64,000 nt of DNA from assembly GCF_949628215.1 (NCBI RefSeq), contig NC_134288.1, forward strand, positions 10,671,682 to 10,735,681. Direction: 5' to 3'. Below the pieces are notes generated by a model. That model had not been told where the DNA came from and did not search any database. It worked only from the letters and a program-made list of their open reading frames with translations. Positions 1-64,000 of the stretch are shown piece by piece. A program made the translations under genes and the position numbers. Positions within the stretch are counted from its first letter, which is position 1; each line of letters opens with the position of its first letter. The stretch is from Phalacrocorax aristotelis. Taxonomy: Eukaryota > Chordata > Aves > Suliformes > Phalacrocoracidae.

Positions 1-104
1 TCAAGGTTTACAACGTTGGACTTTGCAACAATATTTATAACATTGAGTGATAGTGGAAATGGTGTGTGAGAGCTTGCCTTTGGCAGTATTCTGAGTGATT
101 GTAA

Positions 105-9604
<9,500 letters not shown>

Positions 9605-12178
9605 AGCATGCTGGCTTCAGCTGCGTTAGTCATCTCTGTAGGACTTGTCTGCTTACCTGCTTTTGGTGCGTTCACCCTCGCAGTGGCACAGATTTCAGAG
9701 GACAGGAGATTGGTGGTGATATGAAAGATCTTTCTTCCAGAACAAAGCGCTGCTTCCTTCTCTTCCCAGTGAATAGCGCTCTTGGCTCACACAACCCGGT
9801 CATCAGCTTCTGCAGCACATCTGAACGTTGTTGCTGGTGTCATGTAGGAGAGACGAGCAGCCTTGTGAGGCTCCGTTGGCATTTTCATTTCGATGCCTGA
9901 ATCCCCCTTGTAAATACAAGCTTTAATTAGTGCTGGTATGGATTCTGATGATTAGCAGTCCCTCTGGTTTCTTCCCTAGCATGCATTCCCATCCTGTCCT
10001 GTCCCCTTTGTGCAGTTTCTTTAGTGTTTGGCCCATCTGATGCTGGTTCCTTGTCAGCGGATCTGGTTTGCTGCTGTTTGAATACACTGAACATCCCCGG
10101 AGGAGATAAGTGGAGTTCTGCTGGGGGAAGACCAGCAGCCAAGGGGAAGGGCTGAGCTGGCCCCTCTTTTTTTAGTTTTTTGTTACAAGCCTGGTTTAGT
10201 TTGGTCTCCTCTGCTGGCAAACTGCGGCACAACTCAGAAGTATTCCTCAAACCTGAGCAGATGGAGCATTCAGTGAAATTCAAAAGTGTATTTTTAGAGA
10301 CCTTTTCCTCGATTTTTAAAATGTGTATAGTATAACCTTATTCTTTTTAGGTGTCTGATTTCATTAAGCACAGTGGTATTTTAAAGTAACGAGGCAAAAT
10401 CCAGCAATCCCTGAAGGCCCTTTTGAAGGAACAACCTTTATTTAGAGCTGTGAGAGACTGTGCACATTTACAGGGCAACTTCTTTCAGTGGGGATATTTG
10501 GGACGACTCTCTTCAAGTGCAGATGGAAAAAAGCAAATTCATGATGGGAAAAGCTTTGTGGTTGGGACCCTTTATAAGCTGTCTTCAATTTTCTACACTT
10601 GTGATCTGTATTATTTTGACCCCCAAAACCCTGACTTTCCTGTGATAGTTGAATGGAAAGCCGGGATGTCGTTCATATTAGGGTATAGCACAAGTATCCA
10701 GGTCTGTGTATGTGCATTATATAATGTACTTAGTTGGAGGACAAGAGCCCTTACCGCTTGTTTGGACAACATGTATGAAATACAGCTTGTTTTTTTGTCT
10801 CCTTATGTTCTCTTTGAATGTGGGTCTTGCCTTTTGCCTCTGACTGGGAAGAGTGGGTCTGATAGCAGAAACCTTTGAAGTTATCAGGCTCCTACCACTC
10901 TGGGAACATATCTGCCAGCGGTGGTTACACCAAGTTTTGCTACAGACTTTTGCCAAAAAGGCCGGGAAGCCTGTCTTTTAACACTGAGGTGGGAACAGCT
11001 GGTCTTGAAGCAAAAGCCTGGGGGGTTTTTTTGGTTTATAACAAACTCTTATGCTTTCTGTTGACTAGCTGGTGAAAGTGGGTGAAGCTGCATTTTCATT
11101 AAGGAGGGTGTAGATCACGGATGTCCCATGGAGTTGTAGTTTCCCAAAGGTGAGTGAGAGGTGTTGGGAGTTAAGAGGCTCTTGCCCAGAGATTTCCTGC
11201 CATGGCTGGCATCCTTCATATATGTGGGCTTAAGCAAAGGGGGAGGGAGGAGAGTTTGGGGAGGGGAATGGAGACATCACTCTTACGAAAAGGAGAGGGT
11301 AGACATATGGGAAGGGTCCATGGCTGGACAAGGATTTCAAGACTGAGCCAGAAACTGCAGGAGAAAAAAAGCTGAAAAATAGTTTTTGATGCGTGCTGTC
11401 CTTCAGCCCCTCGTGCTTCTCACATGCCTTTGCTTTTCCTCCATAATGTGAATTGTGTAAGTGCTCGGACATGGGGACTGTATCCCGCTTCTCTGGGAAG
11501 GGAACACAGCGTTTTGGTTGCTGTGGCGCTTCCTAGCGTAGTGATGTGCTTGGGAAAGCTGGGTGCAGGGGGTATGTAAATTCCTCTGCCCTGTGGTGCT
11601 CTCGCTTGGTGGCTGTGGAATTGAGACGGGGAGGGACAGTTGGGACCGCAGTGGCATGGCTTTTCTCGCTGGAGAGACTCCTGACTCGTTACAAGTGTTG
11701 GGAGCATCTTTCTTGAGCCAAATGCTGTGTGTGCACCCACTGACCAGGATCTGTGCTTCCCCTGCCCCTTGCTCAGGTGGCAGCACCACCTCCCTTCACG
11801 GTTTGTTGGGGAAGGCTACCCAAGAGCCCTGGGATTGAGAACGCGGGGGAAGGACTTGATGGGGAGTTGCGCCTTGTGGGCGGTGAAAGAAGAGTTTGTT
11901 TCCCAGCGCTGCACACAGAGGTGTGCTGGAAACCCGGGGCAAGGGGAGCAGAGCTGGGTGCTGCACCGTGTCCTCACAGCACCAGCTCCTGCTGCCACCT
12001 GCTCCTTGTGCCTGTGGCTTCCCTGTCCCTTGGCCCAGGGGGGTTACGTTGCTCGGCTTAGGGTTTTTAGATAAAAGGGGCCATCAATCTTAGAGCCTTT
12101 TAATGTTTGTAGATGTCTCTGTGTTTTTTAAATGGATTATGGCACCTACAAAGTTTAGAGCCACCAATTATAGAGCTC

Positions 12179-12184
12179 AATAAA
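12179..12184 (+). terminator. PRPF6: Candidate PRPF6 poly(A) signal; 3' UTR about 9605-12205
   Basis: AATAAA is followed about 25-45 bases later by a GU-rich stretch (GGTATGTTGTGTATGCTG), the usual downstream element. It is the first canonical hexamer I find after the PRPF6 stop at 9602. The intervening 2.6 kb has no convincing coding frame (the 151-residue frame at 10423-10878 shows no family features), so I read it as a long 3' UTR. A shorter form using a variant hexamer cannot be excluded. Confidence 0.55.
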
Positions 12185-12679
12185 CAAGTTATATGGGTCC
12201 TGTCTTCAGCGGTATGTTGTGTATGCTGCCATTCCCACTTCCCACGGAGGAACATTCTTGCCAAGCTGAGAAGAGCTGGATTATTCAGCCATTTGTTTTA
12301 CCTCAAACACACACGCTCTACTCTTCAGTGGGGCCTCGGTCATGTCGGTTCACTTCTTTCCATTGCGTCTTATACAAAAGCAATCCAAATGGAGTCATGG
12401 CCGTGTTCTGTTGATGTGCCTGTTCAAAACCCACAGGGGAAACAGGAGCGGCCTTCGGCTGCCAGCACAGGAGCACAGGGCATGTGTAGGTATTGCAGGG
12501 GTCTCACATGGAACAGTCGCTCTGTTGTATGCGACGCGTGGTTGTGAGCACTGACCAGGGCTCCAGAATGATAACGATCAACACTAACAGAGATCGAAAC
12601 TCAGGGTGGTCTGCGTTCCTGGCCTCTGGCACACCTTCGCAGCACGAGATACAGCCCCTGCCCTGCTCCACCTTTCCCC

Positions 12680-13720
12680 TGCCCTGCTCTGGTGTAGGAA
12701 CGCGGCGGGGTTTGGACTCCGGGTGCGGAAGGCCGAGGGGAGCCGCCTGTGCTGGCCCCTTAGGGCCCTTCAGCGCAGAGGGACCCCTGGGCCACGGCTG
12801 CTCGCCGAGAGCCGGACCCCTGCCCTGCTCGCCCGGGGGCAGCAGCCGGTGGCCCGGGGGGGGCCGGGAGGCGATGCCGGAGCCGCCGGGGCAGCACTCC
12901 CCCGCGGGGGCCGGGCCGCCGGCGGTGTGGCCGCCGTGTCCCGTCCCCTCCCACCGTGGAGCCAAGTTCAAACCGCGGTCCCCGGCGGAGCGGGACGCGG
13001 CGTAGGGGCCGGGCCGGGCCGGGCTCCCCGGGAGCCGCCACCGCAGGGTCCGCGCCGGCGGCCCCCCCAGTGCCCGCGGGGCTCCATGGTGAGTGCGCCG
13101 GGGCCCTTTCCTCTTCCCCGCCCGGGGGTCGCGGAGCTGTGGGCGGGGGCGGCCCGCACCCCCATCCCCCCCAGCGCCCGGACCCTGCCGCCGGACCGCA
13201 GTCCCCCCGCACAGCCGGGATGGGGTCGCCGCCACCGGGGGGGGGGACTTGCAGCAGCCGGGGTGCGGCTTGGGACCCCCCGGGACACGCGGCTGGTTCT
13301 CCTGGGACGGGGCTTGGACCGGCCGGGAAGGGGCTGGTCCAGCCGGGAAAGGGACTCGAACTGGTGGGGATGGGGCCGGTCCGGCCGGGAAAGGGCTTGG
13401 ACCAGTCGGAACGGGGCTGGGCTGGGGGTCGGGATGGGGCTTGGGTCCGGCTGGGAGGGTCGCGGCGGGATGGAGCTGTCAGCCGGTGGGGAAGGGGCTC
13501 CGGTCCAGCTTGGAGGGCTGGTCCAGAGGGACCGGGCTGCTGTGGCCTGGCCGGGGCTTGGACCCGGCCGGTCCCAAGGGGGAGAGCAGAAGGTCTGTCC
13601 CTGCCTGGGGCTGCAGCAGGTGCTGGGTGGGGCTGTGGGTGCTGGCAGGGTCCCTTTGGATAGGAGGGTGTCAGGGAGAGGGTCCATCTGGCTGGAAGGA
13701 CCTGGGGACCCCAGTGGGGC
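12680..13720. promoter_or_regulatory. CpG island, candidate promoter and non-coding first exon of C20orf204
   Basis: About 1 kb of very GC-rich sequence with frequent CpG begins roughly 500 bases after the presumed PRPF6 transcript end. No protein frame in it looks real; open frames on both strands reflect base composition. At 13081-13094 an ATG in CCATG context (13086-13088) is followed immediately by a strong donor, GTGAGT (13089). That suits a first exon spliced to the + strand exon at 16.2 kb. Assignment to C20orf204 rests on strand and proximity only; it could serve an unknown transcript. Confidence 0.5.
13300..13560. repeat. G-rich minisatellite
   Basis: Degenerate tandem copies of a roughly 30-35 base unit with the core CCGGCCGGGAAGGGGCTTGG sit at the right-hand side of the CpG island. 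The repetition gives long open frames rich in Gly/Arg/Trp on the + strand, which I do not regard as genes. The G runs could form quadruplexes on the + strand. Confidence 0.6.
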
Positions 13721-16215
13721 TCCTGATTAGGTAGCTGGCGTTGCCCCTCGTGGCCTGGGTGGCCGGGGCTAGCACGAGTGCCACCAGGAGCTGCTCTATC
13801 AATAATGGTGATTTCCCTTATCTCCTGTATTTGCTGGAGGATTAGAGCCGAGGAAGAGATTAGCTTCCCCTACCAGGCAGAGCAGGCTGTGGACATCCTG
13901 CACCCATGCTCCCCTGGCTGCTCCTTCCCTGCCAGCCCTCCATGGGAAGGGATGTGCCAAATCCCAGAGCTGCCCTGCCTGCCTATAGCTTGCTGCTGTG
14001 GGGATGGGAGCAAGGGGAAAAGGAACAACCCAAAATCAGCCGCTGAACTTATCTTTCTGCATCCTGAAGGGTAGGAAGCAATGGCCAGGACTGGGGTTTG
14101 CCGGCTTTGTCTCTCCCCTGCATCCCTCTCTTGTCACTGCTGCTCCCCTGCTCTCTATGGGGGTGGTGGGAAGCACCTACTGCACCCTCTGAGCTCCTGT
14201 CCCAGCTGCTCGCTGAGCGTTTTTAACTGCAGGCTGCACTTCCTCCCGTGGTAAGGACTGAGAGCCCAGTGCCAGGCTCAGCTGCCTGGAAATGCTGTAA
14301 ATGGCGTGCTTTCCCCTGGGATTTGGTCCCAATTGTTTAATGAGCCACTTCAGGGAAGTCATTCCCAGTTTAATGGTAAAATTGCATGGCCTTGTCTTCC
14401 CAGTGGCGGAGGCTTCCTGAGAGCAACCCTTAGACTTTGGACAGGGTGTCCTCATGGAAGCAGCACTCTCCTTTGGTGTCCCTGAGGATTATACCTTTGG
14501 CTCTCTGCTGAACCACCTCAGGGGCAAGATCTCTCTGTGAGTTTGCAGACAGCAAAGCCAGAAGTGCAGGGAGGCTCTTTCCTGCATGGAAGGCACGTGG
14601 TAATTATGGAAGCTGAAGAGCCCAGTGGGATTTGTACCAGCTGCATGTGGATTTGCTCATCTCCTCGCATGTGCTTCTGGTCCAAGGTGATGCCTGTGTC
14701 TGTGGGTTCCCAGACTTGCGGCATGTTGGGGTCCACCTTGTGTTAAGCTGCTATCATTCCTGTTAAGCTATGGGAGCGGGAGGGTGAGAGAAGTTTTCCT
14801 CACCCTTTTGGAGCTGGGACCAGCCCTTTATGCAGCAGGGAGCACAGAGCGGTTGCAGGTTTTACAAACAGACCCTCCAGGTTCCCACTGAAGGCCAGAA
14901 TGGATGGCGTCTGCCTGAGCTCAGATTCTAGCAAGGGAACTTCTTCCTTCCAGCTTCTCTGAGCAAAAAGCCAAGCCCGAGAGGCAGACATGGCTGGGAC
15001 AACAGCAAACCTGCCAAGACGCGAGCTGGGGCTCGGGGCAGGCAGATGCCGGCAGCAGAGCGAGCTGCCTGCCCCTTCCTCTTTGTGCGCCTTGGCTGCC
15101 ATGCAGGGGTTACATATTTGGAAGGATCTGAGCTGCTTTCTGCCTGCCCAGACCTGACGCCCAGAGAGAGGGGGACAGAGGGGAATTTTGGGGGCTTTTC
15201 CTGCAAGTGGGAGATGATAGAAATGCCCTGATGCCAGGATGGGGCCGCAGCGCTGTGCCATCTCTCAGCAATGCGGAGATGTGGAATGCTGTTGGGCTTC
15301 TTTCCTGGCAGATGATGTGCATGTGTCGGGCTTCCCATCCTTGCCCTGCTGCTGTGGGACTGCTCAAATATCCCCAGTCCCGGTCACCTGAGGTTGTGCT
15401 GGCTTTTATTCAAAGCCCTGGGACTCATCCCTCGGAGGGTCCGGCCACCCACTCCCCGTGCTCCCCCGCCAGCTCAGATGTCAAGCGCTTGGGTTTCCCC
15501 TCTCTGCTGGGGCCGTCTCGGGGCTGCCGGGAAGGCTTGGAGCTGGGAGGCTCGGAGGAAGCCGGGACGCGCTGGCAAGAGCAAGTGCTTGTGCTGCTTC
15601 TATCTGGCTCTTGCATGAGGGCACCCGAGCCTGGGATGGGTGGGGGCTGTGTAGGAGCTGGAAAAATGCTGCATAACTCTGTGCTGTGGGGTTTGCAGAG
15701 GTGTGGAGACCATCCTTCCGAGGGTGCCCCAACCCATTCATGTTGAGGTGCAGAGGTTGGCTGGTGGGGAGCCAGGCAGCTTGCTGCCTCCTGCTCCTCT
15801 TCAAAGGGTAGGGCAAGTCCCTTTCTACTTCCCTTGAATTTTGGTGGTTGAGGGCCTGGGCTTGAAATGCCACAAGTTGGGGAGGTACTGGGGACCTTGT
15901 TGGGACAGAGAGCTTGGGGACAGATCCTATAGACCTACAAAGGTCCCTGCCACAGCTCTGGGCTGATTACTGAGCTGCTGTACTGGAGAGAGCTCAGTGG
16001 GTGCCGTGGGGAGCACTGCCTGGACTAGGATGAAGCTGGAGCAGTTTCTGAGGAGCTTTACTCCAAAAGGAGACAGCTGGGCTGGGAACTTGTCCTCTGG
16101 AGGAAGGGCAGGTGCTTTCCCTCCTGCATGCACTGTGTCTGCAGAGGGGAGAAGAGGTCTGACGGAGGCTTGTGGTGAGGGCTGAAGGCAGTCTGGAGCA
16201 TCCCTTCATCCCCAG
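13721..16215. other. No gene seen; probable first intron of C20orf204
   Basis: GC-rich unique sequence without recognisable exons or repeats. If the donor at 13089 is used, the acceptor CATCCCCAG ending at 16215 would close this intron 16 bases before the C20orf204 start codon. Confidence 0.35.
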
Positions 16216-16231
16216 CTTCCCCCTGGCTGAC

Positions 16232-17980
16232 ATGGAGCCCTTCCCTGTGCAGATTCTCCCCCGGGCACTCTCCTGCACTGTTCTGCTCCTCCTACTCATT
16301 GCTGTGCTAAGCAGAGGGAAGAGGTGCAGCATCACCAAAATCCTCCGGCAGTACCGTGCTGTCATCTTCCATGAGATCCAGAACCTGGTGAGCTGGGACC
16401 CTGCCTCCCCACTCCGGGGAAGCTGCCAAGCTGGATGTGACCCAGCTGCGGGATGTGGGTGGGGAGGGATGAGCCTGGAAAGCTTAGCATGGGGTTGGCC
16501 ACTTTGCTGCTGTTTCCAGGGAGAACACTGTTTAAATGAGGGGTTCCTGCCCTGTGTGGGAGGGACGGATGCTTCAGGGTGCCTGATCTTCTTGCTTTAT
16601 TTCTTTAGAAAAACCTGAGTGGGTTGGAAGACAGGAGCAGAAGGTCTGGGCCAGCTTGTCGTTCTGACAAGGTGAGCACAAAGGGTTGGGCATCGTGTGA
16701 GCTGAGCCCCCGGGGAGCTATCAAGCCCCCCCCCCCCGCCTGGGGATGTGTGCTTTTCTCCTCTCCAGGACCAGAAGATCCTGCTCTCCATCTACAACAT
16801 CAGCATGTCCCTGCGGGAGGTGGCGGCTGGCACCCTGCGTGGCCCCGAGGAGCTGGCAGTGTGGAAGGTGGCCAGAAACACTGACTTCGTGCTCAGGGAA
16901 AACTGCAGGAAAATCAGCAAGGTGGGAGTCCTGCCCCTTCCCAGTCACCCCAGTGACTCCCAGTTCCCCAGCACATGGGCTGCGGGCAGAGCCTGCCCTG
17001 TTGTGCACCCTCCTGGCTGCGCATGAGGGATCTCCAGGTTCTGCCCACAGCATCCCAGGGGTGAAGGTCAGTGCTGGAGGATGCTGACAGCACGTCCCAG
17101 GGTGCTCTAAACTGGCTGGTGTGGGAAGTCTGACTGTGGCACCATGGGACAGGCTGGTGGGTTTTTACCACCAGCTCCCAAGTGGGTTTGTGCCATAATG
17201 GGAACACAGAGCCTTGTCCCGGTGGGATGGTGACCCAGTGGGTGGACACACCCAGTCTGGCTCTTGTGCCTTGGTACTTATAGGCAAGAACTGGTCTGGG
17301 CTCCCCCAGGGCTCTACTGGAGAAACCCTGGCTGGGAGGATCCCCTATAGCAGCTGCCAGCAACACATTAACTAGCAGGGAAACCCCAGCACAGTGAAAT
17401 GCCAGCTCTCCAGCTCTGCCTGGCTCCAGCGTGGTGCTGGGGTTATCCTCTCCACCATGGCCAGGGCTAACCCTGCTGGGGGTGTGCTGGTGTGGGATGG
17501 AGGTACTGCTGGTCTGGAAAGCTGCCTGCAGACGCAGCTTGGCCATCTGCCTTGCCCCCTGGATGTGCCATGAGGTGCATGCTGCCGGTGTTGGGGGGGC
17601 ATGGCCAACTCTGGGGACCCCTGGGGACCTGAGAGTACGTCCTTGCTGAGGTCCCGGGCAGTTTGGCCACCCCAACCTGCAGCTTTGTCCACACAAACCC
17701 CACGTGCATGGGGTGTGATGTCCCAGGTGCATCCTCAATGCTGGTGCGGTGGCTTTTGTCCCCCCCACTAATGCCTGTGTGGTGGTGGTGGGGTGTTTCT
17801 GCTCCCTTGGCACGCTGACCACAGAGCCCGTCGCGCATCCCAGCACAGCCCCAGCGCAGCGGACCTGGCCGCAGAAGGAAGCAGCTGCGGGAGATTGGGA
17901 GGAAGGCAGAGAAGCTGGCGACCTGCTGGGAGAAGCTCTACGCCCTGCACACACCCCGCCGTGCCCCGCGGTACTCGTAG
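16232..17980 (+). CDS. C20orf204: C20orf204 orthologue: secreted four-helix, cytokine-like protein (4 exons, 175 aa)
   Basis: Exons 16232-16387, 16609-16671, 16769-16921 and 17825-17980 have clean AG/GT borders, all introns in phase 0, and give 52+21+51+51 residues. The ATG has G at -3 and +4. Residues 1-29 are a signal peptide (hydrophobic core TVLLLLLIAVL), then RGKR (28-31), a possible furin site, just before the first cysteine. Cysteines are at 32, 69, 119 and 158; N-glycosylation sequons at N54 (NLS) and N83 (NIS). Predicted amphipathic helices: A 33-57, B 74-97, C 99-123, D 139-166. From memory, human C20orf204 shares the pattern C-S-x-x-x-x-LR-x-YRA-x-IF near the N terminus, a NL[ST] sequon, a central ILLSI, and CWEKL[YF]AL near the C terminus, with all four cysteines. 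Its position after PRPF6 agrees. The family has no established function; secretion is strongly suggested and the cytokine-like fold is my inference. No other family I know fits better. Confidence 0.88.
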
Positions 17981-18796
17981 GGACGCTCTCGCCACATGCC
18001 GGAGGGATGCACTGCCCCGGCACTGTGGCTGCCAGTGTCTTGTTTGGAAACCTGGGGCAAATTCAACCCTGAAGGCAGCGGAGTTGCTACAAGTGGGTGC
18101 CCGAGTTGAATTCGTCCTCCTGTTTCAAGTGTAACCTGGGGACCAGACCCTCACACACAGTGGGGGCTGGCAGATTGGTTTTCTATGGGATGGCTGTGGC
18201 AGGAAGCTGGAACAACAGAAACGTCGGGGAGAAGAAGGGAAAGAGCTGAAAAAAGGAGGCAAGGCATTGGATTTCTGTGATGCTCCTGGTCCTGCATCAC
18301 CTGCTACTTCCTTGGGGACGACGGTTGCTTTTTGGGGCAGAAAGACGATGTGCAGGGCCATGGCTTGGAGGTCTCTGCTGAAAGCAGGACTCCTGCACTT
18401 CCACATGGCTCTGAGGATGGCCAGGCTGCAGAGAGGGACACACATCCCTAGTGCGCTGCTGGGACAGGAGGAGCAGCCAGGCACCCGCAGTGGACGGGGA
18501 AACCTGGGTGCATCACTGGAAGCCTGGGGAGCGCCGGTGTCCGCTGATAAACAGCAAAACCTCAGGCAGCTGTGGGGGCTCAAGACAAAGGCTCGGCTTC
18601 TGGGATGGGAAGTACTGCGAAAGGACCCGGCTGCCCGGCACTGTGGGTACTCTGGCACCCCCAGCAAGCTGAGCCTGGAGGTACGTGGGGGTTTGGTGAG
18701 ATGAGGAACATCCTCCCTCATCACCACGCTCTGCCAGCACCCTGGCCGGGGGCCCCGCTCCCCTGTTGGGTGGCAAACAGTCTCTGGGAAGCCAGA

Positions 18797-18802
18797 AATA
18801 AA
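18797..18802 (+). terminator. C20orf204: Candidate C20orf204 poly(A) signal; 3' UTR about 17981-18825
   Basis: AATAAA lies 817 bases after the C20orf204 stop and is followed by T/GT-rich sequence (TTTTGTTTTGTGGGTGG near 18855). I saw no earlier canonical hexamer after the stop. Confidence 0.5.
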
Positions 18803-18829
18803 ACCTCTCCTTCCCTTGAAGCCCTTTGG

Positions 18830-21800
18830 GTGCTTTATCTGGTGACCCTGGGGCTTTTGTTTTGTGGGTGGAGCTGGCATGGTGTAGGCCATGCAAGCCT
18901 GGTAAGAAGCGGGCAGCAGCAGTGGTCACCGTAGCATCCTGTCTCTGCCTGCCGTGCCTGCATCCCTGGCCCATGGGGCTCCATCCTGCATGCTTAAGCT
19001 GGTGGGTGGATGGTGGAGGACAGGGCTCTCCTGCAGGACCTGCTTTGCTGGGGGGCAATTCCCCCTCCCCAAGCTGCGGGCAGGGCTGGAGCAGCGGCCG
19101 GGGAAGGAAGGCTCCCGTTGCGCCCCTGCCTCAGTTTCCCCAGCCCCTCTCCAGCCGGGAGGACTCTGTCACAGCCGTGAGCCGGGCCAGCCCGGGCTGT
19201 GTGGCTGTGGGGACGTCTGTCGAGGACACGAGGTGGCAGCAGTGGGCTGTGTGTGCTGAGCAGAGCCGGACGGCTGCCCACGGCCGTGTGTCCCCACGGA
19301 CAGGGCCACGCGGCCGCCTGGACCACGGCCATGGCTCTCGCCTGGCCCACAGCCACGCCGGCATCCCCTGGCCCCATCCCCACCAGGGCCTCAGCCAACC
19401 TCCCCGGTCCTGGGGGGAGGCAGTGGGTGCTGCCGACGAGTGGGACCCCAGCCCATGCACCTTGGAGGGGATGGGGGGGGCGCCTTTCCCTGGGGGTTTC
19501 TCCAGGGGCTCAAGCAGCTGGCTGAGGCAGGTGATGCAGGGAGGGGAGGGCAGGGGATGCTCTTGGCAGTCCTTATTCACACCCAGCCTCTGGGACCTGG
19601 GCTGGGAGAGAAGCCTGGGGGGCTGCATTACCAGGTGTGGGTAGGAGAGGTCCCCCCGGGCATACCAGGGCCCCCACGCTTGGGGCATGACAAGGACCCT
19701 TGTTTGGTGGCAAGAGCGGGGCTGGGGCCCCTGTTCTTGTGGGGTCCCGCCAGGGCCCATGGGTGTGTAGCAGGATCAGGCCCGTGAGCCCCGGGGAGAT
19801 GCCGTCTGCATGGCATGGGGCAGGCTGGCGCCAGGAGCGGGGCCCATCCGGGGAGCCGCGGTTCAGCACATCCCGATGCTGGTGGCCTCCCGGAGCTGCA
19901 CCATGCTGCCTCTGGTGCCACGCTCCTCCCTGACTGGCCCCACCATGACTGGACTCCTTCCTCCAAGCTCCATCCTAGTCCTCAGGGTGCCCAAGGAGGG
20001 GGAACCAGGATTAAACTCTGCCTTTTTCTCATCCTGCCCTTTCTGCTGCCTCCACAGTGGGGGTTTCACTGGTTTAGCTTTGAGTTTTCTTTCTTATTCC
20101 CTGTCTCATCCCAACCACCACCCCCAAATATAACAACACCCCCCCTGCATCCCGCCAGCATCCCAAAATAGCCCTATTGATGCATCCTTCCCTGCGGATG
20201 GAGCTTGGGGTCCTGCTGGGGCTTTGTGGTCATGCTGCGGTCCTGCGGCACGGCCAGAACGACGGCAACACGCCGGTGGAACACGGTGGCTTGTGCACCG
20301 GCTCGAGCGGGACGGTGGCTTGGGAGGTGACTCACTGCCGCCTTCTGCGTCAAGGCTGGAGCAAAGCCCCCCCCCTTTGCCACTGACCCGTCAGCACCTT
20401 CCCAGATAAAACAGAGCAATAACTGGCCCCCGGAGCTGGAAAGTCACTGTGTGCTGTCTGTGCAACCCCCTGGCATCTCATCCCGGCTGCCTCTGCAGGC
20501 AGGGAGTAGGGGAGGTTGTGCTTGGTGGTGGTGGGAGGTGAGCTTCAGCATTCACGGGGGTCTACAGGCATTGGCACACTCACTGTGAGCTTGCCGTGAG
20601 CACCGGCTGCCAGGTGGGGGTAGAGGGAGCCCAGTGTGGCGGCAGGAATGAGTGCATGGAAAGGAAGGAAAGAGTGAAGGAAGAGGCAAAAGGGAGGGAG
20701 GGGAAAAGTGAGGTTGAAGCGACGGTGGAATCACAGCAAAAACAGCCGGAAAAAGGAAACAGGCCCTGAAAAGTCAAATAAAAATAGCAGCAAGGCGAAC
20801 CCAAGTGTGCAGCACATGGGAGTGAGCGCATTTCCTTCGAGGGCAGCACCGCACGCTCCCAGCTGCTCTAGGGGGGCCGCTCTGATGTGGCTCCAGCAGC
20901 CACTGCCGCTGTGGCCCCCCCCGTGCTGTGCCAGCCGCTTGGCAGCCTGTCAGCGCCCCGCCAGCACCTACCTCGCCCGTGGTCCGGGCGGGTGTGGGGA
21001 TACTGTGTACATGGTTGGGCATGCTACGGGGCAGGACCTGGTGCACATGCAAAGGCTGCACACGTGTGTGCTAGAGCATGAGCTGATGTGCGGGCTGGGG
21101 GACTTGTCGGCCGTGCCCTCACCCCCATGTGGTGCCATGTACCGCCGGCTGATTGCCTTGCCAGATGCATCCGAGTGCTGTGCAAACAGCGCAATCACGG
21201 CTTCCTCCCCTCACCGCTTGTTTTGCAATCATGGCAGGGGCCCACCGTGAGATGGGGGTTTGGTGGCGAGTGCTGCTGGGGCTGTGGGGATGGGGACAGG
21301 GATGGGGACTGCTGCTTCTTACCAGAACCAGCATGCTGCATCCCAATCCAGCTGCAGGCTGAGCTCAGAGGCAGCAGCATGCCAGCGTACCGGGGCACTG
21401 TGCTGGGGGACCGTGCCCAGGGGACAGTGGCTGCCATATTTCCGCATAGCCGATGCTGAGGTATGTTTTGCCCCTTTGCACCATCACTGTCCCACCAATA
21501 TGCAGCTCCCCCTGGACTGGAGAAGAGCCATCACCATCCTGGGGTGCCAGTAGCCCCCCTGGCTGGTGTCCAGGGGAGCCTTCACTCACACAAGCCCCCC
21601 ACTTTGGTCCTCATCCCCCTCGCAAGCAGGGCTGGGGGCCTGTCCCCTGTCAGCCCCAGGGCTGGGGGCACTGGCACACGCAGGCTGTGTCTGACGAAGC
21701 AGAGCAGCGTTTTGTTCTCTCCCATCTCCCTGCAGCATCGTAAAGCTGTTGAAAGCCCAGATTTACGGTGTGATAAACGCTAGGGGCTCTGCTGAATATT

Positions 21801-22979
21801 TTACTGCTCCATCCTTTGGAGAGCGGCTGGTTTGGAGGAGTGGGGAGAGCCGGGCGTGGGGCGGCACACCCAGTGGCATCACTGCCTGGCTCCAGCTGGA
21901 GGACGGCGGGTTCCGGGGGGGTGGGAACGGCCGTGAGTGGGGCTGCATGGAGCTGTGCCACGGCCCAGGTGGGTCCATGAACCCCTAACTGTGGGATACT
22001 GGGTGCCTGAGTCCCTCCAGGCAGCGGGGAAGTGCTGAATCCCCCGTTTCCTGGGCCCATTGCTGGTTTTGGAGGCATCTGCTGACCAGATTGTGCCGTG
22101 GTGTGCCGGGGTGCATATGCCAGGACATGCCAGCCAACAGCTGGGGAGTGCCCAGGCCCAGCTCTGGGTGCTCCCCCTCCCCACGCCCCCATTGCCCACT
22201 CCCCTGCTGGGTGCTGCAGGCTGCTGGGTGGGAGGCTGCGTCCTCGCTGGGAAGGACTGGGTGATGCTGGAAAGCAGCTCTGCCCTGCTCCACCACCTCC
22301 TCTGCTGGCAAGAGGTTTGCAGCCTCAGGGCTGTGCATACATGTGAGTGTGCATGTGTGTGTGCAGGCGTGTATACATCTGTGCATGTATGTATGCGTGT
22401 GTGCCCATGTGATTATGTGTGTGTGTGCATGGATGTGTGCATGTGATTGATTCCCTTCCACGTCTGCTTCACGAAGGGGTGGCTGCAGCCCAGGGCGCCG
22501 CTGGCCCCACACACCCTCCTCCCTGCCTCCAGAGCTGGAGCCAGGCGTTGGAGCCGGCAGGCCTTGGCATGGGGGGAAGCCAGTGGGACCGGGATGCCGG
22601 ACTCAGCAGGAGCACCAGCTTGCGCTGAGGCTGGATGCTGCCGATGTGGGCCCCGATGGTATCACAGCTCCCCGGGTGGGCGCTGGCTCTGGCAGCTCTT
22701 GACGCCCAGCGTCGAGGGGTCTGGCCAGACCATGCTCCCCGTCCCTGCCAGCCAGTGGGTGTACGATGGCTCCAACACTGGCATGGGGTATGTCCACGCC
22801 AAGCCACTGAAAATCTGGGGGGCCACCGGGGCTCGGCTGTGGGCCGGGGGGATCCGGGCTGCCTTCTGCCACCGTGGCCCCCAGCCCCACTGCTCAGCCC
22901 ATGGCATCCTGTGCCGGGGCCCATTGTTCGGCCGCGCCAGGCTGTGGGGTGGGATTCCTTTGTCAGAGCTCAGCAATAT
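18830..22979. other. Intergenic, no gene seen
   Basis: GC-rich sequence between the C20orf204 end and the likely 3' end of the Rh gene. Many overlapping open frames on both strands show no motif, domain or splice support. A small purine-rich AT island at about 20640-20810 contains an MEF2-like word (ATAAAAATAG). A TG-rich microsatellite lies inside this interval (listed separately). Confidence 0.5.
22336..22446. repeat. Degenerate (TG)n microsatellite
   Basis: Alternating T-G/C-A sequence (ATGTGTGTGTG, ATGTATGTATGCG and variants) for about 110 bases. Confidence 0.85.
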
Positions 22980-22985
22980 TTTATT
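22980..22985 (-). terminator. Candidate poly(A) signal of the Rh-like gene
   Basis: TTTATT on the + strand reads AATAAA on the minus strand, 1.3 kb downstream of the Rh-like stop codon. It is the only canonical hexamer I noticed on that strand in the interval. The 3' UTR would then be about 22960-24284. Confidence 0.35.
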
Positions 22986-24284
22986 CTAACAATTAACCAA
23001 ACACGCCCGGGCTCCTGAGCCTGTTTGTGATTATTGGAGGGCAAATTCCCCAGCCTCATTCCCTCTTGGTGTCGGCTCTGCCCGGGGCTGCACCGGGCAG
23101 TGGGAATCCAACCCTGCTCCTGCTAGCTTGGGGTTGGGGACCCCCAACCGTGCTGAGAGACCCCCGCTCCTGTGGCCGGTGCTGGAGGGGGTTTGGTTGC
23201 CTCGACCCCCTCGGGAGCCCACGAGCATCGCCGACATTGTCTCCGCAGCAGCGGGATCCGTGGCGGCGCAGGGGCAGCGGTGACTCATGGATGGGGGGGG
23301 ATGTGAATCACAGCCCTTGCTCTGCAGGCAGGATGCGGCCCCGCGCTCGCAGCTTGCCACATGCCAGCGATGGACCGCAGGCTTTGTCCTCCGCAGGGTG
23401 GAAGCGGCTCGCTGCCCAGGGCGGAATGAGACGGGGCTGCTGCTCTTCCTTGGGGGCCCCCCGCGTCCCGGGATGCCAGCACAGCTTTCCTGGCCCCAGA
23501 TTCAGGGTGGGATGAGGGTGCTGTGGGGTATATGTGCCCCCTACATCCTGGCTCTCTCCGAGGCTCCTTGCCTGGGCTGTGTCCTTATTACTGCTTGCTG
23601 CACTGGTGGTAAAAAATGCTGGCACCTCCCTTTGCAAACTATCCTGGAGAGTGGATTGCCCAGCACAGGTTATCCCTGTAAACTCACCTGGGGCCACCTC
23701 AGCTCATCTCAAAGCACCCCACTGCTGCATTTCCACCCTCCAGGCAATGGATGCTGAGTCCCGGGCTCCGTGCTGAGGCCACAGCCATGGCTGGAACAGG
23801 CAGCGAGTCGGCAGCCCTCACCGGGTGCTGCCCATCATGGGCAGGGGAGTCCTGAGTGGGAGCTGGAGCCAAGGGTTGGGGCAGGCACCGCAGGTGATAC
23901 CGCCCGCCGGGAGCAAAGCAGCCAGTGCTGGGGCTGGTGCCCTGTGGCAAGACTGTCTGTGTTAGCCAGGGGTTATTAGCCATCTGGGGGAAGACACCCT
24001 GAGCAGGTTGTTTCTCCAGTGGTTGCTGGGATTTGAGGGATCCTGGGAGTGGCTGAGGCAGAGGAGGGGGTTCATGCTGCAGAGTAGAAGGACGGAGGAG
24101 CGACCGGTGCTGTGGTGCTGCCCTGGCCCTGCCCGTGTCCTCGGCGGCCGGAGCAGGGCATGGAGCAGCGAGTGGACACAGGCACCACTTCCTGCCTGCT
24201 GTTCCCTGCGGGTGATGGGGGCAGAAAGGTATGACCCCTGAGCCAGTCCCAGGCACCTTGCTGTGGCAGCACACACGCCAGTGC

Positions 24285-25679
24285 TTAAACCCTCTCCTTC
24301 AGAGCCATGGCTCCTTCCTCAGTGGTACTGCCCGGCTCTGAGCTCTCAGCTTGATCCTGGACCTTAAAATACAGTGCATCATCAAAGCAGAGCTGCTCGG
24401 GTGGCTGGGCCAGGCAGGGCAGCCGGAGCACGGTGCCGGTGAGCAGCCCAGCAAGCAGCGAGCCGCCGATGGCCACTGCCAGCCCCGCCACCTGGCACAG
24501 CGCCTGCCTGCCGGCCCCGTGGTTCCCCCATTGTCCCCCTGCCGCCTCGCTGGCATTGCCCCCAACAGGGGACTCCTGGGAGAAGTGGGACCCGGAGGTG
24601 TCCTTGGATGCCACCAGAATGGCCGCAGCACTGGCCATGGCGCCGAGGATGCCGGGCAAGCCGTGGAGATTGTGGATGCCGCACTGGTCCTGGAGCGTGA
24701 GCTTCCTTGCCAGGAGTGGGGTGAGGAACCTGAAGCCGAGGATGCACGCCACAGCTGAGAGGCTGCCCAGGGCAAGAGCGGCCACCGGCAGCATGGCCAT
24801 GTCAGCCACTGCACCGATGGCCACCCCGCCAGCCAGGCTGCCGTTCTGCACGTGGCCAGGGCTAAGCTTGCTGTTCCTCTCCAGCAGGCTGGAGGCCACC
24901 ACCATGGTCACAGCACTGGCGCTCATGGCCAGGAAGGTGTTTAGGATGGCACGATGCTGGGCATCTCCTGGTTGGCAGAGGACAGCCACGAAGCTGGGCC
25001 AGAAAACCCAGAGGATGAATGTACCCACAAGGGACAGGAGGTCAGAGCGGGGTGTTGGGGTCTCCTTGGGGTGCACCAGCCGCCGTGACGTCCCAAACAG
25101 AGCCTTGGACACGCCGAGGCCAAAATAGCAGGAGAAGACATGGATTGTGATGGTGCCCCCCACATCAAGGATGCCCAGACAGGTGATGATGGCCCACTCG
25201 CTGGTGAAGTAGATGGGGACTTCACAGACAGCCATGACAAGGAGCTGGCAAGGGCTGGTCCTCCCCAGGATGGCTCCCATGGAGATAAGCACCGTCACAG
25301 CAGCAAACTCGGCAGTGAGGAGGTTGTGGAGGTCCAGGTGGGCCTGGCCATGTTGGAAGTGATGCAGCAAGCCCTTCAGCACCAGTGCCCATTGCGTGGA
25401 GAAGTTGAGCAGGAGGAAGTTGTGGGTGACAGCACTGAGCCCATAGCGGGGCAGGAACATCAGCAGAAGCCCCAGCCCTACCACCAACATCACCTGGATG
25501 TCCTGGAAGAGGGGGAAGATGCCGTGGAGCTGCTTGGCCGCTAAGTTGGCATCCTCTGCCCATGCCAAGGGCTTGTCATAGGTGACAAAGAGAGCAAAGA
25601 AGAGGACCACGGCACCTTGGAAGAGCCCCAGGGAGAGGGGCAGGAGGTGGTGGGGACAGGCGGAGGGCAGCGCAGCCAT
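24285..25679 (-). CDS. Intronless Rh-family ammonium/CO2 channel (464 aa)
   Basis: Rh glycoproteins are 12-helix trimeric membrane channels for NH3/NH4+ (and probably CO2). One open frame covers the whole fold. Residues aligning with human RhCG functional sites are kept: pore-gate phenylalanines F125 and F230 (RhCG F130, F235), D172 (D177) and the twin histidines H180 and H339 (H185, H344). Signature stretches include GGTITIHVFSCYFGL, LAGGVAIGA and CGIHNLHGLPGILG, and the cytoplasmic CF-D-DALYF motif lies near residue 431. I chose the ATG at 25679: it begins at the usual Rh N terminus, while the in-frame ATG at 25751 adds 24 Pro/Arg-rich residues and would lie almost at the presumed cap site. 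The N-terminal loop glycosylation sequon of RhAG/BG/CG is missing; a sequon remains at N375. Other vertebrate Rh genes have about ten exons, so a single exon is odd. Subfamily is unsettled: Rhp2-type or a retrocopy-derived paralogue. Confidence 0.93.
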   Translation of the reverse strand: MAALPSACPHHLLPLSLGLFQGAVVLFFALFVTYDKPLAWAEDANLAAKQLHGIFPLFQDIQVMLVVGLGLLLMFLPRYGLSAVTHNFLLLNFSTQWALVLKGLLHHFQHGQAHLDLHNLLTAEFAAVTVLISMGAILGRTSPCQLLVMAVCEVPIYFTSEWAIITCLGILDVGGTITIHVFSCYFGLGVSKALFGTSRRLVHPKETPTPRSDLLSLVGTFILWVFWPSFVAVLCQPGDAQHRAILNTFLAMSASAVTMVVASSLLERNSKLSPGHVQNGSLAGGVAIGAVADMAMLPVAALALGSLSAVACILGFRFLTPLLARKLTLQDQCGIHNLHGLPGILGAMASAAAILVASKDTSGSHFSQESPVGGNASEAAGGQWGNHGAGRQALCQVAGLAVAIGGSLLAGLLTGTVLRLPCLAQPPEQLCFDDALYFKVQDQAESSEPGSTTEEGAMALKERV

Positions 25680-25780
25680 CCCGGGGCGGACAGGAGGGAA
25701 TGGTGACCGGTGGAGTGACTGAGTGCGGGGCAGCAGCCTGACAGCACTCATGGGGTGAGCTCAGCTCACTCCTACATGGG

Positions 25781-25808
25781 GGTTTTATGGCCATGATTAA
25801 TTTTTAAC
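25781..25808 (-). promoter_or_regulatory. Candidate core promoter of the Rh-like gene: TATA-like box and HNF1-like site
   Basis: Read on the minus strand, a CCATAAAACC word (25790-25781) lies about 100 bases before the chosen start codon, and immediately upstream is GTTAAAAATTAAT (25808-25796), close to the HNF1 palindrome. A cap site near 25755 would leave a 5' UTR of about 75 bases. HNF1 sites are common in kidney, gut and liver promoters, where Rh channels are often expressed; use here is inference. Confidence 0.35.
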
Positions 25809-26224
25809 CAAAGATATAAGTTTATGTGCCAGAAGAGGAGGTTTTTTTGCCCCCTCCCTTCTTCAAACACAACGGCCATAAATTACCCACACATGCTCTT
25901 GTTTGGCCGCCATAAAAAGTGGACATGAGAGGGATTATGATTTTGAAGGGAAACAAGAAAAACCTGCCATGGGGCAGTGTGGGGAGAAGGACTATCTGCG
26001 AGGAGCCAGCCAGGGACGAGGGTACCATGGCATACACCCCCATTTAACCCATCCCCATCCTGGGAGGGGGGACCACACTGCTGAAACACCCAGAGAGGTG
26101 CTGGGAGCTCAGACTCCCCCAGCTCCCAGTCTGGATCTGCCACATCCCACACAGGGATGGCCCCAGCACCGCCACCACCCCACACTGCGGGATGATGCAC
26201 AGTTTGCTCAGCAACTGCCTGGAT

Positions 26225-26640
26225 TTTGCAAAACGCCATAAAGCTCTGAAATCAGGGCTGAAAAGATCATTTTCTCACAGGTTTGCATTGGCTTGAATGG
26301 CTGGAAATTCATTAACAATTAGTGCGCGAGAAAAACAAAGCCCAGAGCAGCCAAGCAGCTACCCCGAAGTTTCTGGGTTGCTGCTTAGTGTGACATTTTG
26401 CCAGTGAATGTCTGGAAAAAAAAAAAAAAAAAAAAGAGAACCACAAGAACAAAAGGCAGAAGGGTTGGTAAATATTTGTTCCAGAGAGAAGATATTTTTG
26501 TGCTGTCCCTGATCTCAACACCCCTGCCGTGGGCGCTGGCTCCGCGCCGCTCTTCGTCATTGTTACTGGAGGATGAGGCAGGCAAGGGCGCAAAATGGGA
26601 AACAATTGTTGAATAATCTGCGCGAGGCTCCTCTGCCAAA
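26225..26640. promoter_or_regulatory. AT-rich island with A20 tract and SOX-type palindrome, candidate cis element
   Basis: An AT-rich block stands out from GC-rich flanks about 0.5-0.9 kb upstream of the Rh-like gene. It contains a run of 20 A at 26416-26435, homeodomain-type words near 26308 (CATTAACAATTAG) and the palindrome AACAATTGTT at 26601-26610, two overlapping inverted SOX core words. No coding frame is credible. Confidence 0.3.
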
Positions 26641-29600
26641 CCCTCCCCGGCCATTTTTCAACCCAAAGATGCTGGAAATGGGGGCAACGTATAGGAGGAG
26701 GAGGTACTTTGAAGGCAGTGCCTTTGGGGGTTGAGGAGAAGTTGCGTTGCACCCAAGCCGTGGCCAACAGCAGCAGAGGGGTGGTGAGAGCTGCAGGGGT
26801 TTGCGGAATGGGACTCAGGATGCTTTGTCTGCTTGTAACATGTCCCTGCTGCAGCGCCAGTGCTGCTAACGGCATCAGATGCTCCCATGGGGATCCCCCA
26901 CCCAAGGAAGTGTGGGGCTGGGGTCCCCACGGTGCCATACGGCTCTCTCCAGTGTCCCCGGGGTGTCTGGGGATGGGGTGGGACGGGGGGGTGGGATGCT
27001 CCCATTGCTCCTGCCTGTGCCTGCACTGGGGCACAACCCAACCCACTGCCCACGCCTGCTGCCGGCTCCCACCTCCACCAGCAGCAGGGATGAGGGATGA
27101 TGGATGCAGGCAAAGCCTCCCCCCACCCCTTGCTGGTAAAAAAGAGGCAAAGAAAGGCAATTTCAGCCCCTGACCCCCTGCCTGTAAGTCTTCACATGCC
27201 ATGCCAGCCTGCCAAAGGGATCTCCAAGGGGTAGCCTGGTGCAGTGAGACCTCTTTTATTGATGGCAGGTGAGAGAAAACCCCAGTGTGATGCTCGGGAC
27301 GGTCAGTGGTCCTGAAATGGAGGAGTCGTGCTGCTCTTAAAGACCACAGAGAAGAGTTTTGGCCTGGCTGAGCAAGGGAGCCGCATGCGAGCAAGGGTAG
27401 GGCTCACCCCAGTGTGCTGGATACTGAGGTGCTCGCTGCTGCATGCTTGCTCCCCTGCTGCTGCCCAGAGGTGGCTCATCCCTCCCCTTCTCCCCTTCCA
27501 CTTCAGTTTGGGGCTTTTTAGGGTGAGGCTAAATAAAACGCTGAAAGAAAAAGTTTTTGAAACAGGTCTTTCAAATAGCAAAGTGCTTTGAAGATTGCAA
27601 AGTTACGGCAGAGTGCCTCTTGTGAGGAGGAGACTGGAGGAGATGTGCCCTCCTGGAGCATCCCAGCGCTGCCAGATCTGCTGGAGAAGACAAGCATTGT
27701 GTCAGGAGATTTGGGATGTAAAGGCCCTCCTGGATCTGGCTGTCGCCTCTGGTAAGGGGTGGAGGCATGGGGACACCAGGAGGTTGGGGTGCCCTCACCG
27801 GACCCAGCTTGCAGGGTCAATAGGCGCTGTGCAGGGGCACGCAGGGAAGTGACAGTGCAGGGTTGCACTGCTGGGCTTGGTGCTTGGGGACAGGGGTGTT
27901 TTGGGAGGTGACAGGGCTCCTTATCTCCATTGGTGGGTGATAAGTGGTTGCAGGCTCAGCAGGATGTCCTTGGACATGTGCCCTTTTTCCACCTGGAAAT
28001 GTTGTTCTGGCAGTGTTTGGGGATTTGGGATGCTTATTCAGGCTCCCAGAGGGGCAGAAGCCAACAGAGGGGCTCCCCCATGACTGCAGCACCTCACATC
28101 CCTCCTGCCAGCATCCCTGGATTTGCTGCATCCAATGCGGGACAGAGCTGTGCCGGCACAGGGGCACACGTGGAGGCCGGGGCCAACCACCATGGTCCTT
28201 TGCCGAGCCGTTGGGTACTACCAACCCCTCCCCTTGGGAAAAAGGCCACCCTGTTTAGCCTCCACGCTTCCCAAACCAGGCGAGGTGCAGAGAGCAGCAG
28301 CGCCCAAGCACTGCCCAAACCAAAGACCCCACTGCAGAGACAGGGTAAACCCCGCCAGGGCGCAGATTGAAAAATAACCTTTATGGCACCCATAAAAGAA
28401 GGTCAAAGTTTCAAGAGGTCGCTGGGAAGGTGAAAGTCCCCCCTGGCCCCGGAGCACCCCCGAGGGCAGTGAATGATTAACCCTGTGGCGCAGGGTGTGC
28501 CGGCGGGATGCCACGGTCCTTGCGGGGAGGACCCAACACAGGAGGAAGGTCCAGTGACTCCAGTAACATTTTCCAGGCATGAAGAGTTTTCTTTCGGCAC
28601 CGAAGAAGCAGGGATGGAGGAAGCATCTGGTGAGGGCCGGGGTGATGGGGAGGGGACCATTGAATTCCACCCCCCACGTCCCCCTTTCACTGTGTGGGCA
28701 GTTGTTTTATGGCAGGAGGACTGGGGAACCATTTTAGCATGATCCACACTGAGACTGCTGGAGGAGTTCCCCGCTGAGGGCTGGATACAAAGAAAAGCTG
28801 AATTAACCGAGGGTCATATAAGGCAACAGGATCTGACAGATCTGAGCCAATATATGCTGGCAACAGCCAGTCCATGGCACTGTGAGAAAACACTCCTGCA
28901 AATTTAACAAATCCCTATGGTCTAGAAAGTCATGTACAAGAAATTACTAATGAAGGGATCTAGTCATATCTGGATTTCCAGACGTTGGTCATGCTCCCAC
29001 CTCGTTTTGCAGGCCATATAAGTACATGGATCTGAATCCCGGGCGCTGGAGACCAGGAGGATTGTTCCGATCGTCTTGTCTGACCTCCTGCGTCAGACGA
29101 GAGCTCTCAGCGAGGAGGGGATGCTCAGCTGAGCCGGGCGGCCGCGGCCGGATCCTGTGGCTGTGCAGGGCTGGGGTTGGCCGGAGAAGGTTTGGGAATG
29201 CTGTGGTGGCACTGGGGTGGCTGGGTGCCCCCACCCCGTGGCAATGCACAGGCACCCGGGGATGGGTGCTGGGGACCCGCTGCTGGGCAGGAGGGAGTGG
29301 GAGCTCCAGCTTCATCCCCATGGGGCTGCAAGCGGACGCCTGGCTGAGGCACCACGTGGTGGGGAGGGACTGCTGGCAGCACCCCTAGCCTCAGCACCGC
29401 TCTTCTCCCCACCACCCCCTCCAGCCACTCTCCTGAGCCTGGAGCACCCCAAAAATCCCCGTTCCTTAAAGATCCTGCCAGAAAGCTGGGCTGCCCACAG
29501 AGCTGCGCCTGTTCTTGCTCCAGGCCCTCTGTAGGTCCTACGTAAACACCCGCTGGTGTCTAAGCAAGCTGGGAGTGAGCTCCACGAGCGTTTTAAAAGC

Positions 29601-29880
29601 CCCGGTCCGACTCTAACCCCAGGAGCCTCGGTGCCGGCTGTCAGGGGGCAGGCGGGGGGCCAACTCCCCTCCCCAGCCCCTCACAGCTGAGTCCTACTGG
29701 GGAGGGGGGACAAAGCCGAACAGACGTCACAGCGGCATCACGCGGTCCGAGTGGCCTTCTCCATCTTGTTAGCACATTGTGTAACACAACATGTGGAGGC
29801 GCTGGGACCGCACACGCATGCACTCCCCGACAGCCCAACCGGGGGGAAAAGAAGGAGGGAAAAAAAAAAAAAGAAACAGA
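26640..29880. other. Intergenic, no gene seen
   Basis: GC-rich unique sequence with composition-driven open frames only. Around 28760-29000 a more AT-rich stretch has no recognisable feature. At 29065-29095 the words CTTGTCTGACCTCCTG resemble a phrase common in old amniote interspersed repeats, but too little is left to classify. Confidence 0.45.
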
Positions 29881-30190
29881 AAAAAAAAAAAGGAAGCAAT
29901 TTAAGCTTTGAATCTTTCTCTTTAAAATGTTCTCATGGCTTCATTAGAATTTGCAGCCACAGAGGCTTTGAAGAGCATGGTATAAGGAGTGAAACATCTG
30001 GAAAAATTAGGATTAATGAAAACATAATTCCCAAGACTAAAGGAAAGATTAATCCTGCGTTACCACTTGTGTGTTCCACAGCTTTTCCCCAGCTCGTAAC
30101 GCTGAACTTATTAAATCGCCCTGAGCTGAGTTTTCCTTTTTCTCTCTCCCTCCCCTATTGAGCCCAATGGAAGCGACTGATGCCAAATGT
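29850..30190. promoter_or_regulatory. AT-rich island with paired GGATTA words, candidate enhancer
   Basis: After two A-rich tracts (about 29859-29891) comes roughly 280 bases of AT-rich, non-repetitive sequence. It holds GGATTAATG at 30010 and its inverted counterpart AGATTAATCC at 30045-30054, an arrangement typical of paired-type homeodomain (OTX/PITX-like) targets. Conservation cannot be tested here. Confidence 0.3.
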
Positions 30191-30582
30191 AACGATAACC
30201 AACTGTGCCGAGCAGCGCGGGCGCGAGCATGCTGCCTGCCCCCCCCCCACACCCAGGTGAGCGCCCACAGCCTGCAGGACCCATGGGTGGGGGTCCTTGC
30301 GTAGGGGTCTCGTGGGGTGGGGGTCCTGCTGGTGCTGAGGGAGCCCTGTGCCAGGGCAATGGGTGCTGTACCCTGGCGGGGCTGCACCTGCTCCCATGTG
30401 CGCTCCTGAGCAGGATGGGCCCCGATCAGCTCATGAGTTGTGGGGATGCTGGTGAATTAAAGAATAAATAAGGAATAAGCCCCCCTGATCTGCTTTCAAA
30501 TGCATGGCTAGGTTGAAACCAAAGCAGCCCTGGGGTGTTGGTGTCTCTGGGTAGCATTTCTGCAAGCATGAGGCTTGCCCTA

Positions 30583-30690
30583 GTGCTGTGCTGTGCCATG
30601 CGTGCTGTCCGTGCCGTGCTGTGCCATGCTATGCTGTGCAGCACCGAGCCATGCTGTGCATTCTGTGCTGTGCCGTGTCGTGCCGTGCCG
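30583..30690. repeat. Minisatellite of GTGC-TGTGCC words
   Basis: Degenerate repetition of about 5-10 base words (GTGCTGTGCCATGC, CCGTGCTGTGCC) over about 110 bases. It explains the Cys/His/Ala-rich frames on both strands here. Confidence 0.7.
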
Positions 30691-33000
30691 CATGCTGCGC
30701 CCACATTGGCACCACCCTCTGCTCCAGAAGTGGCCGCGTTTCATTGCTGCTGGGCTTTGAGCAGGCCACTGGGACATGCCAGCCCTGTACCAGCTTGCTC
30801 TGGTGGGGCTCTGGGGCTGCAGCGGGGCCATGGCATACCGTGGCACCAGAAAGTACCAGGGGCTCACGCCAGCTGTGCCAATCCCTCCTCAAGCCCCCTG
30901 GGCAGGGCTGTCCTGGGGTCTAGGGCTGCTCTGGAGCAAAGCTTGGCCGTGTGGAGGGACCAGCTAGGGAAGATGCTCTTGAGTGACAGACTCTACTGCA
31001 GCAAATTCCTCTTTACTTGGGGCAGTGATGCCACAAGCAAGTAGCATGCAAGTGCCAGCATTGGGGTTGGGGGGGGTCACATCAAACATTCCCCCAGCTT
31101 GGTCACCGCAGATGCTAATTTGCAAAAATGGATGGAGCTGGGGCTGGAGCATGTCTCCTCAGATCAAGCAGCAGCACAGCTCTCTACAGTGTGGTACTTT
31201 TTGAGAAGAATGAAAGAAAGCAGATTTCACTCCATTACATCTTCATCCATCCCACGCTGGGTGCAGGGAGGCCGGGCAGTGCCAGCCCCGCGCTGAGGCC
31301 AGCTCTGCTGAGCAGCCTCGCTCAGCTCTCCCGGCAGCCGGAGCCGGCAAACAGCTGCTCCGGCTGGCTGCCGGCGCCAGCCCCGTGCCGCTGCAGCCCC
31401 CCGTGGGGACCGGGATAATCCGGAGGGCCACAGGAGATGCATGGGGTAGGGATGGGGAGCAGCACCCCCTCTGGAGTCCCTGCTGGGGTTTGGGTGGCCT
31501 GTTGCTTGCTGGGTGCTCCCCAGAACCTCAGGGGGGGGTGGGGCAGGAATCAGAAGTGGTCTGCACCCCCTCCTTGCTTGCTGCCCCCCGAACTGAAGCT
31601 GGCTGGGGCCAAAGGCGTGTTTGCTCCATGCATGGGGGGAAAAGAGCTTGTTTGCCCCATGCACAGGGCAAAGGATGAGGCAGCGTGCCCTGGCCACCCC
31701 CGCAACCCAGGGGACTCGACAGGACCCCGGTCCCTCCTTCCCACGCTGCTGCCCAGCTCGGCACTCCCGCTTGTTTTCCAGAGAGGAAACCGACAACCTT
31801 GTTATTTCTTTGCTATTTTGTTTTTTTTCCCCCTTTTTTTCCCCTGTGCATGTGTGGAGTGGCGGGGCCCAGCTGGGGGGCAGCAGCACCGGTGCCGGGT
31901 GCTGGCGGGCGCCAGGTGCCGGCGGGGCGGCGCAGGAGGTGCCCGTCGGCCGTGGCGGGACAATGCTGGCGATGGGCTGCGCTGCTTGTGGCTGTATTGT
32001 GTGAGTGAGGAGGAGATGGATGAAGGTCACATCCTGCCACTCTTCCGATGCCCGGCACCAGGAAAAAGCTGCGCTTTGTAAATATAAAAATAAACAACAA
32101 ACTCTTCCCCCCATTTACCACCTTCCCCCCACCCTGAAGAAATCAACAACAGCCCCAGTGGTATCACAGCCACCTGCTTGGGGAAGTGATTTTTCATACA
32201 GGCAGGAAACGGGGGGTCTAATTAAATCTGGGGTCAAGAACATAAAGAGAGAATGAAGTTTATTTGGGAATCCTCGAGCGGGGCCGGAGGGGCAGGAGGG
32301 GGATGCTCAGGGGGGATGCGGGTGCATGTGACTCCATGGGATGGTTTTTCCGTGGGGCTGGGGGTGACCAGGGGCTATTTTGGCCCCACAGTGGGTTGCA
32401 GGGCATTGCATTCCCACTGTCTCCCACTATCAGATCACCCCTGGTCCCCTCCTGCTGGTGCTGCCAGGGACAGCAGTGGCAGCTTGGTCCTCGCTGGGGC
32501 AGGGATGCTCCGGGGGAGTCCCCACCATTCCTGTTCCCAGCGGGTAGAGAAAGGAGCCCGGGGACCGTCACGCTCAGACCTACAAGAGTGTCCCCAGCCT
32601 TCAGCAAGATCATATGAGGTTCCTGTTTCACAAGACGGAGGTTGGCATTTCCATTGTGCTCGCCGGGGATGTGTTGCAACGGGGCAGCTGCTTCCATCCT
32701 TTGTCCTCCTCCCCACAGAGGAGGAGTCTCGGCCTCTGCCAGGGTGACCCGTCACACCCTGCCCCCCCCCCCCAGCCACCAAATTTGGCTCTGCTGGCCA
32801 TGTCAGCCTTCCCTGATGGGTCCCGGCCACAGACATCACCCGCACCGCCAGTGCTTTCTGGCTCCAGAGGTGCCTCCTTGCTGCCATCACACCAAGTGCC
32901 CTCGGCTGGGGGGTCCCCGCCGGGTGTGGGGACACTCTGCAAATGTGATACCCCATCTCGAGCTGCTCCTGATGTTGACCCCAGGGTGGCCCGGCAGCCT
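30690..33000. other. Intergenic, no gene seen
   Basis: GC-rich sequence; the longest frame (minus strand, about 31.2-32.1 kb) has no domain or low-entropy motif that supports coding. A T-rich patch lies at about 31798-31845, and an AATAAA-like word near 32090 belongs to no recognised gene. Confidence 0.45.
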
Positions 33001-33004
33001 CTGC

Positions 33005-33345
33005 TGCCCACTGCAGGGCTACTGCTTAATTTTCACAACCAACTAACAAATGAGGGGCTAACCCACCAAAGTCCAGCTGTGGATCTCTGGGCGCTGGAGG
33101 CATCCTGGCTCCCCTGGGATGATGCCACCGTCCCGGCCCTGCTCCCCTGCCTGCAGTGGGCAGCTGCCGGCTTTTAGGAAGCGCTGCAAAAATCTTTGCC
33201 TTTGGGTTGGGCGCTCCCAGCCCTGACCCGCTTTCTATTCCCCAGCCGGGCCCAATGTGCTGAATATAAAGTAACACAGCATTGTTACGAAAAATAATTA
33301 AAACCCAACAAAAAGGCAAGCAGCAGCTGGAAGGGCTGAATCAGA
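33005..33345. promoter_or_regulatory. Two short AT-rich islands, candidate cis elements
   Basis: Positions 33025-33060 (TTAATTTTCACAACC, then CTAACAAATGAGG) and 33245-33320 (AGTAACACAGCATTGTTACG, then AATAATTAAAAC) are AT-rich unique patches in GC-rich DNA. The second contains a CATTGTT SOX-type word. No coding signal. Confidence 0.25.
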
Positions 33346-34890
33346 GCAAGCTGGGCTGGCCGTAACCCTTTGCGGGCAGGTGGTGCAGCATGCAGGGCCG
33401 CAGGGCGGGCAGAGAAGGCAGGGCGGGCAGGGGACCGGCATCCTGCATCCCAGCTCTGCGGTCGGTGCCTGTGGGAGTGGAAGGGGAGGTGACGGGCTTG
33501 AGGCATCCCAGTGCAGACCATGGGCAGGACCGGGAGCAGACTGTGGGCAGAGTAGGGACAGACTGTAGGCAGGAGGGGGAACGGTTCCCTGTGGGCAAGG
33601 GGGGACTTGTGCCCAGGGGGCTTATAAACCAACAGGATTTTTGTGCAGGCTTTACGGATGCTGGGGGTGCCCTGGTCCCCAAGTCCCTGAAGAAGGATGG
33701 GACATGCAACCTGGGCACCACTCAGCCTACGGGATGCCCATTCCCATCCCCACCTCGCAGCAAACTGTCAGGTCCCTTCTGCGACCACCAAAGGGATGCA
33801 GGTGCCACCCACCACCCCGGCCAGGTGTCCCCTCCCCACCATCAGCATCCCACCACCAACCAGGGTACCAGGGGTGGTGGCATGGGGATGAGGACGCGTC
33901 CCCAGCCGCGGGCCTCGCTCCAGCTGGGCGCTGTTTTGTAAGGACTCCTGGGCCTCTGTGGTGCAGAGATAAGCCCAAGAATTCACCATCGGTTCCAAAT
34001 ATCCCGTCCGCTTCCTCCTGCCGTCCTCGCCGCCGCTCCAGCCCGTTTGTCTCATTTCCGCAGCAGTGCGCTGGGGAGAGCTTCCTGTTTTCCCCCTGGC
34101 CCCGAAGCGGCGGCGGGGGGCTGCGGGGTGCGGGGAGGAAGGGCAGGACAATGGGCGCAGGCAGGGATGGGCAGATGCCCACCACCTCCCGGGCTGGGGG
34201 TCTGCACTGGGGTGGGGCGGTTTCCTCGGTAGCCCGGGAGAGGGCAGGAGGGTGGCAGCAGCGCTGGCAGGTGGCAGTGGTAGGGATGCAGGTCCTGGGC
34301 TGGGCTGAGCTGAGATTGCGGATGGGGTTTCTTTCCTTTCCTTTTATTATTTCTTTTTTTCTTTAAGGGTTTTGCTATAAATCAACCCAAGCTCCCTCCA
34401 GAGCATCCTTTCTGTGCTGTGGTGGGTGACACTGGCTGGAGGACCCCCCTCCACCTGGGAATCACACCAGAGTGAGGAAAGGGATGGAGCAGGGTACCAC
34501 CACTCAACCCAGATGTGGTGGAGCCCTCCCTGGAAAGATGAACCCCCCCACCCAGAGGCACTTTTTAGGGTCCCTCCAGTAAAATGACCCGCTGCAATCC
34601 CCCCAGCTGAAGCCTGGGAGAGCAGCATCCCCACAGGACTGTCACCTCCCAGGGGCTGTGCCACGGGGTGAGGGGGGGGCAGGATGCTGCTCCCCCATCC
34701 CAAACCACAGCTGCGGGAAAAAAAGGGATCCACTTTCAGGCTTTGCTACCTCTAAGCCTAGCATCCTCCCGCCGCAGGTGGGACCGGCTGGTGGGCAGCC
34801 CTGCGTCCCCTGGTTTCAGGGAGGGGAGAAGGCTCTTGCCCCCCAGCTCCCAGACCGAGTGTGAGTGTTTACAAGCCGCCTTTCTCACCA
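33345..34890. other. Intergenic, no gene seen
   Basis: GC-rich unique sequence, a T/C-rich patch near 34330-34370, no exon-like features. Confidence 0.45.
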
Positions 34891-35015
34891 CTCGCAGCGT
34901 GGCAGGAGTTATTCAAAGGCAGGCGGAAGCGAGCGCAGCAACTGAAACAACAATGAAAAGGAAACAGAGCTTGAAAAATTCTCCGTTCATAAATCAGCTG
35001 AACTGCAGGTGATCC
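34890..35015. promoter_or_regulatory. Candidate enhancer with TCF/LEF-like and SOX-like words
   Basis: An abrupt AT-rich patch contains TTCAAAGG (34912-34919, a TCF/LEF-type core on the minus strand), AACAAT (34949-34954, SOX core) followed by GAAAAGGAAAC, and TTCATAAATCAGCTG near 34987. It lies about 9 kb downstream of the SOX18 3' end. Confidence 0.3.
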
Positions 35016-35195
35016 CCGGGCAGGAGCGAGCTGAGGAAAAAACCTGGCTCGGCACCACCAGCAGCCGATGGACCCTGGCTCTGCAGGCAGGGACGGGGGG
35101 GCGCAGCTGGGATGCTCTGGGGTGTTCTGGGTGATGCTGGGGTTGGTGTTCTTATCCCTAGGGTTGCATGTCAGGGGCTTTGGGTATTGCTGGGT

Positions 35196-35260
35196 TATTT
35201 TTTATTATATATAAGCAAATATTTTTTATAAGCAATATTTTTTATTATATATAAGCAAAT
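35196..35260. repeat. 40-base AT-rich tandem duplication
   Basis: The string ATTTTTTATTATATATAAG with its CAAAT tail occurs at 35197-35220 and again 40 bases later at 35237-35260, with a partial copy between. A CA-rich microsatellite follows at about 35322-35362. Confidence 0.85.
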
Positions 35261-35321
35261 CTGGGTGAGACGGGTGAAGCTGTGCCGGGTGGAGCTGCTT
35301 TCCGCGGCGGGGCTGGTGTTG

Positions 35322-35362
35322 CACACACACACATGCACAGGCACACACACACGCACATGCCT
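35322..35362. repeat. (CA)n microsatellite
   Basis: Interrupted CA dinucleotide run (GCACACACACACATGCACAG and similar) on the + strand. Confidence 0.8.
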
Positions 35363-36129
35363 GCCTTCCAGGCCAGGGAAACGCGCAGGAACGCAGCCAG
35401 CCCGGGGATGGGATGGGGCACAGGGCCCGTGCCACAGCCATGCTGTGGCTCCTCGGGGCTGGCAGAGTGGGGAGACAGGGTTATTGGGGTGTTTGAGGGG
35501 GTGCAGAACAGCCCCCCACTCTCTCATCACCTCCTCTGCAGCTTCCCTCCCAACTTTTGGGGTGAAATACATCACTTTTGAAGCAGTCAAACCAATGGGG
35601 TGCGGATGGGCGTGGCTCCAAGCCATGGCCATGCCACAGGAGATGCTGGGGTTAATGGGAGATGATCCAGAGCTCTTGACGGCATTGGGCCATGGTTCCT
35701 TGCTGGGATCTTGTAAAGGCTTTTTCCTCCTTAGAAAAAGAGGCTGCCATCTTGGGATGGGTTTCTCAGTGCTGGCAGCATCCCTGAGCGGGCTGGGCGT
35801 GGGCATGGGCAGAAAACATCTCCCCCTTTCACCACATCCTGCAGCATCTTGCTGCAGGCGAGATGAGGACCAGTTTGGGCAAGCCCAGGTGCCCCCTCCT
35901 CACTATGACCTCTCTGCCAGCCCCCATGGGATGAGACCTGACCCTGGGGACACCGAAAAGGAGCTCATGCCTGCGGGACTGTGGATGGCCCCAAGGACAA
36001 GGCTGGTGGCAGCAAGCTGATCCTTACAGCAGAGGAAAGGATCCAGTCATGGTCCCCACGCTGGGAAAACAGGCAGGATTGCATGTCCCCCTCTGCTGCT
36101 ATCAGTCCCCCCCCTGTGATTCCCCTGTC
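35363..36129. other. Intergenic, no gene seen
   Basis: GC-rich sequence with composition-driven frames only. Confidence 0.4.
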
Positions 36130-36380
36130 ATCTTGTCTTTCAGCAGAGCTGGAAAACCGGGAGACCACCGTAAATAAATCCTGTGTCTTTAAGCCATTTT
36201 GTACAGTACAAGAAAATGCACTCGTTGAATTACAGCTTTTTAATCAAATACATGTAACCATGTCACTTAAAGTGCTCGCGAAAAGCAGGGGGAAAAAAAA
36301 ACCCAACACAATTGGAAGAGCACGTTATTAAAACCAGCTGCTTGCTTACCCCCACCACAGTTAATAGTTTTTGAATGTTC
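36130..36380. promoter_or_regulatory. AT-rich island, candidate cis element
   Basis: About 250 bases of AT-rich unique sequence (for example CTCGTTGAATTACAG and TTTAATCAAATACATG around 36220-36255, and a T-box-like GTCACTTAAAGTGC near 36264). No frame, no repeat. Its sharp composition change and lack of decay are what a conserved non-coding element looks like; unproven. Confidence 0.28.
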
Positions 36381-37014
36381 TGAATGAGAGAGAAACCAGA
36401 GCCAAGCTCCACTTTCATGTCCATCTTTCTGATCAAGCCCTGTCAGACGGGGGGAGCCGGGCAGCCTGGCACAGCGGCGGGGATGCAGGGGACGCGGGAG
36501 GCCTGTGCTTGCCTCTCCCGCCGCTTCTCCCATCCTCTTGGACTTTTTCCCCACAGCGATGGGGATGTGGGAGCCTGTGGCATTCCTGCAGGCAAAGCAG
36601 CGCAGCCTGGCTGGGGCCCAGCGTGGAGATGCGAGCACAGGTTGCCCAAGCCCTGCAGCAGTGAGCGATGCTCCCTGAGACATCACCATTGCGTAGCGTC
36701 CCCTACCATCGACTTCAGCCCAACTCCACCTCCTGATGCTTATTCCTGCAAGTTGGCATCGTCACTGCCACAGCTCGTCCCCCATGGGTGCCGAGGTGCC
36801 ACGGTGCCCACAGCAGCCACTCCTCCGAGTGTGCTGGCACAGTCCCTCATGCCATGTCCCCATGTCCCATCCCCTCAGGCTACACATGCTGGGACCACCT
36901 CTATGTCTACCTCCGGCCTCGCTGGCCACCACCCCCCCTCCAGCACAGCCTGCCAACCACCCCGAGCTGTGCGGTTCCCCCGTAACGTGGACCAACACTT
37001 ATTAAGCGTGAGGC

Positions 37015-37260
37015 AGAGACCACCAAATATGTCAAAACACACTTAAAATTTATTGTTTCATACCATACATTTGAGTCTCTTGAACGCCGGCCAGTGTTTC
37101 TCCCTCTCCGCGATGGGGCCTATCTGCTGTCACCGACGCTTCACATATATGTATTGCCTGCTTGCTCTCTGTCTTTTTTTCTCCCCCTCCCCTTCTTTCT
37201 TTAAATGAAAAATACAAACAATTGATGGAAAATGTACATTTGTTCCATATGGGACGGTCG
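37015..37260. promoter_or_regulatory. AT-rich island, candidate cis element
   Basis: Unique AT-rich block between GC-rich flanks with a long pyrimidine run (about 37168-37203), CAATTGATGG near 37219 and an E-box-like CCATATGG near 37246. No coding signal. Confidence 0.28.
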
Positions 37261-37564
37261 GAGTGTGGAGAGGAGCCAGGAGAGTCATTTTTAGGCAGAC
37301 TCCTCTCTCCAGTGGATGGCTGGACGGCTTCCCAGAACGGCCCCGCGCGGCCTGGCCTGACTCTCCTGACGAGCCTCAGACAGTCTGTGACGCTCCTGCG
37401 CTGGCAGGGGGGGAACGTGATTCAGCTCCCTGCTGGGCTCACCCCCCTGCGGGGTGCTGAGGATGGGAGGAGGGAGAGGTTTCCACCGAGACCCTTGCAA
37501 CGTCCCAGGAGGGCTGAGCTGGGCTGTGCGGGAGGTGATGGGAAGACCTGCTTTGCATGGGAGA

Positions 37565-37850
37565 TTGAGTTATGCTGGTTGGGTTAGGTTGAGTTGGTTG
37601 GGCTATGCTGGGTTAGGTTGGGATAGGTTGGTTGGGTTGGGTTGTGTTGGGTTGGTTAGGCTAGTTTGGGTTGCCTTCGGTTCAGTCGGGTTGCCTTCAG
37701 TTTAGTTGGCTTATTTTGGGCTGGGTTCGCTAAATTGTCTTATATTGGGTTGTACAGGGTTGGGTTGGGTTAGGTTGAGTTGTATCAGTTGCACTGGTTG
37801 ATTGGGTTGTATTGTGTTGAGTTGGGTTGTATTAGGTAGGGTTAGGTCAC
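37565..37850 (+). repeat. Telomere-like GGTTG/GGTTAG degenerate repeat
   Basis: Nearly 290 bases of GGTTGG, GGGTTGG and GGTTAGG words with few C residues on the + strand. Strong G/T versus C/A strand asymmetry. The words overlap the vertebrate telomere hexamer (TTAGGG) but phase and unit length drift between 5 and 6. The right end (about 37845-37885, containing CACTTCCAACCCTTCCATGA) faintly resembles the 3' end of CR1 LINEs, so the array may have grown beside an old CR1 tail. Confidence 0.8.
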
Positions 37851-37885
37851 CTCTGGAGAGCACTTCCAACCCTTCCATGACCCTT

Positions 37886-39270
37886 TGGCCTCTGGGTGCA
37901 TTACAACATTGGTGGCTCAGCTCAGAAGATGAGCATGAAGTGGCTCTGGTGGATGTCTGTGGGGCTCAGCTCAGCTGAGGGCCAGTGGGAAGAACAAGCC
38001 CCTGGACTCCCCCATGACTCATGCAATGAGGGCCAAACCTGCCTCCCTTATGATCCTAAGGGGACCCCAGCAGGGTGCTGGGTGAGTGCGTGGATGGTGT
38101 GGGACCAGGGGCTGTGGGGCCAGGGGCTGGTGATGGCCCCAAGGCAGGGGGAGGAATGCGTAGGTTGGTGGGTCCAATGCCAGGAGCTGAGCGACCACAG
38201 CCAGAGCTCCACTGGTGATGGGGAGGCTGAACTTTGCAGCAAGGAAAATGCTAAAGAAGAAAAGTTTCAGGCTGTGCAAATTTTGCAGGGTACATTAAGG
38301 ACTCCTTGCTGGCTTATTTTCTTTTTCTTTCACAAAAACCTGTAATACTTATGGTACCGTGGCCCCAAGTCCCTGCAGGCAGCTGCCCTCCTCTGCCTGT
38401 GGCAGCCAGTGGAGCAGTGCTCGGCGTGCCTGCCAGCCCAGGGCAGTCCCACTACTCTGCTGCTGGGAAACTGCACGGGAGCAGAGCTGGGGAGAGCATC
38501 CATCATCACCCCGCACTTCTCGGCCGCCTGGCCGGCCACTCTGGGCATGGCTGCAGAGGAAATGGTGCCTTTCCTGTCCTGCAAGGAGCGTTGAGATTTT
38601 CACACATTTCCTTTCCCAAACTGGGCTGCAAAACAGAAAGTTGGGGAAGGTTTGGGAACTTTTCTTCAGCTCGGTCAGGAAAGGTTGTGCTGGGAACATT
38701 TGAAACCTTTCTTTGCATTTCAACCTTTTCCCTTTGGTTAACCTCTACAACATATAATGCGGTTACATCTCTAAATGGTTTGCCTCCCGTGTGAAAAAAA
38801 CCTGGAAACTTTTTTTTCCCCAATGCTCTTTTTCTCTAGTCAGGAAATGTTTTGGAGCCATTTGCCACAAACAGGTTTGGTTTTGATAAATCATCTTTTT
38901 TTTTTTTCAGTGGAAGAGGGGGGAAAAAAAAATCCCATTGCTAGTTCTAGTGCCGCTGCCTGGTGCTGGGGGTGGGGGACCAGCACTGGCAACCTCTTCC
39001 CGTTCCCACCAATGTCCCCACCACAGGGGTGTGTGGTGGTGAGCACCCAAAATACTTAGACCAGGAGGCTCTAATTCCCCCTTAGCATCCCAGCTGGGAT
39101 TACTTAATCCAGGCTGTGCGTCCGCGGGCGCGTGTCGGTGTTCCCTCCCCCCGGCGTGCTCCAGGCCAGGATGTCTCGGGCTGCCCCGGAGCTGCTGCTG
39201 GCCGCCCCGACAGGTCCCACGCGCTCCGGCTCCACCGCGGCTTTGGCCTTGGGAGTGGCGAGCCCGGAGC
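37886..39270. other. Intergenic, no gene seen
   Basis: Moderately AT-rich in the second half (about 38580-38950) with T and A tracts. Frames are short and unsupported. A GC-rich CpG-containing patch spans about 39110-39300. Confidence 0.4.
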
Positions 39271-39274
39271 TGCG

Positions 39275-39385
39275 TATCGCCGGGCCGGGCCGGCTAGCAC
39301 ATGCTGTTTTAATATTTGGGTGATGTCATCGAGCACTCTATAATGCCGTAAAAAACCAGAACATCTATAAACCTGAGCAGTGAAC
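39275..39385. promoter_or_regulatory. Candidate cis element with CRE/AP-1-like palindrome
   Basis: At the edge of a small CpG-rich patch the sequence turns AT-rich and contains TGATGTCATC (39321-39330), a near-palindromic CRE/ATF-type word, followed by CTATAATGCC and ATCTATAAACC. It borders the next repeat. Confidence 0.3.
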
Positions 39386-39945
39386 CTCCAGCAGAACACA
39401 CACATGCATGGGTGTGCACACAGATACACACACATGGATACATGCACACGTGCGTGCACATGGATGCACACACAGAGACATGGCTACACATGCATATGCA
39501 CATGTGGATGCACACATGTGCATGCACACACAGATGGACACACAGACGGTTGTATATACGGATACATACAGACGCACACGTGGATGCACGTGCAGACACG
39601 CGCATGTGCACACACACAGAGGCATGCACACAGATGCATACACACATGAATACACACACAAATGCACACATATGGCTACACGCATGCACACACACACACA
39701 CTGAGATGCATGCATGCAGCCACCCAGGGATGCACACACACACAGAGGGATGCACACACACACAGAGGCATGCACACATGGATACATGCAGTGATGCAAA
39801 TATACACGGATGCACACATGCTTGCAGATGCACACATGTTGATATACACAACTACACATGTTTTCACAGAGATACATTGGGACGCACACACACGGGTGCA
39901 CAGACTTTTGCACACATGTGCGCACACACACGCACACACGCTTCA
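39385..39945. repeat. Long degenerate ACACATGCAC (CA/TG) repeat
   Basis: About 560 bases of alternating purine-pyrimidine sequence made of ACACA, CATGCA and GGATGCACAC words. It produces His/Thr-rich frames on the + strand and Cys/Val/His-rich frames on the minus strand up to 288 codons long, which are artefacts of the repeat. Such sequence favours Z-DNA. Confidence 0.93.
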
Positions 39946-40239
39946 TGCCAGCCCAACTGTCCCTGGTGCGCTGCACATCAACAGCCGTGGCGGGCGGCAC
40001 GGGAAGGACAGGGCGGGTGTGCACAGTGCACATGCTGCACTGGGGCTGGTGGCACTCGCACGTGTCATGGCATGTGGGGACCTCTGCAGAAGCAGCCCTG
40101 GTGTGTGGGGCAGCGAGCCTGGGGGGATCCACTGCCCCCAACCCCAGGGAATGTGGAGCAGATGCCACCCACCCATAAAGCCCAGGCAGGACCTGGCAGC
40201 AGCCCCCCCCCCTCCCTGCCCCAGCAGCCATCCTGAGAA

Positions 40240-40530
40240 AGCCGGCAGGATGGGCCTGTCAGGTTTTACATATACCTGTCAAATACCTTCTCCATATTTC
40301 TGCTGTAACGACCTGCTAAGAGCCCCCTGCTCCTCCTCTCCAGTCCAAAACCATCAGGCCCCAAGCTTTGGAGAGATTAAGTCATAAAAATCGGAAGGGG
40401 CTGCGTAGTAACAGCCCCAGCCTGAGCCATAATGGCAGTGAAATCATCCCCAAACTATTTCAGCCCCGTCCATTTCCAGTCCCACGTCACACCTGAGCCA
40501 CCGGCACATAGCAAAATAAAACGCTGGTAG
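40240..40530. promoter_or_regulatory. AT-rich island, candidate cis element
   Basis: Unique sequence with AT-rich words (GGTTTTACATATACCTGTCA at about 40262, GATTAAGTCATAAAAATCGG near 40376, AGCAAAATAAAACGC near 40508), flanked by GC-rich DNA. No coding signal. Position is about 3 kb beyond the SOX18 transcript end. Confidence 0.25.
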
Positions 40531-42380
40531 ATGGTTTCCTGGCCCCAGTGCGGCTGTACAGGGATGGGGGCAGGGAAAGGAGGTGATGTTAAAAATAAAA
40601 AGGTTCTCCTGGTGTGCAGGGTTGGCTGTCTTTGCCCGGTCCTGGTGCCTGAGCGGTGCAGGATGTGTCCCATCCGGGCAGAGGGACCACTGAGCTCCCG
40701 CGGGCACGGCTGGAGCAACCCCTCCCATCCCCAGCTGGGTTTTCTGACCTGTGGTTTGCATTAACTAAGCCTGAGCTGAGCAAACCCACACAGCCAAATA
40801 ACCAAAGCCAAGTGAATCTGGGAGATGGTGGATTTAGCATCAAATTGAGCACAGCTAATTAGTGGCATGGTTAAAGCTCATCAAGGCAGCAGCACCCCTT
40901 CCAGGGTCTGCCTAGCTCTCTGACCTCCTGATGGAGCTGGACCAGTCCTGGTGCCAACCAGCCCAGGCAAACCCTGGGTCTGGGGAGGGCCAAATCCTGT
41001 CCTGGACATGGCTAAAATGCTGCAGCTCTGACACCATGGAAGGTGCCTGCTGGCTTGGTACCAGCCACACGCTGCCCGCTCGGAGGTGAGGCTGGAGAAA
41101 CAGCCCTGGTTTGGGACACTTCTTGATTAATTTAATGTCAAAATGGCAAGTTTAGGTGAAAAAGGCTGTGCAAAACACTGAGGGATGGGAGGAGGCGGCA
41201 TCCCCTGGGGTCTGGCACGGGTCCCTCTGCCTGCTGTTATCTGACCCAAACCCGCACTCCTGTTTTCTTCCTCTCGCCTTTTCCTTCTTTCTTGTTTCCC
41301 CATGACCTGGGGTAGGGCTGGCCAGCAAGACGGGGCAGCCACACATTGTTCACAGCCTCGATTGCAATTAGGCTTTATTATTAATAAAAACACCCCGGGC
41401 TGAGTTAGGCAGGGAGGGTTGGCAGGGCCCTGCTTGCTTTTGTGTAGGAGCAAGCCAGGACTTTGCTGGCAAATGCTGTGCAGTGTCAGAGTGATGCAGA
41501 CCTGGGGAGCTGAAACCTGGTACTGGGTCTTGGTGACCTGTAGGTCTTGGTGACCCACTCCCAGGGACGGGTGGGCATGGCAGGTCCCTGCAAATTGCCC
41601 TGGCACCGCTCAGTGCTTTTGCAGCGGTGCAGCAGCTGTGGTTGCAGCATGGTGCATCCCCAGTGCATTTGTGGATGGGAGTGACCATCCATCACCCCAC
41701 GGTTTTCGGTCCGGGTACCCACCCCAGCCCTGCAGCAGCATCTTTGGGCATGGAGTGAGGAGACCCCCACTCCCCTCACAGCAAAGTTACATTTTAAAGA
41801 GTTTTGCAGCACAGGCACTTTGGGAAAGCTCCTGTTCATGCCCAGCCCTGCCACCGACATGGGTGAGCACATGGATGAAAACAGGGCACGTTGGACACAA
41901 ATTACTCCAGAGCAAGGAAACACAGCCAAAAACCCACACCAAGGATTTCTAGCCATCCTCTGAGATTAGAGGCGAGCTGGCATGGCCCAAGCTGGGGAAA
42001 GAAGGGAGTTTCTGCTGCAGAAAAATGACTTAACATTTCCTCCGTGATGTGATCTGCTGCCGGCTTCCCCCAGCACCGCGGGGCAGCTGGGCAAGGGCCG
42101 GCGTGTGCATCGCTTCTTTGAACCGCAGGAAGTGATCGCATCCTCGCCTGGAAGGTACCTGGAAGCTGGGGGTTGGAAAATAAGTCAGGGCTTTCATTCC
42201 CCCCTCCCCATCTCCTTCCTCCCAGGCCGCTTTGGGGAGCGGAGCGGGATGGAGCCTATAGACGGCTGCTTCCTTTCATAGTCATCGGCGGCGGCACAGG
42301 ATGCTTCTCATTTGGTGTTGTGTTTGTTTGCTGCAGCACGGGTTCTGGCACCCGCCGGGCGCCCGCCAGCCCTCCCGTGT
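40531..42380. other. Intergenic, no gene seen
   Basis: Mixed composition, short AT patches (for example TTTATTATTAATAAAAAC near 41373), unsupported short frames. Confidence 0.4.
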
Positions 42381-42850
42381 AGGTAGTGAGGTCATTTTTC
42401 CATGTATTCCCCCTTTTTACATACTGTATATGGAAAGACAATGAAGCGCCTTTCTGGCGTTTAATGGGAACACGTCGCCAGCCCCCAAAGTGGTCCCGTT
42501 TATTAGCACTTCACATTAAACAACAAAAAAAAAGTGAGTCAGGATTTAGTCCTGTTAACACTAATGTGAATTTAATTTAGGAGAAGCTTGAAAATTAATG
42601 TCATTTGTTAAATATCCATTTCCCCTAAAAGGCAATTCTCTGCCAACAACAACAACAAAAATACTCTTCTTCTATTCAAATTTCTTTTTTTTTTTAAATA
42701 GCCTTTTTTGGCGATATCAGCCTGGTTTAAATCACTCGGCGTTCAAGGAACGGATGCCACCAGGGTTTTATGCAACAGATTGTCATTTCTCCTTTTCAAA
42801 TTGAACAAAAAAATACTGTAAATCATAAAGTGATTAACGGGAGGGGGATG
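42380..42850. promoter_or_regulatory. Large AT-rich island downstream of SOX18, candidate enhancer
   Basis: About 470 bases of AT-rich unique sequence, the longest such island outside transcripts in this window. Words include ACATACTGTATATGG (42420), GTTTATTAGCACTTCACATTAAAC (spread over 42498-42521), CTAATGTGAATTTAATTTAGG (about 42561) and TGTAAATCATAAAGTGATTAAC (about 42818). No open frame of note. Lies less than 0.3 kb beyond the presumed SOX18 transcript end. Confidence 0.35.
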
Positions 42851-43130
42851 AAGCTCCAGCAAAGCACCGGCAGCTCTGAGCATGGTCTGGCTGGGCATGA
42901 CGATGGCTGCTGGAGCCAGGAAAGAGCCCGTGAGGGCCGGGTGATGGCAGGGCTCTGGCACACGGGGTTTTCTTCCAGCTCTGAGGACTAGAGGGAAGGC
43001 ATCGGAGCAGCCAGGCTCTATTTTTGGGGGGTTTCACAGGAAAATGGGGTGAGCCATGGGGACTATGCACGAATGCGCTGTCAAAATAATAACCACACCA
43101 AGGCTCGTTTCAGAGGAGGATATCACATGT

Positions 43131-43136
43131 TTTATT
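43131..43136 (-). terminator. SOX18: Candidate SOX18 poly(A) signal; 3' UTR about 43110-44305
   Basis: TTTATT on the + strand reads AATAAA on the minus strand. The 1.2 kb between the SOX18 stop and this point is AT-rich with T/A tracts, unlike the intergenic DNA, as expected for a SOXF 3' UTR. A second hexamer at 43686-43691 could give a shorter form. Confidence 0.5.
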
Positions 43137-44305
43137 ATATTTTAATCTGAGAACAGCTGTTTTTCCTGCAGAGCACATCTCCGGGCGACACGGCACGGTG
43201 CCGTGGGGCAGCCGCCAGCATCCCATCCTGCCGCTGGTGCTGCTGGAGCCACCGTCCTGCACCGAGCCGAGCCACGCTCAGGGAGCCCGAGGCGGCTGAC
43301 GGGGCAGGCGGGCGGCAGCCTGGAAATTAATACATTTGCCAGGTTGTCAAAACATTAATCAACGGATACAGAAATCTGGAAATGGTTGGGACAACATGTA
43401 TTTGCGGAAAATATGTGTTCACACAACAAGCACACAAGATGGGAACAATTATATGAAGATGTTTTAATAATTAACCAGTATAAAACAGTTTGCTCTCCAT
43501 ACAGTTCTAGACAATAAAAGTGTTTGCAGTCATATTTTTCTTTTGTACAAAATTCCAGTCAATTGTTCCACAATATTTACATTGTCATTCCCTTTTCACA
43601 AAATATCTCCTTCCCCCCCCCTTTTTTTTTTTTAAAAATCCAGCTTTGCTACATAAATGCTTTAGATCTCATGGATATCCCTTGATTTATTTTTAAAAAG
43701 TCTAATAAAAAAAAACCCAAAAGACATTAAATACCATTTTATATATAAAAATGCTTAGTAAAAATATAGTTTTGTTGCCCAATTACAATATATTGCTGAG
43801 AATACAGTAAAAACTGTCCTAAAGCCCACCCCTAATGGGCGCCGACTCTTTAACGGCCCTGGCAAAGTCTTCCTAAAAGTCCCTGTTTCTCCCCCCGCAA
43901 GTTCGCCTGCCCTTGGGTTAAATACTGGGGGCAGGATGCTTCAGCTTGTCCTGGTGGTGGTTGTTTCAGGCAGGTTTTACTGGAATTGGCTTTAAAATGC
44001 CCTTTTGAGCTGGTGGGAGCTACAGCTACACCCTGCCGAGGGCTGGAGTGGGGAGCGCGGCAGGCAGGCTAGTGCTTGGGAAAGGCGTCTATCTGTGTTA
44101 TATAGTTATACGGTATATCAGTGAGTTCAGCATGTTTTTTTCTCTAGAAAAAAAACCACCCAAAATAAAAAACAAACAAAAGAAAGCGTTGCATTTAATG
44201 AGATACTCTAAATATTATGGAGCTCGTGGTTAAAGGAGGATGGCTTTCTGTTTTTAATGGAGAGCCAGGGCTCTCCCAATGAGAGCATTGGACGGTGGGG
44301 CCAAC

Positions 44306-47300
44306 CTAACCGGTGATGCAGGGGCTATAGTAAACAGCGCTGCTGGCATCGGACAAGGCGGATATCAAGCTGCTCTCCTCGCAGGAGATGCTTCTAGGAG
44401 TCACTTTGGACAGGGAGACATGGTAAGGGAGTCCCGAGGCTTCGGGACGAGTCCTGCTCATGTTCAAATACTGGTCAAACTCATTGCGGTCAACGTCTGT
44501 CCAGAGCTCGGTTTGGTTCAAGTGATCCACGCTCTCCATATGGTGGGCTTCAGGCGGGGGCGAGAGCTGGCCCAGGTGGGCAGAAAGCCCGTTCTGAGTT
44601 CCGGAGCACATCTGGTTGTAGTATATGCTGGAAGGATGGGGAGTCCTCATGGCATCAGCCAAGTGTGATGGGGTCTGTGCATAGGGAACCGCCACGTCCC
44701 GCCCCATGCACTTCTCCTGGGGAAACTCCATCTGGTGATGGTGGTGGTAGCCGCGAAAGGGCATCATGTTGCAGTCATCCTGCATGTGCGGAGGGAAAAA
44801 CGCCGGCTCGGTCTGTTCCAAGACATCCAAGGGAGACATCTCAGGAGTTGGCAAGCCATAGTTTTCAATATCCGACCCCATGGAGTGGAGTTCTCTGAAG
44901 TGGTTAAGTGGGGGAGGCTGGGGGTGGCCCGGCTGGCTGCCGCCATGGTGACTCATGCTGAAGTTGTCACTGCAAGGCTGGGAAAGGTTATGCAGGAGGA
45001 TATTGGGTTCCATCCTCTTGATTTTCTTGGCTTGCTTCTTTCTCCTTGGGCGGTACTTGTAGTTGGGGTGATCCTGGAGATGCTGGATTCGCAGCCGCTC
45101 TGCCTCTTCCACGAAGGGACGCTTGTCACTGGCGCTCAGCGCTTTCCACGACTGGCCTGGAAGGGGAAAGTGAAGCTCTGTGACACCAGCTCGGCCACCT
45201 GGTGCTGGCTGGGGTGTGGGGGCACCTGGGGAGAGGGCACCCTTGGGTTGGGAAGGGCTCCCTTGGATGGTTTGGCACCTGAGTAGGGTCCTGGTGCTGG
45301 CACGAGGAGGAGCTGGGGAATGGGAGCCCAAGCAGGGCAGCCCCAGCAGCAGGCTCAGGCTGTGCCCAGCGCTTCAGCGCAGTGGGAGAATGGGCGTGAA
45401 AAGCCCCAGGGGGGTTCAGGAACCCCTCTGCCAGGGCAGGGGATTCTGCCTCCCGCTGCCTCTCGCACAGGCTGGTCTCTGGGGTCCCTGCTTCCCTGCT
45501 TCCCATATCCTCATCCCCGCTCCTCTGCAGCCCCAGTCACCCATCCCCAAACCCTGCACCCCGCAGCCCTGTATCCTGAATCCCATGTCCCCACACCCTG
45601 CAGCCCCGTGTCTCCGCATCCTGCTGCCCTGTCTGGCCATATCCTGCTTCCCATAGTCCCGCATCCTGCAACTCTGTCTACCCATATCCTGCTTCCCGTG
45701 TTCCCATATCCCCCATCCTATGGTCGTGTATCCCGCATCCTGCAGCCCTTTATTCCCATATCCTGCAACCCCGCAGCTGTGTACCCCACAGCCCTGTACC
45801 TCTGCATCCCGCAGCCCTATTTCCCTGCATCCTGCGTACATGTAGGTCGTATCCTCACATCCCACAACCCACAGCCCCATATTCCCACATCCCTGTAGTG
45901 CTGCACGGCACAGCCCTTGATCCCACAGCCCTTGATCATCACAGCCCATGTCCCCGCAGCCCTGCATCCTTGCAGCCTGCAGCTGAAATCCCTCGGTCCC
46001 ATAGCCTTACAGCCTGCATCCCACAGCTCTCTAACCTTACAGCCCACAGCCCTGCATTCCACACCCCATATCCCACAGCACCCTATCCCTGCATCCTGCA
46101 GCACCCCATCCTTGTAACCCAGCTCCTGCACCCCCATACGCTGGCAGTCTACATCCTGCAGCCCCGTCCTCACAGCCTGCATCCCACAGTCCTGTACCCT
46201 TGCAGCCTGGCTAGCACAACCCCATATCCTTGCAATCCGATGTTCCACTGCCTTGTACCCTTACAGCCTGCATCCCACAGCCCTGTACACTTGCAGCGCA
46301 CATGCCGATGCCGCGGACCCCCTCATCCTGCACTCCCAGCCCTGCATCCCTGCATCCCAATACCCCTTACCCCTGCAGCCCACATCTCCAGTCCCATATC
46401 CCTGCATTCTGCTGCCCTGTACCCACGCAACTCAAATCCGCAGCCCCATACCCCTGCAGCATATATCCCCAGCCCTGTAACTCTGCATCCCGCTGCCCCA
46501 TACTCCCGCAACCCACATCTCCAGCCCTGTATCCCTGCATCCCACTGCCCTGGAGTCCTGCAGCCTGCATCCCCAGCCCTGTAACTGCCTAACCCAGCCC
46601 TGCACCCCACATCCTTGCATCCCCAGCTCCACACCCCTGCATCCCTGCCTCCTCAGCTCCATACCCCCACATCCCACAGCCCTGTGCTCTTGCAGCTCAC
46701 ATCCCCAGCTCCATACCCCCGCATCCCCAGCCCCGTACCTCTGCACCCCCGCTCCCTATGCCCGCATGCCCCAGCCCTACACCCTTGCAGCCCGCTTCCC
46801 CAGCCCCGTAACCCCGCATCCCCAGACCAGTACCCCCGCACCCCTGCATCCCCTGGTCCCTATCCCTTCATCCCCTAGCCCTATGCTCTTGCAGCCCGCA
46901 TCCCCGTCTCCGTAACCCCGCACCCCCTCTCCCCCATCCCCGCACCCCCCTCCTCCCGCAGCCCGTCCCGCTCACCCAGCATCTTGCTGAGCACGGCGTT
47001 GTGCAGGTCGGGGTTCTGCTGCGCCAGCCGCTTGCGCTCATCCTTCGCCCAGACCATGAAGGCGTTCATGGGCCGGCGGATGCGGGAGTCCTCGCCGGCC
47101 TTGCCCTCGGCCCGGCCAGCCGGGGGGCTGTATCCATAGCCCGGCTCGGGGCTGGGCGTGCGGCTGGGGGCCGCGCCGGGGGCCGCGCCGCCGGGGCCGG
47201 GGCCGAAGGCGAAGCCGGGCTCGGGGCTGGGCGTGCGGCTGGCGGGGGAGGCGGCTCCCGGGGGGCGCGGGAAGGCGAGCCCGGGCTCAGCGGCCGGCAC

Positions 47301-47378
47301 GGCGGCGGTGACCCATGAACAGTCGCCCCGGGGTTGCGATATCTCCTCTCGGCAGTAGTTAGACTCAGATATATTCAT
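44306..47378 (-). CDS. SOX18: SOX18, SOXF-group HMG-box transcription factor (2 exons, 417 aa)
   Basis: Coding exons on the minus strand are 47378-46976 and 45156-44306; the intron interrupts the HMG box after MLG (phase 1), the SOXF-specific site. The HMG box spans about residues 99-170 ([20 protein letters not shown], then [20 protein letters not shown]), followed by a basic KKQAKKIKR nuclear signal. Mid-protein [14 protein letters not shown] and the C-terminal EFDQYL (360-365, the SOXF beta-catenin-binding motif) inside [20 protein letters not shown] identify the group; the end [20 protein letters not shown] is SOX18-like rather than SOX7 or SOX17. It binds AACAAT-type sites in the nucleus and in vertebrates drives arterial, lymphatic and skin-appendage development. 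The N-terminal disordered part carries the motif RTPSPEPG twice (48-55 and 73-80). The ATG has G at -3. Gene position after PRPF6 matches mammals. Confidence 0.97.
45480..46965. repeat. Minisatellite filling most of SOX18 intron
   Basis: About 1.5 kb of irregular tandem units (roughly 20-30 bases) built on the core CTGCATCCCACAGCCCTG, with variants such as CATCCCCAGCCC and CTTGCAGCC. It occupies about four fifths of the 1.8 kb SOX18 intron (45157-46975) and runs almost to the donor side. Long frames on both strands (repeated Cys/Gly/Trp on the minus strand, Pro/Ser/His on the plus strand) come from the repeat. C-rich on the + strand, so G-rich on the SOX18 sense strand. Confidence 0.9.
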
Positions 47379-47627
47379 TCCAGCTGGACAGCACTTTGTG
47401 TCCGACCCGACCGGGTGCCGGAGAGAGAATCGGGTCCCGCCGCGTCCCACCGGGTCCAGCAGCCGCCAAGCAGCAGCCCCGCCGCTCGCCTCCCTCGCCT
47501 GCGCTTCGGGGGGATTTGGGGTCGGCTTGTTTTGTTTTGGTTTCTTTTCTTTTTTTTTGTCTTTTATTTTTTTCCCCCTTTCCCCCCAAAAAAAAAACTT
47601 TTGGGATGATGCTGGGCTGGAAGGGGC

Positions 47628-47651
47628 AAAATATAGCCGGGCTGGACCAAT
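47628..47651 (-). promoter_or_regulatory. SOX18: SOX18 core promoter: CCAAT box and TATA-like element
   Basis: Upstream of SOX18 on its sense (minus) strand are an inverted CCAAT box (CCAAT on the + strand, 47647-47651) and TATATTTT (47635-47628), about 13 bases apart. A cap site near 47600 gives a 5' UTR of about 220 bases that begins with a striking purine-rich, A-tract leader (+ strand T/C tract at 47535-47590). The CpG-rich first exon (about 46970-47480) continues the promoter island. CCAAT/NF-Y dependence is known for the human SOX18 promoter. Confidence 0.55.
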
Positions 47652-47655
47652 CAGC

Positions 47656-47786
47656 GGGGAGGAGGGCAGGAGGAGGAGGAGGAGGACGGCGACGACGACG
47701 ACGACGAGAGGCAGGGGAGGAGGAGGAGGAGGAGGAGATGGTGAGGGGGAGGAGGAGGAGGAGGAGGAGGAGGAGGAGGAGGAAGG
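47656..47786. repeat. (GGA)n/(CGA)n trinucleotide block next to SOX18 promoter
   Basis: Almost uninterrupted GGA triplets with an internal run of about seven CGA/GAC triplets (about 47686-47707), beginning only 4 bases from the CCAAT box. All purine on the + strand except the CGA part. Confidence 0.93.
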
Positions 47787-47897
47787 GGGGCGTCCCCAGG
47801 CACCAGCAGGAAGAGCCACCCGGGGAGGGCCGGGCTGGGACCAGTGTGGACGCTGCTGCCCAGTTCCCTTCCTTCCAAGGAGGAGGGTTATTAATTT

Positions 47898-47990
47898 TTG
47901 CTCTTTTTTATTTTTTCTTTCTTTCTCTCTCTCTTTCTGCTTTTCTTTCTGTCTTCCTGTCCTTCTGACTTTCTTTCTTTCCAAGCCCCT
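47898..47990. repeat. Pyrimidine-rich (CTTT)n tract
   Basis: CTTT/TTTC/CT words for about 90 bases upstream of SOX18. Together with the neighbouring purine block it makes a strongly strand-asymmetric promoter-flanking region. Confidence 0.8.
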
Positions 47991-50900
47991 TTTCTGGCTA
48001 CTTGTGATCTGCCCGTGCCTCCCGCAGCCTTGCTGAGCCGAGGCAGGGAAGTGTTCTGATTTGCCTGCCAGGCTGCCTGTTTGCAGGCGGACAGGGATGC
48101 TTGGGGCTTTGCGTTTATTTTTCTTATGATTTATTTTGTGTGTGTGTGTTTTGGCCAGTGTTCCCTGTCCGGGGTCAGGAGGAGCCAGGGGTGAAGGCAG
48201 GGGTGAGCCCTCTTCCCCCGGCAATTTTCTGGTGGGAATTTCACTGCTGGGGGCAGAAACGGCTCCTTGCTTTTAAGTACTGTTCACATGAAAAGAAACA
48301 CGTTTTTAGCCTGTCAGCCTAGGGACTGTTGAGGAACGGTGGGTTCACCGGCAGCCAAGAGATCACAGCTAAAACCTGCCTCCTGAGCTGCACTGCTGGG
48401 GCTGGCACGGCGGTGCCGTTGCCACACGTGCCGTGGGCACAGCAGCGTACCCGCGGTTTGCTGCCATCAGCAGCCGTGGAGAAGCAGTGTGTCCCCTGCT
48501 GCCAGGTCACTCCTCCGCTCACTCGGCTGCCGTCCAGCAGAGATTTGCAGCGCCAAGAGCCAGGCTAGGTGGCCTGAAGGTCCTTCCAGCCCTTGGTACA
48601 GAGGAGTTATGAACTCTGCAGGACCCGTTTGCAAGCAAGAAGATCTGCTTGCACACTCTCCCTGCTCCCTGACACCCCCCAGGCAACTGGGTTGACATGT
48701 GAAAGATGCCCCAGCTCCGGGTTTCTGCCTCCAAGCCCCCCGCAGCTGTGGATGTGCCTGACACCCCAGCCTGAAATGTGAACCTCAATGTTAGGAAGAC
48801 TTGGGGCACCGGGTTGTGCAAGAGCCCAGCTCCCAGGCTCCTCGCAGCAGTGGGGTATTGCATGCCATGGTTTCTGTGTGTCTGGAAGTGATTTGAAAAA
48901 GCTGATCTGCTGTTAACCCTAAACAAAACAAAGGCCTTAACAAAAAAAATTTTAAAATCTTGCTTCACTTCAATCACTAGCCAGGAGTGACAGAGCTTTT
49001 GGGCTAGATTTCCTTCGTGTTTCTGGAGCCTCTTATTAATATTTTGCAAGTGCAAATCAGCACCCATGCGTGGGAGAACCGGTACAGCTGCAAGGGGTCT
49101 CCTCTCCACTCTCCCCCATCCTGCCTTGGCCATGTAGCCGAGGAGGGTGCCACAACATTGCCACGCTGGAGGAGCTGAGCCACTGAGCTGCTGGAGGTTT
49201 TGGCTCTTTGCCCCTGCCCCAGGAGCAGCAAGGTGGGTGCTGGGGGGAGCTGGGGACACCCAGCCCAGTGCCTGTGGCTGCCTGGGAGGGTGAAGTGAGC
49301 AGCCTTTGGGGCAGCTGGACTGGACAGCTGCTGGGGACATCCCCAAAACATCCTCACTCTGATGATCCTGGCTTTGGCCAAGTGCTTGGCATTTTCCCTG
49401 GCTGCATCCACCCCGTGATCTCCCACATGGCCCCAGCAACATCCTTGGGCTCTGGGCAGGCTCAGAACTGCCCCAGGGCCAGAGTTGCACCTGGTGCCAC
49501 CAGTTGGCGTTTGGGATGCGATAGGGATGAGATGCAGTGGGATGTGAGAGGGGGCAGCTCAAATTTTCCCAGCCCTGGAAATGATGCTAAGAGCTGGGGC
49601 AAACCCTCCCAGGAGGAGGCAGATGCAGAGCTTTGTGCTCTCCAAGCTTGCTCTCTGCAACAGCTTCAAGCATGGGCCTCCTCTGCATGGGATGGCAGTG
49701 TGCTTACATTGCTTTCCTTATGCAGGGGCAGCGTGGGTCTGGGGATCTGAGTAGTGCTGCTGCCCTTGTTGTGCTGGAGTAGTTTGGGATCTCCTCTGCC
49801 CACAGAGCAAAGCTGGGTGCTTCGCTCCCAGAGCATGCATGTGGTGCAAACCCTGCCTTGTAGCACATTGCCTAGTTTTGTTGTACCATTGCGTTGGTGC
49901 TGCACCGTCATGCAGGGATGGGGGAAAGAGCCAGGGAGGGTGGTGGAGGGGGAAAGGAAGGGTACGGCTGCTGGAGGAGGAGAGATGAGAGCTGTGAGCA
50001 TGGAGAGAGGGGAAGGCGAGGTGCAAGGGGGGCTGGAGCAGCATGCAAAGCACCCAGAACTGCCTGGAATGGCCCAGGAGGGGTATGGGGGGGCCCTGCT
50101 GTCTGGCTGTGCTGACAATGCCACACTGCTTTACCCTCCTGCACAGCTGGCATCTGGCCCAGGAGAGGGAAAGCACCCATGCCCAGCCAGGCTGTGGGGT
50201 GAAGTCCATGGGTTCTGTGCCCAACAGCTTTCCTGGAGGGGGGACACAAAAACCCCGTGTTGCACAACCCCTCCTTTCACACCGCTGCCCCAGGGACATG
50301 GGGATATAGCTCAGGGTGCTGGCGACCCCTCAGCCCCAGCTCATCACCGGCCACATCTGCTGTGGTGAGAGGGGAGGAAGCACTGGACATCCCTGGGCAG
50401 AGATAAGATCGGTGTGCACGCCAGCTGGGTGACCTCTCCCCCCACCCTGCTCGCCGGACCTGGCATCGGGCGAGCTGGACCCTGGCCCCAGCACACAGCC
50501 TCAGGAGTTGCATTTTTTTCCTTCTTTTTTTTTCTTTTTTTTTTAATCCCCCCAGTTTTATTGGGCTGGCAGCTCGCCACCCCCACCCTGGCCCCCGGTT
50601 TCCCTTCCTAGCATCCCACACAGCCCAGCACCACACCTAACAGAGGAAGCGTGGCGGGGACGGCAGCCTCCGCTCCCCAGCACAAAGGCATTTTCCCTCC
50701 CCGCCCCCAGCCCAAGCCTCTCGCTGCCGGTTATTCCTCCCAGCCAGGTCTGACGCCAAGCTCCTACACACCTAAAAATAGATGTGGCACCACCTGGACC
50801 ATCCCAAGGGGCTTCAGGGATTTGGGGGCTTGAAGGAGGGGTGGTGGGGATGGCAAGAAGGTAAGAGCGAGTGTTGTTGGCTGAGCCTGATGGTTGTTTC

Positions 50901-51040
50901 TGCTGCTGATGGCTGTGGGTGGGTGCAGGAGCCCCAGGCTGGGCTAGGGCCTGTGCAACCAATTCCAAGGGATTTACCCCCAGACTTTGCATCCAGGTTA
51001 CAGAGGCACAGGTGGATGCTGGCTGGCAGGGCCATCACAG
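47991..51040. other. Intergenic upstream of SOX18, no gene seen
   Basis: GC-rich with a short AT-rich patch at about 48880-49040. The minus-strand frame of 347 codons at 48519-49562 has no family features. At 48567-48610 GGCCTGAAGGTCCTTCCAGC resembles a degraded CR1 3' end, but only about 40 bases are comparable. A T-rich run lies at about 50508-50545. Confidence 0.4.
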
Positions 51041-51042
51041 CA

Positions 51043-51066
51043 CAGCAGCAGCAGCAGCAGCAGCAG
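51043..51066. repeat. (CAG)8 microsatellite
   Basis: Eight uninterrupted CAG triplets followed by CA; not in a credible coding frame. Confidence 0.95.
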
Positions 51067-51239
51067 CAAAGACCTGAACTGTGATGGGAAAACTGCTTTT
51101 TATTCTCATTTTGCAGAGGGTGCAAGGCAGAAGGGGAGCAGTCAGTGGGGCAGTGGCAGGAGCAGGGCCTGTCCCTGGGTGTGGGTGCAAGTGCTGTACT
51201 CTCCTGCAGTGGCCAGCACCTTCTTCACTCTCTTGCATG

Positions 51240-51410
51240 GACCAGCCTTGCTTCTAGATGTGTTCATGTCGCTAATGAATTAATCACTGTGCAATTACCA
51301 GTGTGGGGCTGGTGTCATGGTGTGTCCGATTGGATGAACGAGGCATTTCACAAGAAGAGATTTCTTGTTAATTACAGCTAATAATTACCTTTAGGCCACA
51401 CTGCACAGGT
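51240..51410. promoter_or_regulatory. Candidate enhancer with clustered homeodomain words
   Basis: A compact AT-rich island about 4 kb upstream of SOX18 carries TAATGAATTAATCA (from 51273), GTGCAATTACC (51290) and TTAATTACAGCTAATAATTA (from 51368). At least five TAAT/ATTA cores occur in 120 bases. No coding signal. Confidence 0.38.
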
Positions 51411-52890
51411 ACCTGGAGTGGTGCAGCCAGGCAGGATGGATGCGACCTACACCCACACGCTCTTCTTCATCCCAAAGGAGATGTCCTTTACCAGGGATGG
51501 CCGTGGGGAGCGGGGTGACCCATGCAGGGCTGCCTGGTGCCACTGTGGGACGCCCAGACTGGCGGCTCCCCTGGCGCCCCGAGAGGTTCCCCCGCGCCGG
51601 CGGGTCCCGCGAGCTCCTCTGGGGCCAGGGCCGCTGCAGCCTTGCTGGAACAAAGGCTTCCCGAAGAAAGGCGCTTCCTGGAGAGCAAAGGACTTGGGGC
51701 CGGGACTGTGTGTGAGCCCTGTCAGGACGCTGAAGTCATCTGCTGGGAAATGCTTCGTGTTTCGCCAGAGCCTCCCTTTTTCCAGGGCCCAGCTCAGCAC
51801 CCGGTTTCCTTGTGGACAAATAGTTCAGTGGGTCAGGCAGAGCTGACAAGCACTGAGCAAGCCGGCTGGGAGCTGCTGGGTGCCACCAGACGCAGTATGG
51901 CATCTGTCTTAGGAGCATCCTGGCAGCAGCTGCACGTCTGTGAAAGGGTAACACGTCCCCTGTGTCTCCAGCCAGGGACCAGGCTCTTTCCCACCCAAGT
52001 CAGGGCAGGTGGAGAATGGGTGATCATGGCCAGCCCCAGCCCCGGGAACTGTTTTCAGGTCATTTGCTCTTTTTCTTGCCTTCCAGCTCCATCTGACAAG
52101 TGAAGAGCACCAGGGACAGTGGAAAGGTGCCCTAGGCCACAGTGGCTCTCTGCCCCAGGATCGTGCTGGCTCGGGTGATCACTGCAACTCTGCTCTGCTG
52201 CCACCCGTGCTGGCAGGTCCCCAACGGCTGCGGGGCTGAGACAGGAGCACAGTGCGGACTGTGCCGGCCAAGCCTGGCAATCAGGCACCGCATCCAAGGA
52301 AGCGGAGAAAGTTGTCTTTCTTTTTCAGCCCTTTTCAATAACCAGAGGTCAGCCTTGTTTATACAGGATTATAACTGGAACAACAACAGCACTACACATT
52401 GTGCGAGCAGCGAAACCCACAGCTAACCCAAAAAAGCTGTTGCTCCATGCAGGCGCAGCCACCGCAGCCTCCCAGGTGGTGGCTGGAGCCCTTGGGCCTC
52501 AGTGGGGCTGTCCTGCCTCCCCTTCCCCTGCCTTTGCCCTGCCACGGCCCCTTGTTGCACAGCCCTGTCTCTCTGGTGACGGTCCTACCAGCTCAGGGTG
52601 CCGCACTTCCAGCCACATCACCCCGCATTTGTTCCCTGACCTGCTCCCCCTGAAACATGGGGTGCAGCCCCCATGCCCCAAGCGTGAGTGAAGCTGCTGG
52701 GAATCCCCAGTGCTTACAGCCGGGCTAATGCCGGGGAAAGGCTGCGGCTCGCCATGGTGTGGTGCACAAGCAGGGCTGAGCACGCCGGGGCGCACAGGGC
52801 GGGTGTGCTCAGGGCACGTGTGTGTGTGCTGGCTGGAGTCGCTTCCCCGGCAGCTGATTGCGGCAGCAGTCGTTGCTTTAATTCTCGGTT
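51411..52890. other. Intergenic, no gene seen
   Basis: GC-rich unique sequence; frames of up to 193 codons lack any motif. A small AT patch at about 52320-52410. Confidence 0.4.
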
Positions 52891-52894
52891 CCCA

Positions 52895-53130
52895 TCACAG
52901 AGAGAGGCCAGGCTTTTAGGAAGGAAAGTCTTACACTTCTACCAACTATTTCAAGACTCCCATAAACACATTTTTGGTTCAGCATTAATGAATTACCTCA
53001 ATGCAGAGCTACTCATGCCAAATACATGAATACAGAGTGTAGAAAAGCCGCCGAGAAGCAGATTTGGCTGCCATTCAGCTGCTCCAATCGGCACAATTTA
53101 TTTTCTCAATTATAGCAAGAAAACGCACTC
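52895..53130. promoter_or_regulatory. AT-rich island, candidate enhancer
   Basis: Unique AT-rich block with CCCATAAACACATTTTTGG (about 52960), GCATTAATGAATTACC (about 52982) and CACAATTTATTTTC plus TCAATTATAGC (53091-53115). ACAAT and forkhead-like words occur. Flanks are GC-rich and no frame continues through. Confidence 0.33.
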
Positions 53131-55730
53131 TGCCTGTGGCACCGCGTCCTCCCAGGAACAGGCAGCCGGCCGACAGTTGGGCTGTGCAGAGCCTGGGCAT
53201 GCCGGGGTTATTCGCTGCTTCCATCACTCAAATTGGCAGAAAATGTTGCTCGCTGGTGTCTGTGCAGGAGGTGCAGCCAAGAACCAGGATCCTGCTCTAT
53301 CTGCATGCCCAGGCTCGCCGCTCTGGGCTGCCTGGCCTCCTCTTGAGTGCTAGGGAAAGGAAACGAAAACTGCAACTGGGAGGATTTCTGAGCCTGGCTT
53401 TTTTGGGGAGCTGGGTTGGGGCTGCCTGTCTGTGGCCCCGCAGCCACATGTGCCCATGAGCACCGCAGCCATGTGCAGCTCCACTGCGGCCCTTCTCCAC
53501 GGCTCCGTGAACCCTCACCAGTGGCTTCAGTGAGTGTGTCCCCTGCTTTCCTCCAATGGCAACAGCCCTGCCATGCTGGGGACTGCCAGGCGATGATGTG
53601 CCCCCCAAGAAAAGTGCAGCCCCCGTTTTGCAGAAACCTTTCTCGCTGAGGCTCCACCCTCTGGGTTCCCGACCTCTGCACCGCACTGTGTGTTTGCTCA
53701 TCCCTTGCTCTTCGAGCATCATTCAACTGAAAGTACCATGGATAAATGGGCTTGTGCTACATCACAGGTGAGGATGCCACTTCCAAGCAGGGGAGAGGAT
53801 GGGAATTAAGGCAGGCAACACAGCGATCACACCTCCACTGCTTTGCATCTCAGTCCTCAGGAGCTCATCAGCAAGGGCTGAACTGGTTATTGCCTCTCTG
53901 CTCCCTAAAACAAAACTCCAGCAGCAGGCGAGCAGGGTAGAGGGGGCGGCCAGCTGCACCTCTGCATCCACCGAGCCCTCGGCTGGCAGCAGGAGGGTCG
54001 CCTGTCCTCTCCCTCAGCAGGAGGGCTGATGCAGCAGTGCAGGATATCTCCATCTGGGAAAGGTTTGCTGTTCTCAAGAGCTGCTGTGGCTCCCGACATG
54101 TTTTAACTTAGCATGAGGCATTACCTCACCGGCCTGCCGCAGATGGCAGATGGCAGATGGCTGCTGGCTGCTCCGTGCTCCTCTCTCCCCTCTCCCTGCT
54201 TTGCCTGCAGCCCCTGAACCCAGCGCTTTGCGCTCAGGTTTTCCAGGCACTGGACAGTTTGCTCACAGGATCCTGGGGAGGTGGTTGCCTCGTTTCTGAG
54301 ATACACCCCAGCCAGGCCTGAACGAAGAGGAATCCTTTGCAGCATCCCTAGAGGAAAAAGAGCCCTTTGCAGCATCTCAGGAGGAAGGGGAGCCCTTTGC
54401 AGCATCCCTGGCACTGACAACATTTGCTGAAGCTCGCAGCCCACTTCCTTGCACACGGGGTCTCGTGGCTACCTCTCTGCTTCACCAAGGCTTTTACCGC
54501 CCAGCAGAAAGGATGAGGATCTTGCTGAGAGCAACCTCACTTTGATATAGACAGGGAAACATTCAGCGCCAAACCCAAGTGGAAGAGAGGAGTTTTGGCT
54601 CGGGGGGGGGTAGATGCTGTTGTGGCTCTGTGCCTCAGTTTCCCCATGTGTTGTGCAGGGCACAGGACAGCCCAGCCTCTCCCTGAGCCCTTTAGAGACA
54701 ACAGTCTCCCCAGCAAAGGGCAGGATATATCAGGGTAAATTTGACAGAGTGCTTCTTTCCTGAGAGAGAACAATAATAATAATTACAATAATAATACTAA
54801 GAATAAAGAAAAGGGCCTGAGAGCTTACCCACCCCACCCCACCCTTGCAAGCAGAGGAACAACTTTTGCTTTTCAGTGCTTTATTGGAGACTTTAAGGAA
54901 AGGGAAATGAGCATAAACATGCTGCATTTGCAGCTCAAAACCACCAAAACTGCGACATCCCCTCCCTAAATTGACCTAAAAATGAGATTTAAAAGATTGC
55001 CACAGACAGGACCTTTTTCTTCACTTTCTGATTTCAGAGCATCCTTTGTGCTGTAGCTCAGGGAAAATGGCAGCGAAATCTCACAGCAGCAGAGCTGGGG
55101 CTTGGGGATGCTGTGAGCAGCCGCTGGGGATTTTGGTGCAGGGATGCAGGGTGGGAGGAGGAGGAGGATGGTGCAGACCCCCAGGGATGAAGGCTGCGCC
55201 AGCACTGGGGGTCCCTGCAGCTGGTGGGGCACAGGGGGCCGGGGCAGGAGGGAGGTGGTGGGGAAGGGCTCTAAGGGAAAGGCTTTGTTTGCGGGCCAGC
55301 CGGGAGAGTGGAGGGCCTCCGGGTTCCAGCATTTCTCCTACACTTTGCTCCTGCTGTGCGCGGGAGCCGGGCCAAGGTGGAGCACGGCGGGGTGGAGCGG
55401 GTCCCCGAGGAAGGCAGGGGATGGCCGCACATTTAGCCCTTAAATTGCCTGGGAAAGTGGCTCTATCTTTCCATCTCCCTCCAGGGCTCTTCTCTCACCC
55501 AAGCCGAGGCTGTTTCCCAGGCTGCTCGCCCCAAACACCTCCACCTCTGCCCTCCTCCTAACGACCCCTCTTGCTTGGCTGGTTCAGCCTTGCTTGGATC
55601 TGAAAGTGCTCGGGGAAGGATAAGCAAAGGCTCACGACAGAACAGCCCTTCGTGGCGTGCTCGAGCTGGAGAAATAAGGTTAAAGGCTCTTATCTGATGG
55701 AGCTGCAGCCTTGCCAAAGCCTCTTGCTAT
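53131..55730. other. Intergenic, no gene seen
   Basis: Mixed GC-rich sequence. A 30-base tandem repeat (listed separately) and an AAT-rich simple repeat at about 54771-54800 are the only structures noted. Confidence 0.4.
54330..54412. repeat. 30-base tandem repeat, about 2.8 copies
   Basis: CCTTTGCAGCATCCCT-type units start at about 54331, 54361 and 54391. On the minus strand the period of ten codons gives repeated MLQRAPLPPE-like peptides; I treat this as a coincidence of unit length. Confidence 0.8.
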
Positions 55731-55734
55731 CAGC

Positions 55735-55965
55735 TCGGGACACATGTGCTATTGGCAAAGCTTCGGGGACACAATAATACAAACAGTTTTCATTGTCGAG
55801 TCAACAATGATGGGAGAAGGAGTCTGGTGCTATTACCGGTATAAAAGGCGCGCTGTAGGAAAGCTCAGGACAGGAGGATGCCGTCGGGATCAACAGTGGG
55901 GTTTAGCAGATTACAGTTATATTTGTATTTGGGAAGGAGAAACCTTCCATCCCCAGTGGGCTGGA
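55735..55965. promoter_or_regulatory. Island with three SOX-type words and a consensus TATA box
   Basis: Contains ACAATAA (55771-55777), ATTGT (55792-55796) and AACAAT (55803-55808) within 40 bases, then on the + strand a consensus TATAAAAGG (55840-55848) followed by GC-rich sequence and a possible cap region near 55870. No convincing coding exon follows, so it may be an enhancer with a fortuitous TATA, or the promoter of an unrecognised transcript heading right. Confidence 0.38.
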
Positions 55966-58285
55966 TCCAGAAGGATGGAGCTGGTGGCAGGGGGGGTGGG
56001 GGTTTAGCCTGCAAGGAAAAACTTAGAGCAGTGCTGGAAGCAGCTGCAGCAAAGTGCTGATGGCAGCGGGTTTGGGCAAGGGCAGGAGGCAGGTCTGCAG
56101 CCTGAGGTCGTGCTCTGCTGGCTCGTGAGAAGTGGCCCGGGTTAAAAACTCATGGCTGTAAATGACTGAGCAGGGGTTGCAGGGCAAGGGAGGCTGCGGC
56201 AGTGACAACCAGAAGCTTGTGGGATCCCTCCACACCCTCTCACTACAAAGCCTGTATATTTGCAAAAGGCCACGTTGGTGAGTGTGGGGCGGATGTGTGA
56301 TTCGGCACATGCTGCACCCAATCCCTGCTGTCATTTGGGCAGATATGAGGACACTGGGGAGAAGGTTGGTGTCTCCGCACCGGCTGGGGCTCGTGCACAG
56401 GGGCCATGCCACACCCATGAGTTTCACAGCGGGAAGCGTCCTTCCAACATCCGTGTTTCATCTCCCCCACACTCTTCCTCCTCAGCCTTTGCCAGGCCCC
56501 TGTCAATCCAAACGGGATCTTTGGAGAACACACACTCCTGGGCTGGGTTGGATGTGTAGGTGGATGAGTGGGATGGGACAATGAGTGACATGGGGCCACT
56601 GTCCTTATCTGGAGGGGCAGCAGCCCCTCAGAAGTGGCACCCGTGGGGCTGCTGCATGCCCACGGCTCTGCCTGCCCAGCCCCGGTGCTGTGCTGTGCCC
56701 CTGGGAGCCAATGTCCTGATCCATGACACCACACACTGATGTGGGCTCAGAGTGGGTTCTTAAGGGATACAGGACCCAATGCACAAGATGGAGAACCTCC
56801 AGCGACCTGGCTCACCGAGGGTAGGGAAGAGGTGGTCAGCAGATGTGGCACTGGGACTGAGGCACGGTGCCATCCCACACCCCTGGAGGTGGATGGCAAG
56901 GTGACGGGGAATATCGCCTCGGCCATGCCTGTGGTGGTGAGGAAAAGGACGCAGGTTTGACAGTTGTCGTGCCACGATGGCAGGGGGACAGTGAGCACAA
57001 AAGGCCCCACACCATGGCAGGGCTGTGGGGAGCTGGAAAGCCAGGCAGGAGGTCAGGAACTTATTGGCTGCTGTCAGGGGTCGAGCGGGGCTGGGGCAGC
57101 CATTCCCACTGGGAGCAATGATGTCAGGCAGCAGCCACGGCCGGGAGGCAGGAAGCACAAGGCAGCCAGTGAGTCTGTCCTCCTCAGCCATCCCCATGTG
57201 TTTTCATGAACAATGCACCCCGTTGCAGGGACGCTGTGAGGCTGGCCCTCCCGTGTCAGGGACACTGTGAGGCTGGCCCTCTCGTGCTGCCGGCAGCACT
57301 GCATGGCTGTCTTGCACACGCACTGGCATCCTGGCTGCTGCTCTGTGCCGGGTGCTGCTCCCCATCCACATGGGCTGCAGGACAGTGCCAGCGTCACACC
57401 TTTTGCATGGGCATTTGGCATGTCTGCAGCATCGCTGTGAGATCTGGAGGGAGGAAAACCCCAGCATGCATTGGTCACAGCCTGCACTGCTCTGGCATCG
57501 CTGTGCTATCGTGCCCCTGCCTCTGCAGGCAGGGCTGCCACTGCACCTCCCTACATGGCACCTCTGGCCATGCCAAGACAAATGTGTGGGGCAGACATGC
57601 TGGTGAGCCCCAAAGGAAGCCCATGGAGAAAGGACGGCTGTGCCAGCTGCTGCCGTGGGCCTCTCCCACTCCCAGCTCATCTGGGGCAGGGTAAAAACCC
57701 ACCTTAAGCATCCAGCTGTGCTTACCCGGGTGTCCAGATATTCCATCTGGAAGCAGCAACAGTGATTACTCAAATATGCCAAGGAAAACCTCCAGCAGAC
57801 TGAGGTGCTTAGTGATGCTGTGAGATGCAGAAGAGCCTCTCCAGGCTGGGGGTCCACTGGGACAAGGGGAGCCACAAGCCCAGTCTCTACCCTCCTAGCC
57901 TGGGCAGCTGGGGCTTGGTTTTGCCTTCTGGCCCTATGAGCAGCCTTCCTGAACCCAGCGGGCATTTGGAGCAGGCAGGGCGATGGCAGCCAAGCAGGGG
58001 ACTGCGAACAGGGTGGCTGGGACAGGGCAAGGCGCCTGGTGGCAAACGCCCGGAGGGAGAGGGACTTCCTGAGCACATCCAGCCAAAGGATGGCCCCAAG
58101 GACTCCAGCTTGGCCTCTCCCTCCGCTCCCTCCACCCCACCCAGCACACCCTTGTTTTCGCAGAGGTGCCTCCGTGCTGGGGATGCAGCAGGCTGCGTTT
58201 GCCAGCGGCTGGCAGCAATGTCCGTGCTGGTGCCGACAGGCCGGCTGGCATGTTTTCCCTCAGGGAGGCTTTAGCAGGAGGCTGT
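55966..58285. other. Intergenic, no gene seen
   Basis: GC-rich. A short imperfect duplication of about 31 bases lies at about 57229-57290 (CTGTGAGGCTGGCCCTC twice). The minus-strand 290-codon frame at 57204-58076 is Cys/His/Ser-rich without recognisable domain spacing. Confidence 0.4.
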
Positions 58286-58289
58286 GCAT

Positions 58290-58470
58290 TTCTGGGAATT
58301 GTGTCGGGCAGGGAAGGAGGTTATTGTTTGAGCTGCAAGTGTGCGGCGCGCTGATGAGATCAGGGCTCTGCTCCGCGGTGGGGCAGCTGAGCTGTCTGCA
58401 GCACCGCTGATGGGGCGATAAGCAGGATAAGGCTCTTATCGGTGATCCCATCGCTGCGGGGAGAGCTGGA
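58290..58470. promoter_or_regulatory. Candidate enhancer: GATA triplet plus SOX/FOX word
   Basis: GATAAG at 58417-58422 and 58426-58431 and CTTATC at 58435-58440 form three GATA sites in 24 bases; TTATTGTTTG (58321-58330) about 90 bases earlier is a SOX- and forkhead-like word. GATA plus SOXF plus FOX sites are a common combination in endothelial and blood enhancers. About 11 kb upstream of SOX18. Confidence 0.4.
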
Positions 58471-61400
58471 GAGCAGAGGGCACGGCAAGGCCCCAGTGAC
58501 CTGCCTCTGCTTGTCCTCGCCGTGAGGTTAGCATGGGGCAGGGGGTTGTCCATGGGGTTTCAAAGGGAGTGATGAAGACAGTGAGGCAGGGAGCATGCTG
58601 GCTTCGCCCTCTAGCATGCTGCAGTGCGGCTGTCCACCTTGCTGACTTCAGGCATGCAGAGTCTTCCTCCCGGTTCTCCCAGTTCACCCAGCAGCCGCCT
58701 CAGGTACATGAATCCAGACCCACCCATAGGAGCTCTGATGGCTTTTAGATCATGGGCGCCCTTGCCGTGGGGGGAACCTGCCCCACACAGCTCCCTGCAG
58801 CCATGCCAAAGCAGCTTTTGCTCCAGTCATGGATGGAGGAGGCCAAACGCTGCCTGTTCACTGCCTGGATTTCACCCTCTGCCTCGCTGGTGGGCAGGGG
58901 GAGGTGTGTGTCTGTGCAGCCACTGCATGGGCACTGTCCTTGTGTCCCTGAGGTGGTGGTGATGGAGGGACTGCCGCAGCCGCCAGCTCACGGCTGAAAT
59001 GCCGAGGGCCTTGTGCATCGGCAGGGCAGCTCAGGGGAGGGTGTTTCTGACGAAAGGCTGTGCTCTGCCAGCCCTCCTCGCTGAGCATCTCCTTCCCTCT
59101 TTGCCTGCTGACCCCTGTCTCCAGACCCTCTGAGGTCTCAGTCCCAGCCATGGGTGCCCTACCATGTGCTTGCTCCTTTGCAGGCAGGGCACAGGTCCCA
59201 TCGATCCCAAATTCTTTTGAAGACAATATCAGAGCTCTGGAAAACCACTGTGAGGGAGGGGTTGGGGTGTCAAAGCCCTTTGCAGTCCTTGCTGTGGGTA
59301 AGCTGAGAGGTGCCAGGTTAGTCCATGAGAAACAATCATCCTTCTCCTCCTCCTCCTTGGGAGGATGCCTCCCTCCAAGCACCGTGGCTTCTGACACAGA
59401 GCAAGTCACAAGAGCCTGAGAAGGACAGACCTGCTGCCACGGAGGGTCACCGCCATCCGGAGAGCTTCCCCACTGCCCTGGTCTGGAGATCGCGCTGGTG
59501 AGCAGGGACAGCATAGGAAATGCTACATGGGAAAGCCCTGTGTGAGAGCCCAGGAGCCCCTGCCTTCCCACAGCAGACTTATCAAGGCACCAGTTCAGAG
59601 TGGCGCTTTCCATGGGCCAAAAGGGAAGTGCATACACACCAGACTTCTCGGGGTCAAGGATGCTGGGCAAGTAGCGAGCCGAGAGGCTGCAGGGGGCAAG
59701 GGAGGGAACTGGGGCGTGGAAAGGGAGACACAAATAGCAAAATGAATGGCTTGAACTTCCTATGTTTTATGAAGGCGAATGAAAAGAGACAGAGACTGGG
59801 AGAGAAAGGAGACCTAAGCGCTTGCACACACTCTTACACACATGTGCCAGCCCAGACCCCAGAGCCTGTTGGTGGCTGGTGTGGCACGGCAGCCTGCACC
59901 CACTTGGCTGGCACGGCTCTGGGCCAGCTGCTTGTCTGGCCCAGCGTCCCCTGAGAACACCTCATGAAGCGTGACAGGCTGCTGCTTAGCACTTATGCCT
60001 CCCCCTGTTATTATTATTTTGAACAACAGCCAGTATAATTAAAATCATTAGAAGGAGGAGATTTAGGGAACATCCACAGTGTCTCGGAAGAGCATCTGCA
60101 AAGCTGGAGGTCCAAACTCCACCCCAGCATTTGCAATGAGCAGGGCCCAGGGGAACCATCATCTCCTCCGCGTCCTCCCTTCCATGCTCCCCGTTTCACA
60201 GGGTGGCAGAGTCCGGGCTACCAAGCGGGGTGGTCCTGGCCAAGTTCCCCTCCACAGCTGCTGCCCGCTGCAGCTAAATCCCGCAGCTCTTCCCGGTGCA
60301 GGACTTGTCCCAGGACATCCAGATGGCAGCATCCCCCGGCATGGCTGCTCACCAGCAGCTCTGGGAAAGATATGGTGGGAGACTGTGGGGAGCGGAGGAC
60401 ATGGAGCCACTGTGGGCTGCTCTGCTGGAGCAGCATGGACGGAGCCTGCAATATCTCCTGGGAGCCATGCTTGTTTCTGTAGTGTTAGGAAGGCCTGTGC
60501 CATGAGGCAAGGTATGAAGCGGTCCCTTGGCTCCTCTGAGGAGAAAACAGGATGGTCTGCAAGACAGAAATGCAAGTCACAATTTGGGCCAAATTCACCA
60601 GGTTTCTCAAGTGTTTGGATGGATCATTTTGGTCTCCAGGGTCAAAAATCCCTGATGCCAGGGCGAGGAGCCTAAGGACATTCGACAATTGCAGCAAGGC
60701 AGGGGACAAAAGGCAGATCCCTGCCTCTGTCCTGGGGCCAGCACCAGCTCATGTCTAGGGGATCGGTTCCCCTGTCTCTCTCTTCCTCCTCTCCCAGATT
60801 TGAGCTGCCCTGGGCCGAGAGAGGAACAGTAAAGTAACCATCCTCAGGGAGGTCAGTGCTGGGAATGGCTTGACCGTCAGTGCAGGATGGTGGCTGGCTG
60901 CGGGCATCCTTGCCAGCAATGTGTGCAGGCAGCAGGAGCCCCGCTGTGATGGCTGCCATGCCAGGTGGAGATGGCTGAGATCCAAAAGTGAACAACCCAG
61001 CAGAGCCAGGAGCCCTCTGCTGCTGCCAAGGCAGGCTCACAAGGGTGAAAAGGAGGGGAGATGTGTCAAAACCCCTCCCCAAAATCAGCACTGCTCTGGC
61101 AAAGCCTCTGGCAGCTGCTCCCATCTCCTGACTGGCATTTGCGATGCTGGATGAGGGCTCGGGGTCTAGCAGCTACTTGCTGTCCATTGTTCCCTTGCTG
61201 GGGGTGCCCCGCTATCGGCTCAGAGCCCAGCATGTCACCCAGGGACAACCTTCCTGTCCCTATGAGCTGTGACCCCAAGGCTGAGATCCTGGAGACCTGG
61301 GCACACCTGAAATTAGGGGGTGTCTCAGATTGGAGCTTCCCCAGGGGTCTCATGGTGGGTAGGTGGGCAAGGGTGGGCCCAGGAGGTCCTCTCCTCTCTG

Positions 61401-64000
61401 CCGTCTCCAAAAGTGGACCGGATTGAGCCTCTGGTGGTTGGGAGCAAGAGAAAGGGTGGGGTTTGGTGGCCGATCTCCAAATGAATGATGGTGACTTGAA
61501 TCTGCTGGGGATACTGGAAGCAAGGAAATCTCATCCGACTTGATCCAGCCCATCCGCCCGGTCCAAATCAGCTGAGTCACTTGGGAAACACTGTAGCCCA
61601 GTGGGAAAACCAAATGAGATTTTATGGGTTTTTATTTTGCACCAAACTCTTCTGGCTCCGCCAGGTTTGCCTGCCGAGGGGAGCTGCCAGCAAGGCACCA
61701 CGTACAGAGACTTTCACAGTGCCTCCCAGTGTGCAGGGGTCAGCTAAAGCCCCCTCCCAACCTCTCCCCCGAGCCCTGCTCCCGTGACAGACTTGCCCCT
61801 GCTCTGTTTTTAGCACATTCAAGTAGCTGCTTTCACAAGAGGTAAAAGAAAGTTCATGGATCCGTTGACAGATCAGGCCAAGCGGGAATTTCTCTGGGAA
61901 TTCCTGCAATAGCAGGTTGGCTCCTGTGGAGGTGGAGTTTCCTCTGGATCTACCTCCACCCAGGCTTGGGGAGTGCTCTGGCCATGGGCTCCACGCTCGC
62001 TTGGGAGGCTGGGCTGAGCGACGCCACGCTGCTTCCCAGCCAAGGTCAGCCAGAAACCCTCCCGGCGCTGCAAACGCCTGTCCTGTTAACCCTTGGGAAG
62101 AGTGGAGCAGCAGGCTGGCAGGGTTAGGCTGCAAAGCTGGCCCGTGCCTGCAGGCATGCAGGGACAGGAGATGTTTTCCTCTCCCACCCAGCAGGCAGCG
62201 GATGGGGCTGGAGGCGTGAGGATTTCATGCCATTATGTTCCTTGGGGACCTGCTGCCAACTGGGCGGTTGTGGGGCCTGGGCGAGAACGGTCCACTATGG
62301 CGGGAGGCCAGCATTGGCGGGGTGATGGGTTTCTTGCTTGGAGGCAGGGAGCAACAGGGTGACAGCGCTCGGCATCGGTGACTGTGCGCACTGGAATCTG
62401 AGACACGTCCCCGGCCATACTTGTGGTCAGGAAACATCTTCGCGTTGCAGCGATACAAACCACATTCACAGTGGCAGCAGTGCCTCTCCAACGTGCCTCT
62501 GACGCCAAGGACCGGCATGACCCGACCCCACACAGGGGACCGGGAGCTGCCTGCTTCCAAGGACCTCCAGAAGTTCCCCTTGTTGGGACTTGTTTCCTCC
62601 TCTCTTGCAGAGGTGGGCCTCTCCAAAATGGCACCCCCTCGCTTCATGGCCAGGCCCTGCCAAGGGATGGAAGCTTTCCAGATGCTGCAGAGGCCCCAGA
62701 CGGAGGGCTGGAGGGAACTTGTGTTCGCAAACATGGGGCCAAGCCAAGAAGTTTCAAGGTAGCTCCAAGTGTCATGCCAGGGAGAGGGTCTGGAGCTCAG
62801 GTTTGGTCTGGGGCCACCTCTGCTGGTTTGGGGATGAATCAAAACATGTCTTGCACATCTGGGGAGCAGTTCTTGCTTGAGGGGAACCCGGAGGTGTGTC
62901 CAACTCCATGCGAGTTGCCATAAAGAATAGCAAGCTGACAGCTTTAGGTACCTAACAGGCAGTTTGGGAGACAGCCACCCAGGAGAGGTTTAGCACTGCT
63001 CTGTTCAATACTCCCCACCTTTGTGTGGTGGTAAAGCTAAACTTTGCCCTCATTGACTCAGTTGCCACAGGACAGAGCAGAGTCGGAGCTGAGCTCAGGG
63101 AGCCCCAGTTCCCAACACCTAATTCTGCAGCCTGAGGCCACACATAGCACATCTCCATGCTTTCGCTTGATCTGTGGCCCCGCTGGGGCAGGACGCAGCC
63201 GCTCTTTACCAGCACAGTCAGGGCCCTCTCTGAAACATCCGCGCTTGGCGAGGGCTGCAAAGCCGGCTGTGCAGGAGGCATCGAAGTTCTCCCCCTGCCA
63301 GAAACCAGCTGGAGAGAGCAACAATATTCAGCGGTGAGTCCCAGAGGCAGACATTGCGCAGCTCCCGGGGGACACGCTGCCCTCGCACAGTGTACGAGTG
63401 CCACCTACAGGGGGGCTCCACGCTCTGGCCTGGGCACCCCTAAACCATCCATCCCCTCTCCACCCTTCTGTTAGTCTCATGTCCCTAAGGCTGCACTGGA
63501 CTGGTTGCACGGCCTCACGTCTCGGTTTAGCCAGGCAGCAGGGCTAGCCATGGCGCTGAGGGCGAGCCGCCACAGGATTGCAGCCACGGGTGATATTCCT
63601 GTGGTGCTCGATGGCTGCTGGAGCCACTTCCCTGGCCTGAGGCACCACAGGGCTGCTGACTCGAGTCTGCCTTTCAGGTGGTGCTGCTGCCCGGACTGCA
63701 GCGGCTCCGTCAGGGTCAGGGCACCTGGGGCTGGTGGAGGGGGCAAGGGATGCCCACCTGTGGCAGGGACTGTGCAGGTTATAAAGGGGAGAGCTCCCAC
63801 CCCCTACTCCCACCCAGGCTGGGCTGTGTGTGGGGTGCAGCAGTGCTCAGGAATCCCTGATGGGGAGCCCTCGAGGGGGACCCCTGAGGGATGGGGCAGC
63901 CTCTGTCTGTGGGATGCTGTGCCACGTTGAGGCAGCCTGGCTCAGCCACCGGTGCCCCACGACAACACATTGGGAAACGCGTGTAGTCTCTGCTGGCTCC
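58471..64000. other. Intergenic to the window edge, no gene seen
   Basis: GC-rich unique sequence. One AT-rich patch at about 59990-60110 (CTGTTATTATTATTTTGAAC, then ATAATTAAAATCATTAG) may be another cis element. I looked for the N-terminal and zinc-ribbon exons of TCEA2, the expected right-hand neighbour, and did not find them. Confidence 0.4.

Follow-up and report, generated by a model that had tools for sequence, protein, structure and literature searches.

C20orf204 as a probable genome-duplication sister of the interleukin-7 gene in the genome of Phalacrocorax aristotelis

C20orf204 is probably a whole-genome-duplication sister (ohnologue) of IL7 whose product would be a short-chain helical (class I) cytokine of the IL-7/TSLP type, secreted and N-glycosylated. 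We consider IL-7 its nearest relative because of sequence similarity, intron correspondence and a shared block of PKI, stathmin and TPD52 genes; since the absolute profile probabilities were low, the case for kinship rests on the agreement of these three lines. T-cell development depends centrally on signalling by IL-7, itself a drug candidate. C20orf204 is known in humans mainly through the cancer-associated "non-coding" RNA LINC00176. A second IL-7-like signal in vertebrates may have been overlooked. If human and bird indeed carry a duplication sister of IL-7, it would be an obvious candidate for the missing IL-7R ligand, the transcript annotated as LINC00176 would be a cytokine mRNA, and the liver-cancer "long non-coding RNA" and small nuclear protein would be recast as a cytokine gene.

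The C20orf204 gene and its identity

The window, a 64,000-nucleotide stretch of NC_134288.1 (contig C13, 10671682-10735681), comes from a searched Phalacrocorax aristotelis genome of 1.28 Gb in 352 contigs. Coordinates given without a contig are window positions, and the features of the gene all lie on the + strand. Splicing in silico yielded a gene at C13:10.69 Mb with four coding exons of 52, 21, 51 and 51 codons followed by TAG, and three GT...AG introns, all in phase 0, reproducing the exon sizes and phases of the preliminary description. The product has 175 residues and is predicted to be of the secreted type. Exon 1 (16232..16387) encodes a predicted signal peptide, residues 1 to ≈29, and then putative helix A from C32 (16325..16327), the counterpart of human IL-7 C2 in mature numbering. 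Exon 2 (16609..16671) encodes the A-B loop with a sequon at N54 and with C69 (16657..16659), the fifth codon from the exon end (CRSDK) and the counterpart of human IL-7 C47 by hhalign and MAFFT. Exon 3 (16769..16921) would form helices B and C, joined by a short Arg-Gly-Pro turn, and includes the sequon at N83, T111, and C119 at the end of helix C (16904..16906), the counterpart of human IL-7 C92 by hhalign. The last exon (17825..17980, including the TAG) encodes a basic C-D loop and putative helix D with the motif TCWEK, in which C158 and W159 (17924..17929) are the counterparts of human IL-7 C141 and W142. A poly(A) signal, AATAAA, lies downstream at 18797..18802, and no ATTTA element was found from the stop codon onwards, between 17981 and 18900.

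The mature chain contains the four cysteines previously described, C32, C69, C119 and C158, but the count does not hold for the whole precursor, which has a fifth, C15, in its leader; the two N-glycosylation sequons noted earlier, N54 and N83, were both present. By a simple -3/-1 rule, cleavage of the hydrophobic leader would be acceptable after G29, and positions 24, 27 and 35 pass the rule as well. Helical moments were high at ≈31–47, 106–128 and 142–161 and weaker at ≈76–98, and the helices placed earlier are plausible. No clear R-X-K/R-R site was seen in the bird sequence by eye. A genome-wide search with the gene returned its own four exon matches at E ≤ 0.001, and no second copy was found at this threshold in the same 1.28 Gb. 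The GC content of the window changes near 12 kb, from 0.42–0.48 (1–12000) to 0.51–0.62 (12001–64000).

The name C20orf204, proposed in the preliminary description, is supported by the order of the flanking genes, which agrees with that of human 20q13.33, PRPF6–C20orf204–SOX18–TCEA2, and by similarity to the human protein. PRPF6-family exons were found upstream, 30 kb from the gene. Downstream lie a SOX HMG-box coding stretch at 29 kb (46950..47120, - strand), which marks a 20q13.33-type neighbourhood and which by synteny we take to be SOX18, and a TCEA-type gene at 60 kb. When motifs of 19 expected neighbours were compared with the 64-kb window, only SOX matched (1/19). The human C20orf204 and comparison cytokine sequences used throughout are provisional reference sequences. 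Bird and human C20orf204 were 42% identical, 19 SD above 200 shuffles, with the four mature cysteines and TCWEK kept. The human sequence used, which is 189 residues long, contains 32 arginines and has a single sequon, at 72-74, agrees in all three numbers with the human form described in PMC7969625.

When the 189-residue form was aligned by MAFFT, it had 22 extra residues at the site of bird intron 1, with Val first (GTN codon) and Gln last (CAA/CAG), as a retained 66-nt mini-intron would have. Exon E2b, reported to be 276 nt long (PMC7969625), would equal codons 2-93. Speculatively, the form seen in hepatoma may be the cytokine with this intron retained.

The only functional study describes the 189-residue form in liver cancer and hepatoma cells as a nuclear, nucleolin-binding protein (PMC7969625). 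There, it was detected in the nucleus in 14/20 primary hepatocellular carcinomas, interacted with nucleolin and rRNA, and led to more rRNA transcription upon overexpression. C20orf204 might accordingly be a nucleolar RNA- and nucleolin-binding growth promoter whose cytokine layout is incidental. However, the same paper shows EndoH-sensitive bands, which require that the human protein enter the ER, and its main text lacks the terms "signal peptide", "secret-" and "cytokine". In the bird, a leader and two sequons accompany cysteines and introns that resemble those of IL-7. We regard the nucleolar explanation as very improbable.

Sequence similarity to IL-7

Bird C20orf204 aligned with IL-7 well above shuffles, whereas none of the 15 other helical cytokines tested did (0/15), including GH, EPO, IL-15 and IL-21. 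IL-2, IL-4, IL-5 and GM-CSF, the cytokines to which the gene had been compared in the preliminary description, gave Z scores of -0.80 to 0.24 against the bird and human proteins, which is shuffle level. The comparison was right about the class and the phase-0 plan, but these four are not the nearest relatives.

When the two C20orf204 sequences were compared with human and mouse IL-7 by hhalign, a single alignment was obtained, covering bird precursor residues 30-163 with an E-value of 0.0025 and a probability of only 12%, and placing the four cysteines opposite C27, C72, C117 and C166 of the IL-7 precursor. Against a three-species IL-7 alignment, the score was 23.1 (probability 7%), compared to a mean of 11.0, an SD of 2.1 and a maximum of 19.7 for column-shuffled nulls (n = 300). 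The scores against single sequences were 25.5 for human IL-7, 25.1 for mouse IL-7, over 17 helix-D columns only, and 16.0 for bird IL-7, while the 15 other cytokines and two controls reached a maximum of 14.8. The hhalign probabilities for C20orf204 and IL-7 were low, ranging from 7 to 15%, and 0.7% for bird IL-7 alone.

An IL-7 HMM was then searched, with filters off, against 10,282 sequences, of which 8,082 were reported. Bird C20orf204 ranked first at 13.3 bits (E 0.033), above every reported shuffle of its own sequence (4,651 out of 5,000) and every reported window ORF (158 out of 263). Human C20orf204 ranked 52nd at 3.9 bits, with IL-4 (8.2) and a myoglobin (4.2) scoring higher; 5 of the 3,254 reported from its 5,000 shuffles scored as high. 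Pairwise alignment of bird C20orf204 with bird IL-7 gave P values of 1e-5 to 1e-4; four settings were used, and in each none of 1500 shuffles matched the score. Human C20orf204 did not match bird IL-7 significantly (P 0.13-0.26), and with the cysteines masked, the significance for bird C20orf204 against mouse IL-7 fell to P ≈0.07. These P values are uncorrected for the 18 proteins tried, and they are not blind, since the TCW motif had been noticed before testing.

The overall identity between C20orf204 and IL-7 was 18-20%. The Pfam IL7 profile (PF01415) did not match bird C20orf204 at E ≤ 10 or the human protein at E ≤ 1, and left the C20orf204 locus unmatched in the genome search; PDB searches with C20orf204 did not find cytokines. 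As C20orf204 falls below the PF01415 gathering cut-off, we describe it as a sister of IL-7 and not as an IL-7.

The match could in principle be due to chance or to convergence of short amphipathic helices, as single alignments reached only P ≈1e-5 to 1e-2 and some pairings were not significant. However, the bird score was reproduced neither by reversed or shuffled sequences nor by any other cytokine tested, and the introns and chromosome block described below are separate lines that agree with the sequence. We find this explanation hardly credible.

Intron positions and the shared chromosome block

The bird's own IL7 gene was located by a genome search with PF01415, which matched two IL7 exons on contig C2 near 135.56 Mb. 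Exons 2-5 were modelled at C2 135561093-135567458, with exon 2 chosen from 1,046 splice-bounded candidates as the one most similar to the N-terminus of IL-7. The joined product matched Pfam IL7 at E = 2.5e-24 over residues 3-154. The modelled mature protein has 12 cysteines, compared to six in the human IL-7 sequence. We rejected the idea that C20orf204 is itself the IL7 orthologue, as that orthologue lies on contig C2 and C20orf204 has no counterparts of IL-7 C34 and C129.

All three C20orf204 introns match IL7 introns in place and phase: intron 1 (221 nt, 16388..16608) corresponds to IL7 intron 2, intron 2 (97 nt, 16672..16768) to IL7 intron 3, and intron 3 (903 nt, 16922..17824) to IL7 intron 4. 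All of the exon boundaries compared are in phase 0. The end of C20orf204 exon 1, ...QYRAVIFHEIQNL, stands opposite that of IL7 exon 2, ...KYENILSHDINEL. The loop exon ends with a cysteine and four residues in both genes (CNDTQ in IL7, CRSDK in C20orf204), the exon for helices B and C has 51 codons in both (exon 4 of bird IL7, exon 3 of C20orf204), and the last exon has 50 codons plus stop in bird IL7 and 51 plus stop in C20orf204. Exon-by-exon comparison with bird IL-7 gave shuffle p values of 0.0003, 0.044, 0.024 and 0.005, and the summed score was not reached in 3000 shuffles (0/3000). With human IL-7 pieces, whose boundaries were inferred, the values were 0.002, 0.28, 0.0007 and 0.0003, again with 0/3000 for the sum; exon 2 was thus not significant against its inferred human piece.

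As controls for the intron comparison, we used two PF02372 matches of the same genome on contig C4, outside the IL7/C20orf204 block, which we take to be IL-2 and IL-15. In the presumed IL-2 gene, the last exon is preceded by exons of 47, 13 and 40 codons with phase-0 edges; the 13-codon exon was picked by eye among candidates. In contrast to C20orf204, this gene lacks a cysteine in exon 2, has 40 codons in exon 3 and lacks CW in helix D. Its helix-B exon, exon 3, begins with cysteines (ECSWQTLQC), and that of the presumed IL-15 gene, of which two exons were read, begins with KECQEPVMRC. In these controls, cysteines thus open the helix-B exon, instead of a single one closing the exon before, as in C20orf204. 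Neither control aligned with C20orf204 above shuffles. The phase-0 layout is common to the class, but the intron register of C20orf204 is that of IL-7.

These results bear on the possibility that C20orf204 is a helical cytokine of another branch, of the growth hormone/prolactin, EPO or IL-2/IL-4 type, with only the fold and exon plan in common with IL-7. A study using PROST named interleukins and growth hormones as remote homologues of C20orf204, aligned it with lungfish somatotropin and proposed a somatotropin-like function (PMC9992864, PNAS 2023). Phase-0 plans are indeed general, as the exons of the presumed IL-2 gene illustrate. However, GH, EPO, IL-2, IL-4, IL-5, GM-CSF, IL-15, IL-21 and others scored at shuffle level and IL-7 did not, and three features match IL7 and not the IL-15-family genes on C4: a cysteine placed at the end of exon 2, the length of exon 3 (51 codons) and the CW.K of helix D. 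Another branch therefore seems improbable to us. A cytokine link was already in print in PMC9992864; no IL-7 link of C20orf204 or LINC00176 was found among the papers listed in the literature searches, with subscription journals and most preprints lying outside their range. PMC7176870 contains both C20orf204 and the word "cytokine".

The chromosomal surroundings provide the third line. Close to IL7 (C2:135.56 Mb) lie a PKI gene at 89 kb (C2:135.47), a stathmin at 0.31 Mb (C2:135.88) and a TPD52 gene at 0.51 Mb (C2:136.07), and close to C20orf204 (C13:10.69 Mb) lie a stathmin at 0.43 Mb (C13:10.26) and a TPD52 gene at 0.19 Mb (C13:10.49). The chance of a random gene lying within 0.51 Mb of another TPD52 locus is ≈0.0016, and for a distance of 0.32 Mb from another stathmin it is 0.0015; these two figures are not independent. 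Looser links are the PKI gene on C13 (C13:7.61), 3.1 Mb from C20orf204, and the TCEA-type gene on C2, 10.8 Mb from IL7. The gene order differs, being PKI-IL7-STMN-TPD52 on C2 and STMN-TPD52-C20orf204 on C13.

Members of the same families recur elsewhere in the genome: stathmins at C20:4.60 and C3:1.66 Mb, PKI genes at C3:57.54 and C20:2.14 Mb, a third TPD52 gene at C3:58.79 Mb, and TFIIS_M matches that were taken as TCEA-type at C2:124.79, C13:10.75 and C20:3.73 Mb. The TFIIS_M search also matched C1, C3:29.69 and C13:11.99, and the TCEA-type genes agree at chromosome level only. PKI, TPD52, stathmin and TCEA-type genes recur on C2, C3, C13 and C20 (TPD52 on three of these four contigs), a pattern that would be expected if the two genome duplications early in vertebrate history had quadrupled a single block. 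PF01415 matched no IL-7-like gene on C3 or C20. Together, the IL-7-specific similarity, the IL-7-specific intron placement and the shared duplicated block support the earlier proposal that C20orf204 belongs to the helical cytokines or is closely related to them.

Predicted fold, receptors and comparison with IL-7 and TSLP

If C20orf204 folds like IL-7, as a four-helix cytokine, exon 1 would supply the signal peptide and helix A, exon 2 a one-cysteine loop, exon 3 helices B and C, and exon 4 helix D. By analogy with IL-7, a C32–C119 disulfide would join the beginning of helix A with the end of helix C, C69–C158 would connect the A-B loop and helix D, and W159 would be packed in the core. The protein would then use helices A and C to engage a receptor of the IL-7Ralpha type, and helices A and D to engage a second chain (the common gamma chain or one resembling TSLPR), leading to JAK-STAT5 activation. 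Binding to IL-7Ralpha is a prediction that we would expect to hold or to fail with about equal probability.

The ohnologue may instead have ceased to be an IL-7R agonist and act as a decoy or antagonist, or bind a different receptor. Its far divergence from IL-7, its arginine-rich composition in human (32/189) and the loss of one IL-7 disulfide would fit such a role. On the other hand, a disulfide between the N-terminus and loop 3 of IL-7 was reported to support IL-7Ralpha binding (PMC12810954), and counterparts of its cysteines and of the core Trp are kept in the bird and human proteins. A non-agonist role is a possibility that we hold to be the less probable outcome.

Another IL-7R ligand has been sought in humans because IL-7 deficiency is milder than IL-7R deficiency, from which a further IL-7R-binding cytokine was argued (PMC11444196, JCI 2024). 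Mice lacking Tslp or Crlf2 have normal T-, B- and NK-cell counts, as cited there. C20orf204 could be a third IL-7R alpha ligand beside IL-7 and TSLP, and the proposed cytokine that allows T cells, including gamma-delta T cells, to form without IL-7 but not without IL-7R. However, mice need both IL-7 and IL-7R for T and B cells (PMC11444196), and a mouse C20orf204 is mentioned in PMC9992864; this dependence on IL-7 itself makes a strong second ligand in mice less likely, and we consider the identification unlikely. In M. bovis-infected cattle, the bovine C20orf204 homologue was listed third in a table of genes up-regulated in WC1.1+ gamma-delta T cells, with a log2 fold change of 22.6 (PMC10628470, Table 1), which suggests near-zero counts in the controls; the reported values in bovine blood leucocytes were low, at 0.10 and 0.28. 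Gamma-delta T cells also belong to the cells on which human IL-7 deficiency has little effect (PMC11444196).

The residues compare with those of IL-7 as follows. Invariant in a five-sequence alignment were C32, Y41, C69, L78, L88, V107, T111, C158, W159 and K161 of bird C20orf204, corresponding to C2, Y12, C47, L56, L63, V82, T86, C141, W142 and K144 of mature human IL-7. Of the four cysteine sites of IL-7 (start of helix A, before helix B, end of helix C, and helix D), hhalign matched all four and MAFFT three, placing C119 two columns off C92. Both methods put C69 opposite C53 of bird IL-7 (C47 in human), while pairwise alignments to bird IL-7 put it opposite C40 of the same exon. C20orf204 thus keeps counterparts of the N-terminal cysteine pair of IL-7, of the second pair and of the Trp. 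The third disulfide pair of IL-7 is C34–C129. Counterparts of these two cysteines are absent from C20orf204 on both sides, which fits the loss of one whole disulfide.

The TCW.K motif of IL-7 helix D has its counterpart in C20orf204, and W159 aligns with W142, the core Trp of that helix; this sole Trp of IL-7 is buried in the core and linked to folding (PMC7396566). The IL7 gene has one extra intron, in the signal peptide, that C20orf204 does not have, and C20orf204 differs from IL-7 in its basic, arginine-rich C-D loop. The loop is strongly basic in bird and human C20orf204, as in TSLP (KKRRKRK), where a furin site was proposed (PMC7396566). The TSLP sequence used was confirmed as TSLP, and its numbering fits PMC7396566, which describes a core site with Trp148, Thr102 and Thr83.

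Among the known systems, growth hormone (somatotropin) is the one for which a structural resemblance to C20orf204 was proposed in print (PMC9992864). IL-2 and IL-15 (PF00715, PF02372) resemble it in class and in the phase-0 edges of the exons read. TSLP (PF15216) shares with it a cysteine at each of two sites, where helix A starts and where helix C ends, a helix-C Thr eight residues before the second of these, a helix-D Trp and the strongly basic C-D loop. The eight-residue spacing from T111 to C119 in bird C20orf204 is the same in the human protein (T131–C139), in TSLP (T102–C110) and in bird IL-7.
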